Shown here: in pieces, positions 1 through 58,415 of the stretch
Numbering within the stretch: position 1 is the stretch's first letter
Layout of the letters: the number at the start of each line of letters is the position of its first letter
Source of the DNA: a virus
Length of the DNA: 58,415 bases
Direction: 5' to 3' (one strand)
Virus record (IMG/VR): IMGVR_UViG_3300032236_000753
Coordinates: 1-58,415 of that record
Made by a program: the position numbers and the translations under genes
Notes under the pieces: model-generated
Seen by the model: the letters and a program-made list of their open reading frames with translations, nothing else
Database searches by the model: none
Told to the model about the DNA's origin: nothing

Positions 1-123
1 GGCGAACTGGACCGTGAACTTCCGCTGGAGCAGCACGGTTTCCGCCAATACGGCAATGTCCACAGGGCAGTCGGTGACGGTAGCGTTTTTGGTTACGCAG
101 GGTAGCACTGCGTATTATAATAA
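1..123. repeat. Terminal direct repeat, left copy (assembly overlap)
   Basis: Bases 1-123 are identical to 58293-58415. The repeat lies inside a tail gene and reads in frame across the join, so the molecule was circular or circularly permuted before it was cut open. Removing one copy gives 58,292 bp. It could be a genuine short terminal repeat, but its position inside a gene favours an assembly overlap. Confidence 0.95.
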
Positions 124-283
124 CGCCATCACTGTTGACGGCACGTCTGTCACGCCAAAGTATCAGGGTGGCACGGCTTGGTCGGCGGGTAATGCGTCAA
201 GCGTTGATATTTACACCTACACCATCGTGAAGACGGGAAGCGCAGCTTTTACGATCTTTGCGTCACAGACACAGTTTAAGTGA
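2..283 (+). CDS. Tail fibre-like protein, C-terminal part (gene continues from 58117)
   Basis: This is the 3' part of the gene that starts at 58117. Joined across the circle it gives 153 codons including the stop, in frame. The visible C-terminus, from about TVSANTAMSTGQSVTVAFL to the end, closely resembles the last ~85 residues of the fibre at 19522-20598: both have a TAYYNNA-(I/V)-T-(V/I)-DGTSVTP core and end ASxTQF. The shared domain is probably an attachment or trimerisation tip, which is inference. It sits directly before the 611-aa fibre gene. Confidence 0.7.
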   Translation, partial: ANWTVNFRWSSTVSANTAMSTGQSVTVAFLVTQGSTAYYNNAITVDGTSVTPKYQGGTAWSAGNASSVDIYTYTIVKTGSAAFTIFASQTQFK

Positions 284-292
284 GGCGATAAA

Positions 293-2128
293 ATGCCTGC
301 AATCATCACTCGCGGTGCTATGTCAGCCAAAGGATTTGGGTTTGGAGTGGGCGGTGTCCCATCTGTATTTGCTGGGCTTACAACACCCAAATTGCTCCCA
401 CTGGCAAGCTTCAGCACTCATTCTTTATTAGCGGTTGCGGTAAATTCTTCTGGTTTGTTTGTCGCAGTCGGGTTTGGACAAACAGGAGGAAATTACTACC
501 CTATCGCATCAAGAAGTACTGACGGCGTAACGTGGTCTACGCCAGCATTAACTAATGGGACAACAATTCCAGGTTCTTTAAGGGCAATCACAGTAACTCC
601 ATCAGGATTATTCGTAGCTGTAGGGTTTGTTTTTACTGGTTCTCCCTATGCCGGTATTTATGCCACCAGCACAGATGGCATAACATGGACGACTGGATAT
701 ATTAATAATTCTTCAACAGCATTTGCTGCATTTGGCATAGCAGTAAATTCTTCGGGGTTATTGGCCGCGGTTGGGTATAATTATCTTTCTGCTGGCTCAT
801 TGTATTCAACTAGTAGCAATGGATCTACTTGGTCTACAGTGTCATCAATGGGTGGCATCAATGACGGTGCTACAATAAAAGGAGTTGCCGTTAATTCTTC
901 TGGTTTGTTTGTCGCAGTTGGAAGTGATTCTAGCGGAACATCTCTTCCTTGTTTTAGGACAAGTAGTGATGGATCCACGTGGAATGCATTGACAACTATA
1001 GGTTCTACAAATGGCATTTTGTGGGGAATTACAGTTAATTCTTCAGGAAGATTTGTGGCAGTTGGTATTAATTCAGCAGCATCGCCGCAAAGGGGTTGGA
1101 CAACAACCAGTACTAATGGAACTAGTTGGTCAAGTCCAACAAATATATCGCTTCAAGGAAATAATACTGCTTCGGCAATGTACGCTGTATCTGCTAACCC
1201 GTCAGGGCTTTTTGTTGCAATTGGCACTGGACAAATAAAAAGCCAAAATACTGGTTCAGACGGTACCGGGTACGTCACTACAAGTTCTGATGGATCTACA
1301 TGGAGTTCTGCCGCATTATTTAATGGATCGGGTAACGGTAGTCTTCCCAATGGCATTGCGTTTAATTCTGCTGGTTTGGGGGTAGCGGTTGGCAATACGA
1401 ACAGCGGGTATGGCACAGTTGCCTATAGTGTAAACGCACCTTCTAACTATAATAGTTACACTTATGTTGCGCCGGGAATGTATTCATGGGTTGCCCCTGC
1501 TGGTGTAACAAGTGTGTCCGTGGTGGCAGTCGGCCCCGGTGGGATTGGCTATTCTTGTGCTGGCGGCGGTGGCGGTGGTTTGGGCTATACTAATAGTTAT
1601 TCCGTGACACCGGGAAATTCTTATACGGTTCGCGTTGGGGATAGTGTTTCTGGTTTTCAAGATAGTTATTTTGTTTCCACCAGCACTGTAAAGGGTGGGT
1701 ATGCACTCTATACAACTGGTGGAAGTTATACGGGGTCTGGTGGCGGTGCTGGCGGAAATTCTGGTTCTAATTCCGGGGGTGGTGGCGCTGGTGGGTATAG
1801 CGGCACTGGTGGCGCCGGAGTGTGTTCTGGCACCGCAGGAAGTGGCTCTGGCGGCGGTGGCGGTGGCGGCGCAGGCGCTAGCGGGGGCGGCGGTGGAGTT
1901 GGATTAATGGGGCAGGGAACCAATGGCGCAGGCGGCGTCTCAACGGGTTCTGCTGCGGGTAAAGGCGGTTCCTGCGGCGCTGATGGTTATCAAGGATATG
2001 GCAATTGGGGTGGCGGTAGTCGCACTGCACCTTGCGGATGCCAATTCCCCGGAGGAACAGGCGCAGTTCGAATTGTTTGGCCCGGTTCAGCGCGTCAATT
2101 CCCATCAACTAAAGTGGGGCTTCCGTAA
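293..2128 (+). CDS. Tail fibre / adhesin with VAVG-type repeats and glycine-rich tip
   Basis: 611 aa, preceded by GAGGCGATAAA. Residues ~35-385 contain about eight repeats of ~45 residues with the pattern AVNSSGLFVAVG...TSSDGSTWS, a beta-propeller-like (BNR/kelch-type) arrangement. From ~400 a glycine-rich domain begins with YVAPGMYSWVAPAGVTSVSV, as in phage 'glycine-rich domain' proteins, and runs into long Gly tracts. Polyglycine sandwich tips bind receptors in some phage adhesins, so a receptor-binding role is likely. Its stop overlaps the next start by one base. Confidence 0.75.
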   Translation: MPAIITRGAMSAKGFGFGVGGVPSVFAGLTTPKLLPLASFSTHSLLAVAVNSSGLFVAVGFGQTGGNYYPIASRSTDGVTWSTPALTNGTTIPGSLRAITVTPSGLFVAVGFVFTGSPYAGIYATSTDGITWTTGYINNSSTAFAAFGIAVNSSGLLAAVGYNYLSAGSLYSTSSNGSTWSTVSSMGGINDGATIKGVAVNSSGLFVAVGSDSSGTSLPCFRTSSDGSTWNALTTIGSTNGILWGITVNSSGRFVAVGINSAASPQRGWTTTSTNGTSWSSPTNISLQGNNTASAMYAVSANPSGLFVAIGTGQIKSQNTGSDGTGYVTTSSDGSTWSSAALFNGSGNGSLPNGIAFNSAGLGVAVGNTNSGYGTVAYSVNAPSNYNSYTYVAPGMYSWVAPAGVTSVSVVAVGPGGIGYSCAGGGGGGLGYTNSYSVTPGNSYTVRVGDSVSGFQDSYFVSTSTVKGGYALYTTGGSYTGSGGGAGGNSGSNSGGGGAGGYSGTGGAGVCSGTAGSGSGGGGGGGAGASGGGGGVGLMGQGTNGAGGVSTGSAAGKGGSCGADGYQGYGNWGGGSRTAPCGCQFPGGTGAVRIVWPGSARQFPSTKVGLP

Positions 2129-2544
2129 TGGAACTTTTTATCCAAATCCGAAATGGTCAGCCGTTTGAGCACCCGATCTTTGGCGACAACTTTCGTCAGG
2201 CTTTTCCTGACGTTGATGTAGACAATCTGCCGTCTGAGTTCGCTAGGTTTGAACGTGTGCCGCAGAATGTTGTGCCGGACATTTTTGAAGTAGCGGAGGT
2301 TCGCTACGAATGGTTTGACGCCATTGTCAAAGATGTTTGGTCAGTGCGCCCTATGACAGCTCAGGAAAAAGCTGACAAGATTGCTCAATACCGGGCACAT
2401 CAACCTTTTCCGTCATGGACATTTGACGAGACCACATTAAAGTGGTCCGCGCCGACACCGAAGCCCGATGACGGACAAAAGTACCGTTGGGACGAAGCTA
2501 CCTTATCTTGGGTTGTTTTTGTCCCGCCTGCACCAACATCTTGA
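2128..2544 (+). CDS. Putative tail fibre assembly / accessory protein
   Basis: 138 aa, starting at an ATG that overlaps the fibre stop codon (TAATG), so it is translationally coupled to the adhesin. The C-terminal half carries two similar Trp-rich units, PSWTFDETTLKWSAP and YRWDEATLSWVVFVP, of the kind found in small proteins encoded after phage fibre genes. By position a fibre chaperone or fibre-bound protein is most likely. No catalytic motif is visible. Confidence 0.5.
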   Translation: MELFIQIRNGQPFEHPIFGDNFRQAFPDVDVDNLPSEFARFERVPQNVVPDIFEVAEVRYEWFDAIVKDVWSVRPMTAQEKADKIAQYRAHQPFPSWTFDETTLKWSAPTPKPDDGQKYRWDEATLSWVVFVPPAPTS

Positions 2545-2554
2545 GGGGAAGATA

Positions 2555-3253
2555 ATGTGCAAATCACCAGATGAAGCGATAATACCAGCGCAGACGTATT
2601 CTGGTCCGCAGTTAGACCCATTTTTTTGCTTTCCAACTGCTGTCTACACAATCAAACTGCCGCAGTATGTAGATGCCGCCAAAACGGTCGTAACGGAAGC
2701 TATCGCTGCAAAAAAGAAAACGATCAAAAAAATGAATGAAATTTATCCGTTGATTATGACGGATAACTTGCACACTGATCCGCGCATGGCGGATCTAGCG
2801 GCATTCATTGGCCAAACTGCGTGGAACATTTTGAATGGCCAAGGTTATGCCATGCAAAATTTATCTACGTATTTTACGGAGTTTTGGTGCCAAGAACATC
2901 ATAAGCACTCTGCAATGGAGCAGCATGTTCATGGGTTTGGCTCACAGCTTGTGGGCTTTTACTTTATTGACGTGCCCAAAGATAGCTCCGTGGTGCTGTT
3001 TCATGATCCCAAAGCTGGTAAGGTTCAGCTTAACTTGCCTGAAGCAGACATAAACCAAGCTACGTTCGCGTCTAACATCATCAATTTTATTCCTGAACCG
3101 GGTTTGTGCATGTTTGCTCCTGCTTGGCTGGCGCATTCGTTCACTAGACATGCGGCAAGCAAGCCGATGCGGTTTATCCACTTTAACGTCAGTGTGCAAA
3201 TGAATGCTGCGCCAACAGCATGTCCTATGCATTCTGATGTTGAGGTAATTTGA
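2555..3253 (+). CDS. 2OG-Fe(II) oxygenase family protein
   Basis: 232 aa. The ATG at 2555 is chosen because GAGGGGAA lies 6-7 bases upstream; an in-frame ATG at 2468 has no such site. The fold signature is a double-stranded beta-helix dioxygenase of the PF13759-like group: EQHVHGFGSQLVGFYFIDVP with candidate iron-binding His, then LFHDPKAG, then FAPAWLAHSFTRH with the distal His and RFIHFNVS with the 2-oxoglutarate-binding Arg. Such enzymes hydroxylate proteins, nucleic acids or small molecules. The substrate here is unknown. Its place between fibre and lysis genes suggests virion or envelope modification, which is inference. Confidence 0.75.
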   Translation: MCKSPDEAIIPAQTYSGPQLDPFFCFPTAVYTIKLPQYVDAAKTVVTEAIAAKKKTIKKMNEIYPLIMTDNLHTDPRMADLAAFIGQTAWNILNGQGYAMQNLSTYFTEFWCQEHHKHSAMEQHVHGFGSQLVGFYFIDVPKDSSVVLFHDPKAGKVQLNLPEADINQATFASNIINFIPEPGLCMFAPAWLAHSFTRHAASKPMRFIHFNVSVQMNAAPTACPMHSDVEVI

Positions 3254-3486
3254 GTAAGTTCTGCATTCGGTTTAACCAATCTCGTGGTCAACCCGGACGT
3301 GGCACAGCCGAGCATGTTTGGCGCGTGTTCGAAGATGACAAGGAACGCTTGTTCAAGCACTTGCGCATCACTGTGCCAATTTGGGATGAACGTGATGGTG
3401 AACAATGGAATGTGTGTTGTGAAGGTGAACTTTCTATAGACCGTAGCACATCTACGGCTATAATAAGCGCGCCAACTGGCGAATAG
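3250..3486 (+). CDS. Small hypothetical protein (TTG start)
   Basis: 78 aa, opened by TTG at 3250 overlapping the preceding TGA. The upstream GAGGTAA supplies a ribosome binding site and no nearby ATG is available. The sequence is acidic/basic mixed and soluble with no known motif. The tight overlap suggests coupled translation with the oxygenase. Confidence 0.55.
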   Translation: MSKFCIRFNQSRGQPGRGTAEHVWRVFEDDKERLFKHLRITVPIWDERDGEQWNVCCEGELSIDRSTSTAIISAPTGE

Positions 3487-3495
3487 GGGAACTAA

Positions 3496-3675
3496 ATGGT
3501 CAAGCTTACATTCACTATCGACGAGATCAACTTTATCTTGGCAGCGTTGAGCGAGCGCCCGTTTAAGGATGTTGCTTCTTTGGTCATGAAGATCAAAGAA
3601 GATGCTGAGAAACAGCTTGCCCCGGGGGCCAGCGAATCGGTTGATACAACGGTGCCGGAAGGCGCTCCTGTGTAA
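3496..3675 (+). CDS. Small hypothetical protein, 59 aa
   Basis: 59 codons plus stop. ATG follows AGGGGAACTAA. The protein begins MVKLTFTIDEINFILAAL and continues as an amphipathic helical region with a Pro/Gly-rich tail. Its position in an unbroken gene series, its good ribosome site and its spacing of 9 and 15 bases to its neighbours support it as real. Function is not recognised. Confidence 0.6.
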   Translation: MVKLTFTIDEINFILAALSERPFKDVASLVMKIKEDAEKQLAPGASESVDTTVPEGAPV

Positions 3676-3690
3676 AGGAAATGCGGCGCT

Positions 3691-3921
3691 ATGGATCAAG
3701 CAACGATAAACTTGGCACTTAGCGCCGTACTTTGCAGCATAGGCTGGTTCGCCCGCCAATTGTGGGAAGCGGTAAAATCTTTGAAAGAAGATCTTCACCG
3801 GCTTGAGGCGGATTTACCAAGGTCGTATGTCCTTAAAGATGATCTAGATAAACGCATGGATCATATTGAGGATATGTTTAAACGGATTTATGATAAACTG
3901 GACAATAAGGCGGATAAATAA
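3691..3921 (+). CDS. Small membrane-anchored coiled-coil protein (lysis region)
   Basis: 76 aa. An N-terminal hydrophobic stretch (residues ~5-22) is followed by a charged helical region (LKEDLHRLEADL ... DHIEDMFKRIYDKL) likely to form a coiled coil. Such short proteins sit next to holin and endolysin genes in many phages. A holin accessory or membrane-anchor role is possible but not shown. The stop overlaps the next ATG by one base. Confidence 0.6.
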   Translation: MDQATINLALSAVLCSIGWFARQLWEAVKSLKEDLHRLEADLPRSYVLKDDLDKRMDHIEDMFKRIYDKLDNKADK

Positions 3922-4385
3922 TGGATCCGCTTACTATCCTTGCCCTTGCTAGAGGCTCTTATGAAGCCATCAAGGCTGGCATTTCTGTTGGTAAAGAAAT
4001 GCAAGGTATGTTTGGCGATGTCATGTCGCTGTTGGATAGCGCGGGTAAGATTGCCAAGTTAGCTGCGGAGCCCCCTAAGCCGGGGCTTTTTAACGAAAAA
4101 TCAGCAGAGCAAATTGCCATCGAAGCTTTTACCGCCAAGGCGGAAGTTGAGAAGATGATGGCGGAAGTCAAGAATACCTTTCTTTCTGAATATGGTATAT
4201 TAGCTTGGGACGAAATTCTTCGCGAAACAACACGTATAAAGAAAGAGCAAATTGCAGCAAGGTTACAAGCACAGAAGGAACAGGAGGCTTTTATGCAGGA
4301 TGTCATGGTTTGGGGCTCTGCTTTTATGCTTCTTGTGGTCCTCGTCATCTGTGGCCTACTCGTGGCCATTTCCGCTGTTCACTAG
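3921..4385 (+). CDS. Membrane protein with C-terminal TM segment, possible holin-associated
   Basis: 154 aa. A mostly helical Ala/Lys/Glu-rich body is followed by one clear C-terminal transmembrane segment (about residues 130-151, VWGSAFMLLVVLVICGLLV). It starts at the TAATG junction with the previous gene and ends 10 bases before the lysozyme. No canonical multi-span holin was recognised, so this gene, its upstream neighbour, or the TM tail of the lysozyme could fill that role. This is inference from context. Confidence 0.55.
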   Translation: MDPLTILALARGSYEAIKAGISVGKEMQGMFGDVMSLLDSAGKIAKLAAEPPKPGLFNEKSAEQIAIEAFTAKAEVEKMMAEVKNTFLSEYGILAWDEILRETTRIKKEQIAARLQAQKEQEAFMQDVMVWGSAFMLLVVLVICGLLVAISAVH

Positions 4386-4395
4386 GAGTACCGCC

Positions 4396-5154
4396 ATGCA
4401 AATGAGCCAAGAGGGTATTGACGCCCTTCTCAAGAAGTTTGAAGGTTGCAAGCTGACGGCTTATCGTTGCCCGGCTGGAGTTTGCACAATTGGATATGGC
4501 CATACGTCATCGGCTGGCCAGCCAAGCGTCAATGACGGTATGAAAATCACGCAGAAGCAGGCTGATGATATTCTTCGTTCAGATTTGGTCAAATATGAAA
4601 CTGCTGTTCATGATCTGCTCAAACAGCCGGTAAATCAGCATCAATTCGATGTTTTGGTTGATTTTGCCTACAATGCTGGTGTTGGAAATCTTAAATCTAG
4701 CACTTTGCTTAAGAAGGTAAATGCGGCTCAGTTTGACGCTGTTCCTGCCGAATTAATGAAGTGGACCAAAGGCGGCGGAAAGGTTTTGCCGGGGTTGGTC
4801 CGCCGTAGGCAGGCTGAAAGCGCCTGGTGGGTATCTGGCGAAGACGCAACAGTATCAAAACTAGTAGAAGAGCCCACTTCTGATGAACATGAACAGCGCG
4901 CCGATCCCGATCCAGTACCTGTACGAACAATGGCGGATAGCAAGCAAGGTAATGCGGCGTTACTTACGGCGGGGCTTGGAGGTTTGGGCGCAGCAAAAGA
5001 AATCGCTGCGCAGGCTCAAGACGCATCTGACACAGCAAATCAGCTTGTTGGGTTATTTGCTAACCCTAATTTTGTTATCATGCTTGCCGTTGCGGGATTG
5101 GCGGGCACGATTTGGTACTTCCGCAAACAACACATGGAGGAACACGGTGTTTAG
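4396..5154 (+). CDS. Endolysin, GH24 (T4-type) lysozyme with C-terminal membrane segment
   Basis: 252 aa. The ATG at 4396 follows AGGAGTACCGCC. Residues 5-150 form a glycoside hydrolase 24 muramidase with the E-(8)-D/C-(5)-T catalytic spacing: Glu16, Cys25 and Thr31, followed by IGYGHT. The enzyme cleaves the MurNAc-GlcNAc bond of peptidoglycan at lysis. Unlike the usual ~150-165 aa enzyme, this one has a ~95-residue tail ending in a hydrophobic segment (about 220-240, FVIMLAVAGLAGTIWYF), which suggests membrane tethering. The spanin gene overlaps its end. Confidence 0.9.
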   Translation: MQMSQEGIDALLKKFEGCKLTAYRCPAGVCTIGYGHTSSAGQPSVNDGMKITQKQADDILRSDLVKYETAVHDLLKQPVNQHQFDVLVDFAYNAGVGNLKSSTLLKKVNAAQFDAVPAELMKWTKGGGKVLPGLVRRRQAESAWWVSGEDATVSKLVEEPTSDEHEQRADPDPVPVRTMADSKQGNAALLTAGLGGLGAAKEIAAQAQDASDTANQLVGLFANPNFVIMLAVAGLAGTIWYFRKQHMEEHGV

Positions 5155-5377
5155 CCTCCTGTTTACCCCTGTTGGGCGTTATTTGGCCATAGCGGTTGCC
5201 GCTATAGTCATATTGTCTGGCGTTTACTTTAAGATTCGATCTGATGCTATCGCCGAGGTTGAGGCTGCGGCGGTTGCTGATGCGCTTAGGAGAACACAAG
5301 ATGCGATTCGTGCTGGTGATTCTGTCGATATTTCCCCTGACAGCTTGCTCAAGTCGGATGGTCACCGCCGAGACTGA
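5147..5377 (+). CDS. i-spanin (Rz-like) candidate
   Basis: 76 aa from a GTG at 5147, chosen because GGAGGAAC lies just upstream. It overlaps the lysozyme stop by 8 bases. An N-terminal transmembrane segment (residues ~12-30) is followed by a short Ala/Glu/Arg-rich helix, the layout of an inner-membrane spanin but shorter than lambda Rz (153 aa). The out-of-frame lipoprotein gene inside its 3' part supports the Rz/Rz1 reading. Confidence 0.65.
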   Translation: MFSLLFTPVGRYLAIAVAAIVILSGVYFKIRSDAIAEVEAAAVADALRRTQDAIRAGDSVDISPDSLLKSDGHRRD

Positions 5378-5498
5378 TTTGGCTGTTTGTAGCGTTTGGC
5401 GTGACGTTTCTTGGTCATCCAAGGATACAACTGGCACCATTATAGAAGTTAAACAGAACAATGCTCGCCGCGAGGGGTGGTGCGCCGGGCAAAAATAA
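5301..5498 (+). CDS. o-spanin (Rz1-like) lipoprotein, overlapping the i-spanin
   Basis: 65 aa from ATG at 5301 with AGGAG upstream. A signal peptide ends in a lipobox LTAC (Cys16), followed by a ~50-residue mature part with the phage-typical stretch WSSKDTTGTIIEVKQNNAR and a second Cys near the C-terminus. The first 77 bases lie within the i-spanin in another frame, the classic Rz/Rz1 arrangement. Together these proteins would fuse the inner and outer membranes in a Gram-negative host. Confidence 0.75.
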   Translation: MRFVLVILSIFPLTACSSRMVTAETDLAVCSVWRDVSWSSKDTTGTIIEVKQNNARREGWCAGQK

Positions 5499-5516
5499 GT
5501 GCTATAAGAAGCACTT
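5497..5516 (+). other. Small stem-loop before the adaptor gene
   Basis: AAGTGCT (5497-5503) pairs perfectly with AGCACTT (5510-5516) across a 6-base loop. The hairpin overlaps the o-spanin stop and ends just before the ribosome site of the gene at 5531. There is no T run, so it may tune message stability or translation rather than terminate. Confidence 0.45.
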
Positions 5517-5530
5517 AGAGGAGCAACGTA

Positions 5531-6274
5531 ATGACCACCGGCTTGAGTTACGATGGTTCAGTTTCTGGCACCATGAGCTATATCCAGCAGGTGGCGGAAA
5601 TGGCGGTTGTCCCGCAGACGGATAGCAATTACGTCGCTATTCTCCCTATGATGATTACGTATGCAGAAAACCGCATTTATCGCGACTTGGATCTTCTGCA
5701 AACTTTCACGGCAAATACGTCGTTTTCCACAGTTGCAAACAATCGAAATGTAATCCTTCCTGCGGGAACTTTCGTTACTTATCAAGAAGTTAACGTCATC
5801 ACTCCTGCTGGTCAGACAAATCCTGATGCAGTGTCTGCTACTAGAAATGCTCTTATACCTACAACAAAAGAATTCTTAAATCAGGTATACAACAGCAATA
5901 CGGGCGCAACGATTCCTGTTTATTTTGCACCTTTGAGCCAAAACCAACTAATTTTGGGGCCATGGCCAGATAGCAATTACACTTTGGAGATTATTGGAAC
6001 AGTGCGCCCTGCATCCATGTCAAGTTCCAACTTGACAACATATGTCAGCCTTTATTTGCCCGATTTATTCATCATAGCATCTATGGTGTATATTTCGGCT
6101 TATCAGCGCAACTTTGGGCGCATGTCGGATGACCCAATGATGGCGCAGTCTTATGAAAGCCAGTATCAAGCACTTCTGAAGGGTGCGGGTGTTGAAGAAT
6201 TCAGGAAAAAGTTTGAAGCTGGTGGCTGGTCTTCAATGACACCGGCAGTCGTAGCTACGCCGACAAGGGGATAA
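5531..6274 (+). CDS. Phage adaptor protein (P22 gp4 / SU10 adaptor-like)
   Basis: 247 aa, ATG preceded by GAGGAGCAACGTA. The helical N-terminus (YIQQVAEMAVVP ... MITYAENRIYRDLDLL) and a central beta region with ILGPWPDSNYTLEI fit the head-tail adaptor family of short-tailed phages, which docks under the portal. A second member of this general type lies at 52376. The two are not obviously recent duplicates, so they may occupy different rings or one may be a tail component. It is 3 bases upstream of the nozzle-like gene. Confidence 0.65.
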   Translation: MTTGLSYDGSVSGTMSYIQQVAEMAVVPQTDSNYVAILPMMITYAENRIYRDLDLLQTFTANTSFSTVANNRNVILPAGTFVTYQEVNVITPAGQTNPDAVSATRNALIPTTKEFLNQVYNSNTGATIPVYFAPLSQNQLILGPWPDSNYTLEIIGTVRPASMSSSNLTTYVSLYLPDLFIIASMVYISAYQRNFGRMSDDPMMAQSYESQYQALLKGAGVEEFRKKFEAGGWSSMTPAVVATPTRG

Positions 6275-6277
6275 TCA

Positions 6278-8359
6278 ATGCCCCATAATAGCATCCAAAT
6301 TGTTCCTGGCGTTGATCAAAACAAAACAGTTGCGCTTAACCAAGCGGGGCTTTCGTTCACCAATCTTGTTCGGTTTGTCCCTGATAGAAACGGGCTTGGG
6401 TTAGTTCAGAAACTGGGTGGCTGGCTTCAATACATATACCTTAATTACGGATCTTACATTCGCGCTCTTTGGGCTTGGCAAGATACTAATTCCGTAAAAT
6501 ACTTGGCTGTGGGGTCAGAAACCAATTTATCGGTGATTAAAAATGCGAGTCTTGGGGGTGGCCAGCCATCTGTAATTACTCCGCAACAGCAAACTGATAA
6601 CGTATCTGTTAATGTGGCTCCTACTACAGGAAGCTCTGTTTTTGTTATTACAGACGCCGGCATTCAAACGACTCCCTATGATAGCGTGTATATTCAAACA
6701 CCAATTGCTGTTGGCGGGATCGTCATTACGGCTGGGATATATCAAGTCACTCCAATTAGCGCCTCGACATATTCGATTGTCGCAGTAGATGCATTGGGAA
6801 ATCCCAAAGTAGCGTTAAATTCGACTGCCGGAGGATTGGTTCCTCAATTTACGTCTACAAACGCCAGCGGTAACATAACAGTTACTCTCACCAACCATGG
6901 TTATGCCTATGGTGATACTTTCTCCGTTTTGGTGCCAACCTCCATTGCTGGGTTAGTGCTTTCTGGAAATTATTTGGTCGAAGCCGTTTTAACGGCTAAC
7001 ACATTTGTGATCGTGGCCACGGCACAAGCCAATACTGGCACATCGGTATATATGAATTCAGGGAACGCCAGATACACCTATTATATTGGCGTTGGCCCAC
7101 TTCCCTTGGCTTTTGGCTACGGAACAGGCGGTTATGGCTTAGGTGGTTACGGCACAGGATCCACTGGTGTGGTCCCGTCTGCAATCACGGCTATTGATTG
7201 GACTTTGGACAATTGGGGTGAAATTCTAATTTCTTGCCCGTTAAATGGCCCACTTTATCAGTGGGATCCAGAATCCGGGTTCAACACGGCAGTGGTTATC
7301 TCAGCAGCGCCAGCGGTCAATGCCGGTGCGCTCATTGCGATGCCACAACAGCAGATTGTTGCATGGTCAAGCACTTTTACTGGAGTGCAGGATCCGCTTC
7401 TTATCCGTTGGTGTGATGTTTCCAATTACAATTCTTGGATTGGCAGCGTAACTAATCAAGCTGGTTCATACCGGCTTCCCAAGGGGTCAAAGATTGTTCA
7501 ATGCATCCAGGCTGGCCAGCAGATTCTCATTTGGACAGACTTGGCTATCTGGGCGATGCAGTATGTTGGTCAACCTTATGTTTATCAATTTAACGAGCTT
7601 GGAAATGGTTGCGGATTGATTGGCCGCAAAGCTGCGGCATCGATGAATGGCGTCACTTACTGGATGGGGCAAAGCCAATTTTATAGCTTGACTGGAAATG
7701 GCATTACGCCAATTCAGTGCCCTGTTTGGGATGTGATCTTCCAGGATCTTGATACATCAAACTTGGACAAGATTCGTATCGCCCCGAATAGCCAATTTAG
7801 CGAAATCGCATGGTATTATCCTACGATCAGCGGCGGCGGCGAAAATACGGCTTACGTAAAATATAACACGGTTTTGAATTGCTGGGATTACGGCACTTTG
7901 GATCGAACAGCTTGGCTAAATCAATCCGTGCTTGGTCCGCCGATTGGCGCAGCAACAGATTACTTTTTGTACCAGCATGAAGTTTCTCCGAATGCAAATA
8001 ACCAGCCTATGCTGTCAAATTTTCAGACAGGGTATTTTGCCATGTCGGAAGGCGATACCAAGGTCTTTGTTGATCAAGTATGGCCAGATATGAAATGGGG
8101 CTATTTTAATGGTGAAGTAAACGGTGGCGCTGTTTATCAATCACCGACTGCTCAACTTCAGATAACTTTTTACACTGCGGATTATCCCGGAGATACGCCG
8201 TTAGCTTATGGCCCATATACGATCACGCAGGGTTCGCAGTATATTACGCCGCGCTTTCGTGCGAGACTGTTATCGATTGCAGTGAGTAGCAGCGATTACG
8301 GCAGTTGGTGGCGCATTGGCGATACACGGTATCGCTACCAAAGCGATGGGAAGTTCTGA
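6278..8359 (+). CDS. Tail nozzle / hub-like structural protein
   Basis: 693 aa, beta-rich throughout, with repeated VTLTNHGYAYGDTFSVLV-type units (residues ~110-260), a Gly/Tyr spacer near 280-295 and a long WD/beta-propeller-like second half. Size, composition and position directly after the adaptor fit the P22 gp10 / nozzle role that closes the short tail. No enzymatic motif is seen. Its stop overlaps the next ATG (TGATG). Confidence 0.6.
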   Translation: MPHNSIQIVPGVDQNKTVALNQAGLSFTNLVRFVPDRNGLGLVQKLGGWLQYIYLNYGSYIRALWAWQDTNSVKYLAVGSETNLSVIKNASLGGGQPSVITPQQQTDNVSVNVAPTTGSSVFVITDAGIQTTPYDSVYIQTPIAVGGIVITAGIYQVTPISASTYSIVAVDALGNPKVALNSTAGGLVPQFTSTNASGNITVTLTNHGYAYGDTFSVLVPTSIAGLVLSGNYLVEAVLTANTFVIVATAQANTGTSVYMNSGNARYTYYIGVGPLPLAFGYGTGGYGLGGYGTGSTGVVPSAITAIDWTLDNWGEILISCPLNGPLYQWDPESGFNTAVVISAAPAVNAGALIAMPQQQIVAWSSTFTGVQDPLLIRWCDVSNYNSWIGSVTNQAGSYRLPKGSKIVQCIQAGQQILIWTDLAIWAMQYVGQPYVYQFNELGNGCGLIGRKAAASMNGVTYWMGQSQFYSLTGNGITPIQCPVWDVIFQDLDTSNLDKIRIAPNSQFSEIAWYYPTISGGGENTAYVKYNTVLNCWDYGTLDRTAWLNQSVLGPPIGAATDYFLYQHEVSPNANNQPMLSNFQTGYFAMSEGDTKVFVDQVWPDMKWGYFNGEVNGGAVYQSPTAQLQITFYTADYPGDTPLAYGPYTITQGSQYITPRFRARLLSIAVSSSDYGSWWRIGDTRYRYQSDGKF

Positions 8360-8709
8360 TGGCGAGTCTCGATGACATCCTCACAACGCAGAAAAATGGT
8401 GTGATTGCCATTAATAATTTGGCGCAAACCAATAATCGAATGCTTGGGACAACGACAACTTCAGTTATTACCGCTAGTAGTTTAGTTATAAGCGGTTCAG
8501 GATATTTAGTTCGATACTCTATATTGGTAGCTGGCGCTGTTGGAACGATAAATAATGCCAATTCAGTGGCAAATTCTTCTTCCAGCAATGCGTTGTGCGC
8601 CACACAAGCAACTGTTGGAATTTTCAACGTAGGAATGCCTTTTGTTAGTGGATTAGTCGTCAACCCCGGCGCAGGGCAATCTGTTGCTGTCACTTATTCG
8701 GTAGGATAA
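8359..8709 (+). CDS. Small virion-type beta protein
   Basis: 116 aa. The ATG at 8359 overlaps the preceding TGA; the longer frame from 8305 lacks a ribosome site. Ser/Thr/Asn/Val-rich beta-type sequence with an N-terminal helix ([20 protein letters not shown]) that resembles small virion proteins found beside podovirus nozzle genes. Its role is unknown. A tail decoration or plug protein is possible. Confidence 0.55.
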
Positions 8710-8714
8710 TCCTC

Positions 8715-9389
8715 ATGCCGCTTTCCAAGGGTTCTTCGAAAAAAACAATCAGCCACAACATCTCGGAGATGATTCATGCTGGTCATCCCCAGGATCAAGC
8801 AGTTGCTGCGGCGTTGAACACTGCCCGCAAGGGACATGCTTTTGGTAGTCACGTTCCTGCGTTTATGAAAAAACCAGTTAGCGCAAAAGGGGAAATGAGC
8901 CATGCTCCAGCCGCGCCAGCCAAGCCAACGAGCCCCAAGATCCATGTTGGTCCGATCCACAGCGCAGTGGCGGGGCGCACGGATCATTTGCCAGTACATG
9001 TCCCATCAGGAGCCTATGTTATCCCTGCGGACATTGTATCGGCAATGGGCGAAGGCAACACGATGGCTGGCTTTAAAGTTTCGCGGCGCATCTTTGACGG
9101 AATGCCTTATGGCGGGGGAAAGCCACTATATGGCCAAGCAGGAATGCCGTATGGCGGCAATCTCGCTCGTGGTGGCCAGCCTCACGAATCGGGGGAAACG
9201 GTAATTAATGAGCCTGGAGTGGCTGTCATTGTTGCGGGTGGAGAGTATGTAATTCACCCAGATGATGTACGTAGATTAGCGGATGGTGACTTGGACGAGG
9301 GGCACCAAACTCTAGATCATTTTGTAACTAAAATGAGAGCTAGAACAGTTAAGACGTTGAAAAATCTGCCTGGGCCAAAGCGAGACTAA
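8715..9389 (+). CDS. Virion-associated RGG/GG-motif protein
   Basis: 224 aa. The N-terminus ([20 protein letters not shown], then [16 protein letters not shown]) is a helix motif found in many uncultured-phage virion genes. The middle is Gly-rich with [19 protein letters not shown] (~155-172), then a compact segment [18 protein letters not shown]. It shares the A-x-GG-x signature with at least six other virion genes in this genome. No enzyme motif is visible. It may be packaged or help assembly. Confidence 0.55.
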
Positions 9390-9399
9390 GGGGAACAAT

Positions 9400-9927
9400 A
9401 TGGGTCGCAGAGAAGTTATTATCCCTCGGAAGAAGGAAGAGTTGGTCATTCGACTGGGTACGCCGGATGATATTAATGAAGTAATGAATCTTGCATTGTC
9501 GGCGTGTGATGAAAATGGGTTTGTAGAGCCAAACCCGCATAAGCTTTACAATGAAATATGGCCAGCATTGAATAAAATTTACGGGATGGTCGCGCTTATT
9601 GGCAAGCCCGGTGGCCAAGCTGAAGGTGGCATCCTTTTAAGAGTCGGGGCCATGTGGTATTCTGACAGAATGGTTCTGGAGGAAAAGGCGGTTTTTATCC
9701 ACCCGGATTTTCGATCAGCTAGGGGTGGTCGTGCCAGTAAATTGTGCCGTTTTGCAAAAGAAGCCGCCGATATTTTGGATCTTCCTTTGATGATTGGCGT
9801 ACTGTCTAACCAGCGTACAGAAGCAAAGGTGCGCATGTATGAACGTGAATTTGGCAAGCCAAGCGGTGCTTTCTTCCTCTACAAAGCCAATACGGGACTT
9901 GGGAGCGGAGATGGGCAACTTAACTGA
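9400..9927 (+). CDS. GNAT-family acetyltransferase-like protein A
   Basis: 175 aa, start after AAGGGGAACAAT. The order IRLGTPDDINEVMNLALSA, GGILLRVG, KAVFIHPDFRS-RGG, KLCRFAKEAADILDLPLMIG and KVRMYEREFGK matches the GNAT fold: N-terminal strand/helix, acetyl-CoA loop after VFIHPDFR, C-terminal lobe. It would transfer an acetyl group to an amine. The acceptor is unknown. Its paralogue follows immediately with a 17-base overlap. Both lie between virion genes, so virion, host-ribosome or host-surface targets are conceivable. Confidence 0.7.
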   Translation: MGRREVIIPRKKEELVIRLGTPDDINEVMNLALSACDENGFVEPNPHKLYNEIWPALNKIYGMVALIGKPGGQAEGGILLRVGAMWYSDRMVLEEKAVFIHPDFRSARGGRASKLCRFAKEAADILDLPLMIGVLSNQRTEAKVRMYEREFGKPSGAFFLYKANTGLGSGDGQLN

Positions 9928-10441
9928 GTATATAGGCAAACGTAAGAATGATATTTTTTCGATCCGTGCGGCAACAACGGATGATGTTTATGAAATCATG
10001 ACTTTGGCGGAAGAAGTCTATGGTGAAATGTGCATTGTCGCGCCGGATAAGGAAAAGATCCTGAACACGCTTTGGCCAGCTTTGCTTCAGGAAGATGGTG
10101 TGTGTTTTGTTGTTGTCGGACCCGATAGCAAAATTCAAGGCGGTGTGCTAATAAGAACAGGTGAGCTTTGGTTCTCCACAGAAAAGCTTTTGATCGAAAA
10201 CCTGTTATTTATCAGTAAGAAGTATCGAAATACGTCGAGCGGGTTGCTCCGGGCAAAGCTATTGTGCAATGCAGCAAAAAGACGATCAGATGAGTTAGGT
10301 ATGCCGCTCTGCATAGGGGTTTTTAGTACGGATCGTACTGAGAGCAAGATGCGGTTTTACGAGTCGCAGTTTGGTTCGAGTGTCGGCGGGTCGTTTTTGT
10401 ATGGAGCCAAATCTGGCCAATACAAAGTAGCGGAGAAGTAA
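9911..10441 (+). CDS. GNAT-family acetyltransferase-like protein B (paralogue of A)
   Basis: 176 aa. The ATG at 9911 (after GGGAGCGGAG) is chosen over an upstream in-frame start deep in the neighbour. It aligns with protein A along its length: IRAATTDDVYEIMTLAEE, LWPALLQ, GGVLIRTGELWFS, LLFISKKYRNT, AKLLCNAAKRRSDELGMPL, KMRFYESQFG. The acetyl-CoA loop is looser (SKKYRNTSSG), so activity is uncertain. The tandem pair probably arose by duplication and may form a heterodimer. Confidence 0.7.
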   Translation: MGNLTEYIGKRKNDIFSIRAATTDDVYEIMTLAEEVYGEMCIVAPDKEKILNTLWPALLQEDGVCFVVVGPDSKIQGGVLIRTGELWFSTEKLLIENLLFISKKYRNTSSGLLRAKLLCNAAKRRSDELGMPLCIGVFSTDRTESKMRFYESQFGSSVGGSFLYGAKSGQYKVAEK

Positions 10442-10442
10442 T

Positions 10443-13400
10443 ATGTGTGGTGGCGGCGGAACTACTACATCCGTATCTTGCACTAAGCCACCTCCGTGTG
10501 TGCTTCAGGCTTATCAGAACGCCGTCGCCCGGATGAACGAGGCTGCAAATCAGCCTTTTGTTGCTTATGGTCAAACTCCCTGTGCTTATGTTGCCGGGCT
10601 TTCTTCTGCCCAAAAAGCTGGGATGCAGAATATCAATAGCTTGATGGGTTCTGCCACCAAGTGCGTTCAGGGTGGGCAAAATTATTTGATGCAGGGCGCA
10701 AACCAGGGAATTGGTTTGCAAAATCAATCTCTTTGCTTGGCCAACCAGGGGCTCGGTATGGCTTCTGGCATCAATTTGAATGCCTTGCAGGGGATTTGTG
10801 CGGCTAGAGCGCAGGGTCAACAGTATCTCGGTGGCGCTACTTGCTTGACAGCAAACGCAATTCGCACCGGCAACATGTACGCTGGGCAGGCGCAGCCTTT
10901 CTACACTGGTGCTTTGCAGGCTGCTGCTCCGATGACGGCTGCTTCTCAGCAGTTTATCGGTGCGGGAACTCAAAATCTTAACCCGACTGCGGTTCTTCCT
11001 GCGGTTAGCGCGTTTGAAAACCCCTATACACGCTGCGTGATTAACGCCACTCAGCGGGCTATGGCCCAGCAGAATGCGCAGCAGGCGTCAAATTTGCAAG
11101 GTTGCGCCATTATGAAGGGCGCTTACGGTGGATGCCGTGCGGGAATCGCGCAGGCTAATCTGGCATATCAGCAGAATTTGGCCAATCAGCAGACGCTGGC
11201 TAATCTGTATTGCAAAAACTATTCACAGGCTCTTGCTGCGGCGCAACAGCAGCAGGGTGTTTGCCTTGCAGCGCAGCAGGCTAATCGTGCAGCGCAGCAA
11301 TATGGTGCGCAGCAGGCGGCTGCTTTGGCTCAGCAGCAATATAATCAAGTTATGGGTGTTGGTACTGGCTTGGCGGCACTTGGCCAGCAGCAGTATGGCC
11401 AGAACCTCGGCACTGGCGCGCAGCTTAATACGCTTGGCAATACAGGATACAGCCAGGGTATCGGCGCGGCTCAGGCTCAGGCTGGCATTGGTCAAAACAT
11501 TTTTGGCAATGCCGCTCAGACTGCGGGTCTCTATCAGGGTGCTGGAAACAACATTGCCAATACGTCGCTGAATGCTGGCAATGCTTACGCCAATCTCGGT
11601 ATGCAGAATCAGCAGCTTCAGTTGGCCAATGCCAACGCGCAGATGCAGGCTGGTTTGGTTTGCCAGCAAACTGAACAGGCGAAGAAGACTGCTGGGTACA
11701 ACACATTTCAGCAGCAGCAGGGGTATCCCTTCCAGACGGCAAGTGCTGTTGCGAACACTGCTGAAGCCACTGGCGCGGCTTCTGGATCCACTTCTACGGG
11801 AACCTCGCATACCAGCAGTGGCTTTGCTGCGGGTGGCGCGGTTGGTCGTCCGAGTAAATATTACGGCGGCGGGTTAGGCGCTTCGAGCCAAGGTGGTGCA
11901 GTATTTAATCCGGGGGCATATGCTCGCGGCGGATATGATGCTGGCGGAACGCCGGGGCGTTCGTATTATCAAACATATACTGAAGATGGGTCAGAATATT
12001 GGGCGGATGATTCTGGTAACGCCGTTTCAAACGATGACCCCGGATTGCAAGCATTTATTGCAAATGGTCAGAAACCTGTGACTAGCACTGGGTCGTCTTT
12101 GCAGAACGAGCAACTCGTTAATAATGCTTATCAAGCAGTTTTTGGACATGCGCCGGATCCTGACGGTTTAAAAACTTGGACGAATGAATTAGCCAGCGGT
12201 CGCGTTACTCCGCAAACTTTGAACGATGTTCTTTTCAAAAACGCTCAAGGCACCGATGTTGAAGCAGCCAGAAGGGTGCAGCTTGAAAATCAAAAAAATG
12301 CCCAATACGAGGGTTTAATTAATAACGCATATGGCGGATTGGGGCGTTCTGGTATCGGTACTGCTGTCAATAACATTGATCAGGCGGGACATGATTATTG
12401 GTTGAATCAGCTTAAATCTGGCGCAATCACGCCAGATCAATTTCAAGCGCAGTTTGCTAAAGGCGCTGAAACTGCATTTGCCAATGATCCAAACAATCCC
12501 AGTGTTCAATACGCTAATGCGTATGCTTCATCGAACCCCAATGGCGGCATCAGAGGCACTCAATGCGCCAATACTGCATATTACAATATGCAGAAGTATG
12601 GCCCAATTGCGCCAACAACCAATGGTTTCAACCCCGCTGGGTTCAAGCCGGTTCTTTGCGGCGATGTGATTAAGTATCAATGCCCCAATAACCCCAGTGT
12701 TTCCTACACTTCGGCGCAACTTGCCTCGATGACTGGCGCCCCTCCGTGCATTACTGCACTGAAGGGTGGCGCAAACATGGTTTACAACCCGAATTTGTAT
12801 CAAAAGCCGGGATGCGCAACCACGAATCAGTATGGTTTTGCTAGTGGTAATGCTGCTGGCGTAGGTAATTTGCCAGCTAGTATGGCGAATGCGGCTTATC
12901 GCCCGACAAACACACAATGTGCGTTTCTGAGCGGTCTTGGAAATCTGTTTAATTCCTACCAGCCGCAGCAGCAGAACACTTATATGCCGAAGTTTAATTT
13001 TGGCAGTGCATGTACCGCGAATCCCATGGGTGCTGGCGCATATGGAGCATTACCTACTGCCAACTTAAAGGGTACGTCTTCCATGGCTGGCGGTTATTCG
13101 CCTTATGCCACCCAGCAATATACTCAGCAGCAGTATCAAGCTCCTGCTCAGCAGCAGTATCAGGCGTATGCCCCACAGCAGCCGATGTATAATGATTATT
13201 ATGGCTCGTATCAGCAGCCAAATTATGGGATGCGTTCGTCTGCCACCTATGGCCAGCCAAGCCCGGCTTACAATGCAACAGGTTATGGGCAACAGCCAAG
13301 TGGTGGCCCCATTGCGCTTGCAACTGAACAAGCGACTGGCACTTACAGCGGCGGCGCTTCTGGTCAATATTCTGGTAATTGGGCAGATGCGGCAAATACG

Positions 13401-16400
13401 CAGAATGCCCAGATGGCCACAACGGGGCAGACGGCGGTTCCCGGTGCTTCTGCGGCGAAGCCATTCGCAAATGGTGGTCGCGCTGGATTTGCTTTGGCTG
13501 GCGCAGTTGGTTGTGCGAGCCAGTTCGGGTGTGATCGTGCAGCGCGCATGGCGCTTGGCGCTATAAACCCCTATGCTGCTTCGCCTAACGCTGGTGGTGG
13601 ATATGCAGCGAATATTCCTGCGCAATATGTCAGCAGCAAGGGATTGCAGGGTGTCGCGCCTCCTACACCGCAGAAGAAGGCTTCTGGCTTAGCCACAGTT
13701 ATGCAAATGCCGCAGCAGGCTGCTGGCGCTATTGAAGGCGTCGAAAAGCTTGGTACGGCTGGCAAAGATGCTTACAAGTGGGCAACAGAACCAGCGAAAG
13801 CTCGTGGCGGGCGCATGGGATTCGCCACAACTGGCACTGTTCCCTGCTGCTGCAGTTATGTAACCAATCGCACTAATTTTGGCGACTATGGTTCGCAGCC
13901 TTATGGCGCTGCTGGCGCAACAGGAAGCCCGCAAGTTCCCAACAGCAAATCAGGCTACGTAATGCCCGGTTTGGCTCCGAATCCGTGGTCACATATTCAG
14001 CCTTTGAAGCCTGCATCACTTCCGGCTGCGCCGACGCCACAGAACCCGCTTAAAACTGCGGCTAACATGGCTGGACAAGCAAAAACGCTCGCCAGTTTGC
14101 CTAGTGACATTAGCAAAATGAAAACTGGGTTGGGCAATTTGTTTGGTGGTGCTTCGGATACTGGCGCGGCGTCTACTGCTGCTACTTCTGGTATGCCCGG
14201 TGCAATTGATCTTACAACGCCTGTTCCTGCTAACGCTGCTACGGGACTTGGCAGCGCGGGTGCTAATGCGGCATCTGCTGCAGCACCTGCTGTAGCGGAT
14301 ACCAGTCTGGCAGCGTCTAGTGCGATGCCTGCTGCGATTGATCTTACTTCTGGCGCGACGGGTCTTGGCGCTGCGGGTGGTGCGGCTGCTATCCCAGAGG
14401 CTGCTGGCAAAGGTGCTGCTGCGATACCTGAAGCGGCTGGTAAGGGCGCTATGCTGTTGTCCCGTGGCGGTGCTGCGCACTATGCCCATGGTGGATTTGT
14501 GCCGCGCACACGGTTCGCTGATGGTGGCCCCGAAGACGCGCCCGCCGCAGATCTCCCATCTGAAAACGCCAACGAGGCTATTGGAAATGGTCTTCCGCCT
14601 GGCGTAAGCGAAACTGAAGCTTTTGGGAAAAAAGAAAAACCACAACAATCAAGTAAAGATCTTGTCGAAGATTATTTGCAACGCACTATTAATCGCGAAA
14701 GTCGTGGCAATGAATTTGCTAAATCTACGACTTCAACGGCTGGTGGTCTTGGGCAAGTAATTAATTCGACTGCACGAAGCTGGCTGGATAAAAACAATGT
14801 TCCTTATGACCCAAATGCATCTCACATAGCAGCAACATTGCCCAAAGAAACGCAAATAGCGATGAACCGCGATTTAATTCGTGGCCATATCGATGCATTG
14901 CAAGGTCGTGGATTAGACCCTTCATACGGTAACGTAACTATGGCGCACTTCCTTGGTGATGCTGGTGGCCCGGCTTTTGTCAAAAATATGCTGGCAAATC
15001 CAGATGCGCCTGCAACATCATTTGTAACGCCACAAGCCGCTAGTAAGAATCAATCTATTTTCTTTAAGAATGGACAACCGCGCAGTGCCCAGGAAGTCTA
15101 TAATCTTATGGAAAAAGCTGGCCAGGGCGGCGGTGGTGGCAGCGCCATGTCTTACGCTCCGGTTCAGCGTATGGCTTCCGGGGCATCTGATGCAATCAAC
15201 AGCATCATGAGCGGTGGCAAAGAAGCTACTAATCAAATGATTAGCGGCGGGAAAGATATTGCTGGCGGCATTAGTGATGCTGCTAGTGGTGTTGGCGATT
15301 GGTTTACTCAGAATAAGTCTTGGATCTTGCCAATTCTGGCTGGTCTTGGCGCGGCTGGACAAGCTTCTGGTCAAGGTATGGGTCGCGGATCTTCGATCCT
15401 TTCTGGTCTTGGCGGTTTTGCCACCCAATATGGCAACATGGCGTATCAGCAGAGCCAGATCAATAAAAACAATATTGATCTGTTCAACCAGAACGTCATC
15501 ATGACCAGAGATGAGAACGGCGCTATTAAAGCCACTGACAAATTGGGTAGACCCCTTTCGCAGCAACAAGTTGAGCAACTGTGGTCTCAAGCAACTGGCA
15601 ATAATCCTGCTTTAAGAGCCATTGGTTCGCCAACACCGCCAGTTGTCCCGGCAAATGCTACACAAGAACAAATCGCTGCAACTAAGCCGCAGCAGAAAGA
15701 AACTTCTGCGGAAGCGGGGGCTCAAGCTGCTGCTCCTAAAACTGAACAGCCAGCCATAGGTGGCCAGCCAAAACAGCCATCCGCAACGGATCAGGCTGCT
15801 CAAACTGCTTTTGAGCCTGCACCCGGTGCGCTTAATCTTAATTCTGAATTGAGCAAATTGCGCCAAGTTGCGTTGACGCAAACTCAATGGCCTAGCGATC
15901 CCAATCAAAACCCTAATGCTCTGTTGCAGCAAGCTAATTCTGCACAGCAGGAAGCTGCTCGCTGGGAAAAGGTTTCTGGGAATAATGCGAATTACAACAA
16001 GGAGTATGCGGCAACTGCGCATCAGCAAGCTTTGGATTGGCAGAAAAAAGCCATGGATTACACGGAACAAGCTAATAAGCTTGTTGAACCCATCATCAGC
16101 GGCAACAAAGATTTCCTCGCCAAACGCGCTGATTCTTTGAATACAAGCGCGATGGGTTTTGATAAGGAAACGGGTGAAAGTTCTCTTAATTCTCAGCGCG
16201 ATATGCAAATGCAGGATCAGCTTGCTGAAGTTTTGAAAAATCACAAATTTGGTCCTGGCACTGAACTTTGGCAAGAAATTAACAAATACAAAAATCTTGT
16301 TCCTGGGTTAGATACGGTAGTAAATTATTTTTCGAACGGGGCCAATCAAGAATGGGCATCGGCTAGTCAAGATGCGCAGAAAAAAGCAGAAACTATGCTT

Positions 16401-16859
16401 GTCCAAGCGGTTTCGGCTATGGGTCTGCAACGCGCTCCAGCTTCATCTGCGCAACATCTTTCTAAGATTGTACCGGGGATCGAAGTTGAACCTGGTGCCG
16501 CATATGACATCATCACGAATCAACGTGCATATGATATGCAACAGCTTGATATGAACAAAGCGTGGAGAGAAGCGCGAACATCGCACGATAAAAATGGATA
16601 TATTCCCAACTCAGAATTGTGGAAACAAAATTGGGTGGAAAATAATCCAATTGAAAATTACAAGCATGCTGCGCATCTCGCGGTTCCCACACCAACTGGT
16701 ATGACGCCAAATGAAGTAAGGGAATATGGGCCTAAGATTAGTGACCCGAGCGAAATTCAAAAAATGCGCCCTGGAACGCAATTTATGTTTGCTTCTGGTC
16801 CTAACCAAGGTCGGATTGGGGTGATAACGTCGGATCGTAAAGCGGCTTTAGTGCCCTAG
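10443..16859 (+). CDS. Giant virion/ejection protein with DUF4214-like repeats and lytic transglycosylase domain
   Basis: 2,138 aa, the largest gene. Residues 1-450 match the phage family with NPYTxxV...A and GAYGGxR motifs and Gln-rich helices. Two DUF4214-like units lie near 556-605 and 622-672. Five GG motifs occur near 460, 494, 1009, 1121 and 1347. An SLT-type transglycosylase lies at ~1405-1540 with catalytic Glu1419 in INRESRG and AGGLGQV after it. A Gly-rich hydrophobic segment lies near 1625-1660 and the C-terminus is helical. Size and domains fit a podovirus internal protein ejected to cross the envelope and cut peptidoglycan locally. All 26 Cys I count lie before ~1137. Confidence 0.8.
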   Translation: MCGGGGTTTSVSCTKPPPCVLQAYQNAVARMNEAANQPFVAYGQTPCAYVAGLSSAQKAGMQNINSLMGSATKCVQGGQNYLMQGANQGIGLQNQSLCLANQGLGMASGINLNALQGICAARAQGQQYLGGATCLTANAIRTGNMYAGQAQPFYTGALQAAAPMTAASQQFIGAGTQNLNPTAVLPAVSAFENPYTRCVINATQRAMAQQNAQQASNLQGCAIMKGAYGGCRAGIAQANLAYQQNLANQQTLANLYCKNYSQALAAAQQQQGVCLAAQQANRAAQQYGAQQAAALAQQQYNQVMGVGTGLAALGQQQYGQNLGTGAQLNTLGNTGYSQGIGAAQAQAGIGQNIFGNAAQTAGLYQGAGNNIANTSLNAGNAYANLGMQNQQLQLANANAQMQAGLVCQQTEQAKKTAGYNTFQQQQGYPFQTASAVANTAEATGAASGSTSTGTSHTSSGFAAGGAVGRPSKYYGGGLGASSQGGAVFNPGAYARGGYDAGGTPGRSYYQTYTEDGSEYWADDSGNAVSNDDPGLQAFIANGQKPVTSTGSSLQNEQLVNNAYQAVFGHAPDPDGLKTWTNELASGRVTPQTLNDVLFKNAQGTDVEAARRVQLENQKNAQYEGLINNAYGGLGRSGIGTAVNNIDQAGHDYWLNQLKSGAITPDQFQAQFAKGAETAFANDPNNPSVQYANAYASSNPNGGIRGTQCANTAYYNMQKYGPIAPTTNGFNPAGFKPVLCGDVIKYQCPNNPSVSYTSAQLASMTGAPPCITALKGGANMVYNPNLYQKPGCATTNQYGFASGNAAGVGNLPASMANAAYRPTNTQCAFLSGLGNLFNSYQPQQQNTYMPKFNFGSACTANPMGAGAYGALPTANLKGTSSMAGGYSPYATQQYTQQQYQAPAQQQYQAYAPQQPMYNDYYGSYQQPNYGMRSSATYGQPSPAYNATGYGQQPSGGPIALATEQATGTYSGGASGQYSGNWADAANTQNAQMATTGQTAVPGASAAKPFANGGRAGFALAGAVGCASQFGCDRAARMALGAINPYAASPNAGGGYAANIPAQYVSSKGLQGVAPPTPQKKASGLATVMQMPQQAAGAIEGVEKLGTAGKDAYKWATEPAKARGGRMGFATTGTVPCCCSYVTNRTNFGDYGSQPYGAAGATGSPQVPNSKSGYVMPGLAPNPWSHIQPLKPASLPAAPTPQNPLKTAANMAGQAKTLASLPSDISKMKTGLGNLFGGASDTGAASTAATSGMPGAIDLTTPVPANAATGLGSAGANAASAAAPAVADTSLAASSAMPAAIDLTSGATGLGAAGGAAAIPEAAGKGAAAIPEAAGKGAMLLSRGGAAHYAHGGFVPRTRFADGGPEDAPAADLPSENANEAIGNGLPPGVSETEAFGKKEKPQQSSKDLVEDYLQRTINRESRGNEFAKSTTSTAGGLGQVINSTARSWLDKNNVPYDPNASHIAATLPKETQIAMNRDLIRGHIDALQGRGLDPSYGNVTMAHFLGDAGGPAFVKNMLANPDAPATSFVTPQAASKNQSIFFKNGQPRSAQEVYNLMEKAGQGGGGGSAMSYAPVQRMASGASDAINSIMSGGKEATNQMISGGKDIAGGISDAASGVGDWFTQNKSWILPILAGLGAAGQASGQGMGRGSSILSGLGGFATQYGNMAYQQSQINKNNIDLFNQNVIMTRDENGAIKATDKLGRPLSQQQVEQLWSQATGNNPALRAIGSPTPPVVPANATQEQIAATKPQQKETSAEAGAQAAAPKTEQPAIGGQPKQPSATDQAAQTAFEPAPGALNLNSELSKLRQVALTQTQWPSDPNQNPNALLQQANSAQQEAARWEKVSGNNANYNKEYAATAHQQALDWQKKAMDYTEQANKLVEPIISGNKDFLAKRADSLNTSAMGFDKETGESSLNSQRDMQMQDQLAEVLKNHKFGPGTELWQEINKYKNLVPGLDTVVNYFSNGANQEWASASQDAQKKAETMLVQAVSAMGLQRAPASSAQHLSKIVPGIEVEPGAAYDIITNQRAYDMQQLDMNKAWREARTSHDKNGYIPNSELWKQNWVENNPIENYKHAAHLAVPTPTGMTPNEVREYGPKISDPSEIQKMRPGTQFMFASGPNQGRIGVITSDRKAALVP

Positions 16860-16869
16860 GAGTTTGGTC

Positions 16870-19512
16870 ATGGCAGATAACGCCAATACAAATGATCCTT
16901 GGGCCAGCGTTATGGCTGATCCTGGGTCAATTACTCCGCCTAAACGAAGCGAAACCAGTGGGTCTGCCCCTGTTTCGGATAAAAACGACCCTTGGTCCAG
17001 TGTTATGGCTGAACCTGGATCTTATAAAGCGCCCACTAGTGGTGCGCCCACGCAACCTATGGGTAATATTGTAAATATACCGATGGGTACAGAAGAAAAA
17101 CCAACACCTTGGTCAGAAGTTGGCAAAGGTTTTGTCGCGAATGTTGTTCCAAGCACTGGTCGCGCTATTGTTGGCGCGGCTGAAGGTCTTGGTCATGCTG
17201 TCATGCATCCGATTGATACTGCTCAAGGCATTGGGCATTTAGCTAAGGGGCTTTATTCAAAAGAAGAAGGTTGGCGTGGTGCCAAGCAGGATCCTGAACA
17301 AAAAGCTCAGGATGAGGCGCTTGTTAACGCTTTCATGCAAAGCTATTCGGATAAATATGGTAGTTGGGAAGGATTCAAACATACTCTGGCAAACGATCCA
17401 GCCAGCATTGGTATGGATTTAGCAACAGTAGCATCTGGTGGCGAATTGGCTGCTGGAAAGCTTGCTGGGTTGGCTGGAACGGCAACCACTACAGGAAAAG
17501 TTTTGGGCACTGCTGCCGATGTGGCAGGCAATGTGGCTAAATATACAAATCCGTTGACGCCCGCGACAACTGCTGTTGGCGCTGTGGCAAGTAAAGTTGG
17601 TGCGCCTATAATCGGCAAAGTGTTCAAAACGGCTGGCCAGCCGGGCACAGAACCTATTTGGGATGCATCTGCTGGTACGTTCACGCAGCCAGTACAGGAT
17701 TTAATTAAAACGCATTTTGAAGGGCGTTTAGATCCTGCTGTTTTGCATGACATTAAAGACAGCATATCCCATGAGATGAGTGAAGGTGGCATCAATAGCG
17801 CCTCTTTGGATCAAGCTTTGTTAAAAGCGCAAGGGATGGCACCAACCACTAGCGGCGTCACTGGTATTAAAGCACCTGCTGAAGCTAAGGCTGGTTTGGA
17901 AGAAGTTCGCGTTAAAAATATGCTGCAAGCGCAGCAAAATGCGGAATCTTTAATTGGTGGGCCAATTCCTAATACGCCTGTCATGGGCGATGCGCTTGAA
18001 CAGGCTATGGAAGCCAGAAAAAATAATTATGCGCAGGCTTATGATGCTTTAAATGCAAACACGGATCGGCTGCATCCTTCGGTCTTCAATGGTTTGGTGC
18101 CCGACTTACATGCGGCGGTTGAAGCTAGATTGGGCACTTCTTTAGATCCGTCAAAATTTGCTGGATACTCTGGCAAGCGCGGTTTGTCATCTAATCAAAC
18201 TGCATTCCCTGGCACTCAAGAAGCAATAGATATTCTAAAAAATGATCTTGCACCTATCCCTACTGCGGTTCCTATGCAAGCTCCGCAACAGGGTATGCAG
18301 ATGCTACCTAAAGTAACTGCTTTGGGCCCAATAACGCAAAAAACCATCAATGATGTTCGAAAATCCCTAAATAAAATTTGGGACAATGCCAGCGACATGG
18401 ATCGTCGCGGGATTGATGCTGTCAAACAGGTATTAGATGATCGAATTGATGGGGCGTATAGCTCGGTAACTTCGCCTAGATCCACAAACCCCTTGGTATT
18501 TGATGCTAAGGGGAGACCGTTGTCTCCTAGTCAAGCGGCTCAAACCCGCAATTTGATTGGTGATGCAAACAGCAAATATGCTGACTATCGAAATACATTT
18601 ACAAATTATTCCACCACACCCGATGGCGTAATCGCCCGTGCAGCAAAAAACTTAAACAATAGTTTAAAATATGATCCGCAAAGCCAAGCCTGGGTTGGCC
18701 AAGCCACTCCTGAAATGCATAATATTGCCCAAAGTACTTTGCTGCAAGGATTAAAAGATCCTGCTAAATCAGCGGCAATATATGATAAATTAGCTGGTCC
18801 GCAGGGAGTTTTTGCTTCATCTCCGCAGCATATTGATATGCTTGACCAAATGCTTAGGCGTTCAATTTTGAATGGTGATGCCGAAAAATTGCCCGCAAAT
18901 ATAGACAAGTTTTTGAAAACTAATAAAGCCTTGGCAGATAGAATCTTCCCTGTAACTTCTGCTGGAGTGAACCCGCAAAACGAGCTTCGTCAACTTGGTG
19001 AAGCAATTCGTAGCGCCAATAAAATTCCAGACACAAATCCTGCTAAACCAGGAATATTACGGGATCTTACTGGAAGACTTGGAAAAGCCGGAATAATTGC
19101 AATGGGCCACGGTGTGGGTGGCGGAATGGGCGCAATAACTGCTGGCATCATTAGCCATAACTTGCATATGCCGCCTCCAACTCCAGAAGCGGCACTTGCT
19201 AGACAGTTGCAGGGTAATCCTAAGTTGCCTGCATCAGCCTATGCACCAGAGGTTCCGCCTGCACTCAGCGATGCGGCAAATGCTGCTGCCTTGGCCAGCG
19301 GTGAGTACGAAGAAAATGTCCCTCGTTATCTTACCATTCACCGCAAAGCAGGTGGTCGCGTGTCTAAAACAACGCCTGAGCAGCGCGCCGAGAAGCTTAT
19401 CCGCATGGCGGATCTTGCTAAAAAGCAAGTTAACAAGACGACAGAAACTCTCCTTAGCGCCCCTGACGAGGCTGTGGTAAAAGCCTTGAAGATAGCCCAG
19501 GCTCACATATAA
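16870..19512 (+). CDS. Large internal virion / ejection-type protein
   Basis: 880 aa. The ATG at 16870 is chosen because AGGAG lies 7 bases upstream; an in-frame TTG at 16864 is too close. The N-terminus has a duplicated NDPWxSVMA(D/E)PGS unit (residues ~7-19 and ~39-51). Ala/Gly-rich amphipathic segments follow (~80-200), then a long helical body, and near the C-terminus the IHRKAGGRVSKT motif seen in other virion genes. Directly downstream of the transglycosylase protein, it is a likely second component of the ejected complex. No enzyme motif is seen. Confidence 0.65.
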   Translation: MADNANTNDPWASVMADPGSITPPKRSETSGSAPVSDKNDPWSSVMAEPGSYKAPTSGAPTQPMGNIVNIPMGTEEKPTPWSEVGKGFVANVVPSTGRAIVGAAEGLGHAVMHPIDTAQGIGHLAKGLYSKEEGWRGAKQDPEQKAQDEALVNAFMQSYSDKYGSWEGFKHTLANDPASIGMDLATVASGGELAAGKLAGLAGTATTTGKVLGTAADVAGNVAKYTNPLTPATTAVGAVASKVGAPIIGKVFKTAGQPGTEPIWDASAGTFTQPVQDLIKTHFEGRLDPAVLHDIKDSISHEMSEGGINSASLDQALLKAQGMAPTTSGVTGIKAPAEAKAGLEEVRVKNMLQAQQNAESLIGGPIPNTPVMGDALEQAMEARKNNYAQAYDALNANTDRLHPSVFNGLVPDLHAAVEARLGTSLDPSKFAGYSGKRGLSSNQTAFPGTQEAIDILKNDLAPIPTAVPMQAPQQGMQMLPKVTALGPITQKTINDVRKSLNKIWDNASDMDRRGIDAVKQVLDDRIDGAYSSVTSPRSTNPLVFDAKGRPLSPSQAAQTRNLIGDANSKYADYRNTFTNYSTTPDGVIARAAKNLNNSLKYDPQSQAWVGQATPEMHNIAQSTLLQGLKDPAKSAAIYDKLAGPQGVFASSPQHIDMLDQMLRRSILNGDAEKLPANIDKFLKTNKALADRIFPVTSAGVNPQNELRQLGEAIRSANKIPDTNPAKPGILRDLTGRLGKAGIIAMGHGVGGGMGAITAGIISHNLHMPPPTPEAALARQLQGNPKLPASAYAPEVPPALSDAANAAALASGEYEENVPRYLTIHRKAGGRVSKTTPEQRAEKLIRMADLAKKQVNKTTETLLSAPDEAVVKALKIAQAHI

Positions 19513-19521
19513 AGGTGAAGC

Positions 19522-20598
19522 ATGACCACGACATACACGGTAAACAAGGATCTTGCGCTTCCCGGAACCGGCGATGACGTTGGGACATGGGGTCCAGTGG
19601 TCAATGGTAACTTCTCCATCATTGACTCGGCGTTCGGTGGTACGTTTACCGTGTCACTTTCAAACACAAACGTCACGCTGACCCAAGCGAACGTAGAAGC
19701 TGTTCGCATTCGCTTGACTGGAACCGTAACTGCATCTTTGCAAGTTATTTTTCCTTCGGGGATTTCTGGGTTTTATATCGTTCAGAATGCGACTACTCAG
19801 GGCAGTAATGTCATCACCCTATCCAGCGCAGGTGGTGGAACTTCTGTGACCGCAACGGCTGGTGCAGCCACGTTTATCTTCTCGGATGGCACCAATATCA
19901 TTTATGCGAGCCCTACGACAGTTACGGCTGGAACCGGGATTTCGGTTGTCGGCTCAACGGTTAGCTTGTCCACCCCGGTATCTGTCGCAAATGGCGGCAC
20001 GGGGCAATCTACTTACACCAATGGCCAGCTTCTTATTGGAAATAGCACCACTGGCGGGCTTACTCCGGCTACATTGACAGCGGGCACCAATATCTCAATT
20101 GCCAACACGGCGGGCAATATCGTCATTAGTGCCGGTGCAACAGGTGGCACAACCACTTACACTGGCTTGCAGACTTATCTTGGATCCGTGAACAATCTAG
20201 CAGCTTTGCTTACCAACGCAGGTGAAGTCGTCACGATACTCGCGTCGGCACCATCTAGCCCAGTTTCGTTTAACATAACCAATCAATCGGTTGGTTACGT
20301 CACGGCAAATGCCACAGGTAATTGGACTCTAGCGATTACAGCGTCATCGACAACGACACTCAATTCAATCATGAGTGTTGGGCAAAGCGTGACCATTGCT
20401 TACTTGGCCCAGTGCGGAACAACGGCATATTACAATAATGCCGTAACCATTGATGGCACTTCGGTCACGCCAGTATGGCAGGGTGGGGCTCCAACTGCGG
20501 GCTATGCGTCTTCTTTGAACGCATATACCTACACAATTATCAAAACGTCTACTACGCCGACTTGGACAGTGCTGGCGTCGCTAACACAATTTACGTAA
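19522..20598 (+). CDS. Tail fibre protein
   Basis: 358 aa. The N-terminus (YTVNKDLALPGTGDDVGTWG) is the common virion-attachment module of aquatic-phage fibres. The middle has VSVANGGTGQSTYTNGQLLI, a unit type also in the 1,153-aa fibre at 53812. The last ~85 residues resemble the tip of the split gene 58117/283. The 3' end overlaps the convergent gcrA-like gene by 8 bases. This fibre is ~20 kb from the main fibre cluster on the linear map. Confidence 0.75.
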   Translation: MTTTYTVNKDLALPGTGDDVGTWGPVVNGNFSIIDSAFGGTFTVSLSNTNVTLTQANVEAVRIRLTGTVTASLQVIFPSGISGFYIVQNATTQGSNVITLSSAGGGTSVTATAGAATFIFSDGTNIIYASPTTVTAGTGISVVGSTVSLSTPVSVANGGTGQSTYTNGQLLIGNSTTGGLTPATLTAGTNISIANTAGNIVISAGATGGTTTYTGLQTYLGSVNNLAALLTNAGEVVTILASAPSSPVSFNITNQSVGYVTANATGNWTLAITASSTTTLNSIMSVGQSVTIAYLAQCGTTAYYNNAVTIDGTSVTPVWQGGAPTAGYASSLNAYTYTIIKTSTTPTWTVLASLTQFT

Positions 20599-21070
20599 CC
20601 GCTTCTTCCTGTTTTTTCTTAGACTTCACCGTATTTGGCACATAACATAGTTTATGGTGTTGCTCGCAGCACCAACGATATGTTTTGACTTTCCCGCAAA
20701 ATAACGCTTCTTTGCCGCTTGGCTGGTCGATGACATATCTACAATGCCAATGCTCTAGATCAATTAATTTAACATATGTCGAAGTTTCTGTTTGTTCTTG
20801 TGATGGTAATTCCGCCACAGGTTCAAACACAAATTTCAATTGATTTTGCGTAGGTTTGCTTTTTGGCGCTTGCTTGACCATTGGCAACTCCTGCGGGGGC
20901 GCAAGGTTAACTTCTTTGGGTGCTTTCTGTCGTAAAGTTACGCCTTTTTCCCTTAATCGGAAAATCATCCCCATGACCGCGCCACGGGTTATTCCCAATT
21001 CCTTGGCAATTTGATTGGAAGAAAAACCTTTCTCCCATAGCTGAACAATTTTTTGATTTCTTTCGCTCAT
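20591..21070 (-). CDS. gcrA: GcrA-family regulator
   Basis: 159 aa. Residues 7-42 form a helix-turn-helix (IVQLWEKGFSSNQIAKELGI, then TRGAVMGMIFRL), as in GcrA proteins. After a Pro/Gln-rich linker, the C-terminal region (~102-143) has HWHCRYVI, FCG and CCEQHHKLC, matching the GcrA sigma-70-binding domain. In Alphaproteobacteria GcrA works with CcrM-methylated GANTC promoters to drive cell-cycle genes. A phage copy could redirect host RNA polymerase. It is the last gene of the leftward operon and converges on the fibre gene with overlapping stops. Confidence 0.8.
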   Translation of the reverse strand: MSERNQKIVQLWEKGFSSNQIAKELGITRGAVMGMIFRLREKGVTLRQKAPKEVNLAPPQELPMVKQAPKSKPTQNQLKFVFEPVAELPSQEQTETSTYVKLIDLEHWHCRYVIDQPSGKEALFCGKVKTYRWCCEQHHKLCYVPNTVKSKKKQEEAVT

Positions 21071-21073
21071 TTT

Positions 21074-21403
21074 CTACCTATATTTTGTCTCAGTATATCC
21101 GCGATATGTGTCGTATTGATTCGACCTATCTTCATATTTTTGAACTTTACCAACATGTTGCATGTTGATAATTACATCATCGCGTGTTTCCCAAACCATT
21201 TTCCCATTTTCATCACGTTTAGTAGTTTTGTACATTTGGGTGACGACAATGTAATCATCCTGATCCATGATTTGCTTCAACGCTGCCAAAGTAGGAGCGG
21301 AATGCTCGCCGATCACTTGATGAACAAGTTTGCTCCAGCGCCCACTGTCGTCTATCGACCCCTGTGACGACGGCATATTCAACGTGAACAAAAACTTAGT
21401 CAT
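21074..21403 (-). CDS. Hypothetical protein in recombination operon
   Basis: 109 aa, soluble, starting MTKFLFTLNMPSSQGSIDDS. It contains VTQMYKTTKRDENGKMVWE, which looks like a beta hairpin with a charged loop. The gene abuts the HNH gene and the gcrA-like gene with gaps of 0-3 bases, so it is part of the leftward operon. I do not recognise the family. Confidence 0.6.
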   Translation of the reverse strand: MTKFLFTLNMPSSQGSIDDSGRWSKLVHQVIGEHSAPTLAALKQIMDQDDYIVVTQMYKTTKRDENGKMVWETRDDVIINMQHVGKVQKYEDRSNQYDTYRGYTETKYR

Positions 21404-21751
21404 TTATTTTGTCCTTTGCACAATTGTGCCATCCATTTTCCGTTTCAAGCCGGAATTTCTTCCAAATGGCATTGCAGCCGTTTTTGGTTTTACACCTAAA
21501 TGTTTGGCGCGTATACGTTTTACCTTTGCTATCAACGGCATATCCACTTTTGCAGTATGCCGCCGATGGCAAGACCGATGTGCCACGAGCCAATTACTAG
21601 AATCGTCTTTCCCGCCAGCCTCAAGAGGGATCTCATGACTGACATCCCACTCTTGGCCAGCGTCAACGCGCATTTGGCACATATGGCATATGCCTTTATG
21701 GCGTTCAAAAATTTCGATCCTCATTTTGGTGGATATACGCACCCTCTGCAT
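21404..21751 (-). CDS. HNH endonuclease
   Basis: 115 aa. Zinc-binding CHMCQ, VSHEIPLEAGG with the catalytic His, SNWLVAHRSCHRRHT with the Asn and second metal ligands, then the C-terminal RAKHLG and MDGTIVQR seen in this HNH subgroup. It nicks or cuts DNA. Phage HNH proteins often aid packaging or recombination, but this copy sits in the early operon, away from the terminase genes. The ribosome site is weak; the start overlaps the preceding stop by one base, suggesting coupling. Confidence 0.8.
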   Translation of the reverse strand: MQRVRISTKMRIEIFERHKGICHMCQMRVDAGQEWDVSHEIPLEAGGKDDSSNWLVAHRSCHRRHTAKVDMPLIAKVKRIRAKHLGVKPKTAAMPFGRNSGLKRKMDGTIVQRTK

Positions 21752-22029
21752 TAATGCACCACGCCGTCATGAGGTTTCCCCAAATCACCGACTGTTCGAG
21801 ACATCGCAATTATATTAGCGCAAATTAATGCGGTATTTTCTTTAAATTCAACTTCATCGTTTGAAATACTTCTAACAAAAGATACAGACAATTCCGCTAA
21901 AATTATAAAAATATCTTCAATAGTCATTTTGATTGACTCGCTACGTAATCCAAGAAGCATTACAATTTCTTTGCAGATTTCTGCTTGAACTTTAGCAGTA
22001 AACTTTTTCTTTCTAGGATTCTTTTTCAT
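21751..22029 (-). CDS. Small helical hypothetical protein
   Basis: 92 aa. Basic N-terminus (KKNPRKKKF), then a long helical region. The start has the shared early-gene context GGAGATGAAGCTATG. It overlaps the upstream gene by four bases (ATGA type). No family recognised. Confidence 0.6.
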   Translation of the reverse strand: MKKNPRKKKFTAKVQAEICKEIVMLLGLRSESIKMTIEDIFIILAELSVSFVRSISNDEVEFKENTALICANIIAMSRTVGDLGKPHDGVVH

Positions 22030-22349
22030 AGCTTCATCTCCGCTCTGCGAGTTGCTTCATGTGATTGCCATTCATGAAATTTCATGCGGATATATTCCAT
22101 CTGAACTTTCAATAAACTGGCTTGCTCTCTTGCTTTAACCATTGATGTTATATGTTCACTCCAAGCAGACGATCCTTTGACCAACATTTCTGCTTTGCTA
22201 ACAGCCATATCGCCAAGGGAAAGCATCTGCTTGGATAAGAACGCAGATTTTGTTTCTTCTAAAAGATTAGCCGCTGCGTCGGCATCGACCCACTTTTTCG
22301 CAACAATGCGAAATTGCTCACTTAATGGAAGATCATTATCTGCGCTCAT
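22026..22349 (-). CDS. Helical hypothetical protein in recombination operon
   Basis: 107 aa, mostly alpha-helical with acidic N-terminus (MSADNDLPLSEQFRIVAKKW) and a probable coiled coil in the second half (KAREQASLLKVQMEYIRMKF). Such small helical proteins are common beside phage ERF and exonuclease genes. Function unknown. Confidence 0.6.
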   Translation of the reverse strand: MSADNDLPLSEQFRIVAKKWVDADAAANLLEETKSAFLSKQMLSLGDMAVSKAEMLVKGSSAWSEHITSMVKAREQASLLKVQMEYIRMKFHEWQSHEATRRAEMKL

Positions 22350-22361
22350 GGATGCACCCTA

Positions 22362-22619
22362 TCAAAAAGGAATACTGTCTTCTATGTCGTCACTTTTCTT
22401 ATTACCGTCTGATTGATTGTTGTGTGCCTCATATTTTACATATTCAGGCTGAATTTTCAGACTGAACCATTCGCCATAATTCCCCTGCTTAACCCACCCA
22501 GACAGATCATATATTTTCCCATCAATGTTTACTTTCCCTTTATGAGAAGGTTGATTGTCGGTTTTCCGGTATTTGTTTTGGCTAAAATTACCCTGACCAG
22601 GTTTTAGTTCATATGCCAT
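22362..22619 (-). CDS. Small protein with SSB-like acidic tail
   Basis: 85 aa. The ATG at 22619 is chosen because GGAG lies 8 bases upstream; an in-frame GTG at 22628 is embedded in that site. A predicted small beta domain (GKVNIDGKIYDLSGWVKQG, then EWFSLKIQP) is followed by a polar linker and the C-terminal tail DDIEDSIPF, closely resembling the acidic DDIPF tip by which bacterial SSB recruits partners. Next to exonuclease and annealing-protein genes, it may bind ssDNA or act as an SSB-tail mimic. This is inference. Confidence 0.6.
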   Translation of the reverse strand: MAYELKPGQGNFSQNKYRKTDNQPSHKGKVNIDGKIYDLSGWVKQGNYGEWFSLKIQPEYVKYEAHNNQSDGNKKSDDIEDSIPF

Positions 22620-22624
22620 TGCTT

Positions 22625-23239
22625 TCACTCCTTAAAAGCAGCTTCTAGATCATTCAGTTTTGCATCCAAATCTTTCAGAAAATCAATGACTTCCTTTTCC
22701 ATGGATACAATTTCAGCGTCATCGCGTTCAACGCGCTTGATGAACAACTGGATATTGTCTGGCAAACGTGGATCATACGATACAAAATCTACCCACTTCC
22801 TACCAGTACAAGCCATTTGCCACTGCATCTGTGTCTGGTACTTTTTAGGAACCGATCTTGTGATGCAAGTTTCAATATGCGTTGCGGTATTGGGGCATTT
22901 GATCTCGACCATACCATCGTCATTGATAAGCCCGTCTGGGCTACATCCAGACATATCGATAGTTGGGTGGGGAACAAAGCCTACCTGATCCACCAAAACC
23001 CCTAGTTTGGCTTCATAGGCGAGCCTAGCATGAGGCTCTTGCTCTGTTCCCCACTGCATAGCAGCGTTGATATATGAATCTGCTGGCTTGCCCGTCAGCC
23101 TTTCAACAATCAACTCTGCCATGTAATTAGCCCTAGATGCACTAGGACCAGATTTTGTCTTGGCTATCAAATCAGCCATGCGGCTGGCTGTAACCTTGCC
23201 ACAGCGAATGGCGAGCCATTCTGGTGTTCCTTGTTCCAT
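22625..23239 (-). CDS. YqaJ / lambda-type 5'-3' exonuclease
   Basis: 204 aa. Catalytic pattern of the PF09588 family: GTEQEPHAR (Glu66/Glu68), SPDG with Asp102, and VEIKCP with Glu112 and Lys114, then QTQMQWQM (136-142). The enzyme resects one strand of duplex DNA to expose 3' tails, which the adjacent ERF protein would anneal. The start context is GATAAAAGCTATG and the gap to the ERF gene is 11 bases. Together they form a two-component phage recombinase. Confidence 0.85.
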   Translation of the reverse strand: MEQGTPEWLAIRCGKVTASRMADLIAKTKSGPSASRANYMAELIVERLTGKPADSYINAAMQWGTEQEPHARLAYEAKLGVLVDQVGFVPHPTIDMSGCSPDGLINDDGMVEIKCPNTATHIETCITRSVPKKYQTQMQWQMACTGRKWVDFVSYDPRLPDNIQLFIKRVERDDAEIVSMEKEVIDFLKDLDAKLNDLEAAFKE

Positions 23240-23250
23240 AGCTTTTATCC

Positions 23251-23862
23251 CTAAATATGTCCGACAGGATCTTCACTTCCAAAAGTGGCAACCTCTGCAT
23301 CTTCCGCAGCTTTCTTCAACGCGACCATCTGTGTTTCAGAAATGGTTGAGCGCACATCTTTGTTTTCACGCCACCACTTGTTAAAAGCATCCTTGCCTTT
23401 CCTAGCTGCCTCTAACGCTGAGGCATATGTGACGCGAGTGGCTTCTAAGGGCTTTTCCTGAGCCTTGGCTTGGCCAGCCACAGCGGCATTGCCATCATCG
23501 TCATCTGCAGCCAGATTCAAAATCGCAGACATACCGTAGCGCCGCGCATATGTCAGTGCAGAACCGATACCATGAGCATCCGGCTTGCCAACGGGCATCG
23601 ATAGCACCTCCGACATGAATTCGCCTGACTTATGCAAAATCATGGTTTCCACTTCAACGCGATTATCAGAGGTGCGCGGAAACTGAAGGATAGAAAGATC
23701 GTTGGTGGCAAGCGGTTCGCGGATGGCGTCACGCAGCGCATTGATGTCGGCATACTTTGATTTGAAAACAGGGTTGACGCTGCCCTTGGTCGCAGCTTCG
23801 ATTTGGCCCTGAGCCTTGGCGAGCGCCGTGGCAAGCTCGCCTATTGTTTCAGACATTTTCAT
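23251..23862 (-). CDS. erf: ERF-family single-strand annealing protein
   Basis: 203 aa. The start at 23862 follows AAGGGAAAAGCG; a longer frame to 24009 crosses the divergent promoter and is rejected. Residues 1-130 show the ERF pattern: ELATALAKAQGQIEAATKG, NPVFKSKYADINALRDAI, and the signature GSALTYARRYG (100-110). The C-terminal ~70 residues are a variable helical region. It anneals complementary ssDNA and partners the exonuclease downstream. First gene of the leftward operon from the 23.9 kb control region. Confidence 0.85.
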   Translation of the reverse strand: MKMSETIGELATALAKAQGQIEAATKGSVNPVFKSKYADINALRDAIREPLATNDLSILQFPRTSDNRVEVETMILHKSGEFMSEVLSMPVGKPDAHGIGSALTYARRYGMSAILNLAADDDDGNAAVAGQAKAQEKPLEATRVTYASALEAARKGKDAFNKWWRENKDVRSTISETQMVALKKAAEDAEVATFGSEDPVGHI

Positions 23863-23897
23863 CGCTTTTCCCTTTCTTGCGTCGTTCTGACCATCAC

Positions 23898-23925
23898 AAA
23901 ATACGCCAATGTCAAAGGATGTCAA
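23898..23925 (-). promoter_or_regulatory. Leftward early promoter (ERF operon)
   Basis: On the minus strand, TTGACA (plus 23920-23925) and TATTTT (plus 23898-23903) are separated by 16 bases, 36 bases upstream of the ERF start. The -35 box is part of the left arm of the inverted repeat at 23920-23938, so a bound regulator would block it. A second TTGACA lies at 23910-23915 with no good -10. Confidence 0.6.
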
Positions 23926-23938
23926 GGTGCCCTTGACA
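23920..23938. promoter_or_regulatory. Divergent operator: perfect 8-bp inverted repeat
   Basis: TGTCAAGG (23920-23927), three bases, CCTTGACA (23931-23938): a perfect 8-bp inverted repeat. Its two arms contain the -35 boxes of both divergent promoters, so one dimeric repressor could control both. An extra half site TGTCAAAGG lies at 23910-23918. The adjacent Cro/YdaS-like gene is the natural candidate ligand. Confidence 0.65.
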
Positions 23939-23961
23939 TTTTTTTTGAGGGCAAGTATGAT
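23933..23961 (+). promoter_or_regulatory. Rightward early promoter, probably giving a leaderless mRNA
   Basis: TTGACA (23933-23938), 17 bases, TATGAT (23956-23961): a near-consensus sigma-70 promoter. A start about 7 bases after the -10 falls on the ATG at 23968, and no ribosome site precedes that ATG. The transcript would therefore be leaderless, as for lambda cI from PRM. Confidence 0.65.
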
Positions 23962-23967
23962 TTCAAT

Positions 23968-24159
23968 ATGAAGAAGCGTAACCCCATACTTTGGAGAGTG
24001 TTTGAGCATTTTGGCAGCGCCTCTGCCTTGGCTCGCAGTCTTAACCTAACCCGAGCAGCGGTATCTGCTTGGACCCATATCCCATGGGCGCATGTTCGCA
24101 CAATAGAGCGGTTAACGGGTATTCCTAAAGAGGAGTTACGCCCAGATGTTTACCAATGA
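23968..24159 (+). CDS. Cro / YdaS-like helix-turn-helix regulator
   Basis: 63 aa. The helix-turn-helix SASALARSLNLTRAAVSAW lies at residues ~17-35, followed by HVRTIERLTGIPKEELRPDV, the typical end of YdaS/Cro-superfamily phage regulators. It likely binds the inverted repeat immediately upstream. The ATG coincides with the predicted transcription start, so it is probably translated from a leaderless message; the longer frame from 23803 runs through the promoter and is rejected. Confidence 0.75.
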   Translation: MKKRNPILWRVFEHFGSASALARSLNLTRAAVSAWTHIPWAHVRTIERLTGIPKEELRPDVYQ

Positions 24160-24448
24160 CATCGCCGTTAAAGACGTTTTGCGAATGTTTGATCTTGGTA
24201 TGGACACAGAAACCATTGCCAAGGTTTTGCAGGTTGAAGAACATTTGATCTACAATATCCTGGCATTTGCGAAATCGGTGGAGAAGAACTTTGGAAGTGA
24301 TGCTCAAATTGTCAAAACTTCCACCAAGCGTGAACAGCATTTGGAGGAGGGGAGTGGGAGTGACGTACCGCTCCTCCAATTACTTGAGTTGGAGGGCGTA
24401 TGTATCCGTGGAAATTCTTTTGCAGATGAGAAGCCAAAAACCGATTAA
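24146..24448 (+). CDS. Small helix-turn-helix-like protein overlapping rusA
   Basis: 100 aa; ATG within the end of the regulator gene, after AAGAGGAGTTACGCCCAG. Residues 8-40 (IAVKDVLRMFDLGMDTETIA, then KVLQVEEHLIYNIL) look like a small helix-turn-helix of the kind found in early phage genes. The frame stays open for 149 bases inside the rusA gene, where the protein is low-complexity and probably shaped by the other frame. The N-terminal half looks genuine; the C-terminus is uncertain. Confidence 0.55.
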   Translation: MFTNDIAVKDVLRMFDLGMDTETIAKVLQVEEHLIYNILAFAKSVEKNFGSDAQIVKTSTKREQHLEEGSGSDVPLLQLLELEGVCIRGNSFADEKPKTD

Positions 24449-24737
24449 CGGAAAATTTGGGCTTTATGTTGTATTTGTGAGGAAGGATAAACGTAAGCGG
24501 GATCTCGATAACTTATTCAAAGGGTTGTTGGACATTCTAACTGAGATGAAGGTCATCGAGGATGATTCGTTGATGGAGAATATCGCCGCAGAATGGGCTC
24601 CGAATGATGGGCATTTCGATTGTGCGGTGATTGTGTGGATAAACTCGATACCTGAAGCTATGGAAACAGGAGAACATGATGGAAAAGCAAAAACTCGAAA
24701 AGCTCGTAAAACTTTGCCCCGCAAATCCGACATTTGA
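24300..24737 (+). CDS. rusA: RusA-type Holliday junction resolvase
   Basis: 145 aa from ATG 24300, the start matching the family N-terminus (LSKLPPSVNSIWRR). The RusA signature KRDLDNLFKGLLDIL gives the catalytic aspartates Asp68 and Asp70 with Asn71, and VIEDDSLM supplies further acidic residues near 88-89. It cleaves four-way DNA junctions symmetrically and would resolve recombination intermediates made by ERF and the exonuclease before packaging. It overlaps both neighbours (149 and 59 bases). Confidence 0.85.
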   Translation: MLKLSKLPPSVNSIWRRGVGVTYRSSNYLSWRAYVSVEILLQMRSQKPINGKFGLYVVFVRKDKRKRDLDNLFKGLLDILTEMKVIEDDSLMENIAAEWAPNDGHFDCAVIVWINSIPEAMETGEHDGKAKTRKARKTLPRKSDI

Positions 24738-24903
24738 TTTGTGTGCAGCCAGCCAGCCAGAGCTTTGGATTAAATGGTGCGAAGCCCGTGGCAGGCAAAA
24801 TGAGCCTAGCAATGTTTGGACAGAGATTGATGTGTACAATCACATCTGGTCCCTTTGCTATAATTATCCTGATTTGGCGAATCAATTTGGAGCCATATCA
24901 TGA
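24679..24903 (+). CDS. Small hypothetical protein
   Basis: 74 aa. Of two adjacent ATGs, 24679 has the better spacing to AGGAG. Trp- and Cys-containing soluble protein (LCAASQPELWIKWCEARG). It overlaps rusA by 59 bases and the next gene by four. Not recognised. Confidence 0.55.
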   Translation: MEKQKLEKLVKLCPANPTFDLCAASQPELWIKWCEARGRQNEPSNVWTEIDVYNHIWSLCYNYPDLANQFGAIS

Positions 24904-25109
24904 TGATCCAATTAAACCCCACAATTCCGCTTACCACCCCGTTGGGCAAAGCGTTATGCCATTTTTTGATTGATAATGGCGACGAGCATCATTTGCTGTG
25001 GGTGTGCATACAGGAAGATACCGGAGAAATTTGGACTTGGCCCAACACCAAAGTTCGTGGTCGAAACAATCCGACATTGGGCAGAAATATGGAGATAGGC
25101 GATGACTGA
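24900..25109 (+). CDS. Small hypothetical protein
   Basis: 69 aa with ATG 7 bases after GGAG. The core HHLLWVCIQEDTGEIWTWPN is a pattern frequent in small early genes of phages infecting Alphaproteobacteria. Function unknown. Overlaps both neighbours by four to eight bases. Confidence 0.6.
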   Translation: MMIQLNPTIPLTTPLGKALCHFLIDNGDEHHLLWVCIQEDTGEIWTWPNTKVRGRNNPTLGRNMEIGDD

Positions 25110-25332
25110 ATGGCAACCAATCGAAACTGCGCCAAAGGATGGGACGAGTGTTCTTCTTTATGGCATTTGGTCTGGCGAAGTTCATGGTCACGACAATGAG
25201 TATTCTATTTTACAAGCTTCTTTTTCGTTTAAAGATTGGCTTGTAGAAGGGGGTGAATATTATTGCGCATATGTTCTCAATCCCACCCATTGGATGCCGT
25301 TGCCGCCAGAACCTAAAAAGGAGAAGAAGTGA
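25102..25332 (+). CDS. DUF551-like small protein
   Basis: 76 aa. It has the family frame of DUF551: WQPIETAPKDGTSVLLYG at the N-terminus and THWMPLPPEP at the C-terminus. These proteins are widespread in phage early regions and have no assigned function. Start after GGAGATAGGCG; the stop overlaps the next ATG by one base. Confidence 0.7.
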   Translation: MTEWQPIETAPKDGTSVLLYGIWSGEVHGHDNEYSILQASFSFKDWLVEGGEYYCAYVLNPTHWMPLPPEPKKEKK

Positions 25333-25457
25333 TGGAAGAACTGCTCAACTTGCTCTTGGTTCTTTGGCTTCTTTTCATGACTGTAGGTGTCTGCATCATA
25401 GCCACCTACATTGTTTGGGATGCCCTTAAATCAATCTACAGGGGAGATTTTCCATGA
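25332..25457 (+). CDS. 41-aa membrane microprotein
   Basis: A single strongly hydrophobic segment (LLNLLLVLWLLFMTVGVCII) followed by a short positively charged tail, so an inner-membrane peptide with the C-terminus probably cytoplasmic. It starts at TGATG with the previous gene and ends at ATGA with the next, a tight coupled junction on both sides. Role unknown; inhibition of superinfection or of host functions is possible. Confidence 0.6.
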   Translation: MEELLNLLLVLWLLFMTVGVCIIATYIVWDALKSIYRGDFP

Positions 25458-25645
25458 CTGATGATCTTGTGAAGCGGCTGCGTACCCCTAATGGGCCATT
25501 TAACTGGGAAGACGCCGTTGCAACCTACCTTGAAGCCGCCGATTGCATTGAACAGTTAGAACGCGAACTTAGGAAGCTTGAACATTGGCTTCCAGACGAT
25601 GTGTTCCAGCCTATTCTTGCAATATTGGAGGGGAAAGATGGATAG
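25454..25645 (+). CDS. LVKRLR / LEGKD family small protein, copy 1
   Basis: 63 aa. Pattern DDLVKRLR...AADCIEQLE...ILEGKDG. The 22 bases at 25461-25482 recur exactly at 25841-25862 in copy 3. The C-terminal LEGKD codons contain GGAGGGGAAAGATG, which supplies the ribosome site and ATG of the next gene. Helical, likely coiled coil. Function unknown. Confidence 0.65.
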   Translation: MTDDLVKRLRTPNGPFNWEDAVATYLEAADCIEQLERELRKLEHWLPDDVFQPILAILEGKDG

Positions 25646-25844
25646 TTTTCTTGAAGCTTATGAAAGAGAAAACAAAATTGTTTGGGGGCGAGTTGATGAA
25701 TTGGAGGCTGAAGAAAAACGCCTTAAGGCTCGCATCGAGAAGCTGGAGGAGGCGCTGCGCGCATTGTCGGCTACTTGCGATTGTTGGGCGGCGGTGAAGG
25801 AGCGCGGAAAGGTAATAAAACTATTGGAGGGGAAAGATGAATGA
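25638..25844 (+). CDS. LEGKD family small coiled-coil protein, copy 2
   Basis: 68 aa. Start ATG lies inside the LEGKD codons of copy 1 (8-base overlap). Strong coiled-coil prediction by eye (VDELEAEEKRLKARIEKLEE) and the family block IEKLEEALR, ending LLEGKDE, which again provides the start of the next gene. Lacks the LVKRLR opening. Confidence 0.65.
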   Translation: MDSFLEAYERENKIVWGRVDELEAEEKRLKARIEKLEEALRALSATCDCWAAVKERGKVIKLLEGKDE

Positions 25845-26163
25845 TCTTGTGAAGCGGCTGCGCAGTTTGGTTGGGCAGTACATTGGTGATGCCGATATTG
25901 ACGATGAATTGCAGGGTGCCGCCGACTGCATCGAGAAGCTGGAGGCTGCTATTGTAACATATAGCAGCGCTGTAGCAGGTGCCCAAGTATGTAATGAAGA
26001 ACTAAATCGCGCACTTAATCGCGTGATTGACCGCTGGGAAATTCAAAGCGCCCGCATAGAGAAGTTAGAGGAGGCGTTGCGGGAGATTGCTGCGCTGGGT
26101 TATTGGGATGGCGACAGCGCGATGAATATCGCCCGCAAAGCACTGGAGGGGAAAGATGACTGA
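25837..26163 (+). CDS. LVKRLR / LEGKD family protein, copy 3
   Basis: 108 aa and the most complete member: NDLVKRLRS, AADCIEKLEA, IEKLEEALREIAAL, and MNIARKALEGKDD. The last block contains the GGAGGGGAAAGATG start region of the next gene. Helical throughout. Related small proteins are common in phage early regions without known function. Confidence 0.65.
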   Translation: MNDLVKRLRSLVGQYIGDADIDDELQGAADCIEKLEAAIVTYSSAVAGAQVCNEELNRALNRVIDRWEIQSARIEKLEEALREIAALGYWDGDSAMNIARKALEGKDD

Positions 26164-26416
26164 ACTGAACGAAAAGTTAGCACAAGAAGCCGCAGAATTG
26201 ATCAACGGCGGTGAGTGGCGTGATGGCAAGTGGTATTCTGAAGGCCATCGTGACGCATGGCGAAGGGCGTTGAAGCCAGCCGCCGACCGCATCGAAAAGT
26301 TGGAGGCGGCGCTGCGGGAGATAGTCGATCTGTCTAAAGGCATGTCATACCTTTTAGGGTTCACTCCCGCAGACATCGCCCGCAAAGCACTGGAAGATAA
26401 AGATAGTTTGGTTTGA
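26156..26416 (+). CDS. LEGKD family protein, copy 4 (decayed tail)
   Basis: 86 aa. Middle and C-terminus match the family (AADRIEKLEAALREIVDL, IARKALEDKD), but the junction codons have changed to GGAAGATAAAGAT, no longer supply a start, and the next gene has its own ribosome site 25 bases on. The N-terminal block (EWRDGKWYSEGHRDAWRRAL) is unique to this copy. Confidence 0.65.
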   Translation: MTELNEKLAQEAAELINGGEWRDGKWYSEGHRDAWRRALKPAADRIEKLEAALREIVDLSKGMSYLLGFTPADIARKALEDKDSLV

Positions 26417-26440
26417 TCGAACTTAACAAAGGGGAAAAAC

Positions 26441-26806
26441 ATGAATCACAAAGACGCACTTCTCTCTGCTGTCACTATCTTAAATGAACGTGCGGCAGAA
26501 TATGGACCAGAAGAATTGTGTTTCCAACGCATAGCCAGCCTGGCAACTATCGTTCTGAATAAGTATCTAAACGAATACGACATTGCCATGATACTGCATT
26601 GCGTTAAGCTTGGCAGATTACAGGAAAGCCGTGGCAAAGCTGATAACTATATTGATGGCATCAACTATCTTGCGTTTGGAGCGCAATTTGCTCAGACGCT
26701 GGATCCTGTAGCTACGGCTCAACAAGGCGTTGATGCGTTAGACGATGGCATCGCCAGCATCGCACAAAAATATGCGCCGTTACCTAACACAGACGAGCCG
26801 CAATAA
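26441..26806 (+). CDS. DUF6378-like protein
   Basis: 121 aa, start after AAAGGGGAAAAAC. The body NERAAEYGPEELCFQRIASL, IAMILHCVKLGRLQES and DNYIDGINYLAFG matches the phage DUF6378 layout. The family is all-helical and widespread in phage early regions, and no function is assigned. It is the last gene before a hairpin-rich gap. Confidence 0.65.
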   Translation: MNHKDALLSAVTILNERAAEYGPEELCFQRIASLATIVLNKYLNEYDIAMILHCVKLGRLQESRGKADNYIDGINYLAFGAQFAQTLDPVATAQQGVDALDDGIASIAQKYAPLPNTDEPQ

Positions 26807-26883
26807 AAAAACCCGCCTCGCGACGGGTCAAGTTAGCGTTTCGAGCTTCCCAGTTACTCAGGTAAAAACTGGGAAGCTCGAAA
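26807..26883. other. Two hairpins, one a perfect 17-bp stem
   Basis: First a short ACCCG/CGGGT hairpin preceded by seven A, which on the minus strand reads as a small terminator. Then TTTCGAGCTTCCCAGTT (26839-26855) pairs perfectly with 26867-26883 across an 11-base loop. No T run follows on the plus strand. It probably ends or stabilises the upstream early message, or is a protein- or primase-binding structure. Confidence 0.65.
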
Positions 26884-26910
26884 TCTTCTCGCAAATGCAG
26901 GGGGTCGTCA

Positions 26911-27132
26911 ATGAAAAAAGTGCCGTTGGAAGATCAAATTAACTGTCTCGAAACTGTCTACGAAAACTTATCTGAAGCCATCAACATTTTGAAAAAAATT
27001 GATTCGTTGAACCCGCAAATTTTACATAAACAAAGCCATTTGGAGGAAATACAAGCGGCGATTAACACATTGAAATGGTTAGAAAAAAACAAACAATCCG
27101 TTGTCGAGGCGCATAGGCGTATGGCTGATTGA
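26911..27132 (+). CDS. Small coiled-coil hypothetical protein
   Basis: 73 aa, start after AGGGGGTCGTCA. Helical, with heptad-like spacing (LETVYENLSEAINILKKIDS). The first gene after the hairpins. Its stop codon overlaps the -35 box of the next promoter. Function unknown. Confidence 0.6.
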   Translation: MKKVPLEDQINCLETVYENLSEAINILKKIDSLNPQILHKQSHLEEIQAAINTLKWLEKNKQSVVEAHRRMAD

Positions 27133-27158
27133 CATGCGCCAAAAAAGCATGTTATTTT
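27129..27158 (+). promoter_or_regulatory. Promoter with internal inverted repeat
   Basis: TTGACA (27129-27134), 17 bases, TTATTT (27152-27157), or TATTTT one base on. Between the boxes, ACATGC (27132-27137) and GCATGT (27147-27152) form an inverted repeat that could be an operator. It would drive the XRE-type regulator at 27180, possibly with autoregulation. Confidence 0.55.
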
Positions 27159-27179
27159 GTCATTGCGATGGAGGTCAAA

Positions 27180-27425
27180 ATGAGAGTGAAAGAATATTTT
27201 GAGGACAAAGCGATGGAGCAAATGATGCCAACGATGACAGACAAGGAAAAGCGCACAGATGCGTTTTTCAAGCTATGTCAAAAAACCAACATGCTGAATC
27301 GGGAGATTGCTGAGTTTCTGCAAATTCCAGAACGTAGTTTGTATCGCTACTTGTCAGGGACAAGTCGTGTCCCGCCGCAACTTGTCAAACTTTTGACGCT
27401 CAAATTAGAGGGCGTTATTGACTAG
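27180..27425 (+). CDS. XRE/Cro-like helix-turn-helix regulator
   Basis: 81 aa. ATG 27180 is chosen because GGAGG lies five bases upstream. A helix-turn-helix spans ~40-58 (LNREIAEFLQIPERSLYRYL), followed by SGTSRVPPQLVKLLTLKLEG, typical of small XRE-type phage regulators. It sits between its own promoter and the AT-rich palindromic region and may control either. Confidence 0.7.
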   Translation: MRVKEYFEDKAMEQMMPTMTDKEKRTDAFFKLCQKTNMLNREIAEFLQIPERSLYRYLSGTSRVPPQLVKLLTLKLEGVID

Positions 27426-27819
27426 CTTAGGCTGGCCAGCGGGCGACTGCCTATATGTGATATATATATAATAACATAACGCGCACACGCACTAACTTAG
27501 TCTTATCTTCGGGTTATATATATATATAATACTAAACCCTCAGATAATCCTAAGTTAGCCAGCCTTGGCTAGCAAAGTTATATATATATATATCCCTTAA
27601 CTCAGATTACTCCCTTAGCTGCGCGGGCGCGATATAGTCCCAAACCTAGGTTAGGTTTCGTGTAAGCGGGCGTGTAGGCAAGTGCGCGAGCGGGCACATC
27701 AGACGAACTTTCGATTAAAAATATCTGTTGGCGGGGATTAGAGCTATGCTGGAGGCGTTGCAAACGACTAAAAGTTGCGATATGTGTTTAGTCGTTGCAA
27801 ACGGCTCAGTGAGGCTTTT
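27426..27819. other. Non-coding AT-rich palindromic region, candidate replication origin
   Basis: About 394 bases without a convincing gene. It holds three TATATA tracts (near 27460, 27516 and 27578), a pair CTAACTTAG (27492-27500) and CTAAGTTAG (27550-27558), a tight hairpin AAACCTA-GGT-TAGGTTT (27642-27658), and near its end AACGACTAAA/TTTAGTCGTT (27763-27772, 27787-27796) with a direct repeat CGTTGCAAACG (27756, 27793). AT-rich unwinding tracts plus iterated sites beside the helicase-primase genes suggest an origin. No clear TTATCCACA DnaA box was found by eye. Confidence 0.5.
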
Positions 27820-28299
27820 ATGGCAAAGAGGCGATTTGGACCCGAGCGGATGTTTCGGATCAGGATTAGCGGCTACTTCTGCGTGTATTGTGGAGAGATT
27901 GCAACGCAGGATGAGCATTTCCCTCCCATGTCGTATTCGCTCCACGGATATATTTTGCCAGCGTGTGCAGAATGTAATTCTTTAGCTGGAACGAATTATC
28001 CAACTGATTTTGTTAATCGAGCTAGTCGCGTAAAGGGAAGGTTGAGAAATCGCTATCAACATCAGATGGAAACTCCTGATTGGTCGCAAGAGGAAATTGA
28101 TGAATTCGGCAGAAACCTAAAAGCTGAGGTATTAAAATGGGAAAAAACGACACGAATCGCAAAAGAGCGCATTGCCTGGAATGCAATCAGCTATTTAGCC
28201 AGTATAGACCAATGCAACGATTTTGTTCAGACTTATGCAGAGGAAGATTTTTTAGAGCAAAACAGATGGAAATGGTCCGAGAAGCAAAAGAAGTACTGA
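27820..28299 (+). CDS. HNH-like zinc (treble-clef) protein
   Basis: 159 aa, ATG after GTGAGGC; the longer frame from 27775 crosses the hairpin and is rejected. CVYC (about residues 20-23), DEHFPPMS with a candidate catalytic His, and CAECNSLAG give the CxxC...H...CxxC-N pattern of HNH-fold nucleases. The C-terminal half is helical and charged. It likely binds or nicks DNA. Its place between the candidate origin and the helicase suggests replication or recombination. Confidence 0.65.
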   Translation: MAKRRFGPERMFRIRISGYFCVYCGEIATQDEHFPPMSYSLHGYILPACAECNSLAGTNYPTDFVNRASRVKGRLRNRYQHQMETPDWSQEEIDEFGRNLKAEVLKWEKTTRIAKERIAWNAISYLASIDQCNDFVQTYAEEDFLEQNRWKWSEKQKKY

Positions 28300-28319
28300 A
28301 AAAAAAATGAGGAAAAGCG

Positions 28320-29822
28320 ATGACATCTTTGAGGGATTACCAAATCGACGCGCTGGACAAGCTTCGGTCTAGCTTGAAGGCTGGCAACCGGCGTCCGGTT
28401 GTCCAAATGCCGACAGGTGCTGGCAAGACCATCATGGCGGCTGCGATCATCCAAGCTGCCCGTGAGAACGACAAGCGGGTGATGTTCACTGTGCCTGCGC
28501 TGAGTTTGATCGATCAGACTGTGCAACGGTTTGAGAATTTTGGCATTACCGACATCGGGGTGATCCAAGCGGATCATTGGATGACCGATGCTTCGATGCC
28601 GGTGCAGGTAGCCTCGGTGCAAACGCTCAACCGGCGTAAAATACCCAAGGTTGATCTTGTGATAGTGGATGAGGCTCATATCCGATTTGGTCTTTACGAT
28701 CAATGGTTTAAACAAGAATCTTGGCAAAAGACTCCAATCATTGGGTTGTCTGCGACACCCTGGGCCAAAGGGATGGGTTTAATTTGGGATGATTTGATTA
28801 TCGGCACGACAATCGATGATTTAATCAAAACCGGACACTTGTGTGATTACAAAGTTTTTGCGCCGAGCCACCCGGATCTAGCCGGGGTAAAAACCCGCAT
28901 GGGTGATTATGAGGTTGACGCGCTGGGCGCCGCCATGAGCAAAAAAGATCTTGTGGCAGACATTGTGTCAACGTGGCTTGAGCGTGGCGAAAAGCGACCG
29001 ACAATTTGTTTTTGCGTCAATAGGTTACATGCAAAGTACGTGCAGGAACAGTTTATTGAGGCTGGCGTTCGATGCGAGTATCAAGATGCGTACACGGATC
29101 GTGAAGAACGCAAATCGATTGCTAAGCGGTTTGAGGATGGTGACTGTCAAATAGTTTGCAATGTCGGAACTTTGACAACCGGCGTTGACTGGGATGTTCG
29201 CTGCATCATTTTGGCGCGACCGACGAAAAGTGAAATGCTTTTTGTCCAGATGGTTGGGCGTGGTTTGCGTACTGCGCCGGGAAAAGACCACTGCGTTATT
29301 TTAGACCATTCGGACACCACCAGCCGATTGGGATTTGTGTCGGACATACACCACAATAGGTTGTCTGTTAGCCAGTCGGATTTGCTTGAAAAAGAGGCTC
29401 GCCAAGAGCCGCTCCCCAAAGAATGCCCCCAATGTCATTTCCTGCGACCGCCGAAGATCTCGGTGTGTCCTGCATGTGGTCATCAGCCTGTTGCTGTGAA
29501 CAAGGTGCATTCTATCGCGGGCGAACTATCGGAACTTTCGCGTAATGGAAAGGCTGCATCTCAGGTTCAGGTTGATGAAGCTGAGAAGGAGCTATTTTGG
29601 CGTGAGCTTTTGACCTATGGTCGTCTCAAGAACTATAAATCCGGCTGGGCGTGGTACAAATTTATCGAGAAATTCGGGATGAAAGCGTGGAATCATTATT
29701 CGACCGACAATGTGGATGAGATCCGACCGGCAACGAAGGCGTGGATCAAGCATCGCCTCATTGCGGTTGCTAAAGCTAGGCAAAAAATTCAATCAGTGAT
29801 TCAGGTGCAAAATGTCCATTAG
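28320..29822 (+). CDS. SF2 DEAD/DEAH-box helicase with zinc ribbon
   Basis: 500 aa. Motif Q-like start LRDYQIDAL, Walker A PTGAGKT (31-37), DEAH (117-120), motif III SAT near 142, and motif VI FVQMVGRGLR near 302. A zinc ribbon CPQCHFLRPPKISVCPACG follows around 365-383, then a helical tail. It belongs to the phage helicase group related to UvsW/RecG-like SF2 ATPases and would unwind branched DNA or origins. Start context GAGGAAAAGCGATG. Overlaps the primase gene by 11 bases, so the two are probably co-translated and work together. Confidence 0.85.
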   Translation: MTSLRDYQIDALDKLRSSLKAGNRRPVVQMPTGAGKTIMAAAIIQAARENDKRVMFTVPALSLIDQTVQRFENFGITDIGVIQADHWMTDASMPVQVASVQTLNRRKIPKVDLVIVDEAHIRFGLYDQWFKQESWQKTPIIGLSATPWAKGMGLIWDDLIIGTTIDDLIKTGHLCDYKVFAPSHPDLAGVKTRMGDYEVDALGAAMSKKDLVADIVSTWLERGEKRPTICFCVNRLHAKYVQEQFIEAGVRCEYQDAYTDREERKSIAKRFEDGDCQIVCNVGTLTTGVDWDVRCIILARPTKSEMLFVQMVGRGLRTAPGKDHCVILDHSDTTSRLGFVSDIHHNRLSVSQSDLLEKEARQEPLPKECPQCHFLRPPKISVCPACGHQPVAVNKVHSIAGELSELSRNGKAASQVQVDEAEKELFWRELLTYGRLKNYKSGWAWYKFIEKFGMKAWNHYSTDNVDEIRPATKAWIKHRLIAVAKARQKIQSVIQVQNVH

Positions 29823-30738
29823 AGAGGATGCCCAAGGACATTGGATGGAAATTTTGTTGGCGGTTGGCATCGACCGATCTTTTTTACGTAATAGCCATGG
29901 TCCGTGCCCGTCATGTGGGGGTAAAGACCGATTCAGGTGGGATAATCACAACCAAAAGGGTGGTTTTATCTGTAACCACTGCGGCGCAGGTGATGGGTTT
30001 AAGCTTGCAGAATTGTGCGGCATAGGGTTCCGCCAGGTTTGCGATATTATTCGTGGTTTGGGCATATCGACCGACCAAACAGGCGTTCAACGTATAAGTG
30101 GGGAGGAAGACCATCGTCTACGGGATCGGATGCAATCTGTCTGGATGGGCGCAAAGGCTCTGAGTCGGGGATCCCCAACGGATAAATACCTGACCCGACG
30201 CATGGGTACTTTTTTGGATCTTTCGCGGGTGCGTTATGTCAAGGAGTGCTTTGACATTTGGCATCCTTTTGACCAAAAACGCTATCCAGCGGCGATGGTT
30301 TGCAAGATTGCTCACGAGGGGCGCGCTGTTAACCTGCATCTGACCTATCTGGACAACGATGGGTTACGCATTGAAACGGGGAAACCGAAGCTGGTGATGG
30401 CTGGCAAGCTTCCTGCGGGGTGCGCGATCCAATTAGCGGATCATGGCGACCATTTGGGCATTGCGGAGGGCGTTGAAACTGCCTTGGCTTGCCAGATGCT
30501 GACGGGGATCCCGACTTGGGCGGCGATTAACGCCACGTTATTGTCTCAGTGGGTCCCGCCAGCGGGTGTCAAAAAAGTGACAGTATTTGGTGATAATGAT
30601 TTGAGCTATACGGGACAGGCTAAGGCGTATTGCTTAGCTAACCGATTGGTGGTAAAGGAGAAATTATCTGTCTCAGTGCAATTGCCAGAGACCGATGGGG
30701 CCGATTGGGCCGATATAGTGGCGGCGGGCGCACGTTAG
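29812..30738 (+). CDS. DNA primase with zinc finger and TOPRIM domain
   Basis: 308 aa. An N-terminal zinc finger CPSCGGKDRFRW...CNHCG (Cys32, 35, 54, 57) is the primase template-binding module. The TOPRIM catalytic site is IAEGVETALA near 217 with Glu and VFGDND near 258 with the Asp pair, and Toprim_3-type context. It synthesises RNA primers, probably on DNA opened by the upstream helicase. No phage DNA polymerase was found, so the host polymerase would extend the primers. Confidence 0.85.
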   Translation: MSIREDAQGHWMEILLAVGIDRSFLRNSHGPCPSCGGKDRFRWDNHNQKGGFICNHCGAGDGFKLAELCGIGFRQVCDIIRGLGISTDQTGVQRISGEEDHRLRDRMQSVWMGAKALSRGSPTDKYLTRRMGTFLDLSRVRYVKECFDIWHPFDQKRYPAAMVCKIAHEGRAVNLHLTYLDNDGLRIETGKPKLVMAGKLPAGCAIQLADHGDHLGIAEGVETALACQMLTGIPTWAAINATLLSQWVPPAGVKKVTVFGDNDLSYTGQAKAYCLANRLVVKEKLSVSVQLPETDGADWADIVAAGAR

Positions 30739-30752
30739 TGGCCCGCCGTTTT
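30722..30752 (+). terminator. Rho-independent terminator after primase
   Basis: CGGCGGGC (30722-30729) pairs with GCCCGCCG (30741-30748), 11-base loop, followed by TTTT. The left arm lies inside the last codons of the primase gene. It ends the rightward replication operon and separates it from the convergent leftward genes. Confidence 0.8.
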
Positions 30753-30756
30753 ATAT

Positions 30757-31053
30757 TCACACACACATGTGGTCGCTTGGAAGCTCGAACGATTTAAACC
30801 ATTCGACAGTTTCCCGATGGCAATATTCATTGCCTGTATCGTAGATTTCCCACACAAGTTCTGCGACCTTGGCGGTTATATCTGACCAAGTGCCGACTTC
30901 ATCCAACCATAGAATGGCTTTGATTGTGTTTGGATCATCAATTTGCATGGAGTAGATCCAATCGACCATTGCCTCGACCGACCGAAATGGTTGTTCATCC
31001 ATCCATGGCTTGCGGTCTTGACCTTTGAACATGATGATACCGAATGATTCCAT
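30757..31053 (-). CDS. Acidic hypothetical protein
   Basis: 98 aa, acidic and Trp-rich (MDEQPFRSVEAMVDWIYSMQ). Start context GGAGGATAAAGCTATGG matches other leftward genes. It resembles no family I recognise; small acidic early proteins can act as DNA mimics or host-enzyme inhibitors, but nothing here proves it. Last gene of its operon, facing the primase terminator. Confidence 0.6.
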   Translation of the reverse strand: MESFGIIMFKGQDRKPWMDEQPFRSVEAMVDWIYSMQIDDPNTIKAILWLDEVGTWSDITAKVAELVWEIYDTGNEYCHRETVEWFKSFELPSDHMCV

Positions 31054-31057
31054 AGCT

Positions 31058-31183
31058 TTATCCTCCGATTGCGATGATGCCAGCCAAGATAGCTGCTACT
31101 GCGATTGTGATAGCCGCCGCCCATAGGGCGATGGCTGTTATTTCGAATAGGGCGACCAATGCCCATGAGACCAATCGTGACAT
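31058..31183 (-). CDS. 41-aa membrane microprotein
   Basis: A very hydrophobic peptide (ALWAAAITIAVAAILAGIIA) with a short basic N-terminus, so one or two membrane helices. ATG overlaps the stop of the upstream gene (TAATG), and its GGAGGA C-terminal codons provide the ribosome site of the next gene. Function unknown. Confidence 0.6.
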   Translation of the reverse strand: MSRLVSWALVALFEITAIALWAAAITIAVAAILAGIIAIGG

Positions 31184-31443
31184 TATGCCATCGCCCAATC
31201 ACAAGCAAAATCTAAATACGTTTCTTCTAAAATATACCATTCATCATCAGATAGATAAAATACGTTATTTGATTGCTCTATTGCATCATGATAAGCGTCA
31301 GCATAGCTTTCACTAAATTCTTTGTGCATAGAATACATATGATGAATGGCTTTTTCTCGTGTTGTAAATGCGCTTGCGCTAGGCTCATCCATTTGGAGAC
31401 CGTAGTGGATTGTGAGCCAAATTTTCTGCATGTGTTTTGTCAT
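31183..31443 (-). CDS. Hypothetical protein
   Basis: 86 aa, acidic, with the AFTTREKAIHHMYSMHKEF helix and YLSDDEWYILEETYLD. Start after AAAGGAACAGAAC. First gene of a three-gene leftward set whose upstream DNA is the GACC repeat tract. The overall form recalls small phage early proteins of unknown function. Confidence 0.6.
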   Translation of the reverse strand: MTKHMQKIWLTIHYGLQMDEPSASAFTTREKAIHHMYSMHKEFSESYADAYHDAIEQSNNVFYLSDDEWYILEETYLDFACDWAMA

Positions 31444-31761
31444 GTTCTGTTCCTTTCCATTGTTTTAATCGACCGACCGACCATCGACCGACCGATATGA
31501 CAGTTTGGCACACGACCGACTTATAGTCAAGTGACCGACCGACCGACCGACCATTGACCGACCGACCGACCAACAGATAATGCGCCGCGACTGATTATCC
31601 GACCGGCGCATTTGCACATTTCGCCTGGGTTGTCGTGATTATTGGCGGCGCCCCTGGACTCCCCTGGGCACAGCTTAACCATGGCTATATGGCAGATTTA
31701 ACATAAACATTGCTTTAGCTCCAGGGGATACTTGGGCTTTGCTTTAACAAGTGGGGGATTG
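31444..31761. repeat. Non-coding region with GACC tetranucleotide repeats and inverted repeats
   Basis: 318 bases without a convincing gene. Tandem GACC units occur in three clusters (31469-31496, 31513-31520, 31533-31572). Directly after, AATGCGCCG (31579-31587) and CGGCGCATT (31604-31612) form a perfect 9-bp inverted repeat with a nested GATAAT/ATTATC pair. Further on, CCCCTGGA (31651-31658) and TCCAGGGG (31720-31727) pair. Candidate regulator-binding iterons or an origin. An open frame through the repeats is an artefact of the repeat period. Confidence 0.6.
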
Positions 31762-31977
31762 TTAGCGTGCTAGCCGTTTGCGCTTTGTCAATTCAACGGT
31801 TATTGCATCGAATTCGGCTAGTAGCTTGGCTACGTACGGGTCTCTTGTATCCCTTTCGCGATATATGGGGAGCGTAGCGGCTATATCGCGCCTAGCGTGG
31901 TCCAATTCGGCTATAGGCTTGCGCTTGGCTTGCGCTTCATACCATGCGAGAGAATACGGGGCGGGGCTTATCTTCAT
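31762..31977 (-). CDS. Small hypothetical protein
   Basis: 71 aa from ATG 31977 (context GAAAGGCCCAAGCTATG). Basic, helical: RKPIAELDHARRDIAATL then DPYVAKLLAEFDAITVEL. Upstream, TTAGGGTTA occurs twice within ~25 bases, a possible operator. Lies in the CTAG-rich segment. Function unknown. Confidence 0.55.
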   Translation of the reverse strand: MKISPAPYSLAWYEAQAKRKPIAELDHARRDIAATLPIYRERDTRDPYVAKLLAEFDAITVELTKRKRLAR

Positions 31978-32038
31978 AGCTTGGGCCTTTCGGTTAGGGT
32001 TAGCTGTTAGGGTTACTGGCAGACAATAGGCGCAGAAA

Positions 32039-32058
32039 AGCCGGGGAAAGCCCCGGCT
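32039..32058 (-). terminator. Leftward terminator
   Basis: AGCCGGGG (32039-32046) and CCCCGGCT (32051-32058) form an 8-bp stem with a 4-base loop. On the minus strand it is followed by TTTTCTG. It lies 8 bases after the stop of the 26-aa gene and should end the leftward operon coming from 34.1 kb. Confidence 0.7.
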
Positions 32059-32065
32059 CATTTGA

Positions 32066-32146
32066 TTAGACGAAACACAAGGCGCAAAGCGCGCCCACGA
32101 AAAGCCAACAAGCTAAAGCGGCTACGGCTTCAATTGCTTTCCCCAT
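32066..32146 (-). CDS. 26-aa membrane microprotein (candidate)
   Basis: A 26-codon frame with a hydrophobic core (EAVAALACWLFVGALCALCF). Support comes from its start context GAAAGGCCTAAAGCTATGG, almost identical to that of neighbouring leftward genes, its 4-base gap from the upstream stop and the terminator right after it. Too short for homology-based judgement. Confidence 0.45.
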   Translation of the reverse strand: MGKAIEAVAALACWLFVGALCALCFV

Positions 32147-32150
32147 AGCT

Positions 32151-32384
32151 TTAGGCCTTTCCATATAAGCGCGCCAAGCGGCTTTCATGAATTGCGTCCC
32201 TTGCAGCATTACAAGCCTTACAATACGCTTTCCAGCGTTTCAGAACGAAATTAGCGGCTTCTAGACGTTCCCTTTCGGCTTCCGTGTTTAGGTAGCTTCC
32301 GAAAACTAGGGCTAGCGCCATATTTTGCACTTCATAGCGGGCGCGATTAATCCCTAGCGCGGCTATTGCTCTGTTCATGTCCAT
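32151..32384 (-). CDS. Small hypothetical protein
   Basis: 77 aa, basic and helical: MDMNRAIAALGINRARYEV, then ERLEAANFVLKRWKAYCKAC. Start after GGGGAAAAGCA. Possibly a nucleic-acid-binding helical protein by charge, but no family recognised. In the compositionally distinct 31.7-35.0 kb segment. Confidence 0.55.
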   Translation of the reverse strand: MDMNRAIAALGINRARYEVQNMALALVFGSYLNTEAERERLEAANFVLKRWKAYCKACNAARDAIHESRLARLYGKA

Positions 32385-32403
32385 TGCTTTTCCCCATAGG
32401 TTA

Positions 32404-32427
32404 GAGCGCGCTTTTTATAGCGCGCTC
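32404..32427. other. GC-rich intergenic hairpin
   Basis: GAGCGCGC (32404-32411) and GCGCGCTC (32420-32427) form an 8-bp stem with an AT-only loop, between the 254-aa gene and the 77-aa gene. There is no T run after the stem on the minus strand, so an attenuator or message-processing site is more likely than a full terminator. Confidence 0.5.
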
Positions 32428-32448
32428 GAGTTAACATAGGCTTAACGA

Positions 32449-33213
32449 CTAAGCCGCAAAGCGTTCACGATCAAAAAGCGTAGTACTAGCTTTGTCGCCG
32501 TGTTGCACCACAAAGCCGGAAGATATGTCACGCTTGGCTTTGTTCCCTTTCGGGGAAAGCCCTATCACCACGCCCTTGGGGCGCAAGTGCAAGAGGTCGT
32601 GATCATCCCCATTCACGACCCGGAAGCCATGCCACAAAGCCGGAAGCCCATGGGCAAAAACAACGGCTACATTGCCCCCGGCTTTTAGCACTTCTAAGCT
32701 TGCGCTCTCATTTATTTCTGAACGGCTAAAAGTTAAGCTATAGTTAGCCGGAAGCTTCCCTTGCACATAAGCCAAGGCGCGCTTTTTGCTTTTCGTATAA
32801 TCTACGAATTGCAGATCGGGGAAAGTCTCGGGGATGGAAAGCCCATTGTAGCGTAAACCTTCCCAAGCGAGATCCGTTGAACCATTTAAGCGAACGCAAA
32901 GCTTTAAACCTTCCCTGTTGGCTTTCGCATAAGCTAGCTCAATTGCGTGAATGATATCGGCCAAATAGGCCTTACGGTCTCGCATAAAGCGGCGAGCTTT
33001 GACAATGCGGCTTTGCACTACGCTAGGGTAGTAGATAGCCGCCCCGCTTGTCGTACCTAAGCAAAGCGCAATGCAAGCGGGGCTTGCGTCACCACAAAGG
33101 TTACCTACCCCGGCTAGCTTGTGGGGCGCCATATAGTGAATAGCGTTTAGATAGCCGAATCTTACGGCTTTAGCCGCCTTGGGGTTATCTAGGCTAAATA
33201 TCCTATTTTCCAT
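32449..33213 (-). CDS. GP88 / DUF7227-like phage protein
   Basis: 254 aa. It carries the family order: FGYLNAIHYMAPHKLAGVGN, LCGDASPACIALCLG (three conserved-type Cys), QSRIVKARRFMRDRKAYLAD, LCVRLNGSTDLAWE, PETFPDLQFVDYTKS and VVNGDDHD. GP88-type proteins are widespread in actinobacterial and proteobacterial phages. Their function is unknown. The Cys cluster followed by a barrel-like LCVRLNGS core suggests a metal- or cofactor-binding fold. Start context GAAAGGTAAAAGCTATGG. Confidence 0.7.
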   Translation of the reverse strand: MENRIFSLDNPKAAKAVRFGYLNAIHYMAPHKLAGVGNLCGDASPACIALCLGTTSGAAIYYPSVVQSRIVKARRFMRDRKAYLADIIHAIELAYAKANREGLKLCVRLNGSTDLAWEGLRYNGLSIPETFPDLQFVDYTKSKKRALAYVQGKLPANYSLTFSRSEINESASLEVLKAGGNVAVVFAHGLPALWHGFRVVNGDDHDLLHLRPKGVVIGLSPKGNKAKRDISSGFVVQHGDKASTTLFDRERFAA

Positions 33214-33427
33214 AGCTTTTACCTTTCATAGCTTTTCGCCTGCCAATGCAAACGGCAATGGGAACAGCTAGGCCATTCCCATAAACTCTTGCACTGTTAA
33301 TCCATACGGCTTCCGCTGAAAGCCGCAAAGCCCGCTTCCCTGAACGCTTGCGCCATTGCATAGGCGTGGGTTTCTTTACGCGCCATGGATTGTCCATGTG
33401 CGCTAATCCATATTTCTGCGCCCCCAT
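33203..33427 (-). CDS. 74-aa frame resembling a cytosine-5 methyltransferase C-terminus (doubtful gene or remnant)
   Basis: The ATG follows AAAGGGG-TATT, a good ribosome site. The C-terminal part ARVYGNGLAVPIAVCIGRR resembles the end of C5 DNA methyltransferases (YGNS-x-AVP-x-x-x-WIG-x-R). No catalytic PC or ENV motif is present, so it could not methylate alone. It overlaps the 138-aa gene by 131 bases in another frame and the next gene by 11. It may be a remnant, a small derived gene or chance. Confidence 0.3.
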   Translation of the reverse strand: MGAQKYGLAHMDNPWRVKKPTPMQWRKRSGKRALRLSAEAVWINSARVYGNGLAVPIAVCIGRRKAMKGKSYGK

Positions 33428-33713
33428 AATACCCCTTTCTTGCGTGGCCGTTTTTTATAAGCCATCTGCCAAATGAGCTATTTGCGGGCTTTACAGTAAC
33501 CCACGCAAAGCCGCACGCGCCTTCCGAAACGTGATATACTTTCCCCGTAGCCGGGTCGTGAACGCACATTTCGGGGGGGGTTATCATTTCGGCTTTAGCG
33601 AAACCTTCCCTATTGGCGCGGGCTAGCAATTGAGCGAAATTTTCGTAAAGCTTGGCGCGCTCTTGCTTTTCGGCGGCAATCTTTTCGCGCAAGCTGTTGT
33701 ATTGCTTTTCCAT
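33297..33713 (-). CDS. Hypothetical protein
   Basis: 138 aa, start context GAAAGGTAAATGCCATGG. N-terminal coiled coil (SLREKIAAEKQERAKLYENF), then a compact domain with YHVSEGACGFAWVTVKPANS and GRWLIKNGHARKGYYGGAEI, the second resembling small phage proteins annotated only as hypothetical. No catalytic motif visible. Confidence 0.6.
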   Translation of the reverse strand: MEKQYNSLREKIAAEKQERAKLYENFAQLLARANREGFAKAEMITPPEMCVHDPATGKVYHVSEGACGFAWVTVKPANSSFGRWLIKNGHARKGYYGGAEIWISAHGQSMARKETHAYAMAQAFREAGFAAFSGSRMD

Positions 33714-33728
33714 GGCATTTACCTTTCT

Positions 33729-33902
33729 TTAGATCGTGGGGGTTTCAACGGTTATTGCATAGCCCATGTTCTTGATTATGCGGATCGCATGATCGGTTAG
33801 TGTTTTGTTGCCCGTTAAAGCTGCTAGGGCTTTAGCAGTCTCGCAAACGGGGTAAACCGTAGGATTGCCGTAAACTTGCTTTATTCTAACTGTGATCATC
33901 AT
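33729..33902 (-). CDS. 57-aa hypothetical protein
   Basis: 57 codons plus stop, starting ATGATG after GAAAGGTTAAAGCC. Sequence ITVRIKQVYGNPTVYPVCET, AKALAALTGNKTLTDHAIRI, IKNMGYAI: an alpha/beta mini-domain found repeatedly as a small early phage protein. Function unknown. It lies between the 56-aa gene and the 138-aa gene. Confidence 0.65.
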   Translation of the reverse strand: MMITVRIKQVYGNPTVYPVCETAKALAALTGNKTLTDHAIRIIKNMGYAITVETPTI

Positions 33903-33925
33903 GGCTTTAACCTTTCGGGAGATAG

Positions 33926-33945
33926 AGCGGGGCTTTCGCCCCGCT
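33926..33945. other. GC-rich hairpin with GAAA tetraloop
   Basis: AGCGGGGC (33926-33933) and GCCCCGCT (33938-33945); on the minus-strand RNA the loop is GAAA, a very stable GNRA tetraloop. Located between the 56-aa and 57-aa genes. No T run, so probably an attenuator or RNA stabiliser. Confidence 0.6.
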
Positions 33946-33951
33946 GTTGAG

Positions 33952-34122
33952 TTAGAAGTTATGGGGAGTAACCCCGCGCGCTTTGCAAATTGCTAGGGCT
34001 TCACGTTTCCCTTTTACGGCGATCCGCTCGCCTTGTTGGAATTCTGCGCCATTGCAAGGGCGAGCGCAGATGGTCAATTCGAAGTTTCCCTTGCCGCGCG
34101 CCTTGTGAAAATATGCGATCAT
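33952..34122 (-). CDS. 56-aa hypothetical protein
   Basis: First gene of the leftward operon. MIAYFHKARGKGNFELTICA, then RIAVKGKREALAICKARGVT: a small basic alpha/beta protein. It starts about 29 bases after the predicted transcription start. No strong ribosome site is visible (GGGGCTAGTCAA). Function unknown. Confidence 0.6.
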   Translation of the reverse strand: MIAYFHKARGKGNFELTICARPCNGAEFQQGERIAVKGKREALAICKARGVTPHNF

Positions 34123-34157
34123 TTGACTAGCCCCGTGTTTGATTGCTTACAGTTACG

Positions 34158-34186
34158 CTTATAGGTCTCACGGGAGCGCATGTCAA
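34158..34186 (-). promoter_or_regulatory. Strong leftward promoter
   Basis: On the minus strand TTGACA (plus 34181-34186), 17 bases, TATAAG (plus 34158-34163): five of six -10 bases and all -35 bases match consensus. It would drive the leftward operon 34122 to 32066. Confidence 0.7.
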
Positions 34187-34227
34187 ATTGGCAGATTGTG
34201 GAAAGAAAAGCGTAGTGTTTTCAATGA

Positions 34228-34256
34228 TTTACTTTTTGGGCTTTTTGGGGTATTTT
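34228..34256 (+). promoter_or_regulatory. Weak rightward promoter candidate before terS
   Basis: TTTACT (34228-34233), 17 bases, TATTTT (34251-34256), about 100 bases before the terminase small-subunit start. The element AGGGGCGAAAT occurs twice further downstream, the second copy serving as the ribosome site. Weak -35, so possibly activator dependent as expected of a late promoter. Confidence 0.4.
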
Positions 34257-34358
34257 TATTGAGTCGCGCAGAAATTTCGCAAGCTTTTCAGCAGCTTATC
34301 GGTAAAGCGTGACTGTTTTCAGGGGCGAAATTAGCAAGGCGCGCTTTAGGGGCGAAAT

Positions 34359-35042
34359 ATGGCGAAAGCGGCAAAAAAAACGGAAGCGGCTAGCACTGGC
34401 AAGCCAAGGGAAGCCGTAAGCGTGAGAGAGCTAAAGCTAACCCCGCCGGGGATATTGCCGCCAACTAGGGAAGATTGGAACGCGAAATATAAAGCCGTAA
34501 GCACTGAGCGCGCAGGGAAGGCCCTAGAAGCCGTAAAGAAGCCCAATGGGCGCCCTAGCAGATACACGGAAGAAATAGCGGATCAATTAATAGAGCTAGT
34601 AGCTAGCGGGGTTACAGTTTCGCAAGCTTGCGCTGTTTTGGGGCTACCACGTAAGACATTGGAAACGTGGTTAGGGAATGGGAAGCCTGAGATTGAAGCT
34701 TTTAAGGTTAGGCTTGCGCGCGCCCGAAATGACGGGGGAGAAGCCCTAGCCGGGGAAGCGTTGCAAGTAGCCCGCGAAACCTATGCGAAAGAAGAAGTGA
34801 CTAGCGCGCAAGTGCAAGCTGCTACGCTTCTAACTAACGTACTCAAATGGCAGGCAGGGGTTTTGAACACAAGCTATAATCCTAACGCTATCAAACACTT
34901 AGAGATAACCGGGGCGAATGGCGCGCCATTAAACGCGCCTGTTGTAATAGATGCGCGATCGTTGCCCGACGATCAAAGAGAGGCAGTAAGACAAGCCTTG
35001 CTAGCCATGCGTGGCGATAGCGCGAAAACCATCGACGGTTAA
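34359..35042 (+). CDS. terS: Terminase small subunit (TerS)
   Basis: 227 aa, start after AGGGGCGAAAT. A Lys-rich tail precedes GRPSRYTEEIADQLIELVAS, a helix-turn-helix (VTVSQACAVLGLPRKTLETW, ~87-106), the LARARNDGGEALAGEALQVA helix, and a C-terminal oligomerisation region with LLTNVLKWQAGVLN. This is the layout of Sf6-like small terminases that recognise the packaging site. Codon usage (many CTA, ATA, GTA) matches the leftward genes to its left rather than terL, which lies 2.8 kb downstream. Confidence 0.8.
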   Translation: MAKAAKKTEAASTGKPREAVSVRELKLTPPGILPPTREDWNAKYKAVSTERAGKALEAVKKPNGRPSRYTEEIADQLIELVASGVTVSQACAVLGLPRKTLETWLGNGKPEIEAFKVRLARARNDGGEALAGEALQVARETYAKEEVTSAQVQAATLLTNVLKWQAGVLNTSYNPNAIKHLEITGANGAPLNAPVVIDARSLPDDQREAVRQALLAMRGDSAKTIDG

Positions 35043-35338
35043 AAACGTAATGATATCAATGGGTTAGCTCGGCGGCGATTCTGCGCTGGCGGAAAATGTT
35101 TAATGATATCAAGGGGTTAGCTGGGAAAAAGGGGGATACCTTAGTTTTTTGGGTCCCGGCAAACCGACCACCGACACCCCGCCTATTGAACAGGAGTCCC
35201 AGGCTTAAGCCTGAACCCCTCACCTCAATATACGCCCCACAAAACTAAACTATACGCGCTTGACTATTCTCAAAATAGGATCAATATAGGCGCAGTCTCA
35301 ATATAGGATCACTGGTATCTATAGGGGTATATAGGGGT
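35043..35338. other. Repeat-rich gap after terS, candidate packaging (pac) region
   Basis: About 296 bases without a gene. Two 22-base direct repeats differing at one position start at 35048 and 35101 (core TAATGATATCAA). A perfect 14-bp palindrome CAGGCTTAAGCCTG lies at 35200-35213. Degenerate TCAATATAGG units occur at 35270, 35281 and 35298, then a tandem TATAGGGGTA pair at 35320-35339. TTGACT at 35260 with AATATA at 35283 could be a promoter. Directly downstream of terS, this is where a terminase-recognition site is often found. Confidence 0.5.
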
Positions 35339-35641
35339 ATGGTTATAGAGGTACGGGATATATTGCCTAAGAAGGGTATGGGTAATGGGGCCCCCGGAAA
35401 GGTACCTGGGAAAGTTTCTGGCTCTATGGGTCCCTCAAATGGGTCCCCTGTGGGGGTAGGGGGTAATACCCAGGCTGCTACGGCTGGCCAGCCATTGGGT
35501 GGGTATATAGGGCGACCTAGGTTGGAGGAGGTGCCGTATACCTTTGAAGCAACTAAGCCTTGGGAAACTGGTAAGGTTAAGATGTCTAGGGCGACTTGGT
35601 ATCGGCGTCGGCGTGAGGCGTTGGCCAATAAGAAGCCTTAA
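35339..35641 (+). CDS. Hypothetical protein with C-terminal basic helix
   Basis: 100 aa; start uncertain because the ATG lies in the TATAGGGG repeats, and an alternative is ATG 35378. Gly/Pro-rich low-complexity first half, then GRPRLEEVPYTFEATKPWET and KMSRATWYRRRREAL, a helix-turn-helix-like basic tail that could bind DNA. Between the terminase subunits, so a packaging accessory is possible. Confidence 0.5.
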   Translation: MVIEVRDILPKKGMGNGAPGKVPGKVSGSMGPSNGSPVGVGGNTQAATAGQPLGGYIGRPRLEEVPYTFEATKPWETGKVKMSRATWYRRRREALANKKP

Positions 35642-35677
35642 GTGTTTGTAATTTAACATGAATAGGGGAAAATAACA

Positions 35678-36049
35678 ATGATAGAGTATGCAAAACGGCA
35701 ATGGTTACGTTTTAAGCAAGCTTGGAGAGCGTTTAAACGTGAGTGGTTGTTCAACCATGTTGATCGTTCAGATCATGTTAAGGTTGACCGATCTTTTCAA
35801 ATTATGGGTCTTGGGCGTCTTAGGGATCCTAATAGCTATCCAGACGGCAGCTTTGATATGTTGCCGTCGTATTATGGCCAAGCTTTAACCAGATTTGATG
35901 GTCATGTTTTTACGCTTAAGCATACGCACTATAATCCCAAAACCATGGAAGTGAGGTACTTGGAGACAGATCAGCCAGCAGACGGATTTATTGTACTGAC
36001 AGAAACTTGGTTACGCCAAGACCCTCAAACGCCGGATCCTTTCAGATGA
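35678..36049 (+). CDS. Hypothetical protein
   Basis: 123 aa. Basic Trp-rich N-terminal helix (AKRQWLRFKQAWRAFKREWL), then a beta-rich part with VFTLKHTHYNPKTMEVRYLE. ATG after AATAGGGGAAAATAACA. No family recognised. Overlaps the next ATG by four bases. Confidence 0.6.
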   Translation: MIEYAKRQWLRFKQAWRAFKREWLFNHVDRSDHVKVDRSFQIMGLGRLRDPNSYPDGSFDMLPSYYGQALTRFDGHVFTLKHTHYNPKTMEVRYLETDQPADGFIVLTETWLRQDPQTPDPFR

Positions 36050-36294
36050 ACACGTCAACAATCAGCAGCTTGATGGAAAAGGTCTTATCCTATCCTGCAT
36101 ACAACAAAGACTTGGCTTTGTTTTATATGGACAAGTACGAACCGGCTTGGTCGGCTGAGTATTGTAACCCAGCGTCGCATTGCGTCATGCTGGGCGAAGC
36201 ATCCGGTGATTTTGTTGGATCAGGCAAGACGCCGGAAGAAGCTTTGGAAAATTTGATCAAGGCGCTGGATAGCCATAACTGGGACGATCCGTGA
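36046..36294 (+). CDS. HicB-like / DUF small protein
   Basis: 82 aa from ATG 36046 overlapping the previous stop. The C-terminal half AEYCNPASHCVMLGEASGDF, GSGKTPEEALENLIKALDSH resembles the partial RNase-H fold of HicB-type and related phage proteins (a substrate-like strand pair followed by TPEEALENL helix). No DNA-binding domain and no HicA toxin beside it, so it is not a toxin-antitoxin pair on this evidence. Confidence 0.5.
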   Translation: MNTSTISSLMEKVLSYPAYNKDLALFYMDKYEPAWSAEYCNPASHCVMLGEASGDFVGSGKTPEEALENLIKALDSHNWDDP

Positions 36295-36322
36295 TTTTAT
36301 GCCATGTATGTCAAATTATATA

Positions 36323-36350
36323 TTGACATGCTTGGCTGTTTTGGTAGGGT
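36323..36350 (+). promoter_or_regulatory. Rightward promoter candidate
   Basis: TTGACA (36323-36328), 16 bases, TAGGGT (36345-36350), 25 bases before the gene at 36375. Perfect -35, weak -10. Would transcribe the cluster leading to the large terminase. Confidence 0.5.
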
Positions 36351-36374
36351 TCACCGTCAACAAGGGGAATAGCA

Positions 36375-36575
36375 ATGGAAAAGCCAAAATCAAAACGTGG
36401 GTTTGCCAGCATGTCGTTGGAAAAGCGCCGTGCAATAGCTTCTATGGGTGGCAAAGCTTGTCCAAGTGAAAAGCGCCAGTTTTTTGTTAATAGAGAACTT
36501 GCCCGGCTGGCTGGCCAAAAAGGTAAAAGATTGAAAAAAACAACTCAAACAACGGAGCATAACAATGTCGCCTAA
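36375..36575 (+). CDS. KGG-motif small protein
   Basis: 66 aa, start after AAGGGGAATAGCA. RGFASMSLEKRRAIASMGGK is the stress-protein KGG repeat (PF10685-like): GFASM...REIASxGGxA. A basic tail follows. Such proteins are common in phages and bacteria and may bind nucleic acid, but no role is established. Overlaps the next gene by 11 bases. Confidence 0.65.
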   Translation: MEKPKSKRGFASMSLEKRRAIASMGGKACPSEKRQFFVNRELARLAGQKGKRLKKTTQTTEHNNVA

Positions 36576-36957
36576 AGACAAGATGCTCATTGAAGTTGAA
36601 GTTTCGTTCAACGAATTTGTATCCGTGATCACAAAAGAATTTGGAACAAAGTTTCCACAGGCTTTGCGTGATCAATTTATGAATGCGTCAGCTATCGATG
36701 ACGGCGATCTAAATAACTTGAAAACAACAATTAGACGCACGGGCAAATGGCTGTGGAACTATCAGTATGGCGCTACAGGGATTGTGTCCGAACAAATTGT
36801 CGAGTCACGGAAGGCAATAGAGCAGCTAGTGTCTATCCTGCACATTGGCCAAGCTTATCCTGAAAAAGCAGCGGCGCGGGCTATAAAACTGCGCCCCAAA
36901 CTTGTGCTTGATAAAAAACCAAAAATTATTTTGGAGGAACAAGATGCAGACGCTTGA
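36565..36957 (+). CDS. Hypothetical helical protein
   Basis: 130 aa. Helical, beginning SPKDKMLIEVEVSFNEFVSV, with a Lys-rich C-terminus (KLRPKLVLDKKPKIIL). The last codons contain GGAGGAACAAGATG, the ribosome site and start of the DnaA-like gene. Function unknown. Confidence 0.6.
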   Translation: MSPKDKMLIEVEVSFNEFVSVITKEFGTKFPQALRDQFMNASAIDDGDLNNLKTTIRRTGKWLWNYQYGATGIVSEQIVESRKAIEQLVSILHIGQAYPEKAAARAIKLRPKLVLDKKPKIILEEQDADA

Positions 36958-37366
36958 GGAAATGCATCAACATTACAAGGCTGTGCGGAATCGGCTAAGA
37001 TACGCGCCACCCCAAAAACCTGTGGTAATCGCTTTTGTACCTCAGCCTGAACCTGAACCTGAGCCTGAGCCTGAGCCTGAGCCGCAACCAGAAGAAATTA
37101 AATATGCAATCCAGATTGCGCTGCCATTAAGCCCAGCGCAATACATTTTGCAGGAAGTGGCTCTAAAGCATGGCATTACCACCCAAGACATCAAATGCCA
37201 CAGCCATAAAAAATTGTTCGTAAAAGCCAGACAAGAAGCAGCGTATTTAATGCAAAAAAATTTAAAGTTATCGTTGCCAATGATAGGTCGCGTCATGGGC
37301 AAACGAGACCATACAACAATTTTGCATGCGATTCGGCAGTACAAAAAACTGAACCAGATAGAATAG
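36944..37366 (+). CDS. DnaA domain IV-like DNA-binding protein
   Basis: 140 aa, ATG 36944 after GAGGAACAAG. Residues ~28-47 are a PEPEPE linker, coded by near-perfect 6-base repeats. The C-terminal ~75 residues match the DnaA box-binding domain: LQEVALKHGITTQDIK, KKLFVKARQEAAYLMQK, LSLPMIGRVMGKRDHTTILH, AIRQYKKL. The RDHTT motif contacts the DnaA box in bacterial DnaA. There is no AAA+ domain, so it can bind DNA but not open it alone. It may compete with or recruit host DnaA, or mark the phage origin. Confidence 0.75.
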   Translation: MQTLEEMHQHYKAVRNRLRYAPPQKPVVIAFVPQPEPEPEPEPEPEPQPEEIKYAIQIALPLSPAQYILQEVALKHGITTQDIKCHSHKKLFVKARQEAAYLMQKNLKLSLPMIGRVMGKRDHTTILHAIRQYKKLNQIE

Positions 37367-37375
37367 GAAAAAATA

Positions 37376-37864
37376 ATGGAAGACGTAATAAGGATTCATT
37401 TGTCTCCCGCTGAAATGTTTGTCGCGGCGGAAGTTGGAAAGCTGCGGCAAATTCAGGCTATACAAGAAAACCGTAAAAATAGAATTAAAAACCATAGAGG
37501 AGCCCCTTGGGAAGCCCATACTGAAGGCTCTATGGGGGAATTGGCCGTATCCAAACATTTTAAACTGCACTGGTCCGGTTTATGCAACCAAGGCGCGGCA
37601 GATGTAGGCGGCATATATGATGTTCGAACCACGTCGTACATGAATGGCAGTCTATGGGTTCATGAAGATGATAAAGATGAAAGGTTTATGTGGCTGTTAA
37701 CGGGCTACGACGGTTCATACATTTTGCGTGGCGGAATGTATGTACACGAAGCCAAGCAAAAACATTGGTGGGGCACAAAAGACGCAACTGGTCCCAAAGA
37801 AAACAAAAGTTTTGCATTTTGGATCCCGCAAGAGCATCTTTATTTCCCGGAAGGCACGAGGTAA
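37376..37864 (+). CDS. Putative PD-(D/E)XK-like protein upstream of terL
   Basis: 162 aa. GSMGELAVSKHF provides a conserved-type Glu, AADVGGIYDVRTTSYMNG a core Asp and strand, and FMWLLTGYDGSYILRGGMYV a beta segment: the order seen in restriction-endonuclease-fold proteins of phages. The usual Lys of D/E-x-K is replaced by Arg in DVRT, so activity is uncertain. The stop overlaps the terL start by one base. Confidence 0.45.
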   Translation: MEDVIRIHLSPAEMFVAAEVGKLRQIQAIQENRKNRIKNHRGAPWEAHTEGSMGELAVSKHFKLHWSGLCNQGAADVGGIYDVRTTSYMNGSLWVHEDDKDERFMWLLTGYDGSYILRGGMYVHEAKQKHWWGTKDATGPKENKSFAFWIPQEHLYFPEGTR

Positions 37865-39594
37865 TGAGCATGAATGGCCCTTTGGGACAAATTGACGCTT
37901 CAAAGTTTGACTTGGAAAAAAGTTTGCAATCCTATGAGCGCATGGATTGCGAAAACAGTTTGTATGAATTTTTTCAAAAAGCTTGGAAGTATATAGATTC
38001 AGCGCCTTACACCGATGGCTGGCCAATTGAAGCCGTCGCTGAACACTTACAAGCTGTAGTAGACGGCGATATTAAACGCCTTATCATTAATATCCCGCCT
38101 CGCTGCGCCAAATCCACACTGACATCCGTGGCTTTCCCTGCTTGGGTATGGACACAGCCGTGGAATACGCCAACTTCTGGCCCCGGAGTGCAGTTGCTCC
38201 ATGCATCATATGCGTTCTCCCTAGCTCTTCGAGATAGCGTAAAGTGCCGCAGACTTATCGAATCGCCTTGGTATCAAGCTCTATGGGGCGATAGGTTTAA
38301 GCTGCAAGGCGATCAAAACACCAAGGGGCGCTTTGCCAACGATCAAAATGGCGAACGACTGATAACTGCCGTCGAAGCGCGTGTAACGGGTGAAGGCGGC
38401 AACATTATCGTAATTGACGATCCCAACGCAGCCAACGAAGCGTTCTCAGAAGCAGCAATTCACACCACAGTGGAGTGGTGGGACACTACAATGTCTACCC
38501 GCTTGAATGATCCCAAGACGGGCGCGTTCATTGTCATCCAGCAGCGGCTAGGTGAAGAAGATCTTACCGGGCATATCCTTTCCAAGGAATACTCAAGCTG
38601 GACGCATTTGTGTCTGCCCATGCGATATGAATGGCAAAGGCATAGCTACACTAAAATCGGCTGGCACGACCCCCGTGGCTGCGCGGCGAATGACACCCCT
38701 TTGGTGGCGATTACAGACAATGGCGAACGATTGCCCGTAAGCCCGGAGGCTCGGGAGGAATTGGAAATCCGCGAAGGTATGCTTATGTGGCCCGAGCGGT
38801 TTGCGGAAGAAGAAGTTAAGCTTTTGGAAAGGCAACTTGGCCCATGGTCGGCTGCTGGCCAGCTTCAACAGCGCCCAGAACCCAAAGGCGGCGGTATTAT
38901 CAAGCGAGATTGGTGGCAAACATGGGAAAATCCGGCGTATCCCCCAATGGATTTGATTATAGCCTCCTTGGATACGGCATATACAACCAAAACTGAGAAC
39001 GATTTCAGTGCTTTAACAATTTGGGGCGTGTTTACATCCGACGTTGTAGCCCAAGCTAACCGGATGGCTGGCCGATATGATGGCATTTCCCAGTCGTATC
39101 AGCGAACTTTTGCAGAATCCCACCCCCGTGTAATGCTTATGTATGCTTTCCAAGAGCGTCTGGAGATCCACGAGTTGGTCACAAAAGTCGCCAAATGGTG
39201 CAAAGATCTAAAAGTAGACACGCTTTTGATTGAAAACAAAGCCGCTGGTCACTCTGTGGCCCAGGAAATCCGCAGATTGTACGGATTTGAGCAATTTGGA
39301 GTGCAGTTATGCGACCCCAAAGCGCAAGATAAATTAGCTAGACTGTATTCTGTGCAGCATCTGTTCGCCGAAGGGATGATTTATGCACCGATAAAAGCAT
39401 GGTCAGAAATGGTAATTTCCCAAGTTGGCACGTTCCCCAAGGGAAAACATGACGATTTGGTGGACACGGTTAGCATGGCTTTAAGGCATATGCGGGATAT
39501 TGGTGTGCTTGTGCGTTCTACGGAATGGGCGCAGACCATGGAAGAAAACATGACATTTAAGGGGAACACCGATGCTCCTCTGTATCCCGTGTGA
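37864..39594 (+). CDS. terL: Terminase large subunit (TerL)
   Basis: 576 aa; ATG 37864 overlaps the previous TAA (TAATG). ATPase: Walker A variant PPRCAKST (78-85), Walker B NIIVIDDPNAANEA near 180. Nuclease (RNase H fold): SLDTAYTTKTENDFSAL near 366-382, LLIENKAAG near 455 and KHDDLVDTVSMAL near 528, giving the acidic metal ligands. It pumps DNA into the prohead and cuts it. The headful-type architecture is compatible with a circularly permuted genome. Confidence 0.92.
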   Translation: MSMNGPLGQIDASKFDLEKSLQSYERMDCENSLYEFFQKAWKYIDSAPYTDGWPIEAVAEHLQAVVDGDIKRLIINIPPRCAKSTLTSVAFPAWVWTQPWNTPTSGPGVQLLHASYAFSLALRDSVKCRRLIESPWYQALWGDRFKLQGDQNTKGRFANDQNGERLITAVEARVTGEGGNIIVIDDPNAANEAFSEAAIHTTVEWWDTTMSTRLNDPKTGAFIVIQQRLGEEDLTGHILSKEYSSWTHLCLPMRYEWQRHSYTKIGWHDPRGCAANDTPLVAITDNGERLPVSPEAREELEIREGMLMWPERFAEEEVKLLERQLGPWSAAGQLQQRPEPKGGGIIKRDWWQTWENPAYPPMDLIIASLDTAYTTKTENDFSALTIWGVFTSDVVAQANRMAGRYDGISQSYQRTFAESHPRVMLMYAFQERLEIHELVTKVAKWCKDLKVDTLLIENKAAGHSVAQEIRRLYGFEQFGVQLCDPKAQDKLARLYSVQHLFAEGMIYAPIKAWSEMVISQVGTFPKGKHDDLVDTVSMALRHMRDIGVLVRSTEWAQTMEENMTFKGNTDAPLYPV

Positions 39595-39601
39595 GGATGA
39601 C

Positions 39602-39850
39602 ATGGAACCAGATAAGTTTATTAGGTTGACCGCCAGTTGCGAACCAACTGAAACTGGGCTATGGGATGTTGAAATTGAAAATGTTGATGACCCCCAGATG
39701 AGGGTACACTATACTATTCGAGCAAAAACTGATAATTTAGCGGTTCAGCACGGGATGAAGCAGTTTACCGACAGCATCAGACGTGGGTCGCCGGACAGTG
39801 GTAAGGTTAAGGAAATATTGAATGCCACTTACCCCAGGATTGTCTCCTAG
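39602..39850 (+). CDS. Hypothetical protein between terL and portal
   Basis: 82 aa. ATG 39602 is preferred (GAGGATGAC upstream) over 39572, which lies inside terL. Beta-rich: FIRLTASCEPTETGLWDVEI, MRVHYTIRAKT, then a helical end. Overlaps the portal gene by 29 bases. Function unknown. Confidence 0.6.
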   Translation: MEPDKFIRLTASCEPTETGLWDVEIENVDDPQMRVHYTIRAKTDNLAVQHGMKQFTDSIRRGSPDSGKVKEILNATYPRIVS

Positions 39851-42125
39851 CATCCGACAGCCAGACACGTCTGGTTTGGGCGCTCTTCTGTCGTCGGAAG
39901 CGCCCATGGTCGATATAGTGGTCGATGAAGCAGGCGTAACACCTGATGAACCTTCAAAAGAATCCAAGAAAATATTATCAATTGAGCATGAAGACGGTTC
40001 TATAACAATTTCTCTAGATGGCAAATCACTGACTGACGATGACACTGACACAAATCCACCTGACTGGTTTGATAACCTTGCTGATCGTCTTCCTGACGGT
40101 GAACTAAACCGCATTAGCTCGGATCTTTTGCGCGGAATCGATGACGATCTTGAAAGCCGCAACGAGTGGATGGAAACTCGTGCGCTTGGCATTAAGCTTT
40201 TAGGGCTTAAAGTTGAAGTTCCTGGCTTGCAGGGAGCATCTGACGGCGCTCCTGTGGAAGGTATGTCCAAGGTCCGCCATCCGTTGTTGTTGGAAGCTGT
40301 GCTGCGCTTCCAAGCTAATGCGCGTTCAGAACTTTTGCCCACCGATGGCCCAGCCAAAATCCGCAATGACGATAATAACTCGACATTAGAAGAAGATCAG
40401 CTTGCAGATGCGTTTGAAGTTGATCTGAATCATTACCTGACAGCAACAGCAACTGAGTATTATCCTGATACGGATCGTATGCTGTTAATGCTTGGTTTTG
40501 GCGGCACTGCTTTTAAAAAAGTATATATGTGCCCGCTGCGCAATCGCCCTGTGTCTGAAACGGTGGATGCAAACGATCTGATCGTCAACAACGCCGCAAC
40601 GGATCTTGAGAATGCAAAAAGGATTACGCATCGTTCTTTTATGCGCCCATCGACGCTTAAAAGGCTGCAAATCCTCGGTGTTTATCGCGATGTAGATCTT
40701 TCAACGCCGCACGAAGCTAAACTTGACAGTGTTCGGCGCGAAAAAAACGATCAGCAAGGCATTTCCTCGCAATCTCGTAATCCAGAAGATCGGGATAGAG
40801 AAATATACGAGTGTTATTGCGAATTGGATTTGCCTGGGTTTGAACATAAATGGAAAGGCAAGCAATCTGGTTTGGAAATTCCATATCGAGTGACGATTGA
40901 CGTGTCTTCCAAAAAGATTTTGTCGATTGTTCGCAATTACGATGAAGATACCGAAGATCTTCCTGTTTCACGGGAAACATTTATCAAATACACATTTGTT
41001 CCCGGTATGGGATTTTACGATATTGGCCTAGTTCACATACTTGGCAATACCACAAACGCGATTACGGCTGCTTGGCGTGAGATGCTTGACGCCGGTATGT
41101 ACGCAAATTTCCCCGGCTTCTTGATGGCGGACACCGGAGCAAGGCAAAATACTAATATCTTCCGTGTTCCTCCTGGTGGCGGCGCGTTAGTAAAGACAAA
41201 TGGTATGTCGATTAAGGAAGCGATTATGCCGCTTCCTTATAAAGAGCCATCTAGCGCGTTAATGACGCTTGTGAACGACATGGCGCAGACTGGAATGCGC
41301 ATTGGTGGCACATCTGAGCAGCAAGTTGGCGAAGGTAAGACGGAAATGCCCGTCGGCACTACGCTTGCGATGATGGATCAAGCTGCAAAAGTTATGAACA
41401 GCGTTCATAAGCGGCTTTGCTCGGCGCAAGCCAAAGAACTTCAGCTTATCGCCAAGGTGTTTAAGGAGAATCCTGAAGCATTTTGGCAGCGCAACCGCGC
41501 TCCGGCTACTCAGTGGGATGAGGAAAAGTTCCTGAAGGCGCTTAAGGACTTTGATTTGGTGCCGCAAGCTGATCCTAATACTGCCAGCCATGGCCAGCGG
41601 TTAATGAAAATCAGTGGGTTGAAGCAGCTTCAGTCTACATCGCCCAACATGTACGATGCGTACAAGGTAGATGCGGCTGCGCTTCAGGCGCTTGGCTGGT
41701 CTAACCCGCAGCAATTCATGAAGCATCCTGACGACATGAAGAAGCCTTCGCCGCAGGATCAGGCGTTGCAGGCTAAGGCTCAGGCTGAAAAGACAGTTGC
41801 TGACGCCCGCATGATGGATAGCCAGACTCGCGCCAAGGAAGGCGATGCAAAGATCAAGCATCAATCGCATAGAGAGACTGTAAGCAATGTGAAGACGCAG
41901 ATGGAACTTTCAAAGGTTCAAATGAAAGATTCCACTGACAAGCAGATTGCTTTGATGGATCAGCAGAAGGCTTTGCTTGAGCTTGCCAGGGATATTGCCA
42001 AAAATCCTGAAAGCGCAGTGCAGTTGCAGCCTTTGATTCAGCCTGCCGTTGATCAAATGCAGCGTGATCAAGCTGCTTTAGGAACTCAACCGCCTATGCC
42101 CCCTAAACCGCCTGGAGTCGCGTGA
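39822..42125 (+). CDS. Portal protein (P22-like)
   Basis: 767 aa, the size of P22-type portals (725 aa). Characteristic stretches include EGMSKVRHPLLLEAVLRFQA, NARSELLPTDGPAKI, DRMLLMLGFGGTAFKKVYMC, PGMGFYDIGLVHILGN and a long C-terminal helical region (barrel plus coiled coil) ending in Gln/Pro-rich tail. The dodecameric portal is the DNA gate at one capsid vertex and dock for terminase, then adaptor. Directly downstream of terL, as expected. Confidence 0.85.
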   Translation: MPLTPGLSPSIRQPDTSGLGALLSSEAPMVDIVVDEAGVTPDEPSKESKKILSIEHEDGSITISLDGKSLTDDDTDTNPPDWFDNLADRLPDGELNRISSDLLRGIDDDLESRNEWMETRALGIKLLGLKVEVPGLQGASDGAPVEGMSKVRHPLLLEAVLRFQANARSELLPTDGPAKIRNDDNNSTLEEDQLADAFEVDLNHYLTATATEYYPDTDRMLLMLGFGGTAFKKVYMCPLRNRPVSETVDANDLIVNNAATDLENAKRITHRSFMRPSTLKRLQILGVYRDVDLSTPHEAKLDSVRREKNDQQGISSQSRNPEDRDREIYECYCELDLPGFEHKWKGKQSGLEIPYRVTIDVSSKKILSIVRNYDEDTEDLPVSRETFIKYTFVPGMGFYDIGLVHILGNTTNAITAAWREMLDAGMYANFPGFLMADTGARQNTNIFRVPPGGGALVKTNGMSIKEAIMPLPYKEPSSALMTLVNDMAQTGMRIGGTSEQQVGEGKTEMPVGTTLAMMDQAAKVMNSVHKRLCSAQAKELQLIAKVFKENPEAFWQRNRAPATQWDEEKFLKALKDFDLVPQADPNTASHGQRLMKISGLKQLQSTSPNMYDAYKVDAAALQALGWSNPQQFMKHPDDMKKPSPQDQALQAKAQAEKTVADARMMDSQTRAKEGDAKIKHQSHRETVSNVKTQMELSKVQMKDSTDKQIALMDQQKALLELARDIAKNPESAVQLQPLIQPAVDQMQRDQAALGTQPPMPPKPPGVA

Positions 42126-43108
42126 TGTCACCGGAAGAAATTCTTGCTCTCTTTACGCCCCAGCGCCGAATCAATCCCAATACGGGTGTTGCTGTTCCCA
42201 AGCGCGGACCTTCTGGGCGCATGGAAGCGGATTTTGGGGTTCCTGGCGCTGTAGACCCTTATGAAGCTCTTGCGGCAGAAGCAAAACGCATCTTGGCGGA
42301 AAGGGCGCAACAGGCTGGCAGTGCTGTAGCTTATCCGTTTATGCCTAATACATGGAATGGCAGACAAGTTCGTGGGCCTAGGGGCCAATGGGGCGAAAAA
42401 ATTATGGAATATTCGCCTACGCAAAAGGCTGCGGCTGGCGCGCTTGGCACTGGTATGCTTGTTGGCACGGGCGTTGGCCTTGATGATTATCTGCATCAAC
42501 CTCCTGCGGCAGTTGCTGCTCCTGCGCCCGCTCCGTTTCCTTCAAATGTTGATCGGATGCCGCAGGGTTATACGCCGCCGTCATCTTTGCCCAGTTATAT
42601 GATGGCTGATACTGTTCCGCAGGGATATGTGCCCCCTTCTTCATTAGATAGCAAATTGTTGGCTGATGTGGTCCCGCAAGGATATACGCCTCCTGCTGCG
42701 TTAGATATTGGGCAATCTTCTCGTTCTGCGCCTACCACTTTACAACACGCTCCCGCTCGCCCCGCACCAATGCCACCAACTCGTCCTGCTGAATTGGCGC
42801 GTGAACAGCCAAGTATTTTGTCACGGATTTTTTCTGGTCAAGATTACCAGTCTAACAATGAACTGGTAAACAAACCTACGGGTGGCGCGCCGGTTAACTG
42901 GGGCAATTCTGACAATGCGGCGGATTTTTTCCGTGCATCCAAGGCTTTGCAGCAAGCTCGCCCTGAAATGTTCCAACAGGGTTCAGATGATAGTGGTCAT
43001 GCTCGGGGTGGCACGGTTGGCCAGCAAGGTAAAGGCGCCAGTGGCAACAATGCCGCATTGCACAAAGCGTTAGAAATTATTCATCACATGCTAATGCAGA
43101 GGCATTGA
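42125..43108 (+). CDS. Virion-associated protein with PQGY-TPPSSL repeats
   Basis: 327 aa. ATG 42125 overlaps the portal stop (TGATG). It contains three repeats of (M/V)PQGY(T/V)PP(S/A)(S/A)L (residues ~142-205), a Pro-rich linker, the GHARGGTVGQQG motif near the C-terminus, and ends with a helix ALHKALEIIHHMLMQRH. That helix resembles both the start and end of the next protein. Probably a virion or prohead-associated protein; no enzyme motif. Confidence 0.55.
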   Translation: MSPEEILALFTPQRRINPNTGVAVPKRGPSGRMEADFGVPGAVDPYEALAAEAKRILAERAQQAGSAVAYPFMPNTWNGRQVRGPRGQWGEKIMEYSPTQKAAAGALGTGMLVGTGVGLDDYLHQPPAAVAAPAPAPFPSNVDRMPQGYTPPSSLPSYMMADTVPQGYVPPSSLDSKLLADVVPQGYTPPAALDIGQSSRSAPTTLQHAPARPAPMPPTRPAELAREQPSILSRIFSGQDYQSNNELVNKPTGGAPVNWGNSDNAADFFRASKALQQARPEMFQQGSDDSGHARGGTVGQQGKGASGNNAALHKALEIIHHMLMQRH

Positions 43109-44424
43109 TGCACGATCAGCATATTTCCACTGCTTTGGAGTTAATTCGCCATCATTATGAAGGTGGCGGGAAAACCCCTATGCTTTTGGAGGATCCGGCT
43201 GGTTGGTTTGCACGCAAGGGCCAACAAATTGCGGATTTGCCAAGCAATGCGGCGGAAGCATGGGAAAACTATCGGAACAATCCGGTTGTTGCTGCGTTTA
43301 GAGAGCAACCGGCTACAATGATACCCGGTGCAGCAAAAATTTTTGGGGGGTGGGCGGCGGAACACCCATTTGCGGCTGCACGAAAAATTGCTGGCACGTA
43401 TGCGGATTTTACGGGGAATCCCACAGTTGCGGTTCCTAATGCTTTTTTATCTTCTAGCCCATTAAATGAAGGCGAAGATGAAATAGCTAGGCAGATAGAA
43501 TATGGTATTCGCCCAGAAAGCGATTATCCCGGCAAAGAACGGTATACAATGCCCGATAATTTTGCCCGTGGTGGAGAAGTGCGCGAGCATCATGCTAGTG
43601 GAAATCGCGTTTTAGGCGCAATAATTTCTGGCGCAGAACGTGGCGGCGGAAATGAATTAACAAATTTTGCAAAACAAATTTTAAAACAATCACCAGAAAG
43701 TAATTTATATCAGGAAATTTTGCAAAATCGTGGAGTTGATGCGGCGCGTCGAGTTCAGCGCGCAGCGGATGAAATCCCCAATCTTGGAAGCATGTATACT
43801 CCTAATGCGCTTAGAGAAGCGTTTACTGGTATGAATGGAGATGAAAGTCTTTTGATGGCTATGAAACCTTCTGATTTTGGTAAATTTGCTGCGCCAATAG
43901 AAGACGATTTGAAAAATTGGAAAGCTGGAAGCCCTGAAGCATGGGATCGATATGTAAACGAACTTTCAAAAGTTCCTCAATCAGGCGGGTTTTCGGAAGT
44001 TCCATATCTTATTTATGGAGAACCAGATAATGTTCCTGCTATTGTTGGGCATGAAGGTCGCCACAGATCGTTGGCTTTAGAGCAAATGGATGCCCCTAGT
44101 TCTTTAGTTCGCCTTCAACCTAGTTTTATAGTTAAAGATGCAATAACATCGCCAATTTTGGAGAAAAATCCATATTGGAGACCCTATCAAGATGAAAAAT
44201 TAAAAATGCAATTTCAACAACGATTACCAGAAGATCTAAAAGTGGTGCCAGAAACTAAAAGTTTAGATGATTCTCAAAAACTTCAATTGCCAGAACCCTT
44301 TGCGGGTGGCGGGCACGTTGACTCAACTGAAAGTTACATTAAACATATATTAAATCGGCTTGGCATCACGCCGCAGGATGCTTTGGATGTGTTGAAGCGG
44401 CATTACGGGGGACGCCCCGAGTAA
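43108..44424 (+). CDS. Virion-associated protein with ParB-like GRHR motif
   Basis: 438 aa, ATG overlapping the previous TGA. N-terminal helix STALELIRHHYEGGGK; NFARGGEVREHHASG near ~155; then a separate domain in which VPAIVGHEGRHRSLALEQMD matches the ParB/sulfiredoxin-fold GxxR nucleotide-binding loop found in phage polyvalent proteins; a C-terminal PFAGGGHVDSTESYIKHILN helix. A packaged effector delivered with the DNA is an attractive but unproven reading. The GRHR domain might hydrolyse a nucleotide. Confidence 0.55.
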   Translation: MHDQHISTALELIRHHYEGGGKTPMLLEDPAGWFARKGQQIADLPSNAAEAWENYRNNPVVAAFREQPATMIPGAAKIFGGWAAEHPFAAARKIAGTYADFTGNPTVAVPNAFLSSSPLNEGEDEIARQIEYGIRPESDYPGKERYTMPDNFARGGEVREHHASGNRVLGAIISGAERGGGNELTNFAKQILKQSPESNLYQEILQNRGVDAARRVQRAADEIPNLGSMYTPNALREAFTGMNGDESLLMAMKPSDFGKFAAPIEDDLKNWKAGSPEAWDRYVNELSKVPQSGGFSEVPYLIYGEPDNVPAIVGHEGRHRSLALEQMDAPSSLVRLQPSFIVKDAITSPILEKNPYWRPYQDEKLKMQFQQRLPEDLKVVPETKSLDDSQKLQLPEPFAGGGHVDSTESYIKHILNRLGITPQDALDVLKRHYGGRPE

Positions 44425-44443
44425 CCTAGCTAGGAGTGGTGCA

Positions 44444-45484
44444 ATGAACGAGATGGCCAAAGCTGCGCGAGCGGCTATGAAGAAGAAAGCCTCTCTTATG
44501 GGTGGCAAAGGAGAGCCTCACCAGAAGGTTGATGCTTCTTCTTGGACACCCCCTGAGATGCTGAATGCTGGTTCCAAAACTGGCATGCGCCCGGTTTCCA
44601 AGCGCCAGTATAAAGCTGGCGGCAAGGTTCATGGCGAAGACTGCGGCGAGAATATGGGGCGTAAGCCTCGTAAATCTGGCGGTCGCACACTGGCTCATAA
44701 CATGGCCATTGCCAAAATGAACCGTAACCAGCGGGATGCAAACGAAGAACGCGACGGTTTCAAGCACATTGGCGGCTTGAAGCATGGTGGCAAGGCGCAC
44801 CGCAAGCACAAGGACATGGGTGGCCCCATGATGGGTGGGATCCCGCCTGTTGGCTCCGCTCCCGGCGCTGCCCTGAGCCCCAATTCTGCGCCTAATGCTC
44901 CCGGCACGATCCCCGGTTCGCAGGCTAAGTTTATGGCAAACCAGAGCCCTATGGGCGGTATGATCCGGCTGAAGCGTGGTGGCAAAGCTGAAGATCATCC
45001 TGATGTCGCGGAAGATAAGGCGTTGATCCGCAAGATGGTCAAGCCGTCTGCCCGTACTGGCAAGAAGCATGGCGGCTCGCCTGTAGCCAGCGGTGAATAT
45101 CAGGGTACTCGTCCCACGGGCGGGCGTATTGCTCGTGCCAGTGGTGGCAGCGCCAAGGGCAAGAAAACCAACATCAATATTACCATTGATGCTGGTGGTA
45201 AGCCTGCTGGTGCTGGTGGCCCCCCGATGGGCGCTCCAATGCCGCCGCCTCCCACACCTATGGCTCCTCCTCCGGGCGCTGGAGCCCCGCCTCCTGGTAT
45301 CCCCCCTATGGGCCCGCCTCCGGGTATGCCAATGGGTGGCCCTCCCGGTATGCCCCCTGGCGCTCCTCCTATGATGCGCAAGCGTGGTGGCCGCACTAAC
45401 GCTGGTTTCCCGGATATGGATGCCGGAGCCGGTGGCGGGCTTGGCCGTCTTGAGAAGATTAAAGCCTACGGTAAGCAGGCTTAA
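44444..45484 (+). CDS. Basic Gly/Pro-rich virion protein with many GG motifs
   Basis: 346 aa, start after AGGAGTGGTGCA. Strongly basic N-terminus (MAKAARAAMKKKASLMGGKG), at least six K/R-x-GG-x motifs (YKAGGKVHG, LKHGGKAHR, LKRGGKAED, MRKRGGRTNA and others), a Pro/Met/Gly-rich stretch (~270-315) and the terminal LGRLEKIKAYGK found in related phage genes. Largely disordered. It could bind DNA or scaffold the capsid; function unknown. Confidence 0.55.
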   Translation: MNEMAKAARAAMKKKASLMGGKGEPHQKVDASSWTPPEMLNAGSKTGMRPVSKRQYKAGGKVHGEDCGENMGRKPRKSGGRTLAHNMAIAKMNRNQRDANEERDGFKHIGGLKHGGKAHRKHKDMGGPMMGGIPPVGSAPGAALSPNSAPNAPGTIPGSQAKFMANQSPMGGMIRLKRGGKAEDHPDVAEDKALIRKMVKPSARTGKKHGGSPVASGEYQGTRPTGGRIARASGGSAKGKKTNINITIDAGGKPAGAGGPPMGAPMPPPPTPMAPPPGAGAPPPGIPPMGPPPGMPMGGPPGMPPGAPPMMRKRGGRTNAGFPDMDAGAGGGLGRLEKIKAYGKQA

Positions 45485-45527
45485 CAAAGTTAGCGGGTTA
45501 TAAGGTTTTGCGTATAACTCGTTAATC

Positions 45528-45557
45528 ACCGGGCGGTGTCCCCCTACGCCGCCCGGT
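45528..45557 (+). terminator. Terminator-like hairpin before the GroES/scaffold block
   Basis: ACCGGGCGG (45528-45536) pairs with CCGCCCGGT (45549-45557), 12-base loop, followed by TTGCTCT. Strong stem but poor T run, so partial termination is likely and would set the ratio of upstream to downstream late genes. Confidence 0.6.
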
Positions 45558-45589
45558 TTGCTCTAAACTAGGGGAAGAAAGGGGAATTG

Positions 45590-45799
45590 GTGTTCACAGC
45601 AACTAATCTATTTGAAAAAGAACTCGAAAAAAGAATAAAATCAGAAATCGAACGAGTTACCAAGGAACTCAGTTTCGGTTGGCACGTCGATGACTATCCT
45701 TCTTACAAGAAAGTTGTCGGCTATTTGGAAGCGCTTCGGTGGGTAGAATCAACCGCACTAGAAGAAGTCGCTGAAATCGTCCACGAACGCACGATATAG
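45590..45799 (+). CDS. Small hypothetical protein (GTG start)
   Basis: 69 aa from GTG 45590 (TTG 45587 possible) after AAGGGGAA. Charged coiled-coil N-terminus (FEKELEKRIKSEIERVTKEL), then SYKKVVGYLEALRWVESTAL. A small helical protein commonly found just before the GroES-like gene in such phages. Possibly a capsid assembly factor. Confidence 0.6.
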   Translation: MFTATNLFEKELEKRIKSEIERVTKELSFGWHVDDYPSYKKVVGYLEALRWVESTALEEVAEIVHERTI

Positions 45800-45808
45800 G
45801 GGAAAAAT

Positions 45809-46201
45809 ATGCCGTACATGGAAATGACTCACGACGTAGATCCTGTCAAGCAAATGCTTGACGAAGTTGGCGATTTGTCAGGTTTTGATATTTTAAACAA
45901 TCATGTGTTGCTTGGCATTTACATTCGCCCGGTAAGAACCAAAGGCGGCATTATGCTGACGGACAATTATAGAGACGAAGACAAGTGGCAGGGAAAGGTT
46001 GGTTTGGTTCTTAAGAAAGGGCCTACTGCTTTCATCGACAAAACTGGTGAATGGTTTGATGGGATCACCATCAATGAACATGACTGGCTTGTAACTCGCC
46101 CATCTGATGGGTTCCTCATCACGATTAGAAATGTGTTTTGCAAGCTTGTTGTAGATACAAGCACCAAGATGCGTATTTCTCGTCCTGATGAAATTTGGTG
46201 A
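45809..46201 (+). CDS. GroES-like co-chaperonin
   Basis: 130 aa. Core FDILNNHVLLGIYIRPVRTK, then GGIMLTDNYRDEDKWQGKVG and LVLKKGP match the Cpn10 pattern (VLV-x-P...TxGGI-(x)-L...GxVxxVGxG) including the mobile-loop region. It would cap host GroEL to fold phage proteins, as T4 gp31 does for the capsid protein. Located just before scaffold and capsid, which fits that role. The C-terminus extends ~25 residues past usual GroES. Confidence 0.65.
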   Translation: MPYMEMTHDVDPVKQMLDEVGDLSGFDILNNHVLLGIYIRPVRTKGGIMLTDNYRDEDKWQGKVGLVLKKGPTAFIDKTGEWFDGITINEHDWLVTRPSDGFLITIRNVFCKLVVDTSTKMRISRPDEIW

Positions 46202-46211
46202 GAGGTAAACT

Positions 46212-47138
46212 ATGGTTGAGAAAAAGGAAGACGCAAGCGATCTTGGCGTTGTTGCGGATGACCCTATAAAGTCAGATGCGAACAATTCTTTGGAAGTTGT
46301 TGAAAAGGTTGAAGAAAAAGAACCTGATGTAGATGATTTACGCAGAGAATTGGAAGATTACAAGAAACGCCTTGAACAACAGGCGCAAGCTAGGTTTGAA
46401 GCTGAGCGTCAGGCTCAGGAAGCCATGCAACGTTCTGTGCAGGCTACCAATGACAAGTATGATAGCGAATATCATCTGGTCGCCAGTGCGCTGGAAACGA
46501 CAAAAAATCAGGCTGCGATGCTTAAGGCTCAGCAGGCTGAAGCTATGTCCGTTGGTGATTACCAGCGAGCAGCGGAGCTTAATGAAGCTCTTAACCGTAA
46601 TGTGCTAGACCATGACAGGCTGGCCAGCGGTTTGGAGCGCATGAAAACTCAGCCTCGCCCGCAGTATAATCCCCAGCAGGCTCAGCTAAACAATCAGATG
46701 GAAGTAGCTAATCCTTTGGACGAGCTAATCCATGTGGTGGCAAAAACATCACCACGTTCTGCCGCTTGGTTGGAAACAAACCGTAGCAAAATCACGGATC
46801 CTAGAACATTGAACAAGATCCGCCGCGCACATGAAGATGCGGTGGATGATGGTTTGATGGTCGATACTGACGATTATTTCCGGTATGTGGAAAATCGTTT
46901 GGGTTTTGTCCGTGGTTCTGAACCGCTAGGGGAAGATCCGTTTTCTAGCGCGGCATCTTCCACAACACGACGTTCTGCGCCTCCTGCTGCCCCTGTGTCT
47001 AGGTCAGGTTCTCCGGGGCAGAGCCGCCCCGGCAGGATTACTTTGACGCCGGAACAAAAGGAAGCTGCTGAATTTAGCAAAATGACCTACGAAGAATACT
47101 TTGATCGTATGGTCGAAGAGAAAAAGAGGAGCAAGTAA
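46212..47138 (+). CDS. Capsid scaffolding protein
   Basis: 308 aa, acidic N-terminus, then a long coiled coil (residues ~35-150, DDLRRELEDYKKRLEQQAQA and on), a linker rich in Ser/Pro/Arg, and a basic helical C-terminus (TYEEYFDRMVEEKKRSK), the usual coat-binding end of P22-type scaffolds. It lies between the GroES-like gene and the decoration/major capsid genes. Confidence 0.7.
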   Translation: MVEKKEDASDLGVVADDPIKSDANNSLEVVEKVEEKEPDVDDLRRELEDYKKRLEQQAQARFEAERQAQEAMQRSVQATNDKYDSEYHLVASALETTKNQAAMLKAQQAEAMSVGDYQRAAELNEALNRNVLDHDRLASGLERMKTQPRPQYNPQQAQLNNQMEVANPLDELIHVVAKTSPRSAAWLETNRSKITDPRTLNKIRRAHEDAVDDGLMVDTDDYFRYVENRLGFVRGSEPLGEDPFSSAASSTTRRSAPPAAPVSRSGSPGQSRPGRITLTPEQKEAAEFSKMTYEEYFDRMVEEKKRSK

Positions 47139-47140
47139 CC

Positions 47141-47713
47141 ATGTCTGATCAAGAATTTCCCCCTGCGGCTCGCCGCCGTGGTCGTCCTCCTGGGTTTTCT
47201 GTGGAAGAAAATTCGGCAATGGACCAGTTTGAGCCGGTTTCTGAGCGCCCGCCGCTTCGGGAACCTGTTGAAGAAGATTCTCGCGCCCGCGCCCGTAGGC
47301 ACATGGACGAAATTCGGCGTTCTGGCGCTGAAGAAGCCGAAGGCATTGATCGTTTTTGGGCTCCGCAGGCTCCAGAGTACTTCGAGTATGAGTGGAAGAT
47401 GAAATCCGTCATGCAGAAGGAAGATGCGCCGTACCAAATTCGGATGCGCCATGCTGGATGGAAGTTTGTCCCGCTTTCTCGGCACCCCGAGATGTCTCCT
47501 GCGGGCGAATCTGACATTATTGAGCGTGATGGGATGGTCCTGATGGAGCGCCCCAAGGAGTATAATGACGAAGTTCGCGCTCGCGAACGCCAGAAAGCTA
47601 GGGATCAGGTTCGCGCCAAACAGGCTCAGCTTGGCGGTACGCCGGATGGCCAACTTGACCGTGTTAAACCTAAGATTGGCACGTCTTACGAGCCTCTCAG
47701 GATCCCGGAATAA
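47141..47713 (+). CDS. Hypothetical protein before capsid genes
   Basis: 190 aa, start after AGGAGCAAGTAACC. Arg/Glu-rich; RRRGRPPGFS is an AT-hook-like basic patch near the N-terminus. A central region WAPQAPEYFEYEWKMKSVMQ, then a coiled-coil tail. Could be a second scaffold or head-vertex protein. Not recognised. Confidence 0.55.
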   Translation: MSDQEFPPAARRRGRPPGFSVEENSAMDQFEPVSERPPLREPVEEDSRARARRHMDEIRRSGAEEAEGIDRFWAPQAPEYFEYEWKMKSVMQKEDAPYQIRMRHAGWKFVPLSRHPEMSPAGESDIIERDGMVLMERPKEYNDEVRARERQKARDQVRAKQAQLGGTPDGQLDRVKPKIGTSYEPLRIPE

Positions 47714-47740
47714 AAAAGTTTTGGGAAAACAACAAGGAGG

Positions 47741-47766
47741 GCGGCTTAAGTTAAGCCGCTCTTTAC
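47741..47766 (+). terminator. Terminator-like hairpin upstream of the capsid leader
   Basis: GCGGCTTA (47741-47748) pairs with TAAGCCGC (47752-47759), 3-base loop, followed by TCTTTACATTT. The T run is interrupted, and it runs straight into the promoter candidate below. Confidence 0.6.
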
Positions 47767-47789
47767 ATTTAGTTTGGATCGTGTATTTT
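47762..47789 (+). promoter_or_regulatory. Capsid-gene promoter candidate
   Basis: TTTACA (47762-47767), 16 bases, TATTTT (47784-47789), followed by a ~110-base leader to the decoration-protein gene. It comes just after a terminator-like hairpin and would give the high capsid expression that stoichiometry demands. Confidence 0.5.
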
Positions 47790-47809
47790 GAATCTAGGTC
47801 TTAGCACCT

Positions 47810-47832
47810 ACTCCCCCCAGGGAGGGAGTTTT
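47810..47832 (+). terminator. Leader attenuator-like hairpin
   Basis: ACTCCC (47810-47815) pairs with GGGAGT (47824-47829), then TTTT. It lies in the leader about 20 bases after the -10 box, so it could attenuate or stabilise the capsid message. Weak stem, purely structural evidence. Confidence 0.45.
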
Positions 47833-47901
47833 CACTACTATCGGTCGTTGAGTCGCCCCGGTGTGCGATGATTGACCTTCCTGTAAAAAGGAGGATCCGT
47901 C

Positions 47902-48519
47902 ATGGCGAACACCAATACGCCTTACGGTTTCCGTCAGTACAGTGGACTTGGCTCTGCTCCCACATACGAGCAGGCTACCACCCAGATTGCGTCTGCTAAT
48001 ACTACCGCCATCTATTTTGGCGACCCCGTGGTCCAGCTTAGCACTGGCTACATCACTCAGGCTTCGAGCAATTCGACGGCTGTGGCTGGCATCTTTGCTG
48101 GTTGCAAGTACCTTTCTACTTCCCAGAAGCGCACTGTCTGGTCCAACTATTGGCCCGGTTCTGACGCCAACGGCGACGTGACTGCGTATGTTATCACTGA
48201 CCCGAATGCTCAGTTTATCGTCCAGACGGCTAACGCCTCGACGACAGCGACGGCTGTTGGTCTTACCAATGTTGGCAACAACATCGGTTTCGCTATCGGC
48301 ACTGGTAACTCGGCTAATGGCATCTCTGGCGCTTACGCTGACCAGAACACCATTAACACGACTTCCACGCTTCCTTTCCGCATCATTGCTCTGGCGAACT
48401 ACACTCCGGGTGGCACAAGCCCGCTGGTGTCGATCAACGGCAATGACAACACATCCGCCTACAATTCGATTATCGTGACGTTCAACAACGCTACGACGAA
48501 ATCGTTGACTGGCATTTAA
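47902..48519 (+). CDS. Head decoration-like protein
   Basis: 205 aa, ATG after AAAGGAGGATCCGTC, a very strong ribosome site. The N-terminus (ANTNTPYGFRQYSGLGSAPT) and the beta-rich Ser/Thr/Asn body resemble the protein encoded just upstream of the major capsid protein in many aquatic podophages. Position and expression signals favour a capsid decoration or cement protein. Confidence 0.65.
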   Translation: MANTNTPYGFRQYSGLGSAPTYEQATTQIASANTTAIYFGDPVVQLSTGYITQASSNSTAVAGIFAGCKYLSTSQKRTVWSNYWPGSDANGDVTAYVITDPNAQFIVQTANASTTATAVGLTNVGNNIGFAIGTGNSANGISGAYADQNTINTTSTLPFRIIALANYTPGGTSPLVSINGNDNTSAYNSIIVTFNNATTKSLTGI

Positions 48520-48532
48520 GGAGTAGGGAACA

Positions 48533-49447
48533 ATGGCTGTCAATCTCTCGGCTATTAAGGATCTGCTCCTGCCTGGCCTTCGTGGAATCGAAGGCAAGTA
48601 CGAGATGATCCCGAGTCAGTACGACAAGATCTTCACCAAGCACGATTCGAAGATGGCTCTCGAACGTACTGCTGAAATGCGCTTCCTTGGGTATGCGCAG
48701 CTTAAGCAGGAAGGCGGGCAGACTGCTTTCGATAACGGCGCTGGTGAGCGTTACGTCTACAACCAGGAACACACTGAGATCGGTCTCGGTTATTCGATCA
48801 CCCGCAAGGCGATTGACGACAACCTCTACAAGACTCAGTTTCATCCTTCCAATCTGGGCCTCATTGAGTCGTTCCAGCAGACGAAGGAGATCTACGGCGC
48901 GTCGATCCTGAACAACGCCACCACCTACAACAACGCTGTTGGCGGTGACGGTGTTGCGCTTTGCTCGGCTTCGCATCCGATTGATGGTGGCACGGTCGCC
49001 AACACCCCCACCATCCAGGTTGACCTCAACGAGGCGACCCTGCTGAACGCGATGATTGCCATCCGCACGAACTTCAAGGACCAGGCTGGTCTGAAGGTGT
49101 TCGCTCGTGGCCGCAAGCTGATCGTTCCGCCGCAGCTTGAGCCTGTCGCGATTCGTCTTACCAAGACTGAACTGCGCCCTGGCACAGCGGACAATGATGT
49201 CAACGCAATCCTCACCACGGCTGGCGGGCTTTCCGAAGGCTACATGGTGAACGACTTCTTGACTTCATCGTATGCTTGGTTCTTGCTGACCAACATCGAC
49301 GGTTTGTCGTATATGGAGCGAGTGAAGTTTGAAACCGATATGCAGGTGGATTTCGTAACCGATAACCTTCTGGTTAAGGGCTACGAGCGTTACAGCTTCG
49401 GTTACTACAACTGGCGTTCGATCTACGGCAGCTTCCCGACTTCGTAA
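48533..49447 (+). CDS. Major capsid protein (HK97 fold)
   Basis: 304 aa, start after AAGGAGTAGGGAACA. HK97-fold signs: N-arm helix (SAIKDLLLPGLRGIEGKYEM), E-loop region with the TRKAIDDNLY, LIESFQQTKEIYGASILNNA spine helix, ASHPIDGGTVAN, and LLTNIDGLSYMERVKFETDM before the C-terminal A domain strand. GC-rich, biased codon use fits high expression. Flanked by scaffold and head genes. Confidence 0.85.
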   Translation: MAVNLSAIKDLLLPGLRGIEGKYEMIPSQYDKIFTKHDSKMALERTAEMRFLGYAQLKQEGGQTAFDNGAGERYVYNQEHTEIGLGYSITRKAIDDNLYKTQFHPSNLGLIESFQQTKEIYGASILNNATTYNNAVGGDGVALCSASHPIDGGTVANTPTIQVDLNEATLLNAMIAIRTNFKDQAGLKVFARGRKLIVPPQLEPVAIRLTKTELRPGTADNDVNAILTTAGGLSEGYMVNDFLTSSYAWFLLTNIDGLSYMERVKFETDMQVDFVTDNLLVKGYERYSFGYYNWRSIYGSFPTS

Positions 49448-49464
49448 CCGTAGGAGAAGGCACG

Positions 49465-50658
49465 ATGTCTAATACAGCTTTCTCTGGTCCGTTGATGGTG
49501 TTTGGGCAGAACCCTTACAACCCCAACGAATACAACCCGGACATCGGCGGCATGTCGATGTTCTACGCTGGCGCGGGCATTATGGACCCGCGCACGGCTT
49601 ACACTTACCTGCCAGGCGAAGCTCAGTCTGCGCCTGACTATGGGTGGCTTGGGTTTGACAACATCACAACAATCAATGCGGTTCCTTACACCAAGGCTGC
49701 TGGTGCGATTGTTGCGTCTGCCAACGCTACTTCTGCGACTCTGACGCTTGTCTCTGCTTCTTCGGCTACGACTGGCGTCTACATCACAAGCAGCATGGTC
49801 CGTGCCGATACTGGTGCGGTTGATGCTGGTCCGCTGGTGGCTCTTGATGCTTATACCTCTGTGACGGCTTCGTTCTCGAACGGTGTGATGACGATCACCG
49901 CGAACAGCGCGATGCCTGTTGCTCCGGGTATGGTTGTGATTTCAACCACGGGTACTGTTTCGCAGGGCACTGCGGCTGGTACGCAGGTTGTAAATCAGCT
50001 TACGGCTGGCACGGGTGGCCAGGGTGTTGCTGGTACTTACCAGACTAACGGTAACCTGACGGCTACTTCTGGCACGGTGGTTCTCGCCATCCAGACGCCT
50101 GGGCAGTGCATTGTTCCTAACAATGCTTCTACCCCGAGCGATGTCGCCTGGAATGCCATGACCTTGTACGGGCGCGCTGTTGCGGTTACTGCCGCTGCCA
50201 GCGCCACTGCTACAACGGCTACGGTGAACGGTTATGATTGCTATGGTTTCCCGATGACGGAAAACATCACTCTCACTGCCGGTTCTCAGGTGTCTGGCAA
50301 GAAGGCGTTTAAGTACATCAAGTCTGTCGTTCTCAATGCGGCGGATGCGACCCATGCTTATTCGGTTGATACCACGGACATTTTCGGGCTTCCGATCCGC
50401 TCGGACAGCTTCGGCGATGTTCTTGTCAACTACGCTTCGTCGTTGACTGGTGTCACGCTGATCACCGCAGCCACCAACTACGTCGCCAGTGACCGTACTG
50501 CGGCCTCTGCGACTACAGGCGATGTCCGGGGCACCTTTGGTGCATTCACGTCTTCCACGGGCGCGAACAAGCTGGTCATTCGTCAGTCTCCGCAGGCGTA
50601 CATGACCACCACGGCTAACCCTGGTCTGTACGGCGTCACCCAGTACTCTGGCTTCTAA
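49465..50658 (+). CDS. Head-associated structural protein (beta-rich)
   Basis: 397 aa. N-terminus NPDIGGMSMFYAGAGIMDPR, then Ala/Thr/Ser/Val-rich beta regions (residues ~80-240) resembling Ig-like decoration modules, and a C-terminal portion with RSDSFGDVLVNYASSL. The codon bias equals the capsid gene, so it is abundant in virions. Likely a capsid decoration or major head fibre. Confidence 0.6.
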   Translation: MSNTAFSGPLMVFGQNPYNPNEYNPDIGGMSMFYAGAGIMDPRTAYTYLPGEAQSAPDYGWLGFDNITTINAVPYTKAAGAIVASANATSATLTLVSASSATTGVYITSSMVRADTGAVDAGPLVALDAYTSVTASFSNGVMTITANSAMPVAPGMVVISTTGTVSQGTAAGTQVVNQLTAGTGGQGVAGTYQTNGNLTATSGTVVLAIQTPGQCIVPNNASTPSDVAWNAMTLYGRAVAVTAAASATATTATVNGYDCYGFPMTENITLTAGSQVSGKKAFKYIKSVVLNAADATHAYSVDTTDIFGLPIRSDSFGDVLVNYASSLTGVTLITAATNYVASDRTAASATTGDVRGTFGAFTSSTGANKLVIRQSPQAYMTTTANPGLYGVTQYSGF

Positions 50659-50668
50659 GGAGTAGACC

Positions 50669-51112
50669 ATGAAGGGTCATAAGGCACATCATCACCGCAA
50701 GCATCATGCTAAGGGCGGTTCCGCGCATGAGGACACTGGCACTGAAAAGGGCCATTGGGAAGAGTCTGCTGAAACCGGCACGGATGAGGCGGATCAGGAT
50801 CTTAATCGCAAGAACATGGACTACACTGCTCACAGCAATGTGACGGGTGAGGCCGAGAAGCGCAAGCGTGGCGGTCGTACTGCTCGCAAGCACGGCGGTC
50901 ATGTCCATCACGAGGCTGGCAAGCACATGGCTCACGCCAAGCATCTTGGCAATGTCCATGGCGAGCATGGCGGTCATCATGCTGGTCGCAAGCCTCGCAA
51001 GGCTGGCGGTCGCGCTGGTGCAGACATGCATCCTTTCTCCTCTGCCATGCACGGGTCGCTTCCCAAGGGCCGCAAGGTCGAGAAGATGACTATGGGCGGC
51101 GACAAGGAATAA
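50669..51112 (+). CDS. His-, Lys- and Gly-rich virion protein
   Basis: 147 aa. Extremely His/Lys/Gly-rich (KGHKAHHHRKHHAKGG, RKHGGHVHHEAGKHMAHAKH), with KRGGRTARK and RKAGGRAGADM motifs like those of the gene at 44444. Disordered, basic, possible metal and DNA binding. Follows the capsid genes and is closed by a terminator. Confidence 0.55.
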   Translation: MKGHKAHHHRKHHAKGGSAHEDTGTEKGHWEESAETGTDEADQDLNRKNMDYTAHSNVTGEAEKRKRGGRTARKHGGHVHHEAGKHMAHAKHLGNVHGEHGGHHAGRKPRKAGGRAGADMHPFSSAMHGSLPKGRKVEKMTMGGDKE

Positions 51113-51134
51113 TCCTTTCGCAGTGGCTTAAAGG

Positions 51135-51156
51135 CGGGGGCTAAGGCCCCCGTTTT
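51135..51156 (+). terminator. Rho-independent terminator
   Basis: CGGGGGC (51135-51141), TAAG loop, GCCCCCG (51146-51152), then TTTT. It follows the capsid/head gene set and should reduce transcription into the lower-abundance neck and tail genes. Confidence 0.85.
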
Positions 51157-51171
51157 ACCATGGGGGAATCG

Positions 51172-51417
51172 ATGGCTGGCGCTTGGACACGTTCAGAAGG
51201 CAAATCTCCCTCTGGCGGGCTTAATGAAAAGGGCCGCGCTTCTCTTCGTGCTGAAGGGCACGATATTAAGCGCCCACAGCCAGAAGGCGGATCTCGCAAG
51301 GACAATTTCCGTGCTAGAATGTGCGGGATGAAGGAAAAACTAACTTCTGCAAAGACGGCTCATGATCCCAATAGCCGAATCAATTTGGCTTTGAAGAAGT
51401 GGAACGTCAAATGCTGA
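51172..51417 (+). CDS. DUF6321-like small protein
   Basis: 81 aa. ATG 51172 has GGGGGAA upstream; ATG 51160 does not. AWTRSEGKSPSGGLNEKGRA, then RKDNFRARMCGM and SRINLALKKW give the frame of the DUF6321 phage family. Very basic. It could bind DNA or a virion part; function unknown. Overlaps the next ATG (ATGCTGA). Confidence 0.65.
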   Translation: MAGAWTRSEGKSPSGGLNEKGRASLRAEGHDIKRPQPEGGSRKDNFRARMCGMKEKLTSAKTAHDPNSRINLALKKWNVKC

Positions 51418-51581
51418 AAGATCGTCCTTTTTGGGAAAAAGAAGCCCCAAAAGATGCTCGTGTGAAGCATTTGGACAAAAGCCAAAAGCAATCTGCTAAG
51501 GCGATGGCTCGGGCGGCTGGTCGGCCATATCCAAATTTGGTCGATAACGTAAGGGCCGCTAAAGCGGGCAAAAGGAGCTGA
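51411..51581 (+). CDS. 56-aa basic hypothetical protein
   Basis: Starts at ATG 51411 inside the previous gene end. Basic: KSQKQSAKAMARAAGRPYPN, LVDNVRAAKAGKRS. The GRPYPNLVDN-x-RAA end is shared by small proteins in many related phages. Function unknown. Confidence 0.6.
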   Translation: MLKDRPFWEKEAPKDARVKHLDKSQKQSAKAMARAAGRPYPNLVDNVRAAKAGKRS

Positions 51582-51583
51582 TT

Positions 51584-52366
51584 ATGACTGGTATCGTCAA
51601 TCAATCTATCACCCGTGTTGGCAGATACGAGCCGTTTGAACTTCAAGTCTCTCGTAGTCAAATTACGTTTCACTCTACCCAGAATATTTTTGGGTATGGA
51701 ACCACTCCCTCTACCGCTGGTTTGTTCCGCACGGTTTGGGAAAACATGACGACGACTGACTATGTGTTTCCTTCGTCCGCCACCACCATGACTTTGACGG
51801 GTGGCGCTGGAGACACGGCAACGATCACGATTGTTGGTTTGGACGCCAATTACAATGTTTTAACTGAAAACCTTGCCCTTAATGGCGCGACAGGCGTTAC
51901 GACCGCTAATTCTTATTTTCGCATCAACAGCATGTATGTTGCGACAGGAAGTGCCACAAATCCAGCTAATGCGGTGACGCTGACCAATGGCGGCGTAACC
52001 TATGCGCAGATCAATACTGCAACCATAAATGGCGTCACAGGTAGCGTTGGTACAACGCAAATGGCGGTTTATACGGTGCCAGCGGGATATACATTTTATG
52101 GTTTCCGTTATGGCGCTTATTCGTCATTCAATGGAAATAGCGCAAACTATACCACTTATCGCGCCATCACCAATTTATCATCTGGTGTGCAGCGTATTAT
52201 TGTTCAAACGCCGTTTAACACAACATATGAAGTGCAACGCCATTTCCCGTTTCCGTATGTTGAAAAAACTGATTTGCGGTTTCAAGTTGCACCTAGCGCC
52301 GCCGCTGCCGCTGTTGTTAGCATCAATATCGGCGGTGTGCTAATAAAGAATGACGGCGATTTGTAG
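51584..52366 (+). CDS. Beta-rich virion structural protein
   Basis: 260 aa, start after AAAAGGAGCTGATT. Sequence VNQSITRVGRYEPFELQVSR then repeated Thr/Gly/Ala-rich strands (TMTLTGGAGDTATITIVGLD) and a C-terminal region DLRFQVAPSAAAAAVVSINI. Belongs with neck/tail proteins by position, ahead of the adaptor. Likely structural. Confidence 0.6.
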   Translation: MTGIVNQSITRVGRYEPFELQVSRSQITFHSTQNIFGYGTTPSTAGLFRTVWENMTTTDYVFPSSATTMTLTGGAGDTATITIVGLDANYNVLTENLALNGATGVTTANSYFRINSMYVATGSATNPANAVTLTNGGVTYAQINTATINGVTGSVGTTQMAVYTVPAGYTFYGFRYGAYSSFNGNSANYTTYRAITNLSSGVQRIIVQTPFNTTYEVQRHFPFPYVEKTDLRFQVAPSAAAAAVVSINIGGVLIKNDGDL

Positions 52367-52375
52367 GGAAATTAA

Positions 52376-53065
52376 ATGGCAACGAGCAACACATACAATT
52401 ACAACCCGTCGCTAGGCGAGCTTGTTTTGTATGCCTTTAACTTGATTGGCATTCGCAATACTGCGTTGCTTCAAGAACATATGGAAGCTGCCAAAATGGC
52501 GGCTAATTTGCTGCTGGGGCGTTGGTCATCACAGGGTGTAAATCTGTGGTCTGTGGATCTTCAGACGATTTCATTGGTGCAGGGAACAGCTACCTACACT
52601 GTTCCATCTAACACAATTGTTATGTTAGACGCTTATGTGGTTGTAACCAACGGCGGATACACCACAAACCGGCTGATTTTGCCGATTAGCCGCACAGAAT
52701 ATGCGTCTTACCCTAACCCTAATCAGCAAGGTTTCCCAACAACCTATTGGTTTGACAGGCTTTTGTCGCCAACGGTGACATTGTGGCCCGTACCAGATGG
52801 TAATGAAACTTCATTCAACTATTATCGTGTGCGTCAATTGCAGGATGCTGCCTTGGCCAGCGGTACGCAGGTGGAAGTTCCATATTATTTCCTAGAAGCT
52901 TTTGCATATGGCTTGGCTGTGCGGTTGGCTATGATCTTTGCCCCTGAAAGGGTAGGGTTGCTTAAGCCTATTGCTGATGAATCTTACCAGATTGCGGCAA
53001 GTCAGAACGTAGAAACCGCGCAACAGTACATAAGCCCTACAATTAGTTCCTATTTCCGCGCATAG
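52376..53065 (+). CDS. Head-tail adaptor protein (P22 gp4-like)
   Basis: 229 aa. Helical start SLGELVLYAFNLIGIRNTAL, the pair AAKMAANLLLGRWSSQGVNL and YPNPNQQGFPTTYWFDRLLS, then LWPVPDGNETSFNYYRVRQL and a C-terminal helix ending RVGLLKPIADESYQIA. This is the standard adaptor of short-tailed phages, forming the ring below the portal. Confidence 0.75.
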   Translation: MATSNTYNYNPSLGELVLYAFNLIGIRNTALLQEHMEAAKMAANLLLGRWSSQGVNLWSVDLQTISLVQGTATYTVPSNTIVMLDAYVVVTNGGYTTNRLILPISRTEYASYPNPNQQGFPTTYWFDRLLSPTVTLWPVPDGNETSFNYYRVRQLQDAALASGTQVEVPYYFLEAFAYGLAVRLAMIFAPERVGLLKPIADESYQIAASQNVETAQQYISPTISSYFRA

Positions 53066-53074
53066 GAGGCGTAA

Positions 53075-53809
53075 ATGGCATACGCTTCTCAAGCTGGCCG
53101 AGCTAGAACTAGCGCAAGATCCCCGCAAGCACATGCGATCTGTGATAGATGCGGGTTTCGGTACAATTTTGTTGACTTGAAATGGCAATTTGATTGGCGT
53201 GGCGCTGCTTTGCAAAACCTAAAATTGTTGGTTTGCAATACGTGCTATGACACACCTCAAGAACAACTGCGCGCTATCATTGTACCTGCGGATCCGACAC
53301 CGATTGTGCAGGCTCGCCCAGAAAATTATGCTTTAGATTCAACAAATTACGTCACAACCTCTGCACCAACAGTTTATGATTCTAGAACAGGTATCCCGAT
53401 ACCATCTACAACAAATGTTGTGGATCAAAACGGCAATAATGTAACTACGCAGCCTGTTGGCCCGCCATTGGGTCTTGCTCAAGGCGCTGTAATGCCGGTT
53501 CAAGAGGGAATTACATACGGAACTCAACTTTTCCCGTTATCTGTGTATTCTTTTGGAACTCCAGAAATAACGGTTACTTTTTCTTCCAATCACGGCTTGT
53601 CTACAAATGATCAAATTTCCGTTTTGGGGTTGAGCAACAATTTAGCCAATGGATTTTTCTCGATCACGTTCAAAACGAACACCTCCTTCACCTACCAGGC
53701 AAATACTGCTATACCTTCAGGGTCTCTTTTGCAGGGGACAACTAGGATGATCACGGCTATAGCGGGTACGCCGTGGAACTATAGCCAGATTGTCCAGACG
53801 GGGCCATAA
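53075..53809 (+). CDS. Zinc-ribbon structural protein
   Basis: 244 aa. An N-terminal zinc ribbon CDRCGF (Cys 23, 26) ... CNTCYD with an intervening NFVDLKWQFDWRG, followed by a beta domain (TVTFSSNHGLSTNDQISVLG) of the 'nozzle-like' fold also visible in the protein at 6278. Conserved beside adaptor genes in podophages. Tail or neck component. Confidence 0.65.
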   Translation: MAYASQAGRARTSARSPQAHAICDRCGFRYNFVDLKWQFDWRGAALQNLKLLVCNTCYDTPQEQLRAIIVPADPTPIVQARPENYALDSTNYVTTSAPTVYDSRTGIPIPSTTNVVDQNGNNVTTQPVGPPLGLAQGAVMPVQEGITYGTQLFPLSVYSFGTPEITVTFSSNHGLSTNDQISVLGLSNNLANGFFSITFKTNTSFTYQANTAIPSGSLLQGTTRMITAIAGTPWNYSQIVQTGP

Positions 53810-53811
53810 AC

Positions 53812-56800
53812 ATGTCCAACATCACTATCCCCGGCTTGCCAGCGGCTATATCCTTAAATGGAACAGAAGAATATTTGGCTGTTCAATCAGGTTCTTCTGT
53901 TTACGTAACGACCTCGCAAATCGCCAGTTATATCAACACCAATTACCCTGCGCCTGGGGTTTCGCGTGTTTCAACTTCTGGGCCCATAACTGGTGGCCCA
54001 ATTACATCTACAGGTACGATTGCGCTCCAAACGGCTGGCGTAACGAATGCTTACTTGGCAACGATGGCTGCTGGAACGGTAAAGGCAAACGTAACGGGTG
54101 GCACAGCTACTCCAACGGATGCTACACCTAGTTCTATTTTGGATCTTTTTGGCTCCACGCAGGGCATGACGTTATATCGCGGGGCAAGCGGCTGGGCTGC
54201 TCTGGCTGGCAGTGGAACTAATACGCTTTTGAGTCTTAGCGGCTCAACATCCAACCCAGCATGGCAGACGCTCTCCTATATGATCGACAACGCGATCAAT
54301 AGTTCGTCTGCGCAAGGCACAATTTTGTATCGCGGCGCTTCTACGTGGTCTGCGCTGGCTCCGGGAACAAGTAATCAATTTTTGCAAACGAAGGGCTCTG
54401 CCGCAAATCCCCAATGGTCAACTACCGTTACAAGTGTTGATGTTAGTGGCGGAACAACGGGGCTTACCACCAGCGGCGGGCCGATTACCTCAACTGGCAC
54501 GATTACATTAGCTGGTACGCTGGCTATTGCTAATGGCGGTACAGGGCAAACTACTTCTTCCGCAGCTTTCAATGCGTTGTCGCCAATAACCTCAACGGGC
54601 GATTTAATCATTGGCAACGGCACAAACAGCGCCACACGACTTGCCATTGGGCCCAATACCTATGTTTTGGCTTCTAACGGCACAACCGCATCTTGGCAAC
54701 CTGCCTCGGGCGGCGGGTCTGGAACTGTAGCAGCCGGAACGGCTGGCCAGCTTACATACTATGGATCAACTGGCACCACAGTATCCGGCAATGCTAACGC
54801 CACCATTAGCGGCGGCGCTTTGACACTTGGCGTTGCTGGAACAACAGCGGGTAGCCTGCTCTTTTCTGGCAGCACCTCTGGCGCAGTGACGGTGAAATCT
54901 GCCGCTGCGGCTGGAACTTGGACTATGACCCTGCCGACAACGGCGGGCACCAATGGCTACGTGCTGTCTACGGATGGAACCGGCGTTACAAGCTGGATCG
55001 CCACATCTGGCGGTGGCGGCACCGTCACCAGTGTCAACGTCAGTGGCGGCACAACAGGTTTGACAACCAGTGGTGGCCCAGTTACGGGGTCGGGCACTAT
55101 TACCTTGGCGGGTACTCTAGCTATCGCCAATGGCGGCACGGGGCAAACAACAGCTTCTGCCGGATTTAATGCTCTGTCACCAATTACATCGACTGGCGAT
55201 CTTATTATTGGCAATGGGACCAATAGCGCGACACGCCTTGGAATTGGGACAAACGGTTACGTTCTAACCTCTAATGGGACAACAGCAACTTGGGCGGCAT
55301 CGACCGGTGGCGTAACGTCGTTCTCTGCGGGCTCAACGGGGCTTACGCCTAACACGGCAACGACTGGGGCTATCACGCTGGCTGGCACCCTTGGCGTTGC
55401 CAATGGCGGCACGGGAGCCACAACCTTAACTGGTTACGTTAAGGGAAGCGGAACAAGCGCGTTAACGGCAGCATCGACAATTCCCAATACGGACATTACT
55501 GGGTTGGGAACCATGTCCGTGCAGGCTGCTACGTCTGTCGCCATCACTGGCGGCACAATCAACGGCACAAGCGTTGGCGCTACAACTCCTAGCACAGGCG
55601 CGTTTACGTCTGTTTCCGCCAATCTATCGACTACCGGGGCTTTGTCAGCCGGTGCTTATTCGTATGGATCGCTTTCTTACAGCGATACCGGAATTTTTGC
55701 ATCATACAATACCTCCACAAACAGCTACGCCCAAATCATTTTGGCCAACGGTAGTGCGGGCGCTGCTGCTTCGACTGACTTCATTGTTGGCAACAACAAC
55801 ACGACTGCCACAACATATTTTGGTGATTTTGGTATGAATAGTTCCGCATTTAGCGGAACTGGTTCTCTAAGTGCCCCGAATGCGGTTTTCTTGTCTTCTA
55901 CTTCATCGGATCTGGTGATTGGCACAACCACATCAAACGCTATCCGGTTTGTAGTAAATAGCGGCGCTACCGATGCGATGACCATCGGAACATCGGGCGC
56001 GATTACTACTGGAACGTGGAACGGCTCTGCAATTGGTATTGCATATGGCGGCACTGGTCAGACAACCGCTTCTGCGGCGTTCAACGCCTTGTCGCCTATC
56101 ACGACAACTGGCGATTTGATTATCGGTAACGGCACAAACAGTGCGACGCGCCTTGGCATTGGCGCGAATAGTTATGTGCTGACTTCCAACGGCACGACTG
56201 CTTCGTGGGCAGCGCCTACTACTAGTTCTAGCAGCTATACCCGCACAAGTTTTACGGCTACAGGCGGACAAACCACATTCAGCGTTACCTACACCGTTGG
56301 GTACATTCAGGTTTATCTGAACGGCGTGTTGCTGAACGCCTCTGACTACACGGCGTCGAATGGCACGTCGGTTGTTTTGGCGGTTGCCGCTTCTTCTGGC
56401 GACATCGTTGAAACCATTGCCATGAGCGTGACTTCTGTCGCGATCCCCGGCACGTACACACGCACGACGATTACAGCGACTGCGGGGCAGACAAGCTTCA
56501 CAGCGACATACACCGTTAACTACGTTCAAGTTTACGTAAACGGTATGTTGTTGAACCCGTCTGATTACACGGCTACGTCTGGCACAGCCGTGGTTCTGGG
56601 CGTGGCGGCGTCTGCGGGCGATTTGATTGATGTTGTCGCGTTGACGGTTGGACCCGTGACAGGCGGCGCATTTATCACGGGTACGCCTACCGCTGGAACA
56701 TTAACGTCTTGGACCAATAGCACTGCTATTCAGGGATTTGCGCCGTCTGCTACTGGCGATGTGCCGTTTTCGACTGATGGGACGACATTTGCGTCTACGC

Positions 56801-57273
56801 AGAAGATTGTCAGAGGCACTTCTGTCGCAACGACTAGCGGCACCAGCATCGACTTTACAGGAATCCCATCTTGGGCAAAACGCATCACTGTAATGTTCAA
56901 TGGCGTTGGGACGAATGGGTCGCAATCAGTTATATTTCAAATTGGTAGCGGGTCTGTTACAACTACTGGATATTTGTCTTATGTAGCAACTAGCTCAAAT
57001 AGTGGCTCTGTAGGATTAAACGCAACAAATGGATTTATTACTGGCGGCCAAAATTCATCCAATTTAATTTATGGCACGGTTACTATTTTTTTATATTCTG
57101 GTTTCAATTATGTTTCTACTGTTACCGGGTCAATTAACTCTGCTGGAACATATGGTGGATTTACAGGTGCTGGAACCTTAACTCTATCTGGTGCTATGGA
57201 CCGTGTTCGCATTACAACCGCAAATGGTGTGCCAGTATTTAACGCCGGTTCCATCAACATTCTGTATGAATGA
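53812..57273 (+). CDS. Long tail fibre with tandem ~59-residue repeats
   Basis: 1,153 aa. Three long repeats of about 178 bases (near 54520, 55117, 56032) each read (L/I)AIANGGTGQTT...FNALSPITSTGDLIIGNGTN, SATRLxIG. Two further tandem modules at ~56236-56440 and ~56455-56655 with TYTVGYIQVYLNGVLLNASD and its variant, a phage-fibre beta module. The C-terminal ~110 residues (SIDFTGIPSWAKRITVMFN ... NAGSINILYE) are duplicated in the next gene. Receptor-binding fibre shaft and tip. Confidence 0.8.
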   Translation: MSNITIPGLPAAISLNGTEEYLAVQSGSSVYVTTSQIASYINTNYPAPGVSRVSTSGPITGGPITSTGTIALQTAGVTNAYLATMAAGTVKANVTGGTATPTDATPSSILDLFGSTQGMTLYRGASGWAALAGSGTNTLLSLSGSTSNPAWQTLSYMIDNAINSSSAQGTILYRGASTWSALAPGTSNQFLQTKGSAANPQWSTTVTSVDVSGGTTGLTTSGGPITSTGTITLAGTLAIANGGTGQTTSSAAFNALSPITSTGDLIIGNGTNSATRLAIGPNTYVLASNGTTASWQPASGGGSGTVAAGTAGQLTYYGSTGTTVSGNANATISGGALTLGVAGTTAGSLLFSGSTSGAVTVKSAAAAGTWTMTLPTTAGTNGYVLSTDGTGVTSWIATSGGGGTVTSVNVSGGTTGLTTSGGPVTGSGTITLAGTLAIANGGTGQTTASAGFNALSPITSTGDLIIGNGTNSATRLGIGTNGYVLTSNGTTATWAASTGGVTSFSAGSTGLTPNTATTGAITLAGTLGVANGGTGATTLTGYVKGSGTSALTAASTIPNTDITGLGTMSVQAATSVAITGGTINGTSVGATTPSTGAFTSVSANLSTTGALSAGAYSYGSLSYSDTGIFASYNTSTNSYAQIILANGSAGAAASTDFIVGNNNTTATTYFGDFGMNSSAFSGTGSLSAPNAVFLSSTSSDLVIGTTTSNAIRFVVNSGATDAMTIGTSGAITTGTWNGSAIGIAYGGTGQTTASAAFNALSPITTTGDLIIGNGTNSATRLGIGANSYVLTSNGTTASWAAPTTSSSSYTRTSFTATGGQTTFSVTYTVGYIQVYLNGVLLNASDYTASNGTSVVLAVAASSGDIVETIAMSVTSVAIPGTYTRTTITATAGQTSFTATYTVNYVQVYVNGMLLNPSDYTATSGTAVVLGVAASAGDLIDVVALTVGPVTGGAFITGTPTAGTLTSWTNSTAIQGFAPSATGDVPFSTDGTTFASTQKIVRGTSVATTSGTSIDFTGIPSWAKRITVMFNGVGTNGSQSVIFQIGSGSVTTTGYLSYVATSSNSGSVGLNATNGFITGGQNSSNLIYGTVTIFLYSGFNYVSTVTGSINSAGTYGGFTGAGTLTLSGAMDRVRITTANGVPVFNAGSINILYE

Positions 57274-57283
57274 GGAATGATCA

Positions 57284-57907
57284 ATGAGCATTACTCGCAA
57301 CGGATCAATCATGGTGCAGGGTGCTAGTGCTTCTGGCATTCTGAACTATGCCTATGGCGGTACAAGCGCCAACATCGCACCTACAACCGCTGGCAACGTG
57401 CTATTTACCTCAGACGGAACAAACTGGTCGTCTGCGCCCAATATTGTGCGTGGTACGGCTGTTAACTCTACAAGCGGCACCAGCATTGATTTTACCAGCA
57501 TACCATCGTGGGTGAAGCGCGTCACTGTGATGTTTAATGCCGTGTCTACAAGTGGCACATCTTTGCTGCAAGTACAGCTCGGGTCTGGCAGCGTGACCAC
57601 AACCGGCTACCTTGCTGCAAGCGCATACATAACAACGGCGGCGGCTGCTAATGCTACGGCTACAAGCGGTTTTATTATAAACCAAAATGCTGCCAATTAT
57701 TCTACTCAGGGAAGTGTTATATTTTCTTTATTAAGTAGCAACACTTGGGTAGCTCAGGGAGTTTTGTACCAATCAACGGCAATAGCGTATACTATTTTTA
57801 TGACTGGTTCGATAGCACTTTCTGGTAGTCTTGATAGGGTTCGCCTCACCACGGTGAACGGCACCGACACCTTCGACGCCGGTAGCGTCAACATTCTCTA
57901 CGAATAG
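57284..57907 (+). CDS. Short tail fibre carrying a duplicated tip domain
   Basis: 207 aa. A ~30-residue N-terminal anchor with SGILNYAYGGTSANIAPTTA, then the SIDFTSIPSWVKRVTVMFN ... FDAGSVNILYE tip, colinear with the end of the 1,153-aa fibre. The loops between the conserved strands differ, as expected of host-range diversification. Confidence 0.75.
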   Translation: MSITRNGSIMVQGASASGILNYAYGGTSANIAPTTAGNVLFTSDGTNWSSAPNIVRGTAVNSTSGTSIDFTSIPSWVKRVTVMFNAVSTSGTSLLQVQLGSGSVTTTGYLAASAYITTAAAANATATSGFIINQNAANYSTQGSVIFSLLSSNTWVAQGVLYQSTAIAYTIFMTGSIALSGSLDRVRLTTVNGTDTFDAGSVNILYE

Positions 57908-57916
57908 GAGCTTCAC

Positions 57917-58111
57917 ATGGAACGCATCGAAGTCAACGTCGAGACGGGTGAAGTAACGGTCATCCAATTCACGCCAGAAGAAGAGGCGGCTGCTTTGGCC
58001 TATGCGGCGACTGTGCAGGAGCCTGTCCAGCCGAAGCCGACGCTTGAGCAGCTTCAGGCTCAGTTGGCTGCACTCACTGCGCAAATCCAACAGCTTGCCA
58101 CTGGGGGCTAA
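57917..58111 (+). CDS. Small acidic fibre-associated protein
   Basis: 64 aa, start after AGGAGCTTCAC. ERIEVNVETGEVTVIQFTPE then a Gln/Ala-rich coiled coil (LEQLQAQLAALTAQIQQL). Similar small proteins follow fibre genes in many phages and may act as trimerisation or assembly factors. Confidence 0.6.
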   Translation: MERIEVNVETGEVTVIQFTPEEEAAALAYAATVQEPVQPKPTLEQLQAQLAALTAQIQQLATGG

Positions 58112-58116
58112 TCAGC

Positions 58117-58415
58117 ATGACTATCCCGCGCAATCTATCCATACTGGCCGAGTCTGCGGGAGCGGCGAATACTCCCGTGCTGAACCTGCCCAACGTGGGC
58201 GAGGTTGCGACTATCTCGGCTACGGCTGCGACGGGAACGATCAACTACGACATGGGAACACAGGGCGTTCTCTATTACACCACCAACGCTTCGGCGAACT
58301 GGACCGTGAACTTCCGCTGGAGCAGCACGGTTTCCGCCAATACGGCAATGTCCACAGGGCAGTCGGTGACGGTAGCGTTTTTGGTTACGCAGGGTAGCAC
58401 TGCGTATTATAATAA
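58117..58415 (+). CDS. Tail fibre-like protein, N-terminal part (continues at position 2)
   Basis: The start at 58117 (MTIPRNLSILAESAGAANTP) begins a gene truncated by the linear end. Continuing on the circle gives 152 residues and the stop at 281-283. The N-terminal NYDMGTQGVLYYTTNASANW leads into the tip domain shared with the fibre at 19522. Confidence 0.75.
   Translation, partial: MTIPRNLSILAESAGAANTPVLNLPNVGEVATISATAATGTINYDMGTQGVLYYTTNASANWTVNFRWSSTVSANTAMSTGQSVTVAFLVTQGSTAYYN
58293..58415. repeat. Terminal direct repeat, right copy
   Basis: Identical to 1-123. See the left copy. Counting genes on both copies would double-count part of one tail gene. Confidence 0.95.

Follow-up and report, generated by a model that had tools for sequence, protein, structure and literature searches.

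We propose that four small consecutive genes of a viral genome most probably form a translationally coupled array, which encodes small alpha-helical phage proteins and has been diversified by homologous recombination at DNA-conserved modules. The genes lie on the plus strand of a window of 58,415 nt (the whole stretch of DNA analyzed, IMG/VR virus record IMGVR_UViG_3300032236_000753) and comprise gene A (25454..25645, 63 aa), gene B (25638..25844, 68 aa from the ATG at 25638), gene C (25837..26163, 108 aa), and gene D (26156..26416, 86 aa). The four genes and their 8-nt overlaps at 25638, 25837, and 26156 were found as the original prediction had described them. The modules follow the order of N module (MTDDLVKRLR), variable N half, M module ((AADR)IEKLEAALRE), variable C half, and linker (IARKALEGKD). 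The N modules of gene A (25461..25482, MTDDLVKRLR) and gene C (25841..25862, MNDLVKRLR) share the 22 identical nucleotides that had been predicted. By repeat analysis, M modules were placed at 25534..25560 in gene A, at 25727..25765 in gene B (RIEKLEEALRA), at 25909..25949 and 26049..26087 in gene C, and at 26270..26322 in gene D, all on the plus strand; the coiled-coil block (...CGCATCGAGAAGCTGGAGG..GCGCTGCG, 27-41 nt) was present once in genes A, B, and D and in two copies in gene C, and a 30-nt end block (90%) was common to genes C and D. The coiled-coil block, which is a second crossover module lying within the genes, and the C/D end block had both been overlooked in the original prediction.

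At the junctions of the array, the end of one protein, the SD, and the start of the next gene are the same DNA, as had been claimed. The linkers between genes A and B (25627..25640) and between genes B and C (25826..25839) both read GGAGGGGAAAGATG, with the SD and the start of gene B lying within the end of gene A, and the third identical copy is found at the C/D junction, where the full-length linker (26128..26158) is ATCGCCCGCAAAGCACTGGAGGGGAAAGATG. The window contains exactly three copies of GGAGGGGAAAGATG, all of them at these junctions, and the four further matches have three mismatches each. Each SD (GGAGG) stands 6 nt before its ATG, and the upstream stop lies 5 nt past that ATG, giving a stop/start overlap with the SD inside the upstream gene, as in translationally coupled gene pairs. 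The proteins had been described as ending in LEGKD; the motif is there, and one more residue follows it (LEGKDG in gene A, LEGKDE in gene B, and LEGKDD in gene C). At the end of gene D, a decayed linker was observed (26375..26404, ATCGCCCGCAAAGCACTGGAAGATAAAGAT), in which GGAGG became GGAAG and ATG became ATA. The loss of the start signal in this fourth copy was correctly noticed, but the peptide was not kept as had been stated, since it is altered to LEDKDSLV. Because the same DNA recurs at the junctions of many other phages, the repeats of the array are far beyond chance.

The linker DNA GCCCGCAAAGCACTGGAGGGGAAAGATG supplies the SD, the 6-nt spacing, and then the ATG of whichever gene comes next. 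Conservation spans approximately -25 to +7 around this ATG and ends on both sides (184 non-redundant junctions; per-base profile from 205 junctions). In a strict synonymous set (74 genes from 63 contigs), in which only pairs differing in both the N and the C half were compared, the synonymous mismatch at the successive RKALEGKD codons was 0.05, 0, 0.05, 0.11, 0, 0.08, 0, and 0, against 0.79, 0.50, 0.75, 0.80, 0.45, 0.73, 0.50, and 0.49 expected from the codon use of the same genes. The codons for E, G, K, and D at the end of this stretch can be accounted for by the SD and ATG, whereas those for R, K, A, and L cannot; the codon fixity of the linker thus exceeds the need of a ribosome site. Conservation beyond the SD could also reflect a recent spread of the linker instead of ongoing recombination.

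The genes that follow the linker were examined at 175 LEGKD-ending genes, and in 161 of them the next ATG lay at -8, belonging to a family gene in 90 cases and to another gene in 71. Another 12 had no next ORF of scored length, and the eight examined among these had a short ORF (e.g., MSEYEVTAFW...) starting at this same ATG. When no stop is available in the downstream gene at this position, the upstream gene extends by one or two codons, giving overlaps of 11 or 14 nt, and the start does not move; the unit is therefore bounded by the ATG. Since the next gene belonged to the family in 90 cases and to others in 71, the junction is a portable linker that is not restricted to the family. The genes had been regarded as a self-propagating family in which the end of each copy is the start of the next, and this family-only reading is ruled out by the 71 of 161 junctions that lead into other genes. 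The term self-propagating was also too strong, as no mobility function was seen and ordinary homologous recombination is enough. Non-homologous genes flanking the same boundary, which the original prediction had named as evidence against itself, are thus present at 71/161 LEGKD junctions; they remove the exclusivity of the family and do not refute recombination. One non-family gene encoding a predicted membrane protein of about 26 aa (MSEYEVxAFWxVIxILxxTLIWGL) was observed right after the linker in six loci (L001, L040, L045, L085, L096, and L196). In the window, a DUF551 protein (25102-25332) is encoded two genes upstream of the array, and close relatives of this protein (MTEWQPI.TAPKDGT...) are encoded elsewhere directly downstream of the linker; its gene thus also travels with the linker.

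A search for LEGKD-ending cassettes in other genomes had been suggested as a check, and a peptide-level scan of IMG/VR across all codings recovered 102 stretches with KALEGKD[D/E]-stop. Among 100 distinct genes with this ending, GGAGG was present in 99, and GAT followed by G, which creates the ATG, in 100/100. A first scan by alignment of the four proteins found 48 viral loci, and a DNA scan for the linker gave at least 119 matches. No clear counterpart was detected among 50,697 named phage records at the DNA and protein levels, the best match being a spring-water contig (E 7e-3), and the exact linker was present in GTDB genomes in only four MAG contigs of 45-61 kb, which are probably phage. 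The array contigs are all metagenomic or single records, and whole records carry from one to nine family members, mostly clustered. On a 34-kb contig (L044), the related ends IARAALEGK and IARAALGEKKDD were observed, which suggests a wider family with other linker versions.

The second conserved module separates gene halves that have been exchanged extensively. The halves were defined by a cut at the last IEKLE-type motif, and the 229 distinct proteins fell into 151 N clusters and 114 C clusters in 221 combinations. At least two C partners were found for 42 of the 46 multi-member N clusters and at least two N partners for 46 of the 47 C clusters, and six complete 2x2 squares of N and C halves were present. 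The probability of sharing the C half given the same N half was 0.08 (11 pairs, vs. 2 under random pairing). N and C halves assort almost freely around the M module (RIEKLEAALRE). Pairs with the same N half showed a nucleotide identity of approximately 0.8 to the end of M and approximately 0.27 thereafter, and pairs with the same C half showed the mirror image. The genes of the window take part in this exchange: the N half of gene A (TPNGPFNWEDAVATYLEAA) is also present in other phages, the C half of gene C (EIAALGYWDGDSAMNIARKALEGKDD) belongs to a cluster paired with 17 different N halves, and the N half of gene D (MTELNEKLAQEAAELINGGEWRDGKWYSEGHRDAWRRALKP) is paired with four different C halves. 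The mismatch by codon position was 0.16/0.11/0.36 for the N halves and 0.15/0.13/0.39 for the C halves, a pattern indicating that the halves evolve as proteins under purifying selection.

Natural recombinants were identified by comparing related contigs, which yielded 59 distinct clean indels of 100-3000 nt. Among them, 21 touch family genes, not all of them as independent events, and these 21 were bounded by linker repeats in seven cases, M repeats in six, an M-like repeat in one, and the N block in one; most of the others had shorter matches resembling pieces of the linker, M, or N modules. The M module therefore accounts for about as many family indels as the linker. The exact repeat at the breakpoints averaged 11.8 nt for the family indels, compared with 3.8 nt when indels of equal length were placed at random in these arrays and 5.7 nt for non-family indels from the same contigs (Mann-Whitney P 2e-5). 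The linker repeats at both ends of 7/21 family indels between related phages, backed by this repeat-length control, support the earlier proposal that whole genes can be gained and lost, and the signals for expression are kept in these events. The cleanest chimera was observed between L131 and L164, which are approximately 98% identical over 11 kb: the front of gene 1 of L131 (MTDDLVKRLRCEEHWPLDW...) and the back of its gene 2 (...RRIKDMHDGLVDDLEERDDRTYFIVIGALEGKDD) form one fused gene in L164, with the joint within a 30-nt M repeat. A second chimera was found between L080 and L088. Insertion of a whole cassette would give linker repeats by any mechanism, and only the within-gene M events would discriminate; these events carry the argument for recombination, since they are not explicable as whole-gene insertion at a gene boundary.

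Other explanations were weighed against this evidence. Ordinary translational coupling might be all that is involved, with LEGKD being merely the peptide of a strong SD, the copies being old paralogues, and recombination playing no special part. Packed phage genes do put the SD and ATG in the upstream gene, the same principle applies in the lambdoid ea regions (lambda Ea22 and P22 EaD), and the E, G, K, and D codons follow from the constraint of SD and ATG; however, the fixed synonymous R, K, A, and L codons, the second fixed module, the free assortment, and the indel breakpoints in repeats are all left unexplained, and this disfavoured explanation is unlikely to be sufficient. The decay of the linker at the end of gene D, where no gene starts, argues against a further proposal, namely that a phage or host factor binds to the linker, as proposed for the SAS of mycobacteriophages, and that the conservation of the linker reflects this binding site. 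The fixed non-SD bases beside the SD do resemble the argument made for SAS (PMC3203893), and family genes as well as unrelated ones are preceded by the linker; yet a binding site would not account for the M module and the indels, and we judge this proposal improbable as well.

The standard alternative explanation of phage mosaicism, discussed in PMC3029335 and PMC3233612, is illegitimate recombination with subsequent selection. Under this model, joints would form anywhere, and the survivors, which keep the start signal and the coiled-coil phase, would mimic targeting. The linker-flanked whole-gene indels alone are compatible with such a process, but selection on the protein would not conserve the synonymous sites of the modules, and the repeats at the family breakpoints are three times as long as at random and longer than those of non-family indels in the same contigs; we therefore consider the model quite improbable. 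It must also be considered that nearly all of the sequences are metagenome contigs and that the modules are repeated, so that assemblers could have joined unrelated genes and halves through short repeats. This possibility was rejected as very improbable on the repeat assemblies, as arrays of three to five genes are 99.4-100% alike in independent assemblies (L076/L121/L145, L158/L189, and L069/L102) from different data sets, some of which may be re-assemblies of the same samples. In addition, the halves differ by approximately 22% at the protein level and hence are not copies of the same reads, and their codon-position bias points to long evolution as genes.

We therefore return to homologous recombination at the conserved modules acting on a coupled array, for which the following mechanism can be envisaged. 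A ribosome ending one gene would stop 5 nt past the next ATG and could restart there, coupling the genes by re-initiation. A crossover in the linker would add, delete, or swap whole genes and keep the SD and start, and a crossover in M would swap halves to give a chimera, which would be in-frame because M is present in every gene in the frame of that gene. The array lies in the replication/recombination region, which is probably early, and candidate enzymes are encoded within 3 kb of it: an ERF-family single-strand annealing protein as the candidate recombinase (23251..24009, minus strand; Pfam PF04404, E 5.8e-21) and a YqaJ-type exonuclease (22625..23239, minus strand; PF09588, E 2.4e-30), both 1.4-2.8 kb from the array, together with a RusA-type Holliday junction resolvase (24300..24737, plus strand; PF05866, E 1.1e-12). 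On both identical and 78%-identical sequences, the Erf/Exo pair of phage D3 equals lambda Red in recombination (De Paepe et al. 2014, PMC3945230), and such Rad52-like phage recombinases offer a plausible enzyme route for the window, where ERF and YqaJ lie near the array; however, ERF or YqaJ was present in only a minority of the array-bearing records (ERF in 6 and YqaJ in 7 of 30, many of which may be incomplete). RecT and AAA_24 (Sak4-type) were rare to near absent in these records, with the same reservation on completeness. These counts weakened the idea that the phage's own ERF/YqaJ serves as the shuffling enzyme everywhere. For a dedicated diversification system with recombination machinery of its own (HsdS-like shuffling or similar), the picture is likewise mixed, with ERF, YqaJ, and RusA close to the array in the window but ERF/YqaJ in a minority of the array-bearing records.

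Two neighbours of the array also recurred. A 69-aa protein (24900-25109), which had no Pfam or PHROGs match, had relatives in 50/153 array-bearing loci at a median identity of 60%, and a DUF6378 protein (26441-26806), the only tested window neighbour that was commoner, had relatives in 55/153. For the proteins of genes A-D, Pfam gave no match above the cut-off and no Ea family, and PHROGs gave nothing convincing, only chance-level or coiled-coil matches. The AlphaFold model of the gene C product as a single protein (pLDDT 88) comprises helices at residues 2-14, 19-86, and 92-104, one of them 68 residues long, and Foldseek found no match in the PDB at E <= 0.001.

Such an array would be of benefit as a repertoire of two-ended proteins, acting as adaptors or inhibitors on host targets that vary, and the shuffled halves are ready-made candidate host-interaction proteins. 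In an extended form of this proposal, these freshwater phages would possess a combinatorial protein-diversification system, in which a library of N and C halves would be recombined at the DNA-fixed coiled-coil module and stacked by the DNA-fixed linker into expression-ready tandem arrays, kept because new two-ended proteins would act against changing targets in the host, for instance defence systems. We regard this extended form as doubtful at present, with a dedicated counter-defence repertoire being possible.

Comparison with known systems places the array within a long-standing question on phage mosaicism. Taken by itself, the junction most probably represents translational coupling, a known arrangement. 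The DNA-conserved boundary is most comparable with the short conserved boundary sequences of lambdoid phages (Susskind and Botstein 1978; Clark et al. 2001), which were proposed as targets of homologous recombination and are compared here as cited in PMC3029335 and PMC3233612. As described there, both systems have short conserved DNA at junctions with different genes on either side; in contrast, the boundary of the array is protein-coding and carries the SD and ATG of the next gene, and the array adds a second conserved module inside the genes, with natural recombinants at both.

The linker also resembles the SAS of cluster K mycobacteriophages, a 13-bp sequence (GGGATAGGAGCCC; PMC3203893), in that both are repeated SD-bearing sequences just upstream of non-structural gene starts, including those of unrelated genes, and in that both have conserved bases beyond the SD. 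The sequences differ, however (GGGATAGGAGCCC vs. GCCCGCAAAGCACTGGAGGGGAAAGATG), and the linker, unlike SAS, codes for the C-terminus of a single protein family and is tied to half-gene shuffling.

The array proteins may share the layout of N domain, coiled coil, and variable C domain with the early proteins Ea22 and EaD of lambda and P22 (PMC7093339), but they have no Pfam Ea match or sequence relation to them and are not family members; moreover, the Ea22/EaD genes overlap the next gene by 4 nt instead of 8 and are not tandem arrays of one family. Ea22-type proteins end in a '+GE' C-terminal tripeptide of unknown significance (PMC7093339). Lambda Ea22 ends in KGE within AAAGGAGAGTGA (L202:1048-1075), where '+GE' is coded by the SD-like AAAGGAGAG at the stop, and P22 EaD ends in KGE within AAGGGGGAATGA (L207:2075-2095), with AAGGGGGAA at the stop and the start of eaI overlapped by 4 nt. 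In these two cases, the '+GE' DNA looks like a ribosome site or its remnant. The ea genes of lambda and P22 support the general principle, yet they show that ribosome sites within genes are ordinary. The same principle can be used in reading other phage genomes, since peptide conservation at a C-terminus may stem from a ribosome site instead of a protein motif.

Ongoing exchange of fragments among phage proteins, linked to host interaction, was described by Smug et al. (2023, PMC10684548), and the examples considered from it are neck passage, tail fibre, endolysin, reductase, and replication proteins; compared with these, the array concerns a small protein with a defined, DNA-conserved crossover module. 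What is new here is a coding boundary sequence joined to a second coding crossover module, with half-genes assorting near-freely across many phages. In published comparisons, boundary sequences could not be found at most joints; in the array family they are plain, coding, and countable, and they occur in many phages with natural recombinants. With the synonymous sites as a built-in control, the boundary-sequence question thus becomes directly testable, and the array represents a strong, new form of the boundary-sequence model of phage mosaicism (PMC3029335, PMC3233612).
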